Shown here in pieces: positions 1 through 33,903 of a stretch of 33,903 nt of DNA; position 1 is the stretch's first letter; each line of letters begins with the position of its first letter. The notes beneath the pieces were generated by a model. It did not search any database. It worked only from the letters and a program-made list of their open reading frames with translations, and was not told where the DNA came from. Origin of the DNA: Methanoculleus sp. MH98A (GTDB taxonomy: Archaea > Halobacteriota > Methanomicrobia > Methanomicrobiales > Methanoculleaceae); contig NZ_JMIO01000018.1 of the NCBI RefSeq assembly GCF_000691865.1, forward strand, positions 1 to 33,903, given 5' to 3'. The position numbers and the translations under genes were made by a program.

Positions 1-1
1 T

Positions 2-472
2 GAATTCGTCCTGGATTTTTCGGACGATATCAGAGCGGTCGAGTTATGCGGCGTGCTGAAGAACGTATACGCCATCGGAACGGGGATGTGGGATTCGGTT
101 TACGGCAACCATAACGAGCACTACACCTTCCTCAACATGTGCTACAAGGAGATGTGCATCTTTTTACGGGCTATTTCTCTTGATGAAGGGATATTCACGA
201 AATTCTGCTGCTTTGGAGATTTCAACCTGACCGCCAACGTGGATAAAAGCCGCAACCGGACACTGGGGCTGATGGTCGGCAAAAAGATCGTTAAAACTCC
301 CTATTTAGAGTCCGGCGTGACGTTCGAAGGCTCACGATCTGTTAAAGGGATAATTGAGCTGGCTGAGAACCATGATATCGATATGCCCATCGCACGGTTC
401 GTCTACGATGTCCTGAGCGGAAACAACAACGTGCGGGAATCGGTCGATATGCTCATCAGGAAAGCGCCCTGA
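2..472 (+). CDS. gpsA: Glycerol-3-phosphate dehydrogenase, C-terminal part (5' end outside window)
   Basis: The frame is open from base 2, so the gene begins upstream of the window; about 156 residues are visible. Family knowledge: GpsA reduces dihydroxyacetone phosphate to sn-glycerol-3-phosphate with NAD(P)H. The fragment reads VELCGVLKNVYAIGTGMWD, which matches the helix carrying the catalytic lysine in GpsA (VEL-G-LKN). It then has FGDFNLTANVDKSRNRTLG, the counterpart of GLGDL-T--S--SRN--FG in the substrate domain. The end is a normal all-helical domain with a TGA stop. A GTG at 53 is in frame but is internal. Archaeal membrane lipids use glycerol-1-phosphate, so a G3P enzyme beside glycan genes may serve a glycerol-phosphate decoration or glycerol metabolism; that is inference. 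It converges with the glycosyltransferase at 565-1572. Confidence 0.8.
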   Translation, partial: EFVLDFSDDIRAVELCGVLKNVYAIGTGMWDSVYGNHNEHYTFLNMCYKEMCIFLRAISLDEGIFTKFCCFGDFNLTANVDKSRNRTLGLMVGKKIVKTPYLESGVTFEGSRSVKGIIELAENHDIDMPIARFVYDVLSGNNNVRESVDMLIRKAP

Positions 473-564
473 ACGATCCGGGCAGACTTAAAACCTCCTG
501 TATGGTTGGGTTCATCCCCTTCGCCGTGAAGATTCGCTCCACCGGCAAAATCCAGAGATCCGGA

Positions 565-1572
565 TCACACGGGCCTTTCCTCGAAAATGCTTCGGATCGT
601 TTGCATCCTCCCCTCAAGGGAGAACTCCTTCTCAACCCTGGCTCTTGCCGCCCGGCCCCCATCAGATTGCAGCGCCACTACTATCGCCGCCGCCGTCGCT
701 TCCGCATCCCCGTACGGCACCACGAATCCCGTGTCTCCCACCACCTCCGGGAGAGCCCCCCTGTCCGTCACCACGGGGACGCACTCACAGGACATCGCTT
801 CGGCAAGCGCAACACCGAACGACTCCCGGTAAGAGAGCTGGCAGTAGACCTTTGCCCGGCGATACCACTGCAGGAGTTCGTCCTGAGAAGAGGGCGGGAT
901 GATCTCGACGTTCGGCGGGGCATCCCGTCTCAGGTCTTCGATGCTCCCGTCAAGATCGCGGCCGATGACAGCGAAACGGAGGTCCGGGAGGCGTTTCGCA
1001 GTCTCAAGGAACGTGTCGAGGCCCTTGAGCGTGATGTTGCTCTGGTTGATCTGGCATACCGTGATGACGAGATCGTCTTTTTCCTCTCCCGGGGAGAACT
1101 GCGCGCAGTCGATCCCGTTATAGACGACTGCAACGTGACGGTGATCGCCCAGTTCCAGTATCTCCCGCCTGTTGAACTCCGATACCGCGAGGATATGGTC
1201 GGCGTTTTGGATGATGTAGTTCACCCTCTTTGCAAGTTTCGGGTCCAGCAGGGCACCATACTCAATCTCAGGCTCTCTCGCGACCTCGTACCCGCCGATG
1301 ACGACGATGGTTCTCTTCCCGAGGAGATTTGCCAGCGTTACCGCAAGATACGAATGGTTGTGAGCGAACCAGGAGTAGGTGAGATCGGCCCAGAGGACTC
1401 CCCGGAGTATCTCAAACGTGATCAGGAGTGACCGCTTCAGGCCGTTTTTCCCCTGGTAGTTGCTGATGACGGCCTCCCGGACACGGTATTCCCGCCTGAG
1501 CGCCTCGAGATCGCGCTCGGTGAATGTGGATGGAGAAGGAGATACCAGGAATATCTTCGTTTGCTCCTTCAC
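565..1572 (-). CDS. Glycosyltransferase, GT4 family (group 1)
   Basis: A 335-residue protein with the two Rossmann halves of a GT-B enzyme. The C-terminal half carries the GT4 nucleotide-sugar site: an E-x7-E motif at E250 and E258 (ESFGVALAEAM), followed by PVVTDRGALPEVVGDTGFVV, where the sugar nucleotide is usually bound. Before the linker, VSEFNRREILELG and VVYNGID are typical of GT4 proteins. No signal peptide or membrane segment is visible, so it probably acts at the cytoplasmic membrane face on a lipid-linked acceptor. The start is GTG at 1570-1572, preceded by GGAGG (complement of 1580-1584) at 7-nt spacing. It is the last gene of the minus-strand glycan locus and follows another GT4 gene after about 130 nt. 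Donor and acceptor sugars cannot be read from the sequence. Confidence 0.88.
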   Translation of the reverse strand: MKEQTKIFLVSPSPSTFTERDLEALRREYRVREAVISNYQGKNGLKRSLLITFEILRGVLWADLTYSWFAHNHSYLAVTLANLLGKRTIVVIGGYEVAREPEIEYGALLDPKLAKRVNYIIQNADHILAVSEFNRREILELGDHRHVAVVYNGIDCAQFSPGEEKDDLVITVCQINQSNITLKGLDTFLETAKRLPDLRFAVIGRDLDGSIEDLRRDAPPNVEIIPPSSQDELLQWYRRAKVYCQLSYRESFGVALAEAMSCECVPVVTDRGALPEVVGDTGFVVPYGDAEATAAAIVVALQSDGGRAARARVEKEFSLEGRMQTIRSIFEERPV

Positions 1573-1705
1573 GTGAATTCCTCCAGACTTTGCTAAACGG
1601 GCTCATGCAACCCTGCAGCAGGCGTGTCCATGCGGGGTGATGCTGTTCGTGGGATAAACCAAGTATCCCGTCTGCGCGAGATAGGAGCACCAGACGGGGC
1701 CGGAA

Positions 1706-2863
1706 TTATCGCGCTCTGCGACCACGGCTCCGATCGCCCCTTCCCGTCTCCTCAACCTGCCTGTATACCTCGAGCAGCCTCTTCTCCATCTCGCCCCAGT
1801 TGTACCGCTCAAGAACCGCCTTCCGCCCATTCTCCCCCATCCTCCGCGCCTCGCCCGGGTGCTCGAGCAGGTAGACGATCGCCTCCGCGATCGCATCCGG
1901 GTCGGTCGGGTCGACCAGCATTCCGCACTCCGCCTTGCCGACGACGTTCCGGATCTCCGGAAAGTCGCTCGCAACGACCGGGAGACCGCAGAGCATGTAG
2001 TCGAAGAGCTTGTTCGGGAGGCCGATGTATGCGTTGTAGTAGTCGGGCTGGAAGACGAGGAGGGCGATGCTGCCCTTACGGAGCGTTTCGTACATTTCCT
2101 GGTAAGGGAGGTAGCCAGTCAGAGTGATCTCCGGTCTCGGGTCCGTCTTCGCAACGATCGCACCGATATCTTCGCGGATGTTCCCGACGAGTGTCAGGGT
2201 GACCCCGGGAACCGTTGCAGCCACCTTCGACATCGCCTGGATGCACTCCCTGATGCCGTGGAACAACTGCATATTCCCGGCCATGTAGACCACGTTGCGG
2301 CTGCGTCCTGCCTGCGGAGCCGGCGGCATTGAGCCGGCGACCGAATAGTTGGATACGATCACAGGCAGTGTCCCGTTCCGACCGAACCGTTCCGCGACGC
2401 TCTCGCTGACGGCAATCTTCGCATCGGCAAACCGCGAGAGCAGGATCTCTCCCCGGGAGAGCATGGGTTCAAGGACCCTCGTGAGGACCGTCGCGTTCGG
2501 GATACCGAGATCGAACGGGATCTCGCTCGGCCAGTGCTCGTGGATGTCGTAAATGACCCGCTTACCTTTGAGAAACTTCGTAAGGACCCCGATGAGGAGG
2601 GCATCGGGCTCATGGCAGTGGACGACGTCGCACTTCTGGTTCAGGCACGCCCGAAACGCCCTCCAGAGCGTCACCGGGTGAAGGAGGTTTGAAGGGGGTT
2701 TCCGGACGGCGACGATCTGCACGCCTCCGTTCTCATCGATGCTCCCGTTCTCCGAAGGGGCGATGATCGTGACATCGTGCTCCTTTGCCAGGCTCTTCGC
2801 CTCTTTCTCGAATATCCGCCCGTCGTGGGGCAGGTGGGTCGTGGTGAGCATACAGATACGCAT
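1706..2863 (-). CDS. Glycosyltransferase, GT4 family (group 1)
   Basis: About 385 residues from the ATG at 2863 (MRICMLTTTHLPHDGRIFEK), the usual N-terminal opening of this GT4 subgroup. The frame runs on to a GTG at 2920, but those extra 19 residues do not look like protein and I see no good ribosome site for either start, so the start is provisional. N-terminal Rossmann signals include HCHEPDALL at 82-90 and DIHEHWP at 106-112. The C-terminal donor domain has LTGYLPYQEMYETL, then LPNKLFDYM at 282-290 and GLPVVASDFPEIRNVV, typical of GT4. No membrane span is seen. The gene sits between wecB (285 nt upstream) and the second GT4 gene, so it likely helps build the same glycan. A TATA-like element lies near 2962-2970, suggesting its own promoter. 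Confidence 0.87.
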   Translation of the reverse strand: MRICMLTTTHLPHDGRIFEKEAKSLAKEHDVTIIAPSENGSIDENGGVQIVAVRKPPSNLLHPVTLWRAFRACLNQKCDVVHCHEPDALLIGVLTKFLKGKRVIYDIHEHWPSEIPFDLGIPNATVLTRVLEPMLSRGEILLSRFADAKIAVSESVAERFGRNGTLPVIVSNYSVAGSMPPAPQAGRSRNVVYMAGNMQLFHGIRECIQAMSKVAATVPGVTLTLVGNIREDIGAIVAKTDPRPEITLTGYLPYQEMYETLRKGSIALLVFQPDYYNAYIGLPNKLFDYMLCGLPVVASDFPEIRNVVGKAECGMLVDPTDPDAIAEAIVYLLEHPGEARRMGENGRKAVLERYNWGEMEKRLLEVYRQVEETGRGDRSRGRRAR

Positions 2864-2956
2864 AATCCGGAGTTCGTTTGCGCCTCCCTGGCCGGGACCT
2901 TCCCTGATGTCACCGGGCACAAATGAGGGGGGTAAGCGACTCCAACTGTCTTTCGG

Positions 2957-2975
2957 GAGACTTATACTTTATCGT
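2957..2975 (-). promoter_or_regulatory. Probable TATA box for the GT4 gene at 1706-2863
   Basis: On the minus strand the segment reads GATAAAGTATAAGTC, an archaeal TATA-like stretch in GC-rich surroundings. Initiation about 25 nt downstream would fall near 2941, leaving an untranslated leader of about 78 nt if translation starts at 2863, or about 20 nt if the GTG at 2920 is used. Direct evidence is only the sequence match. Confidence 0.4.
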
Positions 2976-3127
2976 AGTGGGGCGGCACCGGGCAAATAAG
3001 GAGCATACCGGATCGGAGGAGAACTCCAGTCAGCTGCAAAAACAGTGAATGCGCCGGGAAGGATCAAATATTATGCAATGGTCGAAATTTCGAACGTAAG
3101 TTTACCACCCTTAACGTTCACTCGTGT

Positions 3128-3143
3128 CCCGGCACATGCCGGG
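3128..3143 (-). terminator. Stem-loop just after wecB
   Basis: A perfect 7-bp inverted repeat (CCCGGCA / TGCCGGG) with a 2-nt loop begins 5 nt beyond the TAA stop of wecB. No T-run follows, so it may be an mRNA 3'-end stabiliser or processing signal rather than a classical terminator. The same arrangement follows purQ and the OB-fold gene in this window. Confidence 0.5.
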
Positions 3144-3148
3144 CACTG

Positions 3149-4228
3149 TTATCCAGATCGGGCATACTGAAACCGGGCAAGGATCTTCCCGATCAGAACA
3201 CTGGCGTTTCCATTCCCAAATGTCTCTTTCTGCCTCGATCCGGGTGAAAAATGCCGAATAGCATCGACAATCTTCTCCCTCCCCGCCCCCACGAGCACGT
3301 TCCACCCCGCCTCGACCGTCTCGACCCATTCGGTGTTCTCCCGGAGGGTGATGCAGGGCACGCCGAGCATGTAGGCCTCCTTCTGGACACCGCCCGAGTC
3401 AGTGAGGATCTTTTCCGCGTGCGCCATCAGGCGGATCATATCGAGATAGCCGAGCGGATCGACGACCCGGACGTTCTCCGGCATCTTCGTAAGAAGACCG
3501 TATCCTACGAGGCACTTCCGTGTCCGGGGATGAACCGGGAAGACGACCGGTCTATCGGTCTCCTCCAGTGCGCCGAGGATGGCGGCCATGTTTTCACGAT
3601 CATCGGTGTTCGACGGCCGGTGGACGGTGACGACGAGGTACTCCCCCGGCCTGACCCCGACGTCCTCGAGGATCCGGGAGCGCTCTTCCGCGATCCCACG
3701 GTTGTAGTTCATCGCATCAAGCATCACGTCCCCGACGAGGAAGACGCCCTCTGTGACCCCCTCGGCCGCGAGGTTTGCAACGGCGGTCTCCGTCGGGCAG
3801 AAGAGGAGGTCTGATGCGTGATCGGTGAGCACCCGGTTCACCTCCTCGGGCATACGCCGGTCGAAACTCCGGAGCCCCGCCTCGACGTGGGCGACCGGCA
3901 TGTGGAGTTTTGCCGCCGCAAGCGCGCCTGCGAGGGTGGAGTTCGTGTCGCCGTAGACCAGGACGACGTCGGGCTTCTCCTTTTCGAGGACATCCTCGAT
4001 CGCCCCGAGCATCGCCCCGGTCTGGCGACCGTGGGTCCCGGAGCCGATGCCGAGGTTGTAGTCGGGCTTCGGAATCGCCAGTTCCTCGAAGAAGACCTCC
4101 GACATGCCGTGGTCGTAGTGCTGGCCGGTGTGGACGAGGATCTCCTCGTGCTCTTTCCTGAGTTCCCGGGAGACGGGAGCGCATTTGATGAACTGCGGCC
4201 GGGCGCCGACGATGGAAACGATCTTCAT
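3149..4228 (-). CDS. wecB: UDP-N-acetylglucosamine 2-epimerase, non-hydrolysing
   Basis: 359 residues, normal length for the family. It interconverts UDP-GlcNAc and UDP-ManNAc in the cytoplasm. The N-terminus MKIVSIVGARPQFIK matches the family G-RP--IK opening. Other hallmarks are VYGDTNSTLAG at 92-101, HVEAGLRS at 114-121, TVHRPSN with the conserved His203, HPRTRK at 233-238 and DSGGVQKEA at 277-285, the UDP-binding loop. ATG at 4228 lies 9 nt after the wecC stop, with GGTG just upstream, so the two are co-transcribed and supply UDP-ManNAc to the neighbouring dehydrogenase. Its product, or the derived acid, is probably used by the two glycosyltransferases further along the locus. A stem-loop follows the stop codon. 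Confidence 0.95.
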   Translation of the reverse strand: MKIVSIVGARPQFIKCAPVSRELRKEHEEILVHTGQHYDHGMSEVFFEELAIPKPDYNLGIGSGTHGRQTGAMLGAIEDVLEKEKPDVVLVYGDTNSTLAGALAAAKLHMPVAHVEAGLRSFDRRMPEEVNRVLTDHASDLLFCPTETAVANLAAEGVTEGVFLVGDVMLDAMNYNRGIAEERSRILEDVGVRPGEYLVVTVHRPSNTDDRENMAAILGALEETDRPVVFPVHPRTRKCLVGYGLLTKMPENVRVVDPLGYLDMIRLMAHAEKILTDSGGVQKEAYMLGVPCITLRENTEWVETVEAGWNVLVGAGREKIVDAIRHFSPGSRQKETFGNGNASVLIGKILARFQYARSG

Positions 4229-4237
4229 GGTACACCG

Positions 4238-5671
4238 TTACGGAACGACCGGGTGGCTGTTCCTGTCGCCCCGGCCGATGCCCTTGTAGACGAAGCCCGC
4301 CCGGATGAATGCGTCCGGGTCGACGACGTTCCTGCCGTCGACAATCACGGGATGCTCCTTTCCCGAGAGTTCCTTTACCCGCGCCGGATCGAGGGAAGCA
4401 TAGTGGTGGTGACCGGTGAAGATGGTGACGACGTCCGCGCCCGCGAGCGTTCCCTCGAGGTCGTGCGAAACCTCTATCCCCGGGTATTCGTCCACGAACG
4501 GGTCGTGTACCCTGACCTCGGCACCCGCCTCCTCCATCGCCGCGAGGTAGGGCTCCGCGGGGGTGTTTCGAGTATCGTCGGAGTTCTGGATGAACGCCCA
4601 CCCGAGCAGCGCGACCGTCGCGCCCTCTGGGAACTTATCCGCCCGTTTTAGTCCCTCAAGGGTCAGGTGGACCATGTGCCGGGGCATGAACTCGTTGATC
4701 GCCCGTGCGACGCCGAAGATCGACTCGGCCCCGTGCGGGTACCAGAGGTCGCCGCCGAGGACCTGTGCGCCCCGCTCGAGGTGCCAGGAGTCCTTCGTGA
4801 GACAGTGGCCGCCGACCCCGGCACCCGGCCAGAGAATTGCCCGGGTGATCCCCTCTCCCTTGAGGGAGTCGATCCCGGCCCGGACATCGTAGACGTTGAC
4901 GCCCATCGCCTCGCAGTGCAGCGCCAGCTGGTTTGCGGCGGCGATCTGGAGGTCACGGAAGGCGTTCTCGGCGGTCTTCGTCACCTCGGCCGCGGTCGCG
5001 GTCATCGGGATGATCTTGCCGGTCGTGAGGACCGGCCGGTAGAGTTCGATCGCCCGCGCCGTCGAGACGTCGTCGATCCCACCGACGATCCGGTCGTGCT
5101 CCCGGATGTTTCTGAGCAGCCGCCCGACCATTACCCGCTCGGGGGCGTGCGCGAGGCAGAACTCTTCGCCGGCGGTGAGCCCGGACTCTTCTTCGAGGAT
5201 CTCGCGGGCCATCCCGGCAGTCGTGCCGGGAGTGACGGTCGACTCGAGCACAACGAGCGTGCCCTCCGAGAGGTGCCTCCCCACCTGCCGGAGTCCCTCG
5301 ATCAGGGCCGAGAAGTCGGGGATGAGGTCTTTTGGATCCTTAAACGGTGTCTGGATGGCGAGGGTCACCGCGTCGCACTCCGCGATCTCGGAGAAGTCCG
5401 AGGTACATCGGAACTTCCCTGCGCCGACGACTTTTCCGAGCAGTTCTTCAAGTCCCGGCTCCTCGCCCTTGAGCGGCGACTCGCCCCGGTTCAGCATGGC
5501 TATCTTGTAGCCGGAGGACGGCGAGTCTCGCTGGAATCCGCGGACGGACTCGAACCCGGGAGCGTCCGCAAAGAGCGCCGCGGCGGGAATGCCGACGTAG
5601 CCCATGCCGATCACGCCAATATTTCTTATCGGCCCAATTCTATCGATGATTGACTGTAATCTGCTGCTCAT
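4238..5671 (-). CDS. wecC: UDP-N-acetyl-D-mannosaminuronate (nucleotide-sugar) dehydrogenase
   Basis: 477 residues from ATG 5671. The GTG at 5683 is rejected as a start because it lies inside the ribosome site GGGGTGG, 8 nt before the ATG. The enzyme oxidises C6 of a UDP-sugar twice with NAD+, here probably UDP-ManNAc to UDP-ManNAcA given wecB next door. Seen: Rossmann motif IGVIGMGYVGIPAA near residues 18-31, LESTVTPGTT near 143-152, the central EVTKTAENAFRDLQIAAAN helix with conserved Lys and Asn, and the catalytic cysteine in GAGVGGHCLTKD (Cys290). The C-terminal UDP-binding domain has LLGWAFIQNSDDTRNTP, the place of the usual G-ayK---DD-R-SP motif. It is tightly packed between the oxidoreductase gene (15 nt) and wecB. 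Specificity for ManNAc rather than another UDP-sugar is inferred from context. Confidence 0.92.
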   Translation of the reverse strand: MSSRLQSIIDRIGPIRNIGVIGMGYVGIPAAALFADAPGFESVRGFQRDSPSSGYKIAMLNRGESPLKGEEPGLEELLGKVVGAGKFRCTSDFSEIAECDAVTLAIQTPFKDPKDLIPDFSALIEGLRQVGRHLSEGTLVVLESTVTPGTTAGMAREILEEESGLTAGEEFCLAHAPERVMVGRLLRNIREHDRIVGGIDDVSTARAIELYRPVLTTGKIIPMTATAAEVTKTAENAFRDLQIAAANQLALHCEAMGVNVYDVRAGIDSLKGEGITRAILWPGAGVGGHCLTKDSWHLERGAQVLGGDLWYPHGAESIFGVARAINEFMPRHMVHLTLEGLKRADKFPEGATVALLGWAFIQNSDDTRNTPAEPYLAAMEEAGAEVRVHDPFVDEYPGIEVSHDLEGTLAGADVVTIFTGHHHYASLDPARVKELSGKEHPVIVDGRNVVDPDAFIRAGFVYKGIGRGDRNSHPVVP

Positions 5672-5686
5672 TGCAAAAACCACCCC

Positions 5687-6643
5687 TCAGGCCGTAAAAC
5701 ACCGTGCGACGTCCTCGCAGATCTCCATATTCAGCAGCGCCTGCGCGGGGCTGACAGGGAACTCCTTTTTCCGGGCAACGCAGTCGAGGAACGTCGAGAG
5801 CTCGAGTTTGAGCGGCTCCTGCTTGTTCACAAGCACCTTCTCGATGATGTTCTCCTGCACATAGCGCTCGTCCTCGGCCGAATACTGCCCGGGTTTGCGG
5901 TGGATGTAGATCTCCTGGGCCATGAAATCCCCCTCGACGGTGAACTCCTCCTCCTCGATGTAGATCATACGGATCTTCTTTGAGGATTTCCTGCTTGCGG
6001 ATAGGTAGACCGGGGTCCCGTAAAATGAGAATAGGGCGCTGCAGACATCCTCGTTGCCGCTTCCGGCGAGATGATAGGCCCCGTCCGGGAGGAGAACGTT
6101 TCGCATGATGTCCACGTCGTGGATCATCAGGTCCTCGACGACCGAGGAGCCGCTCACCCGGGAAGAGGCCGGGTTGTGCCGCTTCATCTCGATGTAGAGG
6201 GGGCGCTGGACGATCTTTTTGATCTCGGGAACGATCGGGTTGAACCGCTCGATGTGACCGACTCCGGCGACGAGACCGTCGGGTATCTTTTCGATGAGCC
6301 TTCTCGTCTCTTCCGCCGTCGCGCAGATGGGCTTTTCGATGAGCAGCGGCACCCCGGCATCGAGCACCGTCTCCGCAACAGAGAAGTGGTAGGGTGTCGG
6401 GACGCAGACGCTGACCGCGTCCACGCGTTCAAGCAGGCTCTCCAGGGTCGGAGAGGCCGTTGCCTCGAATGTTCCGGCAAGGTCGCGGGCCGCCTTCCCG
6501 TTGAGATCGAACAGGTGAAGCGAGTCCACCGCTTTCAGTTCCGAGTATACACGGGCGTGATTCCTGCCCATCATTCCAACACCGATAACCCCTATGTCCA
6601 AGTTTTTCACCACCGGGAGTATTGTAACCCTCTTCTGGAACAC
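5687..6643 (-). CDS. Gfo/Idh/MocA-family sugar oxidoreductase
   Basis: Up to 318 residues. The N-terminal Rossmann domain has DIGVIGVGMMGRNHARVY with G-x-G-x-x-G at 21-26, and the family signature LLIEKPICAT carries the EKP motif at 103-105. A GHIERFNP segment and a C-terminal alpha/beta domain follow. Family members oxidise or reduce sugars or nucleotide sugars with NAD(P). Beside wecB and wecC, a role like the 3-dehydrogenases WlbA/WbpB of diacetamido-uronic acid synthesis is attractive, but the aminotransferase and acetyltransferase of that pathway are not visible. The start is uncertain: GTG at 6643 gives the full length, while GTGs at 6613 and 6610 give a protein beginning close to the Rossmann strand. 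It is the first gene of the minus-strand cluster. Confidence 0.85.
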   Translation of the reverse strand: MFQKRVTILPVVKNLDIGVIGVGMMGRNHARVYSELKAVDSLHLFDLNGKAARDLAGTFEATASPTLESLLERVDAVSVCVPTPYHFSVAETVLDAGVPLLIEKPICATAEETRRLIEKIPDGLVAGVGHIERFNPIVPEIKKIVQRPLYIEMKRHNPASSRVSGSSVVEDLMIHDVDIMRNVLLPDGAYHLAGSGNEDVCSALFSFYGTPVYLSASRKSSKKIRMIYIEEEEFTVEGDFMAQEIYIHRKPGQYSAEDERYVQENIIEKVLVNKQEPLKLELSTFLDCVARKKEFPVSPAQALLNMEICEDVARCFTA

Positions 6644-6649
6644 TCAATA

Positions 6650-6687
6650 GTGCTACTGTACATCAGCGCTACTCTATACATTAGCAC
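6650..6687. promoter_or_regulatory. Divergent promoter region with imperfect repeat
   Basis: Between the oxidoreductase and flippase genes, GTGCTACTGTACATCAG (6650-6666) is followed by a similar copy, GCGCTACTCTATACATTAG (6666-6684). The block is bounded by GTGCTA and TAGCAC. On the minus strand ATGTATAGAG can act as the TATA box for the oxidoreductase operon. The repeat could be an operator; only the sequence symmetry supports this. Confidence 0.35.
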
Positions 6688-6812
6688 CGCTCCGCCATGA
6701 CGTTATCGCGACTCCCGCTCCGGGACCGGCACATCATCCTGCCGGTTCACGGCCGCCTCTCCCGCTCTCCGGTTCAAAAGCAATAAGGCTTCTCACGGCG
6801 AAACCACTGCTT

Positions 6813-8291
6813 GTGTTCCGGCCCTCCGGGTATCTTGCCCGTGTCATGCGCATCGACCCCGTCCAGCGCCAGAGTGTCATCAGCCTTGCTTCAACGCTGG
6901 CCCTCACCGCGATCGGGTTTCTTTCCACGATGTTCTTCGCCCATACCGTCGGGCCGTCGATACTGGGCGCATACTTCCTCTTCGTGGCCTACTTCAGCGT
7001 CTTCAACCTGATAGGGGACGGCGGATTCGGGGGCGCCGCGGTAAAGCGGATCAGCGAGGGCAAGGACCAGAACGCGTTCTTTACCGCGTTCGTCTTTCTC
7101 CGGGTAATACTGGTGGCCGTCTCGGTCGGCTTCCTCTTCGTTGCGCAGCCGTATCTCACCGACCTCACATCATCGGGAGTCTTCCCCTGGCTGGTCCTCG
7201 CGCTGGTCGTCAGCGTCTTCACGACTATCACCTCAAATGGAGTCTACGGCACCGGGAAGGTCGGTATCAACCAGATCGGCAGCTTACTCAACAACGTAAT
7301 CAGAATTGTCGTCCAGGTCGCCGCGGTCCTCCTCGGCTACAGTGTTGCAGGACTCGCCGGCGGGTTCGTCGCCGGGCTTCTTGCAGGAGGGCTTTTCACC
7401 TTCCGTTTTCTCGATCTCGCGCTTGCACCGTTTGCCCGCTCCCACATCCAGAGCCTCTTTGCCTTCTCGTTCTGGACGTTCCTCGGCGCAAGCGGCTACC
7501 TCGTCTTCTCGTACGCCGACACCATCCTGATCGGTTATTTCCTGACCGATGCCGACGTCGGCATCTACCGTGTGGCGCTCCAGCTCACCTCGGTTGCAAC
7601 GTTCATCACCATAGCGCTCCGCACCACCCTCTATCCGAAGGTCAGTTTCTGGGGGAAACGTCACGAACTCCCTCTGGTGGAGCATGCGCTCGCCCGTGCC
7701 TTCACCTACTCGCTCCTGCTCGCGGTCCCCGTCCTCGCCGGGGGGTGGCTCCTCGGCGAACGTCTCCTCTACTTCTTCTACGGCGAGTCGTTCTCCGCCG
7801 GCGCACCGGCTCTCGCGCTGCTCCTGGTCGTCCAGGCAGCTCATGTCTTCATGTTCCTCCAGACGATGTGCTTAAACGCCCTCGACCGGCCGCGTGACTC
7901 GTTTAAGGTAACGGCAATCGCGGTTACCGTCAACATCGGCCTGAACATCCTCCTCATCCCGGCATACGGCATCGTCGGGGCGTCGGCGACCACGCTCGCC
8001 ACCATGGTGCTGAACGCGGTGCTTGCCCGGCGCGCCCTCTCCCAAAGCATCCGCGTGCGGATAGAGCCCCGGGCCGTGGGCCACATCGTCCTCGCCGGGC
8101 TCGTGATGAGCGCCGTCGTCGCGGCCTACTCGTTCGTCATCCCGCTCACGAACGTTTTTGTCGTTCTCGGAGCGGTTGCACTCGGCGGGCTGGTCTATCT
8201 TCTGGTCCTCCTCAAGATCGACCGGGGGATCCACGACGAACTGAAGGAGCTGACTGAAGGTCTCGGCATCCCCTGGCCCGGCGTGCTCTGA
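6813..8291 (+). CDS. Polysaccharide / lipid-linked oligosaccharide flippase (Wzx-like, MOP superfamily)
   Basis: About 492 residues, almost wholly hydrophobic, with 12 or more predicted membrane helices in the pattern of the polysaccharide-transport family. Typical family features: an N-terminal helix pair starting RQSVISLASTLALTAIGFLSTMFFA, FSFWTFLGASGYLVFSYADTILIGYFL in the middle, and GLNILLIPAYGIVGASATTLAT in the second half. Such proteins flip undecaprenyl- or dolichyl-linked glycans across the cytoplasmic membrane, and the gene is divergent from the glycan cluster it probably serves. Start: GTG at 6813 gives the longest frame and ATG at 6846 gives MRIDPVQRQS, closer to the usual start; neither has a clear ribosome site. 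The substrate is unknown. Confidence 0.88.
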   Translation: MFRPSGYLARVMRIDPVQRQSVISLASTLALTAIGFLSTMFFAHTVGPSILGAYFLFVAYFSVFNLIGDGGFGGAAVKRISEGKDQNAFFTAFVFLRVILVAVSVGFLFVAQPYLTDLTSSGVFPWLVLALVVSVFTTITSNGVYGTGKVGINQIGSLLNNVIRIVVQVAAVLLGYSVAGLAGGFVAGLLAGGLFTFRFLDLALAPFARSHIQSLFAFSFWTFLGASGYLVFSYADTILIGYFLTDADVGIYRVALQLTSVATFITIALRTTLYPKVSFWGKRHELPLVEHALARAFTYSLLLAVPVLAGGWLLGERLLYFFYGESFSAGAPALALLLVVQAAHVFMFLQTMCLNALDRPRDSFKVTAIAVTVNIGLNILLIPAYGIVGASATTLATMVLNAVLARRALSQSIRVRIEPRAVGHIVLAGLVMSAVVAAYSFVIPLTNVFVVLGAVALGGLVYLLVLLKIDRGIHDELKELTEGLGIPWPGVL

Positions 8292-8406
8292 ACCCGGTGA
8301 TATGCACATCCGTTCACCTATCCTCTTATCCCGAACACCGGGGATATCCTCTGCCCATCCGGTTGAAATACCAGATACTGCAATGTGTGACTACACGAGG
8401 GAGACG

Positions 8407-8849
8407 ATGAAGAAAGAGGTTCGAGAACTGGAGCCGGGAGAGTTTCCGCTTGCTGAGAAGATCTGGACGCACTACCGCGGCCAGAAGGCCGACCCGACGC
8501 GGGAGAGGATCTTCGCCGTCTTTGTCGACGGTGTCCTTGCGGCGACGGCCCGCTGCACCCTTCATTCGGGCGGTCTCGAGATGGACTGCGTCTTCACCCT
8601 GGACGATTACCGCGGGAGCGGGTATGCAAAGGAGGCCGTGCAGATGCTCCTCGACAAATGCGGGTCCGAGACGATCTACATCCACTCGACCCTCCCCCTG
8701 ATCGGGTTCTACGGGAGACTCGGGTTCGAACCATCCCGGAGTCGAGGCTGCCGGCGAGCATCAAGGAGCGGTTCCTCTTCTGCTTCGGGGAGATGGCGGG
8801 GTGCAACGTCGCTCCCATGATGCGGAATCCCGGGGATCGGGCATGGTAG
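8407..8849 (+). pseudogene. GNAT-family N-acetyltransferase, apparent -1 frameshift near 8730
   Basis: Start ATG at 8407 with GAGGGAG just upstream (8397-8403). The protein shows an acetyl-CoA fold: VFVDGVLAATARCTLHSGG, MDCVFTLDDYRGSGYAKEAVQMLLDKCG (the R-G-S-G-Y-A loop that binds CoA pyrophosphate) and STLPLIGFYGRLGFE. After GFE (8728-8730) this frame turns into arginine/serine-rich nonsense ending near 8820. The neighbouring frame continues sensibly as IPESRLPASIKERFLFCFGE to a TAG at 8847-8849. Restoring one base around GAACCATCCC would give FEPIPESRL. So this is either a recently broken gene or a one-base assembly error. Substrate unknown. It lies between the flippase and a convergent conserved gene. 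Confidence 0.75.
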
Positions 8850-8861
8850 TAAAAGAGAGAC

Positions 8862-9314
8862 TTAATGCTCGATATTCTTGATGTGCTCGATGGCGTTCTC
8901 CGCCAGTTTCTCCCGCCCCTGCAGTTCGGCGACGTCCCGTATCGCCTCAAGCATGTGGACGGAGTCTTCGAGAAAACTCAGGATGTCGGCGGGATAGAGA
9001 TCGATCCCGTATTCGTCGAGGAGGTGGGCGCTGATCTGGCGGTGATCGAGCCCCAGCTCCCGAAACTCGATGATGGTTAAGGTGAACTTACGTTCCGGGC
9101 ACCCGCAGAAGGGTGCGTTCTTGCACTTGCAGTCCATGAAGTCGTGGAAAAAGGCCAGAAGCTGCTCGTGCGTCCGGCGATCGAGGTTCTCGAAGTCGAT
9201 TGCCTTCCCGAGCGACTCAAGAAACGCACCCGAAAAGACATGATCCGGGAGGCGGAATCCTGCTGCCCGCTCAAGTTTCCGTGCCGCCCGGAACCGGGCC
9301 TTATCCGCGATCAC
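8862..9314 (-). CDS. Conserved archaeal protein with CxC-x5-CxC cluster, function unknown
   Basis: 150 residues from a GTG at 9312-9314 that overlaps the stop of the upstream gene (GTGA). A longer reading to 9443 has an arginine-rich, non-protein-like front and is rejected. The body begins VIADKARFRAARKLERAAG and contains CKCKNAPFCGC near residues 65-75, four cysteines suited to a zinc or iron-sulfur site. Then come LDHRQISAHLLDEYGIDLYPADILSFLED, an HTH-like helical stretch, and a C-terminal helix rich in Glu and Lys. From memory similar sequences occur in Methanomicrobia under a DUF label (possibly DUF5814), but I cannot confirm this. Coupling to the upstream gene suggests the two products act together. 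Confidence 0.72.
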   Translation of the reverse strand: MIADKARFRAARKLERAAGFRLPDHVFSGAFLESLGKAIDFENLDRRTHEQLLAFFHDFMDCKCKNAPFCGCPERKFTLTIIEFRELGLDHRQISAHLLDEYGIDLYPADILSFLEDSVHMLEAIRDVAELQGREKLAENAIEHIKNIEH

Positions 9315-9949
9315 GACGACTCGCCGGGCTCCTCGTCGAACTTCGCGAGCGACTTCATGGCGTTGCTCATGGTCTCGATCTCGATGAGCCACTCGTCGAA
9401 GAGGGTCGGGTCTTCCACGTTGTCCTTGATGTACTTCGCGCAACAGGTGGCGCCGTCGATCACGGCGGCCCCGATATTCGCCGCAACCTCAAGTGCCTCT
9501 TCGAGGTTCTCCTCGTCGATGCCCTTGCCCTTCTTCACGAGGGTCTTGATGTCCGTCTCAAACCCGCCCTCGAGATACTTCCGGCAGGCGGTGAAGAGCA
9601 CCAGCAGCGAGAGCTGGATCGACCCGATGATATCCTCGAGTTCCCCCTCGGGGAGGCCGGTCATGACGATAATCTCGACGTCGTCGAGTTTCTCCGTGGC
9701 CTCCTCTTTCGTGAACCGGCCGTTCTGGTAGAGGCGGATGATCTTTAAGACCGAGAGGGTGATATCTTCGGTGAAACTGAAGAGCATCTGTTCGCCTTCG
9801 GAGACCTCTTCGTCTTCGGCGGGCTCGAAACTTGCTTCTTGCAGCGTCTTGATCCAGTTGTCCCAGCGCTCCTGATTGTAAAAAATATAGAAGAGTTTCA
9901 TGGGTTCTGCCTGCTTGGCACTTTTTTTCTTCGCCATATCAGTACACAT
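9311..9949 (-). CDS. Conserved archaeal protein, function unknown (possibly DUF2150)
   Basis: 212 residues from ATG 9949, where GAGG sits 8 nt upstream; a second ATG at 9937 gives MAKKKSAKQAEP. The protein is acidic and helical, with no signal peptide: KLFYIFYNQERWDNWIKTLQEASFEPAEDEE, then VLKIIRLYQNGRFTKEEATEKLDDVE and EIIVMTGLPEGELEDIIGSIQLSLLVLFTACRKYLEGG in pieces typical of an all-helical bundle. ATCCAKYIKDN holds a cysteine pair. I believe it belongs to the archaeal DUF2150 family, from memory only. Its TGA overlaps the GTG of the next gene by 4 nt, so the pair is translationally coupled. It is divergent from larE across about 100 nt. Confidence 0.72.
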   Translation of the reverse strand: MCTDMAKKKSAKQAEPMKLFYIFYNQERWDNWIKTLQEASFEPAEDEEVSEGEQMLFSFTEDITLSVLKIIRLYQNGRFTKEEATEKLDDVEIIVMTGLPEGELEDIIGSIQLSLLVLFTACRKYLEGGFETDIKTLVKKGKGIDEENLEEALEVAANIGAAVIDGATCCAKYIKDNVEDPTLFDEWLIEIETMSNAMKSLAKFDEEPGESS

Positions 9950-10051
9950 TCTGAGTGCCTCTGTTAAAAATCATTTGCTCTTCGTGCAGAAACCGGGAAT
10001 TGGCGCGATTCGCGAACATTCATCTAGGACAAGCGAGCATATGAAAAGCAG

Positions 10052-10825
10052 ATGACGAGAGCTTGCAGGCTTGATGCGCTCCTGAAATCGTACGAACCTG
10101 TTGCGGTCGCGCTCTCCGGGGGAACGGACAGTTCGGTCCTGCTGGCCCTCGCCCGGCGGCACGGGATCCGGGCGATCGGCATCAGCGTCGATACCGGCCT
10201 TACACCGCCGGGAGAGCTCGCGGCGGCGCGCAAACTCTCGGAGCGTCTGGGTGTTCAGCACGTCGTGGTTTCGCTCGATATGCTTGAGATCCCCGCGGTC
10301 CGGGAGAACCGGCCGGAGCGGTGCTACGCCTGCAAGCGGGCGATGATGGAGGCGGTCGTGGCGGAGGCACGGCGGCGGGGATGCCGGACGGTGGTCGACG
10401 GGACCCACGCCGACGACCGGGCGGATACCCGACCCGGGATGCGGGCGCTCTCCGAACTCGGCATCAGGAGCCCGTTTGCCGAGTGCGGCATGGGGAAGGC
10501 GGAGATCGAGGCACTTGCGAGGGAACTCGGGGTGCCCGTCCGCCCGCCGTCCGCGTGCCTCGCAACCCGCATCCCCGCCGGGGAGCCGGTCACCCGGGAG
10601 TGCCTCGCCCTCGTCGCTGCGGCGGAAGCCCTCCTCGCGCGTGAGATCCCGGGGACGATACGGGTCCGGTGCACCGGCGGCAACCGTGCTTCCATCGAGG
10701 CCGATCCGGCGTACCGCCGGAGGCTTGAGGAACTGCTCGGTGCGGTGAAGGAACTCGGGTTTACCGGTGTAACGATTGCCTCCGGGGGCTACCGGGAAGG
10801 AGGTGCGGATTCGTGGAAGCGGTGA
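10052..10825 (+). CDS. larE: LarE-like ATP-dependent sulfur transferase (PP-loop)
   Basis: 257 residues. Family knowledge: LarE adenylates the carboxylates of a pyridinium dicarboxylate precursor and donates sulfur from its own cysteine to build the nickel-pincer cofactor of lactate racemase. Seen here: the PP-loop SGGTDSS at 22-28, SVDTGLTPPGELAAAR, ERCYACK with Cys91 and Cys94, VVDGTHADDRADTRPGM, and PSACLATRIP with Cys169 at the place of the sacrificial cysteine. The other cysteines of the iron-sulfur LarE subtype are not obvious. No larA, larB or larC is in the window, so the job may differ. The 3' end overlaps thiI by 13 nt, pointing to a shared sulfur-transfer role. ATG at 10052 lacks a clear ribosome site. 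Confidence 0.85.
   Translation: MTRACRLDALLKSYEPVAVALSGGTDSSVLLALARRHGIRAIGISVDTGLTPPGELAAARKLSERLGVQHVVVSLDMLEIPAVRENRPERCYACKRAMMEAVVAEARRRGCRTVVDGTHADDRADTRPGMRALSELGIRSPFAECGMGKAEIEALARELGVPVRPPSACLATRIPAGEPVTRECLALVAAAEALLAREIPGTIRVRCTGGNRASIEADPAYRRRLEELLGAVKELGFTGVTIASGGYREGGADSWKR
10799..10805 (+). promoter_or_regulatory. Ribosome-binding site of thiI inside larE
   Basis: GGAGGTG lies 7 nt before the GTG at 10813 and within the last codons of larE. It fixes the thiI start and shows the two genes are read from one mRNA. Confidence 0.8.
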
Positions 10826-11991
10826 TGGTCAGGTACGGCGAGATCTTCCTCAAGAGCGAGACGGTGAAACGGCGGTACATATCGATAATGACGGAGAATA
10901 TCCGGCTCGCGCTGGAGGCCGAGGGACTTACCCACCGTATCGAGACGTACCGGGGGCGGATCATGATCTACGGCGACGAGCCCCGTCGGATCGCCGTGGC
11001 GGCCGCAAAGACCTTCGGGGTGGTGAGCACCAGCGTCTGCACGGTGACCACGGCGGATATCGAGGGGCTCGCGGCCACGGCGGTCGAGCACGCAGAGAGG
11101 CATCTTGGGCCCGGGATGTCGTTTGCGGTCAGGGCGCGCCGGTCGGGCGTCGAGGGGTTCGGCAGCCAGGAACTCGCGGCGGCGGTCGGTTCGGCCGTCC
11201 TCGACCGGATACCGGAGGCGAGGGTCGACCTGACGGCGCCCGACTACGAGATATTCGTGGAAGCCCGGGAGTACGGCGGCCTCGTCTACGACGAGAGGAT
11301 CACGGGGCCGGGCGGGCTCCCCTACGGGACGCAGGGCGAGGTGATGGCCCTGCTCTCGGAAGGAATAGACTCGCCGGTCGCGTCGTGGCTGATGATGCGC
11401 CGGGGATGCCTGATGGTGCACGTCAACATGCACGGCGGGCGGTTCGGGGGTGCCGATGCGGAGAAGAACGTCCTCGCAAACCACGCCCGGCTCTCTCTCT
11501 GGGTGCCGGGGCATCCTCTCGACCTCCTGGTCGTGGAGATGGAGCCGTTCTTTGCGGCGATCACGGCACTGAAAGAGCCGCGCTACCGGTGCGTCCTCTG
11601 CAAGCGGTTCATGCTCAGGGTGGCGAGTATCCTTGCAGGAGAGCGGGGAGCCGCCGCCCTGGTCAGCGGCGACAACCTGGGGCAGGTGGCGTCCCAGACG
11701 CTCGCGAACATGTCGGTGATTGCTCCTGCGGCGACCGTTCCGGTACTCCGGCCGCTGATCGGGTGCGACAAGGAGGAGGTCGTCGACCGCGCACGCGCCA
11801 TCGGGACGTTTCAGGCGCGACCGGGAGACGTCGGGTGCACGGTCGCCCCCCGCTACCCCTCGACGGCGGCGCCCGCGGAGACGATCCTGAAACTCGAAGA
11901 GGCGATCGACGCGGAGGGGCTCGCGGAGCGGGCGGCGGCAACGGTGCGACGGTATCGAGCGAGGAACGGGGTGGTTGAGGAGGTTGGGTGA
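10813..11991 (+). CDS. thiI: tRNA 4-thiouridine synthase ThiI, archaeal form without rhodanese domain
   Basis: 392 residues. ThiI adenylates and thiolates uridine 8 of tRNA. Domains: N-terminal ferredoxin-like region (VMVRYGEIFLKSE), THUMP domain (about 60-165), then the PP-loop ATPase with ALLSEGIDSPVASWLMMRRG (182-188 core). The usual SGG is SEG here. The C-terminal rhodanese domain of bacterial ThiI is missing. Instead YRCVLCKRFM gives a CxxC pair at Cys260 and Cys263, which in methanogen ThiI is the known site that carries the persulfide. LVSGDNLGQVASQTL follows, as in the family. GTG start fixed by the GGAGGTG site. The gene overlaps larE and faces SepCysS, making a sulfur-focused neighbourhood. 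Confidence 0.93.
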   Translation: MEAVMVRYGEIFLKSETVKRRYISIMTENIRLALEAEGLTHRIETYRGRIMIYGDEPRRIAVAAAKTFGVVSTSVCTVTTADIEGLAATAVEHAERHLGPGMSFAVRARRSGVEGFGSQELAAAVGSAVLDRIPEARVDLTAPDYEIFVEAREYGGLVYDERITGPGGLPYGTQGEVMALLSEGIDSPVASWLMMRRGCLMVHVNMHGGRFGGADAEKNVLANHARLSLWVPGHPLDLLVVEMEPFFAAITALKEPRYRCVLCKRFMLRVASILAGERGAAALVSGDNLGQVASQTLANMSVIAPAATVPVLRPLIGCDKEEVVDRARAIGTFQARPGDVGCTVAPRYPSTAAPAETILKLEEAIDAEGLAERAAATVRRYRARNGVVEEVG

Positions 11992-12042
11992 GAGAGTCTT
12001 CTGGCTCTCAACAAACCTGCTCTTCTATTCTGATATCGTTGT

Positions 12043-12113
12043 CTCGCGCGAAGACGCGAAGGACGCGAAGAAGAGGAGCCAACGGTGGCTTGGACTTCGC
12101 GGCTTCGCGTGAG
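12043..12113. repeat. Inverted repeat with tandem 9-mer, probably dispersed
   Basis: Left arm 12043-12061 and right arm 12095-12113 are inverted copies matching at 17 of 19 positions (left CTCGCGCGAAGACGCGAAG). The left arm continues into a tandem GACGCGAAG pair (12053-12061, 12062-12070). The first 11 bases, CTCGCGCGAAG, recur at the very end of the window (33891-33901), which suggests a dispersed intergenic repeat. Confidence 0.6.
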
Positions 12114-12189
12114 GCCGTGTACAATCTCTCGCCGTCGCACATCTCACCAGAAGGTGTCCAAACTCGCCCCGGCCCGCACGCACCCGCTC

Positions 12190-12197
12190 AAAAAAAA
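12190..12197 (-). terminator. T8 terminator after pscS
   Basis: On the minus strand a run of eight T residues starts 13 nt beyond the SepCysS stop. Oligo-T is the usual archaeal intrinsic terminator. Confidence 0.65.
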
Positions 12198-12210
12198 TTT
12201 GGGGTCTTTT

Positions 12211-13389
12211 TCAGACTATATTCAACCCGTTCTCCCGCGCAATCTCGACAAACGACTCCCCGACGTGCCGGATCTGCTTCTCCGTCAGCCCGAAAGTATT
12301 GTATTTCCAGACCCTGGTGGAGCCGGGGATGACGCCGGTGATGCCCCGCTTTTTTAACTCGCTCGAGAAGAAGTAGCCGCGTTTCTTGTGCTGCTGCGCC
12401 ACCTTATCGAAGGACTCGCGGGTATCGATCCGGGTCAGGGTGTGCTGCCGGGGGTAGTCGGAGAGCACCTTCGTCCCCTCGATGGAGAGGAGGGCGTCCG
12501 TGACCGCCTGCGAATGCGCCACCTCGGTATCCCAGTGCTTCACACGCTCTTTGACGTGGGGGAACGAGGCCATCATCCCGACGACGGTGACGCCCATCAG
12601 GGTGCAGCCCATCATCTCGACCTCTTTTATCCCGAACGTCCGGCCGGTGACGTCTCCCTTCGCCTGCGTCGTCCTGAATACCCGCTGTGCGTGCTCGTTC
12701 GTCGTCGCGAGGAGCCCCGATGGCGCCGGGGCCGCCATGCTCTTGTGGCCCGACCCGACCACGAAGTCGGCACCGAGCGCTTTGCCGTCGACGGGCATGA
12801 TCCCGACCGAGTAGGCCCCGTTGACGAGGACCGGGATGTCGTACTGGTGGGCGACCTTTATGATGCCCGCGACGTCGTGGACGTTCCCGAACTGGTAGTC
12901 GACGTGGTCGATGAAGAGCAGGGGCGGCGTCTTCGAGAATTCCCGGATCACCGCCTCGATCTTCTCTGCGGCGGCGTCGGGGGTGATGTGGTTCTTCGCA
13001 TCCTTCGGGATCTCACGCGGAATTCCGCCCGCTTCCTCGACCGCCACGAACTCGGTGTAGTGGGCGAGCGCCGTGACGATGACCGGGTCGCCTTTCTCCA
13101 CGTATGTGCTCGCGACCGCCTGGAACCCCCGGCGCGCTCCCGGCACCACCCGCACCGCGTCCATATTCAGCCACGCGGCGAGGTCCGCGTGGAACTGCGC
13201 GATGGGTGGCTTCTTGATGTAGTCGAGCCTGAAGGGGCTCAGGCAGTTGTCACAGACCGAGTAACCGTCCCCGTACGCTATCGCCGCCTTCATGGCATCG
13301 ACGGTGAGCCGCCCGCCCGCCTGGATGGGATCGATGTTGATGTACATCTCCTCGACGTCGCGGGACTCGATATCGACCGCGCACTTCAC
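12211..13389 (-). CDS. pscS: O-phospho-L-seryl-tRNA:Cys-tRNA synthase (SepCysS)
   Basis: 392 residues. This PLP enzyme converts phosphoseryl-tRNA(Cys), made by SepRS, to Cys-tRNA(Cys). It is the route to cysteine in methanogens lacking CysRS. Seen: GSGHKSMAAPAPSG with the PLP lysine K216, CDNC with Cys46 and Cys49, GC at Cys262, and HVDYQFGNVHDV in the PLP-binding core. The three cysteines match in spacing the trio of Methanocaldococcus SepCysS that holds the sulfur or iron-sulfur centre. ATG at 13389 overlaps by 4 nt the stop of a 60-residue upstream gene. The gene converges with thiI and ends at an oligo-T terminator. SepRS is not in the window. Confidence 0.95.
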   Translation of the reverse strand: MKCAVDIESRDVEEMYINIDPIQAGGRLTVDAMKAAIAYGDGYSVCDNCLSPFRLDYIKKPPIAQFHADLAAWLNMDAVRVVPGARRGFQAVASTYVEKGDPVIVTALAHYTEFVAVEEAGGIPREIPKDAKNHITPDAAAEKIEAVIREFSKTPPLLFIDHVDYQFGNVHDVAGIIKVAHQYDIPVLVNGAYSVGIMPVDGKALGADFVVGSGHKSMAAPAPSGLLATTNEHAQRVFRTTQAKGDVTGRTFGIKEVEMMGCTLMGVTVVGMMASFPHVKERVKHWDTEVAHSQAVTDALLSIEGTKVLSDYPRQHTLTRIDTRESFDKVAQQHKKRGYFFSSELKKRGITGVIPGSTRVWKYNTFGLTEKQIRHVGESFVEIARENGLNIV

Positions 13390-13568
13390 CGTACCAACTC
13401 CTCTTCGAGGATTGCAACCTGCCGTTTCACCTTCTCGAGGGTTGTTGCGGCGCGCTCCTTCTGGCCCGCGTCGAGGTCATGCCCGGGAGCGGTCTCCCGG
13501 AGCAGGAACCGGACGTCGGAGAGGAGGAATAGTGCCTGAAAAACTGCATCAACGGCTCTTTTTGACAC
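13386..13568 (-). CDS. Small helical protein coupled to SepCysS, function unknown
   Basis: 60 residues from GTG 13568 (VSKRAVDAVFQALFLLSDVR), preceded by GGTGAT (minus strand) and a TATA box at 13596-13603. A TTG 15 nt upstream is possible but lies at or before the expected RNA start. The sequence is two amphipathic helices: FQALFLLSDVRFLLRET and ERAATTLEKVKRQVAILEEEL, a coiled-coil-like hairpin with no cysteines or signal peptide. Its stop overlaps the pscS ATG (ATGA), so SepCysS translation depends on it. Class I methanogens have SepCysE, a scaffold joining SepRS and SepCysS through a helical N-terminal domain. A reduced equivalent is a fair hypothesis, but I cannot show homology. Confidence 0.7.
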   Translation of the reverse strand: MSKRAVDAVFQALFLLSDVRFLLRETAPGHDLDAGQKERAATTLEKVKRQVAILEEELVR

Positions 13569-13595
13569 GAGATCACCATACAAATATCAGTGGAG

Positions 13596-13603
13596 ATATA
13601 TTA
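13596..13603 (-). promoter_or_regulatory. TATA box of the small-protein/pscS operon
   Basis: TAATATAT-type sequence on the minus strand, centred about 31 nt before the GTG at 13568. Initiation about 25 nt downstream gives a leader of only a few bases. Confidence 0.6.
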
Positions 13604-13615
13604 GATTACGCGTAT

Positions 13616-13639
13616 TCCGGACACCGGTTCGGTGCCGGA
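13616..13639. promoter_or_regulatory. Dyad between divergent promoters
   Basis: TCCGGACACCG, loop GTT, CGGTGCCGGA: a 10-bp inverted repeat with one bulged A. It lies between the TATA boxes of the pscS unit and the mre11 operon, so it could be an operator acting on both. No known regulator site is recognised. Confidence 0.4.
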
Positions 13640-13665
13640 TACATTCACACCGCGCAGATCAGGCA

Positions 13666-13672
13666 TTTATAC
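13666..13672 (+). promoter_or_regulatory. TATA box of the mre11-rad50-nurA-herA operon
   Basis: TTTATAC centred about 30 nt before the ATG at 13699, which implies an almost leaderless transcript. Confidence 0.6.
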
Positions 13673-13698
13673 TCAAGCGACACGGAGACTAATTGGGC

Positions 13699-14859
13699 AT
13701 GAAGATCGTTCACCTGGCAGACACACATCTCGGATTATCGGCTTTTAACCGGGTTGATCCGGAGACCGGGATGAACCTGCGCGAACAACTCATCTACGAC
13801 AATTTCCTTGCCGCCGTCGACCGGATCATCGCCTTACGGCCCGATGCGCTCGTCCACGCGGGCGATCTCTTCCACCAGGTCAAGCCGAAGACCCGCGCCT
13901 ACACGACGGCACTCGACGCCCTCTCCCGCCTGCACGATGCGGGGATCCCGGTGCTCGTGGTCGCGGGCAACCACAGCATGGCCAAGACCCGGTACACGGC
14001 GTCGCCGTTCGAGGTGCTCGAGCGGGGCGGCTACGCTGCAGGCGACCTCTACGTCGCCCACCACAACCGCTACCGGCGGGTGGAACTGGGGGACACGGTC
14101 TTTCACCTGATACCGAATATGCTCGAGGCGGAAGGCTACCGGAGGGCGTTCGAGGGGCTCGAGTTCTCCGGCGGCACGAACGTGCTCGTCACCCACGGTC
14201 TTGCGAGCATCTTAAAGGACAAGCGGCTGCACACCGTCGCCGAGCACGAGCTGGATGCGACCATCCTCTCCGACCGGTTCGACTACATCGCGCTCGGCCA
14301 CTTCCACGGCCAGGTGCAGGTCGCCGACAACGCCTGGTACAGCGGATCGCTCGAACACTGCAACTACGGGGAGATCGCGGAGGAGAAAGGAGGGCTCGCC
14401 GTGGACCTCGCATCCGGGGAGGTCGAGCATATCGACCTCCCGCGCACGCCGATGTTCAGCCTCGGCCGGATCAACTGCGACGGGCTCTCGGCCAGAGAGG
14501 TCGTGGACTGCATCCTCGATGCCGCCGAGAACCACGGGAAGAAGCTTCACCACGCGATCTGCCAGGTCACGCTCGACGGGATACGCCGCGATACGCTCCG
14601 CGCGCTCGACCAGAAGGCGCTCCAGGATATCAGGAACCGTGCGCTGGACCTCAAACTGCAGGTGCTGGCCGTCGACGATCCGTCCCGGATCTTTTACGAG
14701 GACTCGCTTGTCGGCCTCGACTACGTTGCCGAGTTCGAACAGTTCGTGGAGAAGGAGCACCTCGCTCCCGGCGACGAGGAGTTCGTGAAGAAGAGCGGGA
14801 CGGAGGTTCTCCGGTCGGTCATCGCGCGCCATAAAGAGGGAGAGCGTGCTGCTGAATAA
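13699..14859 (+). CDS. mre11: DNA double-strand-break repair nuclease Mre11
   Basis: 386 residues from ATG 13699; a TTG two codons upstream is possible. Mre11 is a manganese-dependent calcineurin-like nuclease working with Rad50 at DNA ends. Seen metal ligands: D8 and H10 in MKIVHLADTHLG, D56 in HAGDLFH, N91-H92 in VVAGNHS, then VTHG and ALGHFHGQ (GHxH). The C-terminal part, after LPRTPMFSLGRI, is the capping and Rad50-binding region. It heads the four-gene end-resection operon and its 3' end overlaps rad50 by 14 nt. It is divergent from the SepCysS unit. Length and motif order are normal for archaeal Mre11. Confidence 0.95.
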   Translation: MKIVHLADTHLGLSAFNRVDPETGMNLREQLIYDNFLAAVDRIIALRPDALVHAGDLFHQVKPKTRAYTTALDALSRLHDAGIPVLVVAGNHSMAKTRYTASPFEVLERGGYAAGDLYVAHHNRYRRVELGDTVFHLIPNMLEAEGYRRAFEGLEFSGGTNVLVTHGLASILKDKRLHTVAEHELDATILSDRFDYIALGHFHGQVQVADNAWYSGSLEHCNYGEIAEEKGGLAVDLASGEVEHIDLPRTPMFSLGRINCDGLSAREVVDCILDAAENHGKKLHHAICQVTLDGIRRDTLRALDQKALQDIRNRALDLKLQVLAVDDPSRIFYEDSLVGLDYVAEFEQFVEKEHLAPGDEEFVKKSGTEVLRSVIARHKEGERAAE

Positions 14860-17800
14860 ACTCCGGATGCGCAACTTCAAGCGCTTCCGCGACCAGGAAA
14901 TCGTGTTTCAGGACGGTATCACGGGGATCGTCGGGAACAACGGGACAGGTAAGAGCAGCATCGTCTCCGCCGTCCTCTTCGCCCTCTATGGCCTGCAGGG
15001 CACCGGGCTCGACGGGGATTATGTCGTCAGTTCCTTTGCGGGACCGCAGGATGTCTGCGAGGTTCGCCTGGACTTCTCGGTCGGCGGCAACGAGTACGCC
15101 GTCGTCCGCAAATTCAAACGCCGGCCCTCCTCGACCCTTCACGAGGCAAACCTCTACCTGAACCAGAAACTCCTCGCAAGCAGCGTCCAGAAGGTGGGGC
15201 AGGAGGTGCAGCGGATCGTCGGCATGGGCCCGGGCGATTTCCGCAACACCATCTACGCCGGGCAGAAGGAACTCCTTGCCCTGCTCGAGACCCGTGCCGG
15301 ATCCCGGAAGGACTGGTTCATGCAGGTGCTGGGCATCGATTACCTCAAGAAGGACAGCATGGAGCACCTCAAGTCGATCATCGATGCCCGGGAAGGGAGC
15401 TGCCGCGAGCTCTCCGGCCGGCTCCAGGAACTGGATGCCGAAGGGGTTCGCGGCCGCCTTGCGGCGCTCCGCACGGATCTCGCCGGGGCGGAGGAGGAGG
15501 CAAAGAAGGCCCTGGGGAGAGAGACGGCTGCCGCGGAGGGGCTCGATGGTGCGCGCACGGAGCGCGACCGGCTACTCTCCGTGCGCGAGCGCTACCTGCA
15601 CCTTGCACGGGAAGAGGAAGTGCTCGCGGCCGAGATCGAACGGCTCCGCACTGAGTGCCGGGAGACGGAGGAGGAGATAGCCGAACGTCAACGGCTGCAG
15701 GGCGAACTCGAAGGGCTCGCCCTCCTTGCCGACCGCTACGAGGCCCTGAAAGCCGAAGCGGCCGCGATGGCCGGGGAGAAGGAGCTCGCCGACCGCCTGA
15801 CCCTCGAAGCGAACGCTGCGGAGGAGCGGGTCAGGGAGTACGGCGAGCGCCGCACGAAGGTCGAGGCGGAACTCGCCGCGCTTGCAAAGGACGAAAAGGC
15901 GGTTGCCGGTCTCGAACGAGACGTCGCTGAGTGGCAGAGCCTCCGCGATCGCATCGCTGCAATGAAAGCACTCCAGCCGGAGTACGATGCCCTCCGCGAA
16001 GAACTCACGCGCATGGACGAGCGGTTCGCCCAGATCGAGCGGCGTGTCGGGGAGAACCGGACGGAGATCGAGAAGATCGAGGAGAAGGCCGGGCGTCTCC
16101 GCGCGCTTGAAGAGGAACTCGGGGGTTACGACACCCTTCTGGCCCGCGAAGAGGTGTTTCTCCGGGCCCAGGAGCTTGCCCGCCAGGAGGAGCGGTGCCT
16201 GCGGGAGGTCGACGCGGCTTTTGAAGAGATGAGTCCCCTCGAGAGCGAGATTGCCGGGCTTGCCCGGCAGCTTGCCGGGATGGATTCCATCGAAGAGCAG
16301 ATCGAATCCGCGGAGAGCCGGAAAGACTACCTGACCTCGCGAATCAGTGCGTGCGCTGAGCGGCAGGAGGCGATCCGCGAGGAGATCCGAAGGCTTGCCG
16401 AACACCGGGCGGAGATCCTTGCCGCCGGCCCGGAGGGATCGTGCCCGACGTGCCACCAGGGCCTCGGCGACCATTACGAGGAACTGGTCGGCGATCTTGC
16501 AGATGCCGCCGCGGCGATGCAGAAGACGCTCGCCGACCTCGAGGGCGAGCATGCGAGGGCGACCGCCGACCGCGAGAGCCTCGCCGCCGCGCTGAAGGAT
16601 CTTTACGGGCAGCGCACCGCCTCGCAGCGCTTAAAAGAGCAGCACGCGCTTTATTCGTCCAGGTACGAGCAGAGCGCGAGCGTCGGAGAGCGGTGGCGGG
16701 CCGAGGCGGAGGGGCACCGTGCGGCGATGCGGGCGCTCGGGGTGGAGGAGTACGACCCGGAGGCGCACGCCGCGCTCAAAGAGCGGATCCGTGCTCTCTC
16801 CGAGAAACGGGCGGCGGCCGATACCCTCCGGGGCGAATGCAGCCGCCTCCCCTCCCTCCAGGAGGAACGTCAGCGGCTCATCGGCGACGTCGAGGACTAC
16901 CTCACCCGCAAAGAGGAACTTGAAGCGAAGGTATCGCGGCTCGGGTTCGACCCGGCGGCCCTGCAGCGGCTGGAAGCCGAGGCGCAGGCGCTCGAGCCGT
17001 CTTACCGGGCTTACGCGGAAGCACAGGCCCGGCTTCTGCGGCGGCCGGCGCTGGAAGAGGAACTGCAGGGCATCTCCGCACGAATCGACGACCTTCGGGA
17101 GAGGCTGCAGGCAATCCGGGACGAACTCGCCCGGCTCTCGTTCGACCCCGACCGGTTCGCACGCCAGAGCGAGGAGTGCGGGCGTGCCGAAACAGCGCAC
17201 CGGAGAGCGTTCGAACTCCGCGTCCGCCTTGAAGAAGTCCCGAGGCTGGTCGAGGCGCTGGAGGCGAAGCGGACCCTCCTCGCGACCAGGGAGGCCGAAC
17301 TGCTCCGGGTCGGGGAGGCCGTCAAGGAACTCGGGTTTACCGAAGAGGCGGTCACGGCGGCAGAGGGGCGGGTCGCGAACTGCGAACGGGACCTCACGGC
17401 GGCGCGGGAGCAGAGATCCGCCGTTGCTTTCCGGATAAACAGCCTTAAGATGGATATCGAGAAAGAGACAGGGAGACTCTCGCGTGCGGCCGACCTCGTC
17501 AGGCACCGGGAGGCGCTCACCGAGGAGATCGGGCGGCTGAAACTGACCCGGTCGCTGATCAAAGAGTATGCCGATTACCTTCTCCAGGTGGTCAGGGACC
17601 GGATCGAGGAGGAGGCGGGGAGGGTGCTTGCGGAGATCACCGACGGGCGCTACGGCACGGTGATGCTGGACGACGACTTTACCGTCCTCGTCCACGACAT
17701 GGGAGACGACTACCCGGCCGACCGGTTCAGCGGCGGCGAGCAGGACGATATCGCCATCGCTCTCCGGGTGGCGCTCTCGCGGTTCCTCGCCGAGGTGAAC

Positions 17801-18019
17801 GAGGTGCACGACTCCACGTTCCTGATCTTCGACGAGATCTTCGGGAGCCAGGATGAGGGGCGGCGGAATAACCTTCTCCGGGCGCTCCGAACCCAGGAGG
17901 CTTACTTCCCCCAGATCCTCCTGATATCCCACATCACCGAGGTTCAGGACGAGTTCTCGACGACGCTGATGGTCGAGATGGGCACAGACCAGGCAAGCAG
18001 GGTCAGGGAGTTCGAATGA
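14846..18019 (+). CDS. rad50: DNA double-strand-break repair ATPase Rad50
   Basis: 1057 residues from a GTG inside the end of mre11. This SMC-like ATPase tethers DNA ends and controls Mre11. Seen: Walker A GNNGTGKSS at 30-38, the Q-loop in AGQKELLALLE, and two long heptad-rich coiled coils of about 300-370 residues each. They flank the zinc hook CPTC (Cys533, Cys536). The C-terminal lobe has signature FSGGEQDD from 961 and Walker B STFLIFDE with D996 and E997, then a D-loop GSQDEG. It is longer than the roughly 880-residue Pyrococcus protein because of the coiled coils. Stop overlaps the nurA ATG (ATGA). High GC and many Glu/Arg codons are expected for a coiled coil here. Confidence 0.96.
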   Translation: MLLNKLRMRNFKRFRDQEIVFQDGITGIVGNNGTGKSSIVSAVLFALYGLQGTGLDGDYVVSSFAGPQDVCEVRLDFSVGGNEYAVVRKFKRRPSSTLHEANLYLNQKLLASSVQKVGQEVQRIVGMGPGDFRNTIYAGQKELLALLETRAGSRKDWFMQVLGIDYLKKDSMEHLKSIIDAREGSCRELSGRLQELDAEGVRGRLAALRTDLAGAEEEAKKALGRETAAAEGLDGARTERDRLLSVRERYLHLAREEEVLAAEIERLRTECRETEEEIAERQRLQGELEGLALLADRYEALKAEAAAMAGEKELADRLTLEANAAEERVREYGERRTKVEAELAALAKDEKAVAGLERDVAEWQSLRDRIAAMKALQPEYDALREELTRMDERFAQIERRVGENRTEIEKIEEKAGRLRALEEELGGYDTLLAREEVFLRAQELARQEERCLREVDAAFEEMSPLESEIAGLARQLAGMDSIEEQIESAESRKDYLTSRISACAERQEAIREEIRRLAEHRAEILAAGPEGSCPTCHQGLGDHYEELVGDLADAAAAMQKTLADLEGEHARATADRESLAAALKDLYGQRTASQRLKEQHALYSSRYEQSASVGERWRAEAEGHRAAMRALGVEEYDPEAHAALKERIRALSEKRAAADTLRGECSRLPSLQEERQRLIGDVEDYLTRKEELEAKVSRLGFDPAALQRLEAEAQALEPSYRAYAEAQARLLRRPALEEELQGISARIDDLRERLQAIRDELARLSFDPDRFARQSEECGRAETAHRRAFELRVRLEEVPRLVEALEAKRTLLATREAELLRVGEAVKELGFTEEAVTAAEGRVANCERDLTAAREQRSAVAFRINSLKMDIEKETGRLSRAADLVRHREALTEEIGRLKLTRSLIKEYADYLLQVVRDRIEEEAGRVLAEITDGRYGTVMLDDDFTVLVHDMGDDYPADRFSGGEQDDIAIALRVALSRFLAEVNEVHDSTFLIFDEIFGSQDEGRRNNLLRALRTQEAYFPQILLISHITEVQDEFSTTLMVEMGTDQASRVREFE

Positions 18020-19056
18020 CCGATCCGAATACCGTTTACCGGGACGCGATCCGGCGGATCACAGGCCGAATCCGCGAGTACGCCCCGCCGGACCTTGCCG
18101 GGCGGTTCGCGGCCGCCGGCGGGTTTAATACATCATCCTACCGCCGTTGCCGACCCAGGTTCGACGGGGCGGTCTGCGCGGTGGACGGGAGCAACACCGT
18201 CATCCTCGATGCAGGCAGTTTTGCCGTTGCCGGCGTCCGGGCATCGGTCAGCTCGTATGCGGACGGTTCGCGCCTCCACCACCGGACGACGCCTCTCCAC
18301 ATCGTCACGGTCAACCCGGGGACGGGGAACGAGGACTTCGACGAGATCTATCACGACTGCTTCCACTGCACCCCGAAGGTGCACCTCGACCACGACGACC
18401 CGGTCCGGAACACCGCCGTCATACGGGATACCCTTGAGTTCTGGGCGGCGACGGAGATGGCCGCGGAGCTCGATGCCGGCGACCTCATCGTCCTCGACGG
18501 CACGCTCCAGGTCCGCCACGCAAGCCACGACGAGGTCGTCGAGAAACTCCTGAACCTCTGCAACCTCCGGGGGGTGCTGATCGCCGCGGTGACGAAACGG
18601 ACGTCGCTCACCTGGGGCGGGGGATACCCGATCGTCCCGGCGGCGGAAGGGCTTGCACGCGACCTCGGCGTCCCCGGACCCTGGTACCTCTGCGTCTCCG
18701 CCGCCGACGGCCTGATCGACCGGCGGGAGACACGCACCTGGAAGCAGCGGGGCGAGCAGTACGTCGCCCGGCTGCACCCGCGGGCAGAGCGGGCGTTCAA
18801 GGTCGAGATCCCGACATTCTACAGCCCGGAGATGGTCGAACGGGTCTTCTCGGCGCTCGCGGCCTACGCCGACGACGGGAGGGTTGCAGGCTACCCGTAC
18901 CCGCTCCTGGACGCCCACCTCACCACCAAGATCGGGAAGGATGCGGTCGAGCAGGTCCGCCAGGACATCATCCGGGACATGGACCGGCTCGGCATGAGCC
19001 TTGTCGACTACACCGGCATCTTTGGTGACTATCATGACGAGTTTGACCGATATTGA
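18016..19056 (+). CDS. nurA: NurA nuclease, DNA end resection
   Basis: 346 residues. NurA is a manganese-dependent 5'-to-3' nuclease that works with the HerA translocase to resect breaks prepared by Mre11-Rad50. The motif AVDGSN with D57 begins the RNase H-like active site. Further acidic residues are in ELDAGDLIVLDGTL (second catalytic strand) and YPYPLLDAHLTTKIG near the end, as in the family. No membrane segment or signal is present. ATG overlaps the rad50 stop by 4 nt, and the 3' end overlaps herA by about 23 nt. Identification rests on these motifs plus the gene order mre11-rad50-nurA-herA, which is well known in archaea. Confidence 0.9.
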   Translation: MTDPNTVYRDAIRRITGRIREYAPPDLAGRFAAAGGFNTSSYRRCRPRFDGAVCAVDGSNTVILDAGSFAVAGVRASVSSYADGSRLHHRTTPLHIVTVNPGTGNEDFDEIYHDCFHCTPKVHLDHDDPVRNTAVIRDTLEFWAATEMAAELDAGDLIVLDGTLQVRHASHDEVVEKLLNLCNLRGVLIAAVTKRTSLTWGGGYPIVPAAEGLARDLGVPGPWYLCVSAADGLIDRRETRTWKQRGEQYVARLHPRAERAFKVEIPTFYSPEMVERVFSALAAYADDGRVAGYPYPLLDAHLTTKIGKDAVEQVRQDIIRDMDRLGMSLVDYTGIFGDYHDEFDRY

Positions 19057-20632
19057 CGGCGACGACGCCTCGAAATACCGGCTGATCGGTGACCGGGTGC
19101 TCGGTTACCGGTTTGCCGTCCCCCACGATGCGGAACTCTATCTCGGGGACGTGCTGAAGATCACGGACAGTGTCAAAGGGCTGACGTTCTTTGCGAAGGT
19201 GAACGACCTCCTCCACGACTGCAACTTCTCCGACCCGAAGTGGGACACGCGCCCCCATACCGAGCACTTCTACGGGATCGGGGAGAATGTCTTCATCCTC
19301 GTCGAGGCAACGCCCCTCGGGTACGTCGGAGAAGACGGCACCTTCCGCAAACCCCGGACGCTCCCCGCGAAGTTCTCCCGCGTCGAGCGCCCGGAGTCGC
19401 GCGATTTCGCGTTCCTCGCGCAGGTGATGGGCGAGATCGAGGTCGGCGTGATGAAGACCGGCCAGGGCGTCTTGAAGGACGTCAGGGTGGCGCTCCACGC
19501 GCAGGTGATGCGCCAGCACATGGGCGTCTTTGCGACGACCGGTATGGGGAAGAGCAACTTCATGAAGGTCTTCTGTGCCTCCTGCATGAGGGCACGCGAG
19601 TTCGGGCTCCTCATCGTCGACCCGCACGGCGAGTACGTGGCGGGAGGACGGTCGTCGAGCGGAGAGACTACCATGGGGCTCCTGCATTACCAGGCCGGCC
19701 GTGACGGACTCGAGGTCTTCTCCACCCGGCCGGAGGAGTTCAGGCGGAAGTACCACTTAAACCAGCTCTACCTGGACTACGACGACTTCAGGGCGCCCGA
19801 TCTCCTCCTCCTCTACGAGCACTCGCCGCCCCAGCGCGAGGTCGTGGAGATGCTCGAGAGCACGCCCGGTTCCGAGGTTATCGACTTCTTCCAGAGCACC
19901 GATTTCGCGACCTTCGACGCCGAGACCTACACCGGCCGGCACCCCCGGATTGCAAACGACTTAAAGAACTTCTCGCCGAGCACGCTCTCGGTGATGCAGC
20001 GGCGCATCGCGGGCATGATGAACCGGAACCGGGGCTTCTTCCGGAGGCAGGGGTCCTCGATCCCGGATGTCATGAAGGCGCTCCACGAGAACAAAGTCGT
20101 CCTGATCGACATCCCGGGGATGAGCGAGCAGAGCGAACTCTTCGTCCTCTCGATCATAACGCGGAAGATCATGCGCAGCCACCAGGGCGAGGAGGCCGGG
20201 GGCGAGGAGGAGCCCAGGCAGGTGCTGATCACCATCGAGGAGGCGCAGCGGGTGCTGGGCTCGGGGCTCGGGAATACCAGAACGTTCCGCGAGGCGGCGA
20301 TGGAGGGGCGGAAGTTCGGCGTGGGGCTCTGCGTGGTCACCCAGCAGCCCAAGAACATCGATGCCCGGGTTCTTGCGCAGCTGAACACCTTCGTGGTGAT
20401 GGGGCTCTCCGATCGCGGCGACCGCGACACCATCGCAAGCAGCGCAAAACAGGATCTCTCGCGCCTGGATACCGAGATTCAGACGCTCGAGGCGGGAGAA
20501 GCGGTCATCAGCACCATCGGGATACCCTTCCCGGTGAGCACCCGGATCCATCTCTTCGAGGACTATATCCTGGATCTCAACAGAAAGCCGGCGGCAAAGC
20601 CGATAGACGACGGGCTTGAAAAGACGTTTTAG
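19034..20632 (+). CDS. herA: HerA DNA translocase / helicase
   Basis: 532 residues from ATG 19034, chosen because GGTGA (19024-19028) lies 5 nt upstream; a frame extension to 19001 is not needed. HerA is a hexameric FtsK-like ATPase that drives DNA into NurA. Seen: N-terminal HAS-barrel-like domain (about 1-150), Walker A TTGMGKSN with G170 to S174, Walker B LLIVDPHGEY with D196, a helical insertion, TIEEAQRVLG, and a C-terminal arginine-finger-type segment CVVTQQPKNIDARVLAQLNTFVVMGLSDRGDRD. Length and order are normal. Last gene of the operon; a stem-loop of 6 bp (GGAAAC/GTTTCC, 20660-20677) lies about 28 nt after its stop. Confidence 0.94.
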   Translation: MTSLTDIDGDDASKYRLIGDRVLGYRFAVPHDAELYLGDVLKITDSVKGLTFFAKVNDLLHDCNFSDPKWDTRPHTEHFYGIGENVFILVEATPLGYVGEDGTFRKPRTLPAKFSRVERPESRDFAFLAQVMGEIEVGVMKTGQGVLKDVRVALHAQVMRQHMGVFATTGMGKSNFMKVFCASCMRAREFGLLIVDPHGEYVAGGRSSSGETTMGLLHYQAGRDGLEVFSTRPEEFRRKYHLNQLYLDYDDFRAPDLLLLYEHSPPQREVVEMLESTPGSEVIDFFQSTDFATFDAETYTGRHPRIANDLKNFSPSTLSVMQRRIAGMMNRNRGFFRRQGSSIPDVMKALHENKVVLIDIPGMSEQSELFVLSIITRKIMRSHQGEEAGGEEEPRQVLITIEEAQRVLGSGLGNTRTFREAAMEGRKFGVGLCVVTQQPKNIDARVLAQLNTFVVMGLSDRGDRDTIASSAKQDLSRLDTEIQTLEAGEAVISTIGIPFPVSTRIHLFEDYILDLNRKPAAKPIDDGLEKTF

Positions 20633-20659
20633 AATAGAAACACGAAGGTGATTCGGGCA

Positions 20660-20677
20660 GGAAACCGTACCGTTTCC
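20660..20677 (+). terminator. Stem-loop after herA
   Basis: GGAAAC, 6-nt loop, GTTTCC. It lies in the gap of about 90 nt between the convergent herA and OB-fold genes, with no clear T-run. Confidence 0.35.
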
Positions 20678-20700
20678 GCCGTCCCTTCACTGAATTGCTT

Positions 20701-20717
20701 GACGCCCTCCGGGCGTC
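20701..20717 (-). terminator. Stem-loop just after the OB-fold gene
   Basis: GACGCCC, loop TCC, GGGCGTC: perfect 7-bp stem starting 4 nt beyond the stop of the minus-strand gene at 20722. It could serve both convergent transcripts. Confidence 0.5.
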
Positions 20718-20721
20718 GGAA

Positions 20722-21225
20722 TTACTGATCGTTCTTGATTTTCCGTATGGAGACGCAGTTGACGACCGCTTCTCCGGTCATGATGTAGCGTTTGACGACG
20801 GTTCCGAGCACCTCGACCACATCGCCATTCTGCACGTCTTCTGCCGGCGAGGTGAACATCTTGACCGATATCTCACCGGTCCGGTCGGCGACGAGGTACT
20901 GCGGCCGGTTGAGGAACTGGAAGTAGACCCGCTCGACGACACCCTTTATGCGTATCGGTTCGCCGAGCTTGTTTAAATTGATCTCCCGTATCCGGACATT
21001 CTTTGCTTCCGCTTCATACATCGGCACCAGCGATGCATACTGCTTCTGGCTCATGTAGTTGAGTGCCATGGGTATGAGAAGCAGCATGGCTGCCGCCGGA
21101 ACCGTCCAAAACAGCGAGTATATATCCCCGGTTGCGAAGACATACACAGCGATCAGGACAATAAAAAAGAGGAAGACGGCCAGTGTAACGGCCGTCACCC
21201 TCACTTTGACATCTCCGATTTGCAT
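20722..21225 (-). CDS. Membrane-anchored OB-fold-like protein, function unknown
   Basis: 167 residues from ATG 21225; the TTG 6 nt earlier is less likely. Two N-terminal membrane helices (about residues 10-32 and 37-57, VTLAVFLFFIVLIAVYVFA and LFWTVPAAAMLLLIPMAL) are followed by a short linker. The C-terminal half then reads NLNKLGEPIRIKGVVERVYFQFLNRPQYLVADRTGEISVKMF and VQNGDVVEVLGTVVKRYIMTGEAVVNCVSI in pieces. That is the strand pattern of an OB-fold, as seen in proteins binding nucleic acid or small ligands. It lies 12 nt after fdhC on the same strand, so it is co-transcribed with the formate channel, yet nothing visible links it to formate. I do not recognise a named family. Confidence 0.75.
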   Translation of the reverse strand: MQIGDVKVRVTAVTLAVFLFFIVLIAVYVFATGDIYSLFWTVPAAAMLLLIPMALNYMSQKQYASLVPMYEAEAKNVRIREINLNKLGEPIRIKGVVERVYFQFLNRPQYLVADRTGEISVKMFTSPAEDVQNGDVVEVLGTVVKRYIMTGEAVVNCVSIRKIKNDQ

Positions 21226-21237
21226 CGTCAATCAGGT

Positions 21238-22110
21238 TTACTTAAGGGCTGCAATTTCCTTTCTGAACGCGACCCAATAGAGAACACCGACGAAGAACAG
21301 ACCGCCGACGATGTTGCCGAGTGTGACCGGGATGATGTTGTTGGTCCACATGGTCACCCAGTTCAGCGTATCGACTGCCTTTGTGGGGTCGATGCCCGTG
21401 CAGAAGATGCCTGCGGGGATAAAGTACATGTTCGCAACGCTGTGCTCAAACCCGCTGGCAACGAAGGCGAAGATCGGGAACCAGATACCAACGATCTTGC
21501 CGATCGCGTCGTCGGCGCATATACCGAGCAGGACAGCAAGGTTGACGAGCCAGTTACAGCCGATTCCCTTGAGGAAGACCGACCAGATCGCCGCGGCACC
21601 GACGTAGCTTGTCTTTGCGGTTGCTATGGCAATCGCTCTCGTGCCGAACGCGGTGAGCGTTGCGGCTCCTGTAGCGTCGAAGCTGGCGTACGGGCCGTAT
21701 GCCACGATATACGCGAAGAGAACCGACCCGACCAGGTTACCGATATATACCCAGACCCAGAGGTTGAGCACGCTTACCCAGCTGACCTTGTGGACGAACG
21801 CCGCCATGGGGGCGAGCATTGCGTCACCGGTGAAGAGCTCGGCACCGGTCATGATTGTGATGATAAGCCCAACAGGGAAGACAGCACCCAGAATGAGCTG
21901 GGAGACACCGGGACTTGCGGCACCGAACCGCATCGCAACGTCGGTTGCCTGGATACCGGTCGAACAGATCGTCGCCAGGGCAGCACCCATCGCGATGAAC
22001 GCTCCGGACAGGATACCACGCAGGAACATGTTCCAGGCAGGCAGTCCGACCTTGTACTTTCCGGCATCACCTGCTTTTGCTACGATAGCAACTGGAGGAT
22101 GGAATACCAT
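21238..22110 (-). CDS. fdhC: Formate channel FdhC (FocA/NirC family)
   Basis: 290 residues with six membrane helices, the normal size for a formate-nitrite transporter subunit; these form pentamers in the cytoplasmic membrane. Family marks: GAFIAMGAAL in helix 1, TGAELFTGDAMLAP with the hydrophobic selectivity loop, KGIGCNWLVNLAVLLG and ASGFEHSVANMYFIPAG, which carries the conserved channel histidine. ATG at 22110 has GAGGTG 8 nt upstream. Formate taken up here would feed FdhAB, encoded upstream on the same strand but separated by about 680 nt. A candidate TATA at 22193-22203 suggests an independent promoter and a leader of about 60 nt. Nitrite as a substrate is unlikely in this setting. Confidence 0.94.
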   Translation of the reverse strand: MVFHPPVAIVAKAGDAGKYKVGLPAWNMFLRGILSGAFIAMGAALATICSTGIQATDVAMRFGAASPGVSQLILGAVFPVGLIITIMTGAELFTGDAMLAPMAAFVHKVSWVSVLNLWVWVYIGNLVGSVLFAYIVAYGPYASFDATGAATLTAFGTRAIAIATAKTSYVGAAAIWSVFLKGIGCNWLVNLAVLLGICADDAIGKIVGIWFPIFAFVASGFEHSVANMYFIPAGIFCTGIDPTKAVDTLNWVTMWTNNIIPVTLGNIVGGLFFVGVLYWVAFRKEIAALK

Positions 22111-22118
22111 TTTTCATA

Positions 22119-22124
22119 CACCTC
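22119..22124 (-). promoter_or_regulatory. Ribosome-binding site of fdhC
   Basis: GAGGTG on the minus strand, 8 nt before the ATG at 22110; it fixes the start. Confidence 0.8.
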
Positions 22125-22755
22125 TCTAAACGTCCTACCTATACCATCAAGTAATTCGAATGGATAGGTCTAGTTAATCAGTAATTTAAGAGTGATATTA
22201 ATAGGTTTCGAAATGATCGCTGTGCGCGGCGAAGATAACCAAAATTCAGGCGTTTATCCCCCCTTTAAGTTAATTCCTGTCGTTAAACACCAAATATCAA
22301 TAAACGATGCTTTTGCTATTACATGCGCAGCCACGCGGAATATATGGGGTTTGAAGCGAGTTTTTGGGCAGGTGTGCGGAGGCGGGCGCGCAGATCCCGC
22401 ATTTTCCACGCGTGCCTGGGCCGGGGTACCGGGCGGGCGATAAAATCGCCACGGATGTATGCGCGTCGCGATCTGCTCAGGGGATCGGCGCCTGTACATC
22501 CCGAATGGTCGTTTTTTATGCAAAGACACGCATTTACGGGTTCCCGATCGTCTTCCGTCCCGTGGCGGGCTCATTTTTTGAGCGGGCTTGACGGTGCCCT
22601 GGCGCCCACCCCCGCCCGGGGGTGCGCTCTGTCATCCCAAAGTTCGGTTCCCGTGAATACCGTGGGATATAGAGGCATCGGCGGGCCTGGAGCGGCGGAC
22701 GGTACGCGGTTACCCCCTTGATCGGACAGGGCACGGCGACAGGATGCAGTTCTGG

Positions 22756-22761
22756 AAAAAA
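22756..22761 (-). terminator. Oligo-T terminator after fdhB
   Basis: T6 on the minus strand about 28 nt beyond the fdhB stop. It supports separate fdhAB and fdhC transcripts. Confidence 0.5.
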
Positions 22762-22788
22762 GGGTCGATGATGAAGGTTTGACGCCGG

Positions 22789-24054
22789 TCAGCGGAAGAT
22801 GTCGAAGATCTGGTCGCTTCCCGTCGCTTCAAGGCGCTTTCTCTCCGCGCTCTCCTCGACCAGAGCCAGTACCGGCGGGGTCATGTCCTCGCCCGGGTGG
22901 AACCCGAAGAGTTCCTCGAGATCGGTCTGGATGGCGTGCATGAAGACCGAGTTCGAGATCTCCACGGGGCAGAGTTCCTCGCACTGGCCGCAGTTGACGC
23001 AGGAATCGGAGATGTGCGCGAACCGGATCAGGTGGAACATGAACGGCGGCGGGATCACGCCGGGTTCGACCAGGTAGTCTTTCCTCGTGCTGCACTCGAC
23101 GCAGTAGCAGATCGGGCAGTTCTCGATGCAGGAGTAGCACTTGATGCACCGGCTCGTCTGCTCCCGAATCTTGTTCAGGCGTTCCGTTCCCTCGCCGAGC
23201 GCCCCGAAGTAGCGCTCCCGCCATTTGTCGCCGAGTTTCAGCATCGCGTTCTCGACCTTGCCGCGGATCTCGACACCCTTGGGGTTCGCGGGCTCGGTGG
23301 CGACCGCTCCGGTCTTCACGGCGGTGTTGAGGAGGTTTGCGCCCTTCTCGGAGCAGACCTCGACGAAGGTAGCGTTTCCGGCTTTCTCCCCGATAACGCC
23401 CCAGTTGCCGCAGGCGAGATCCGCCTGGCGCGGGATCTTGATCTTGCACCGGCGGCAGTTGCTGCGGCGGCCGAGGCCCGGGTCCCCGAGGAGATCCTCC
23501 GACCCCTCTTCGAGTTCGTCTATCGAGATCGAGGCGTGCTCGCCGTCTTTGGTGACGACGATGAACTTTCCTTTGTCGATCTCTTCCTTGACGACGTCGT
23601 CCGGATCGAGGCCGAGCTTCTCCCGGACGATGATCCGCGCCGTCTCCGGCCGGATGGTGCCGCCGCAGTTGAGGCCGATGATGATGATGTTGTCCAGGTT
23701 GACCTGGTTGCGCTTGGCCATCTCGTAGATTGCCTTGACGTCGCAGCCTTTAAGAACGGTTGCGATCCTCATGTTCGGCTCGGTGGCAAGAAGACATCGC
23801 CGCATCTGCTTGGGGAGCAGCAGGGTGCCGCAGTGAAGCGATCCCGCAATCCCCCCGATCTCGGCGGGGTCGGTGATCATGGCCGGCACCGCGTCGTAGA
23901 CGTCCGCACCTTTCCTGACCGCAAAGACCGCGTCGACCATGCCGCTCTCGAGGGCGTGGCGCAGCAGCGCGGTGACCGCCCCGCCGGTCTCCGCCTTCTC
24001 GCGGAGTTCGTCGTCCGTCGTCCATGCATAGAGTAAATCGCCTTTTCCTGCCAT
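22789..24054 (-). CDS. fdhB: F420-dependent formate dehydrogenase, beta subunit
   Basis: 421 residues. FdhB passes electrons from FdhA to coenzyme F420 through FAD and iron-sulfur clusters. It belongs to the FrhB/FdhB family: ETGGAVTALLRHALESG near 22-38, GSLHCGTLL at 71-79 and IIIIGLNCGGT at 123-133, followed by CRRC (Cys200, Cys203) and LACGNWG. Two ferredoxin-type 4Fe-4S motifs follow: CIKCYSCIENCP (Cys303, 306, 309, 313) and CVNCGQCEELCP (Cys352, 355, 358, 362). ATG at 24054 lies 3 nt after the fdhA stop. A GAGGTG site overlaps the fdhA stop region, so the two subunits are translationally coupled. Confidence 0.95.
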   Translation of the reverse strand: MAGKGDLLYAWTTDDELREKAETGGAVTALLRHALESGMVDAVFAVRKGADVYDAVPAMITDPAEIGGIAGSLHCGTLLLPKQMRRCLLATEPNMRIATVLKGCDVKAIYEMAKRNQVNLDNIIIIGLNCGGTIRPETARIIVREKLGLDPDDVVKEEIDKGKFIVVTKDGEHASISIDELEEGSEDLLGDPGLGRRSNCRRCKIKIPRQADLACGNWGVIGEKAGNATFVEVCSEKGANLLNTAVKTGAVATEPANPKGVEIRGKVENAMLKLGDKWRERYFGALGEGTERLNKIREQTSRCIKCYSCIENCPICYCVECSTRKDYLVEPGVIPPPFMFHLIRFAHISDSCVNCGQCEELCPVEISNSVFMHAIQTDLEELFGFHPGEDMTPPVLALVEESAERKRLEATGSDQIFDIFR

Positions 24055-24057
24055 CTC

Positions 24058-26118
24058 TCACACCTCCGCAATCTTTTCGACCTTCACGGCACAGGCTTTG
24101 AACTCGGGGATCTTCGCTACGGGGTCGAGCGCGTTGTGGGTCAGCCTGTTCGCCGGATGCTCCTTGTAGTGGAACGGGATGAACATGACGCCTTTGATGA
24201 TCTCGGGGGTGACCCGTGCGGGGATCTCGACCGAGCCGCGGCGGGTGCTCGCACGGACGATCTCATTATTCTTGATCCCGAGTTCCTTTGCGTCCTCGGA
24301 GTTGATCTCGATCCAGCCGATGGGCGCTTCCTTCTCAAGGTCCCACGACCGGCGGGTCATGGTGCCGGTGTGCCATTGCCAGAGTGTGCGGCCGGTGGTG
24401 AGGACGAACGGGTACTCGGCGTCCGGCACCTCGGCGGGCGGTTTCCACTCGATCGGTGAGAAGACCCCGAGACCGTCGGGCATGGCGAACCTCTCCCTAT
24501 GAAGGATCGGCGTTCCCGGGTGCTCCTCGGTCGGGCAGGGCCAGTGCAGGCCGTCGGGGTCGAGGCGGGCGTAGGACATGCCGTGGTAGGACGGCGTGAC
24601 GGCGGCAACCTCGTTGAAGACCGCTTCGGGGCTCTCGAACGCAAACTGCTCGGGGTAACCCATTTTGCTCCCGAGTTCGCAGATGATCTTCCAGTCTTCC
24701 TTCGCCTCCCCCGGCGGGTCCTGGGCCTTCTTCCAGCGCTGGACCCGCCGCTCGGTGTTCGTCTGGGTGCCGTCCTTCTCCGCGTAGCAGGCGGCGGGGA
24801 GCACCACGTCGGCGAAGTTGCCCGTCTCGGTCAGGAAGATGTCCTGGACGACCAGGAACTCGAGGTTCTTGAGCCCTTCCTCGACGTGGTGGAGGTCGGG
24901 GTCGGAGAGCATCGGGTTCTCGCCCATGATGTACATCGCTTTGAGTTTGCCGGGTTCGTCGGCGAGGACGTTGACCATCTCGGTGACGGTGTAGCCGACC
25001 CGGCCCTCGGCGATATCCTCGACACCCCACATCTCCTTCATCTTCTTCTGCGCCGCCTCGTCGGTGACCTTCTGGTAGCCGGAGAAGACGTTCGGGAGGG
25101 CTCCCATATCACAGGCGCCCTGGACGTTGTTCTGGCCGCGGAGCGGGTTGACGCCGCCACCGGGCCTGCCCATGTTACCGGTGAGCATCATCAGGTTGGC
25201 GGTCGATTTGACATTGTCGACGCCGACGGTGTGCTGGGTGATGCCCATCGAGTAGATGAGCGTGGCGACGTCGGCGGTTGCGATCCACTCGGCCGCGGTC
25301 CTGAGGCTCTCGACGGGGATACCGGAGACCTTCGAGACGTTCTCAAGGCTGTAGTCATCCTTCATGACGACCTCCTTGAGTTTCTCGAAGTCCTTCGTGC
25401 GGCTCGCGATGAACTCCTTATCCTCCCGGCCGTTTTTGATGATCTCCTGCATCAGGCCGTTTAAGATCGCGACGTCGGTGCCCGATATGAACGGCATGTA
25501 GAGGTCGGCCTGCTTCGCGGTGGGGGTGAGGCGCGGGTCGGCGACGATCACCTTCCCGCCGTTCTCTTTCGCACGGATGATGCTCCGCGCTATGAGCGGG
25601 TGCTGCTCGAAGGTGTTGGAACCGAGGACGAAGACGCACTTCGACTCGGCGATGTCCATGATCGAGTTGGTCATCGCCCCCGACCCGAAGACCGCCGCGA
25701 GGCCCGCGACGGTGGACGCATGGCAGAGCCGGGCGCAGTGGTCGATGTGCGGGGTCTTGAGAACCACCCGGGCGAACTTCTGCATCAGGTAGTTCTCCTC
25801 GTTCGATGTCCGGGCGGATGAGAGGCAGGCTATCTCATCGGGGCTGTAAGACCCGAACTTCTCCGCGATCAGGTCGTAGGCTTCGTCCCAGGTCGCCTCG
25901 ACAAAGCCGCCGTCCTTCTTGATCAGCGGTTTCGTGAGACGGTCCGGGCTGTTGATGAACTCGTGGGCATAGCGTCCTTTGGGGCAGAGTTTGCCCCCGT
26001 TGACGGGTGCGCGCTGCCAGTGCGCAACGTCAAAGACCTTGCCGTCCCGGACGACAAGGTTGAACCCGCACCCGGTGCCGCAGTACGGGCATGTCGTCGA
26101 TACGTACTTGATTTCCAT
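24058..26118 (-). CDS. fdhA: Formate dehydrogenase, molybdopterin alpha subunit (cysteine form)
   Basis: 686 residues from ATG 26118 (GGGAG 5 nt upstream; an adjacent ATG at 26121 is possible). FdhA oxidises formate to CO2 at a bis-molybdopterin guanine dinucleotide Mo or W centre. The N-terminal 4Fe-4S motif is CPYCGTGC-x27-C (Cys10, 13, 17, 45). DHCARLCHASTVAGL carries the metal-ligand residue at Cys132, where some methanogens have selenocysteine. VLGSNTFEQHPL, GGVNPLRGQNNVQGACDMG and GENPMLSDPD are typical cofactor segments, and the C-terminal beta-barrel domain starts near RTLWQWHTGTMTRRS. A frame extension to 26313 is arginine-rich and lies upstream of the TATA box, so it is excluded. 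Coupled to fdhB. Confidence 0.96.
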   Translation of the reverse strand: MEIKYVSTTCPYCGTGCGFNLVVRDGKVFDVAHWQRAPVNGGKLCPKGRYAHEFINSPDRLTKPLIKKDGGFVEATWDEAYDLIAEKFGSYSPDEIACLSSARTSNEENYLMQKFARVVLKTPHIDHCARLCHASTVAGLAAVFGSGAMTNSIMDIAESKCVFVLGSNTFEQHPLIARSIIRAKENGGKVIVADPRLTPTAKQADLYMPFISGTDVAILNGLMQEIIKNGREDKEFIASRTKDFEKLKEVVMKDDYSLENVSKVSGIPVESLRTAAEWIATADVATLIYSMGITQHTVGVDNVKSTANLMMLTGNMGRPGGGVNPLRGQNNVQGACDMGALPNVFSGYQKVTDEAAQKKMKEMWGVEDIAEGRVGYTVTEMVNVLADEPGKLKAMYIMGENPMLSDPDLHHVEEGLKNLEFLVVQDIFLTETGNFADVVLPAACYAEKDGTQTNTERRVQRWKKAQDPPGEAKEDWKIICELGSKMGYPEQFAFESPEAVFNEVAAVTPSYHGMSYARLDPDGLHWPCPTEEHPGTPILHRERFAMPDGLGVFSPIEWKPPAEVPDAEYPFVLTTGRTLWQWHTGTMTRRSWDLEKEAPIGWIEINSEDAKELGIKNNEIVRASTRRGSVEIPARVTPEIIKGVMFIPFHYKEHPANRLTHNALDPVAKIPEFKACAVKVEKIAEV

Positions 26119-26156
26119 CATTACTCCCTTCTGGCAGGAACCAGATGCCGCCCGGG

Positions 26157-26164
26157 TTATATAA
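26157..26164 (-). promoter_or_regulatory. TATA box of fdhAB
   Basis: Perfect TTATATAA about 40 nt before the fdhA ATG. Initiation 25 nt downstream gives a leader of about 15 nt that contains the GGGAG ribosome site. It also rules out the longer fdhA start. Confidence 0.75.
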
Positions 26165-26221
26165 TACACATGGTCTGGGCAGGAATTTTGATGAATATGG
26201 GTGGGCGGCCGGGGACCTGCG

Positions 26222-27457
26222 TCACAGAACGGCCTGGACGACCAGCGCCGCCGCGAGCGTGACGAGTCCCGCCGCCGAGAGCGGCAGGGTGTAGTTTCGC
26301 ACGACCCCGGCAAAGTCGTCGCCGGTCGTCCGTTTGAGCAGCCAGAAGAAGGGGTCGCTGACGTAGGAGAACATGAACGCCCCCGCAGAGACCATGAGCA
26401 CCAGGGCGAGCGGGTTTATCGCCGCGACGGCCGGGGTCGCGGCAAGAATACTGCCGGTGACGGCCGCGGTGACGACCCTCGATCCCTGTGCCGTCTGCAC
26501 CAGGGCGGCGATGACGAACGGGAGGATGGTTATGGGAAGGAACCCGAGTACCAGCGCGGTCACGTCCGCGGGGAACGTGCTTGCGGCGATGACGCCGCCG
26601 AGCGCCCCGGCACCGGCGAGGTCGAAGATGATGATCCCGGCGTTCTTCGTCCCCCGATGAAGTGCCCGCTCCCGGACGTCGCCCGGAACGGTGGCAAGGG
26701 CGGCGAAGAGCCCGGCAAGGAGCGCCAGGTTGATGTTCGAAAGAGCGTGGAGGTGCGGGATTAACGACCCGACCGCGAGCATCCCGACGATGACGACGAA
26801 CGGCAGCCAGGCACGAACGTCCCGCCCGGCCGCCGGTTCGTTCGCCGGTTCCGCCGGGGGGGTGCGGGCCCGCAGGGCGAGGAGGAGGGCGGCGAGGAGA
26901 AGGAGGGAGAGGGGGAGGGCGATGAGGTCGATGTCCCAGGGCCGGCCGGAAAGAAGGTCGAGGGTCGTTATGGTGGAGTAGACGACGGGAGCGGGGTAGA
27001 GGAGCACGTAGGATATCGTCCCGGCGACGCCGGCGCAGTAGAGGAGGGTCCTGGATGCCCGGTCGTCGCGCTGGAGGTGCGTGATGATGGGGGCGAGGAT
27101 GACGAACGAGGTGATGCCGCACATCAGCGGGACGGAGAGGAGGTAACCGGCCGCTCCCGCCGTGGCGAGGGGGCGGCGCACCAGTCCCCGGATATCGGCG
27201 ACGATATCCGCGATCCGGCCGCTCTCCCGGAGGACCTGGGCGATGCCGACCCCGCAGAAGATGACGATCGCGAGCATGGCGAAGATCCTGCCGGCACCCC
27301 CGGTGATTGCCGTAATTGCCGTCTCCGCCGGCATGCCGGAAAGGAGGGCAAAGAGGACGGATGCCCCTACGAGGGAGAGAAACGGCGGGAGGCGGTACCT
27401 GAGCGAGGCGACGGTGATCGCTATGAGGGTGACGGCGAAGGCGATGAGGGTCTCCAT
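26222..27457 (-). CDS. GntP-family permease, substrate unknown
   Basis: 411 residues, very hydrophobic, with about 11-12 membrane helices. It fits the gluconate:H+ symporter (GntP) family. The N-terminus (RYRLPPFLSLVGASVLFALLSG, then MPAETAITAITGGAGRIF) matches the L-PFL-L----L---L-GM family start. FCGVGIAQVLRESGRIADIV follows, and near the end QGSRVVTAAVTGSILAAT and AGAFMFSYVSDPFFWLLKR correspond to the family GS-T-A and S-V-D-GFW segments. Members carry gluconate, glycerate or other hydroxy acids; the substrate here cannot be inferred. ATG 27457 lies about 29 nt from a TATA-like GATATTATATC, so the mRNA is probably leaderless. It lies upstream of fdhA but with a separate promoter. Confidence 0.78.
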   Translation of the reverse strand: METLIAFAVTLIAITVASLRYRLPPFLSLVGASVLFALLSGMPAETAITAITGGAGRIFAMLAIVIFCGVGIAQVLRESGRIADIVADIRGLVRRPLATAGAAGYLLSVPLMCGITSFVILAPIITHLQRDDRASRTLLYCAGVAGTISYVLLYPAPVVYSTITTLDLLSGRPWDIDLIALPLSLLLLAALLLALRARTPPAEPANEPAAGRDVRAWLPFVVIVGMLAVGSLIPHLHALSNINLALLAGLFAALATVPGDVRERALHRGTKNAGIIIFDLAGAGALGGVIAASTFPADVTALVLGFLPITILPFVIAALVQTAQGSRVVTAAVTGSILAATPAVAAINPLALVLMVSAGAFMFSYVSDPFFWLLKRTTGDDFAGVVRNYTLPLSAAGLVTLAAALVVQAVL

Positions 27458-27480
27458 CGGTCTCTCGTTGGGGGTTTGGG

Positions 27481-27491
27481 GATATAATATC
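27481..27491 (-). promoter_or_regulatory. TATA box of the GntP-family gene
   Basis: GATATTATATC on the minus strand, centred 29 nt before ATG 27457, which implies a leaderless transcript. Confidence 0.55.
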
Positions 27492-27499
27492 CGCCAGTT

Positions 27500-28363
27500 T
27501 TAGTCTCGTTCTTTCTCACTGCATGCTTCGGCGATCCGGCTCTCCGCAATCTCGCGGTATTCCGGGTCGATCTCGAACCCGATGTAGTCCGCACCGAGGG
27601 CGATCGCCGCAAGAGCCGTGTTCCCGATGCCCATGAAGGGGTCGAGAACGAGCATTCCGGGCCGGCAGCCGTGGAGCCTGATGCACATCCAGGGAAGTTT
27701 CTCCGGGAAACTGGTCGGGTGCGGCCGGGAGGAGCGGATCGTCCGGTAGGGGATGAACCAGGTGTTCCCCCGGTCGCGGAGGTCGCGCTCCGCCGCCTTC
27801 CAGCGGCCGATGTTGCTCTTGTCCTGGTAGGGCACGCCGACAGCCAGTTTATCGAGCGCGACGTCGCCCCCTTTCGTGAAGTGGAAGATGTGCTCGTGGC
27901 ACTGGCTCAGGTAGCGGGCGCTGTTCACCGGCTGGTAATGGCCGACGGCGATGTCCCCGGCGATGTTCTCGTAGCCGCCCACGTCCTCCTTCTCGATGGC
28001 GATCGACTTGACCCAGTGGATGACGTTCTGGAGTTCGAAGCGAGAGCGGAACTGCTGGACGACGTCGAAGGGGATCCAGGGGTCGCGGGGTTTGCCGCCG
28101 ATGTTGAGGAAGAACGAGCCGTCGTCGGCGAGGACCCGCGCCGCTCCGGCGGCGACCTCCCCCAGCCAGTCGAGGTAGTCCTCGCGGGGCTTTTCGTCGT
28201 CGTAGGAGTTGTAGTCCTTGCCGATGTTGTAGGGCGGCGACGTGACGATGACGTCGACGGAGCCCGCCGCCAGGCGCCGCATGCCTTCTATGCAGTCCAT
28301 GGTATGGATGGTGTTGACGGCAAGCCCGCCCACCCCTCTCTCCTTTTCCGTCACTCCGATCAC
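27500..28363 (-). CDS. Site-specific DNA methyltransferase (beta-type, amino-MTase), orphan
   Basis: Up to 287 residues. Catalytic motif IV is TSPPYN (41-46) near the N-terminus. The AdoMet-binding motif is near the C-terminus, in [29 protein letters not shown]. That order is the beta class of N4-cytosine or N6-adenine methyltransferases; TSPPY is frequent, though not decisive, for N4-cytosine enzymes. A target-recognition region lies between. Start uncertain: GTGs at 28363, 28354 and 28333 are all in frame, and homology to MTases begins near [13 protein letters not shown]. No restriction endonuclease gene is adjacent, so it appears to be an orphan. CTAG is nearly absent from this window, which makes that tetramer one target to test. 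Confidence 0.88.
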
Positions 28364-28385
28364 TTATGGGTTCGCGGTCCCGGGC

Positions 28386-28391
28386 AAAAAA
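28386..28391 (-). terminator. Oligo-T terminator after the 112-residue gene
   Basis: T6 on the minus strand about 19 nt beyond the stop at 28411. The methyltransferase start follows within 25 nt, so it may have its own promoter or depend on read-through. Confidence 0.45.
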
Positions 28392-28410
28392 GGTGAACGA
28401 AACACGATTG

Positions 28411-28749
28411 TCAGGTCCTGTTGTCGGCGAGAACCTTCTGCCGCCTTCGCTCGAGCGCGTCGATGAAGTCCTCGACCTCGTAGGGGTTGAGCCCCTCCGA
28501 GCCTTCGGGCTCGAGGCGTATGACCTCGAGGAGCGCGTCCTTGAGGAACTCGAGGCGGCTATCGGGAGGGAGGACAACCTCGAACCGGCGGAAGATGCGG
28601 TCGGGGATGCAGGCGAAGTTCCCGTGGACGGACGCGAACGAGAGGATCTCGTCTGCGGCGGGAACGTCCGCCTGCTCCACCTCGATCTCCAGGACCGCAG
28701 GCGTATCGGCGCTCTCCTCTGCAAAACAGCGGGCGACCCTGATCTTCGT
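28411..28749 (-). CDS. Unknown protein of about 112 residues, apparent ACG start
   Basis: The conserved-looking part begins KIRVARCFAEESADTPAVLE and continues through ILSFASVHGNFACIPDRIFRRFEVVLPP and FLKDALLEVIRLEPEGSEG to a basic C-terminal helix. No known family is recognised, and no signal or membrane segment is visible. A TATA box (28791-28799, minus) puts RNA initiation near 28770. The only in-frame ATG (28875) lies upstream of that, inside the purQ stem-loop, and is rejected. Between the RNA start and the conserved part there is no ATG, GTG or TTG. GGAGG stands 8 nt before an ACG at 28747-28749, where ACG-AAG-ATC would read MKI if the codon were ATG. Start assignment is inference. Confidence 0.6.
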   Translation of the reverse strand, partial: TKIRVARCFAEESADTPAVLEIEVEQADVPAADEILSFASVHGNFACIPDRIFRRFEVVLPPDSRLEFLKDALLEVIRLEPEGSEGLNPYEVEDFIDALERRRQKVLADNRT

Positions 28750-28790
28750 GGCGATCCCCTCCGGTTCCGGCCGGATATTCTCCCGGGGGA

Positions 28791-28799
28791 ATAATATAG
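28791..28799 (-). promoter_or_regulatory. TATA box of the 112-residue gene
   Basis: CTATATTAT on the minus strand, placed after the purQ stem-loop. It supports a separate transcript with an RNA start near 28770. Confidence 0.55.
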
Positions 28800-28864
28800 T
28801 TTTATGCCGGGGGGTCGCGGGTGGAGTTCCTCTTCCCCGTATGACGGCGGCGGGAACCCGGGCT

Positions 28865-28882
28865 CCCCGAAACATTTCGGGG
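28865..28882 (-). terminator. Stem-loop just after purQ
   Basis: CCCCGAAA / TTTCGGGG, a perfect 8-bp stem with a 2-nt loop, beginning 4 nt beyond the purQ stop. Probably the 3' end signal of the purLQ mRNA. Confidence 0.6.
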
Positions 28883-28886
28883 ACGT

Positions 28887-29699
28887 TTATTCCACGAAGT
28901 ACGCGACGATGTTACGGAAGAACTGCATGTTCATCGATTCGAGGGGCAGGGGTTTTCCCTCGCGCTTCAGCCGCTCTTTTCTCACCGGCCAGTCGTAGAG
29001 GTTCACGAACTCCATCGCCCGCTCGGGGTGCGGCATCAGCCCGAGAACCTTGCCGTCCGCCGACGTTACTCCGGCGATGTCCGCGATCGCCCCGTTCGGG
29101 TTGTAGGGGTACTCCCCTCCCGCGGGGGAGAGGTCGTCGCGCGAGTAGCGAAACGCGACCATGTTCTCTCTCTCGATCCGCTTCAGGGTCTCCTCCGAGC
29201 AGGAGAAGTTCCCTTCGCCGTGGGAGACGGGGCAGTAGATGTGCGAGATGCCCTTCGTCCAGAGGTTATCCGCGGCAGGCTTCAGGGTGACGAACCGGCA
29301 CTCCAGCACGCCCTTCCTGTTCGGCATCAGGGCGATCTCGCGGGGGTAGTCCCGGTCGAACGCCGGGACCAGGCCGAGGTTCGCGAGGATCTGGAACCCG
29401 TTGCAAATCCCGAGCACCAGGTTGTCGCCCGCGAGGAACTCTTTTACGTCGCTCCAGAGGTTGTTTCGGACGCGGTTTGCGTAGGCGTTGCCGGCCCCCG
29501 TGTCGTCGCCGTAGGAGAAACCGCCGGGGAAGACCATCAGCCGGTAGTCGGAGAGGGATTTCTCCCCCGCGATGAGGTCGTTGATGTGGACGATATCGGA
29601 CGCCATGCCCGCCCGCATCAGGGCTTCCTGCGTCTCCATCTCGGAGTTGATCCCGTAGCCGCTCATGATGAGGGCTCTTGGATTGTTTGCGCGAGCCAT
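28887..29699 (-). CDS. purQ: Phosphoribosylformylglycinamidine synthase, glutaminase subunit
   Basis: 270 residues, class I glutamine amidotransferase. It frees ammonia from glutamine for the fourth step of purine synthesis, working with PurL. Seen: MVFPGGFSYGDD, the nucleophile Cys99 in LGICNGFQILAN, and His224 with Glu226 in MPHPERA, a complete triad. The protein is longer than the roughly 225-residue bacterial small PurQ, closer to the form that pairs with larger PurL proteins. ATG 29699 is 2 nt after the purL stop, so the two subunits are made from one mRNA. A stem-loop closes the operon. Confidence 0.95.
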   Translation of the reverse strand: MARANNPRALIMSGYGINSEMETQEALMRAGMASDIVHINDLIAGEKSLSDYRLMVFPGGFSYGDDTGAGNAYANRVRNNLWSDVKEFLAGDNLVLGICNGFQILANLGLVPAFDRDYPREIALMPNRKGVLECRFVTLKPAADNLWTKGISHIYCPVSHGEGNFSCSEETLKRIERENMVAFRYSRDDLSPAGGEYPYNPNGAIADIAGVTSADGKVLGLMPHPERAMEFVNLYDWPVRKERLKREGKPLPLESMNMQFFRNIVAYFVE

Positions 29700-29701
29700 G
29701 C

Positions 29702-32641
29702 TCAGTACCCCCCGAAAGGCGCTTTATATGCAGTTTCCATTGCCGTCACCGGCTGTTCTATGAGCGTTTTTCCTGCCGATACCCGGAACGTTTCGCCGGC
29801 GACACGGCCGAGGAGGTGCGCGTCGCCGGCGAAGATCTCCTCGAAGGCTTCGCGGTCGGAGGGGGCGACCGTGACGATGAGCCGCCCGAGCGACTCCGAG
29901 AAGAGGTAGGTGTCCGGTCGCATCCCGCCGGGGATTGTCAGATCCATGCCGACTCTCCCGGCGATCGCGACTTTGGCGAGGGCGACGAGCAGCCCCCCGT
30001 GGGTCACGGGGAAGGCGGAAGCGAGGAGCCCTTTCTTAATCACGTCGGTCATCCTCTCGTAGCGCACCTTCGCCGCCTCGATATCGAGGGCCGGGACCGC
30101 ACCCCCCTCGATGCCGAGGTGCGCAAGGTACTCCGACCCGCCGAGTTCTTCCCCGGTCTCCCCCACGACGTAGACGAGGTCGCCGTCGAACTTCGCGTCC
30201 ATCGATACCGCGGTCGTGACGTCGGGGTGGACGCCGATCGAGGTGATGAGGAGCGTCGGCGGCACGGAGATCTTCACGGGGTTCGAGTCGGCGTCGAACC
30301 CGGAGAAGTCGTTGAACATGCTGTCTTTCCCGGAGATGAACGGTGTCGCGAACTCGACCGCACCGTCATAGCACCCGAACGCGGCGCGCTTGAGCTGCCA
30401 GAGCCTCCCGGGCTCGTCGGAGGAGCACCAGCAGAAGTTGTCGAGGAGCGCAATGGTCGCGAGCGGGACGCCGATCGCAACCAGCCCCCGGACCGCCGCA
30501 TCGATCGCGGCGAGCGCCATGCGGTAGGGGTCGAGCTCGGAGTAGGACGGGAAGAGGCCCTGCGAGAGCCCGACACCCTTCATCGAGCCGGGGACAACCT
30601 TGGTGAGGGTGGCCGTGGTCTGGACCCGCCCGGCTCCCTGCACCGGCCCGAGGACGTGCCCCCCCTGAACGGTGTGGTCGTACCGGGTCGAGATGAACTC
30701 TTTGGAGCAGATGTTCTTCCTTCCGAGCATCGCGAGGAGGAGGTTGTCGAGCCGGTCGGGGCGCGGCACGTCGGGCTCGGGATAGACCGTCTCCACGGGC
30801 TCTGTCCGGAGGTGCTTCTTCGGGAGGCCGTCGTGGAGGAAGTCGAGGTCGACGTCCATGACGGTTTCGCCGTTGTACTCCACGACGCATCTCCCCGTAT
30901 CGGTGAACGTCCCGATGACGGTCGCCTCGACCTCCCTCCTCTTCATCAGGCTCATGAACGCCTCGATCTTCTCCTCCGGGACGGCGAGGGTCATCCGCTC
31001 CTGCGACTCGGAGATCCAGATCTCCCACGGCGCCATGCCGGGGTACTTCAGCGGAACGCGGTCGAGGAGGACATGGCACCCGCCCGACTCCCTCGCCATC
31101 TCGGCGACGGAGCAGGAGATTCCTCCCGCCCCGTTGTCGGTGATGCTCCGGTAGAGGTCGAGGTCGCGGGCCTCCTTGACGATGACGTCGGAGAACTTCT
31201 TCTGGGTGATCGGGTCGCCGATCTGGACCGCGGTCACGGGGCTTGCCGGGTCGAGGGCCTCCGAGGAGAAAGTAGCCCCGTGGATGCCGTCCTTGCCGAC
31301 CCTGCCGCCGACCATGACGACGAGGTCGCCGGGGAGGGCCTGCTTCTCGTGGAGCAGTCTTCCGTTACGGGTGCGCGGCATCACGCCGACCGTGCCCGCG
31401 AAGACGAGTGGTTTTCCCACATAGCGGTCGTGGAAGTAGCACCACCCCTGCGGCGTCGGGATGCCCGAGCAGTTGCCGCCGACGTCGACGCCGCGGACGA
31501 CGCCCTCGAAGATCCGCCGGGGAGGGAGGATGGGGTTTTCCCGGTTCTTGCCGCGGAAGAGGGCCGGTTCGGTCTCGGGGTCGCCGACGCAGTAGCCGTA
31601 GATGTTGATGCAGGGTTTGGCGCCGAGGCCGAACCCGATGGTGTCGCGGTTCACCCCGACGATCCCGGTGAGGGCGCCGCCGAAGGGGTCGAGGGCGGAG
31701 GGGGAGTTGTGCGTCTCGACCTTGCAGGTCACCAGGTGCTCGTCGTCGAAGACGATGGCGCCGGAGTTGTCGGTGAAGACCGAGACGCAGATGTCGTCGT
31801 CGCCCTTCTCTTTGCGGATGGTGTTGGTGGCCGCCTGGATGCACGACTTGTAGAGCCCCCGCGGGACGTCGTCCATCGCCGAGGCAAAGATGGTGTGCTT
31901 GCAGTGCTCGCTCCAGGTCTGGGCGAGCGACTCGAGTTCGACGTCCGTCGGCTTCCGCCCGAGCCCCCGGAAGTAGTCGCGGATTGCGTGGAGCTGGGCG
32001 AGGTCGAGGGCGAGCGGGCCGCGCCGCTCCCCTGTCCCGGGGTCCGTGATGCCCTCTTTTCCGATCCGGGCGAGTTCCGCGTCGGGGAGGTCGAGGTCCA
32101 CCGTCCCGGCGGCCTGGAGGTCATGGAGGTGGACGAAGGGGGTGATCGCGTCCATCCCCTTCTTCCCGTACTCCTCGCGGCTCCTGACGTGCACGCGGTT
32201 GACGAGCGGGTTTGCGAGGGCGGCGGTGAGCCTCTGGAGGGATTCGGGCGTGAGGTCGCCGCAGACGAGGTAGAGCTGCGACGAGAAGACCGCCTCCCCT
32301 TCGCCGAACCGGAACCCGAAGTAGTCCTCGATGGTCTGCTTTGCCGTCGTCCCGGCGTTGTCGGTGACCCCGGGCAGGAACCCGACCTCGATGGCGCAGT
32401 CGAACTCGGCCTCAGTCGGCCGGTCTACGGAGTACCGCTGGACGACGGGGTTGCTGAGCTGCGCACCGATCTGCGAGAGCTCATCGGGGGAGAAGTCCCT
32501 CCGGGCGGTCGCTATGGTATAGACGTCGACGAGGTGCAGCTCGCGCAGGGGGAAACCCAGCGAGCGGAACCTCTCGGTACGCGTCGGCAGCCGTGGATCG
32601 CGGGTATATTGTACCTCTATCCGGTGGACGTACGAGGCCAT
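29702..32641 (-). CDS. purL: Phosphoribosylformylglycinamidine synthase PurL with fused PurS-like repeats
   Basis: 979 residues, well above the roughly 720-750 of stand-alone PurL. It makes FGAM from FGAR, ATP and ammonia. Residues 1-155 contain two similar halves: each ends alike (LSQIGAQLSNPVVQRYSV near 55-72, LQRLTAALANPLVNRVHV near 135-152). The second has the PurS-like EVGFLPGVTDNAGTTAKQTI. A linker domain follows, then the PurL core with QTWSEHCKHT (241-250), VETHNSPSALDPFGGA, GGRVGKDGIHGATFSSEAL and DNGAGGISCSVAEMA. There is no C-terminal glutaminase; purQ supplies it. So the protein is a PurS-PurS-PurL fusion. A TATA-like stretch lies only a few bases before the ATG, so the promoter is not clear. 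Confidence 0.95.
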   Translation of the reverse strand: MASYVHRIEVQYTRDPRLPTRTERFRSLGFPLRELHLVDVYTIATARRDFSPDELSQIGAQLSNPVVQRYSVDRPTEAEFDCAIEVGFLPGVTDNAGTTAKQTIEDYFGFRFGEGEAVFSSQLYLVCGDLTPESLQRLTAALANPLVNRVHVRSREEYGKKGMDAITPFVHLHDLQAAGTVDLDLPDAELARIGKEGITDPGTGERRGPLALDLAQLHAIRDYFRGLGRKPTDVELESLAQTWSEHCKHTIFASAMDDVPRGLYKSCIQAATNTIRKEKGDDDICVSVFTDNSGAIVFDDEHLVTCKVETHNSPSALDPFGGALTGIVGVNRDTIGFGLGAKPCINIYGYCVGDPETEPALFRGKNRENPILPPRRIFEGVVRGVDVGGNCSGIPTPQGWCYFHDRYVGKPLVFAGTVGVMPRTRNGRLLHEKQALPGDLVVMVGGRVGKDGIHGATFSSEALDPASPVTAVQIGDPITQKKFSDVIVKEARDLDLYRSITDNGAGGISCSVAEMARESGGCHVLLDRVPLKYPGMAPWEIWISESQERMTLAVPEEKIEAFMSLMKRREVEATVIGTFTDTGRCVVEYNGETVMDVDLDFLHDGLPKKHLRTEPVETVYPEPDVPRPDRLDNLLLAMLGRKNICSKEFISTRYDHTVQGGHVLGPVQGAGRVQTTATLTKVVPGSMKGVGLSQGLFPSYSELDPYRMALAAIDAAVRGLVAIGVPLATIALLDNFCWCSSDEPGRLWQLKRAAFGCYDGAVEFATPFISGKDSMFNDFSGFDADSNPVKISVPPTLLITSIGVHPDVTTAVSMDAKFDGDLVYVVGETGEELGGSEYLAHLGIEGGAVPALDIEAAKVRYERMTDVIKKGLLASAFPVTHGGLLVALAKVAIAGRVGMDLTIPGGMRPDTYLFSESLGRLIVTVAPSDREAFEEIFAGDAHLLGRVAGETFRVSAGKTLIEQPVTAMETAYKAPFGGY

Positions 32642-32680
32642 GTATAAATATGGGTTGGATCTGGTGAAAAGGGCTACGAT

Positions 32681-32702
32681 GGGGTGGGGGTGGGGGCGGG
32701 GG
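32681..32702 (+). repeat. G-quadruplex-forming tract upstream of purL
   Basis: Four G-runs of 4, 5, 5 and 5 (32681-32684, 32686-32690, 32692-32696, 32698-32702) are separated by single bases. It lies 40-60 nt upstream of the purL ATG, with the G-rich strand on the template side of purL. Confidence 0.65.
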
Positions 32703-32721
32703 TTGTGGTCGGCTGGAATGG

Positions 32722-32790
32722 AGTGTCTCAGGGGAGATTCGAACTTGCGACCTCATCCTTGCCTGGGACGCGTTTTCCTGCTGATTTCGA
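32722..32790 (-). other. tRNA-like fragment (T-loop consensus), not an intact tRNA
   Basis: On the minus strand GTTCGAATC (complement of 32736-32744) matches the universal tRNA T-loop and is followed by CCCTGAGACA, like an acceptor 3' half. The flanking bases (GCAAG and CTCCC) do not pair as a T-stem, and no matching 5' half was found. It may be a tRNA remnant, for example from past integration, or chance. Confidence 0.3.
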
Positions 32791-33074
32791 GCGGATCAAG
32801 CCACCGAAGAAAGGGTGCCCCTATCCCTCCTACAAGTGTCGGTATTGCGGCCGGATTTGCAACGGATCCACCTGCAGCGACCGGGTGAAGCAGCAAAATG
32901 CGCCTCCATATTGTGTCGCAAATCGACGATCTCCTCACCTTATGGTTCTCCGGCACAAGAGATGTCATTAAATCGGCAGTATGAGTGCGGAAACAGCGGC
33001 ATACTGCTACACTCGCTGTATAACCTGGATATCAATCCGAAACATTTTTTGTGCCTACCGGTGATGGGGGCAGT

Positions 33075-33686
33075 ATGAAACCCCTCTTTGTTCTTGCGCT
33101 TCTCATGGTTCCCCTGCTCCTCGTTTGCGGCTGTACCGGAACCACATCCGAAGAAACAGGAGCGGCGGCGCCCCCGACCGCTACAGCAACCGAAACCGCG
33201 CTCCCCTTGACCCCGCCAGGGACCCCGGCACAGCCGACCGCTACTACCGTCGCGACAACCTCTGCCCCAACAACAGAGCCGACCCCAACGGTGCTTGCCG
33301 ACGAAGGAACCGCTGTGTACGCAGGCAACTGGAAGCAGATCAGTTTCACCGCCGATCTCGGCGTCGAGTACCTCTATCCCGGTGAGCGCTATGAGGTTAA
33401 CATAGAATCGGACCAGCCGATCAACGTCCTCATCGTGAGGGATAACGTTATGTCACTGTTCAAGACGAACCCCCCTGAGTGGAGTACTAACGATAATGAA
33501 TGGAAATACTACCCCGGCGTGGAACCGGTGGTACAGTTTGACGAAGTTACCCGGAAAACGTTTGTTCTGACAGTCCCCGAACTCGGCCGATATTCGCTCC
33601 TGCTTGATGGGAGGATGTCTCCACAGGGCGTTTTTGTGATTAATGATGCCGCAATTGTGGACTATGTAATCAAAAAACTCTCCTAA
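33075..33686 (+). CDS. Putative surface lipoprotein, function unknown
   Basis: 203 residues from ATG 33075, chosen because GGTGAT lies 9 nt upstream; an upstream extension to 33051 is unnecessary. A hydrophobic signal (MKPLFVLALLMVPLLLV) ends in a lipobox VCGC, so Cys20 would be lipid-modified and the protein anchored outside the membrane. Then comes a Thr/Pro/Ala-rich linker of about 55 residues, typical of methanogen surface proteins and likely glycosylated. It is followed by a C-terminal beta-rich domain of about 115 residues with NWKQISFTADLGVEYLYPGE, NVLIVRDNVMSLF and TFVLTVPELGRYSLLLDG. That domain resembles generic ligand- or polymer-binding folds, but I recognise no named family. A T5 run (33690-33694) follows the stop. 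Confidence 0.8.
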   Translation: MKPLFVLALLMVPLLLVCGCTGTTSEETGAAAPPTATATETALPLTPPGTPAQPTATTVATTSAPTTEPTPTVLADEGTAVYAGNWKQISFTADLGVEYLYPGERYEVNIESDQPINVLIVRDNVMSLFKTNPPEWSTNDNEWKYYPGVEPVVQFDEVTRKTFVLTVPELGRYSLLLDGRMSPQGVFVINDAAIVDYVIKKLS

Positions 33687-33903
33687 CTCTTTTTCTACAG
33701 TGTCCGCTATATCTGCACGATAAAAAAGCGGCCTTTTCGACCGGCGAGGAAACCATTTTGGATGTTTACCTGCTTGATATGGCGGCAGATGATAACTGGA
33801 GAATTGAAGTCTCCTAACTCGGCCCTGTTGAAATGCTTTCCCCAACCTCTGGATAACACTCGGTTGCCGATAGAGGCGGGTGATGTGGGTCTCGCGCGAA
33901 GTC
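33687..33903. other. Intergenic tail of the window
   Basis: No gene is visible. A T5 run at 33690-33694 may end the lipoprotein transcript. The last bases, CTCGCGCGAAG (33891-33901), match the start of the inverted repeat at 12043, so another copy of that repeat probably begins here and runs out of the window. Confidence 0.45.

Follow-up and report, generated by a model that had tools for sequence, protein, structure and literature searches.

The window, a stretch of 33,903 nucleotides from Methanoculleus sp. MH98A, carries on its minus strand a frame of 60 residues (MSKRAVDAVFQALFLLSDVRFLLRETAPGHDLDAGQKERAATTLEKVKRQVAILEEELVR) that runs from a GTG at position 13568 to a stop at position 13386, directly before pscS, the gene for SepCysS (Table 1). 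The pscS product displays an 8-residue insertion with respect to the Methanocaldococcus jannaschii and Archaeoglobus fulgidus enzymes, the insertion reported for SepCysS clades II-VII in Mukai et al. (PMC5424206). Two further genes, larE and thiI, converge on pscS, and the three constitute a sulfur-handling neighbourhood. The thiI gene is found beside pscS in most same-genus loci that have enough flanking sequence. A frame of 212 amino acids at 9311-9949 on the minus strand has no NCBIfam match at 1e-5.

Table 1. Features of the pscS locus (positions refer to the window).
Feature	Position	Strand	Evidence or remark
LarE, sacrificial sulfur transferase	10052-10825	+	next to pscS, convergent
ThiI, tRNA 4-thiouridine synthase	10813-11991	+	next to pscS, convergent
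pscS (SepCysS)	12211-13389	-	NCBIfam TIGR02539, 392 bits (cut-off 365); PDB 3wkr_A, 2e7i
Small gene (SepCysSn)	13386-13568	-	translation, conservation, dN/dS, PDB profile and fold matches
Helix 2, residues 34-59	13392-13469	-	AlphaFold2 model
GAGGAG, Shine-Dalgarno-like, for pscS; inside the small gene, codons E56-E57	13398-13403	-	junction sequences of relatives
Turn A-P-x-H-x-L, residues 27-32, common to SepCysE	13473-13490	-	alignments
Helix 1, residues 3-25, with invariant F10, L16, D18, R20 and R24	13494-13562	-	AlphaFold2 model, alignment A1
GGTGAT, Shine-Dalgarno-like, for the small gene	13572-13577	-	kept across relatives
TATA-like element, AT-rich (CTAATATATC)	13595-13604	-	almost no variation among 28 upstream regions from the genus

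The two genes are tightly joined. The stop of the small gene and the pscS start, a GTG at 13389, have the tetranucleotide GTGA in common, in agreement with the 4-nt overlap stated in the preliminary description, and an overlap of this length is found in 47 of 56 loci. The GGTGAT proposed there as a site before the small gene is likewise present upstream of the start in nearly every relative. Further upstream, the succession of CTAATATATC and GATATTTGTATGGTGATC (within 13572-13604) is nearly invariant in the genus. A role of CTAATATATC as the TATA element of the small gene is plausible. Its centre is located only ~31 nt upstream of the GTG, so that, if it is a TATA box, a leader of ~5 nt would remain at the spacing usual in archaea; GGTGAT may therefore lie partly outside the mRNA.

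Comparison with relatives confirms that 13386-13568 on the minus strand is a real, conserved gene. Among the 57 pscS loci of relatives in which adjacency was checked, which represent six families of Methanomicrobiales, a small frame directly precedes pscS in 56, and the remaining locus runs off its contig. In a sample of 345 genomes from the phylum, 67 of the 68 that belong to Methanomicrobiales have a match to the family profile, and no variation at residues F10, L16, D18, R20, R24 and P28 is seen among 53 distinct stand-alone sequences. The small gene is also present in several loci where no mre11 was detected next to pscS, which indicates that the linkage is with pscS. The protein sequence is under purifying selection, with a median NG86 dN/dS of 0.22 over 615 pairs, and differences within the genus are distributed over codon positions 1, 2 and 3 as 3471, 1378 and 6108. 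Neither a lack of conservation nor a substitution ratio of the noncoding type, the two observations that had been proposed as evidence against the gene, was found. A spurious frame that the codon bias of GC-rich DNA has kept free of stops would account for a second open frame that covers part of the stretch; against the values of 1.10 and 2.59 obtained for dN/dS in the two shifted frames, and with the protein kept across six families and also outside Methanomicrobiales, the probability of this explanation is practically negligible.

The AlphaFold2 model of the small protein (mean pLDDT 97) consists of helices H3-25 and H34-59. The two helices claimed in the preliminary description are thus reproduced, and a short two-helix hairpin describes the protein better than the label coiled-coil-like. 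A Pfam search returned nothing above the cut-off, only sub-threshold chance matches (ApoL and TPR_6), and an NCBIfam search gave no match; genes of the SepCysSn type are therefore probably unannotated, or annotated as hypothetical, in many genomes.

A search of 177,635 PDB sequences with a profile of 53 relatives revealed SepCysE from M. jannaschii (MJ1481; PDB codes 3wkr, 5x6b and 5x6c) as the first match, with an E-value of 0.0094. The match covers residues 54-95 of the SepCysE N-terminal domain (NTD) and includes the A-P-x-H-x-L turn. Against a whole Methanocaldococcus genome, the SepCysE NTD is the single match at E<=10. An hhalign comparison of the family with 30 class I SepCysE proteins gave an E-value of 9.6e-5 over 47 columns, a score reached by none of 300 column-shuffled decoys and by 2 of 200 heptad-block shuffles. 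Statistically, the sequence match is modest. A Foldseek search of 350,542 PDB chains with the model placed SepCysE at ranks 1 to 5 with probabilities of 0.99-1.00, and the first of these superimposes with an rmsd of 0.9 over 49 columns; the short length of the protein limits the E-values to 0.2-0.4. Profile, predicted fold and gene context agree in showing the small protein as a stand-alone homologue of the SepCysE NTD. The same evidence bears on the proposal that it is an unrelated small helical regulator, transcriptional or translational, of pscS and hence of Cys-tRNA synthesis. Such a function would suit a small, helical product of a first gene with its own conserved upstream block, but sequence and fold searches of the PDB both place SepCysE first, and SepCysS copies in these genomes carry the domain as a fusion, all of which makes an unrelated regulator very improbable.

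In several Methanomicrobiales genomes there is a second SepCysS that carries the domain fused in frame at its N-terminus (SepCysSN). Stand-alone and fused domains match each other in hhalign with an E-value of 5.9e-10. The profile of the fused domains (A3) alone gave no match to SepCysE, and the link to the latter runs through the stand-alone form. Two Methanomicrobiales genomes that lack the stand-alone gene (G232 and G362) encode a fused SepCysS. Because either the separate gene or the fusion is present, the domain accompanies nearly every SepCysS examined in Methanomicrobiales, in cis or in trans. The model of the natural fusion computed by AlphaFold2 (alignment A2, 12 sequences) has a mean pLDDT of only 48, too low to place the domain on SepCysS.

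At L061:627-1683, L057, L062, L064 and L070, the second, fused SepCysS copies are located mostly directly behind tRNA-Cys(GCA) genes, with up to three of these within 1.1 kb in L061. In the genome of the window itself, no second full-length SepCysS is found among the matches listed. Outside Methanomicrobiales, locus L111 (genome G242) encodes a divergent SepCysS (43% identity) without an adjoining domain; the position immediately upstream is occupied by a short frame that contains a C-P-N-C motif and, judged by eye, resembles a thioredoxin/glutaredoxin.

In an outgroup-rooted SepCysS tree, the enzymes with a stand-alone partner form one clade (support 94/90, 97% of bootstrap trees) that is nested among the fused enzymes, which suggests that the separate small gene arose by fission of the fused form. 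A single clade of fused enzymes is not rejected by the AU test (p 0.22). The turn motif points in the opposite direction: A-P-x-H is found in the stand-alone form and in SepCysE, and L-P-T-G in most fused forms.

The preliminary description had proposed a minimal SepCysE-type partner of SepCysS. Descent from the SepCysE type is borne out by profile, fold and gene context; the scaffold function between SepRS and SepCysS that the proposal implied is not. In SepCysE, the N-helix binds SepRS, the NTD dimerizes and rests on the SepCysS dimer so that the two-fold axes are aligned, and the C-terminal domain (CTD) holds the tRNA (PMC5688128). Deletion of the N-helix abolishes SepRS binding, and no tRNA binding by the SepCysE-SepCysS complex can be detected once the CTD has been deleted (PMC5688128). 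In the model of the small protein, helix 1 aligns with the NTD and is preceded by nothing that would correspond to the N-helix, and the chain stops after helix 2, where the CTD is absent. The fused forms do not have the N-helix either, and a full SepCysE profile found nothing at E<=1 in the genome of the window. The corresponding dock on SepRS is altered as well. The M. jannaschii loops that grip the N-helix have the sequences ILDEF, FNGE and ALVSN; in 12 aligned Methanomicrobiales SepRS sequences, loop 1 differs, three residues of loop 2 are deleted and another sequence takes the place of loop 3. The identity between Methanomicrobiales and class I enzymes is 0.12 in these loops and 0.48 over the whole protein, and the loops are conserved inside each group (0.56 and 0.67, respectively). 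The A. fulgidus SepRS also differs in the loops. Because the N-helix and the CTD are absent and the SepRS loops are lost or replaced, a tether between SepRS and SepCysS by the known route is unlikely.

A true minimal scaffold would then have to bridge SepRS to SepCysS without the SepCysE N-helix, through some other surface. The small protein is homologous to the SepCysS-binding domain of the scaffold, and in a genome with SepRS and no detected CysRS channelling could matter; set against the lack of the N-helix in both stand-alone and fused forms, the altered loops of the 12 Methanomicrobiales enzymes and of A. fulgidus SepRS, and the published effect of the N-helix deletion, these points leave such a bridge quite improbable. 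A different function is raised by R20 and R24, which lie one helical turn apart and are invariant in the 53 distinct stand-alone sequences. All 12 fused domains of A3 have arginine at the aligned positions, as do the other fused domains listed, whereas SepCysE carries D and Y there. The pair perhaps marks a surface with a changed role, in contact with SepCysS or with tRNA. If R20 and R24 touched tRNA-Cys, the small protein could be a tRNA-contacting cofactor of SepCysS that replaces the lost CTD, and it is consistent with this that M. jannaschii SepCysS alone gave no measurable tRNA binding (PMC5688128). However, the mean net charge of the small protein is about -0.5, tRNA binding was not detectable for the M. 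jannaschii NTD when the CTD was missing (PMC5688128), and the arginines may equally form a SepCysS contact, so that we consider a tRNA cofactor rather unlikely, if less so than a bridge.

The reading that we favour, at a probability of roughly 0.8, is that the small protein is a homologue of the SepCysE NTD that serves as a co-translated structural subunit of SepCysS and not as a tether for SepRS; its binding to SepCysS is what we infer from these comparisons. A built-in subunit is more likely than a bridge because the SepRS-bridging and tRNA-holding pieces are missing. Ribosomes that translate the small gene would pass on to pscS by way of the 4-nt overlap and the GAGGAG inside the small gene, and the coupling would give an output of SepCysSn to SepCysS of about 1:1. 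The hairpin dimer is anticipated to dock on the SepCysS dimer with the two-fold axis in common, as the SepCysE NTD does in 3WKR and 5X6B, and could there contribute to the stability of the SepCysS dimer or to positioning the N-terminal chain with which the tRNA makes contact. CysRS was not detected in the genome of the window, nor in 8 of the 9 relatives checked, and SepRS is present in the former. The small protein would therefore serve the SepRS/SepCysS pathway, the only Cys-tRNA route detected in this genome. A more far-reaching proposal, which we put forward tentatively and at less than even odds, is that in this archaeal group SepCysSn forms an obligate subunit of SepCysS without bridging, in which the SepCysE domain has been kept for a different role in the SepCysS reaction, marked by R20 and R24. 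The SepRS tether would then have been lost on both sides, in the N-helix and in the SepRS loops.

In current understanding, SepCysE acts as a bridge and holds the tRNA. Nearly all of Methanomicrobiales retains its SepCysS-binding domain, without the parts that bridge and hold tRNA and with an altered SepRS dock, and the question of what the NTD does for SepCysS itself is now testable. SepCysE (MJ1481; 3WKR, 3WKS, 5X6B and 5X6C) has in common with SepCysSn the two-helix hairpin with the A-P-x-H-x-L turn; it comprises ~216 amino acids, whereas the small protein of 60 amino acids is devoid of the N-helix, the linkers and the C-terminal tRNA-binding domain.

The names SepCysSn for the stand-alone form and SepCysSN for the fused form were given by Mukai et al. 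in 2017 (PMC5424206) and are used in PMC8762117. A full-text literature search for the term SepCysSn returned only these two papers, both of them surveys. Term searches of their main texts did not find Methanomicrobiales named, and the text covered revealed no experiments on SepCysSn, nor any mention of the coupling throughout the order, the altered SepRS loops or the arginine pair. What the present analysis adds is the coupling to pscS across the order, the loss of the N-helix together with that of its SepRS dock, and the arginine pair; the novelty is modest. As described in the text covered, SepCysSn and SepCysSN are, like the small gene, small homologues of the SepCysE NTD, the former with its gene immediately in front of that for SepCysS and the latter joined to the SepCysS N-terminus; between the published SepCysSn and the small gene there is no decisive difference. 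The small gene at the pscS locus thus belongs to the SepCysSn kind already described.
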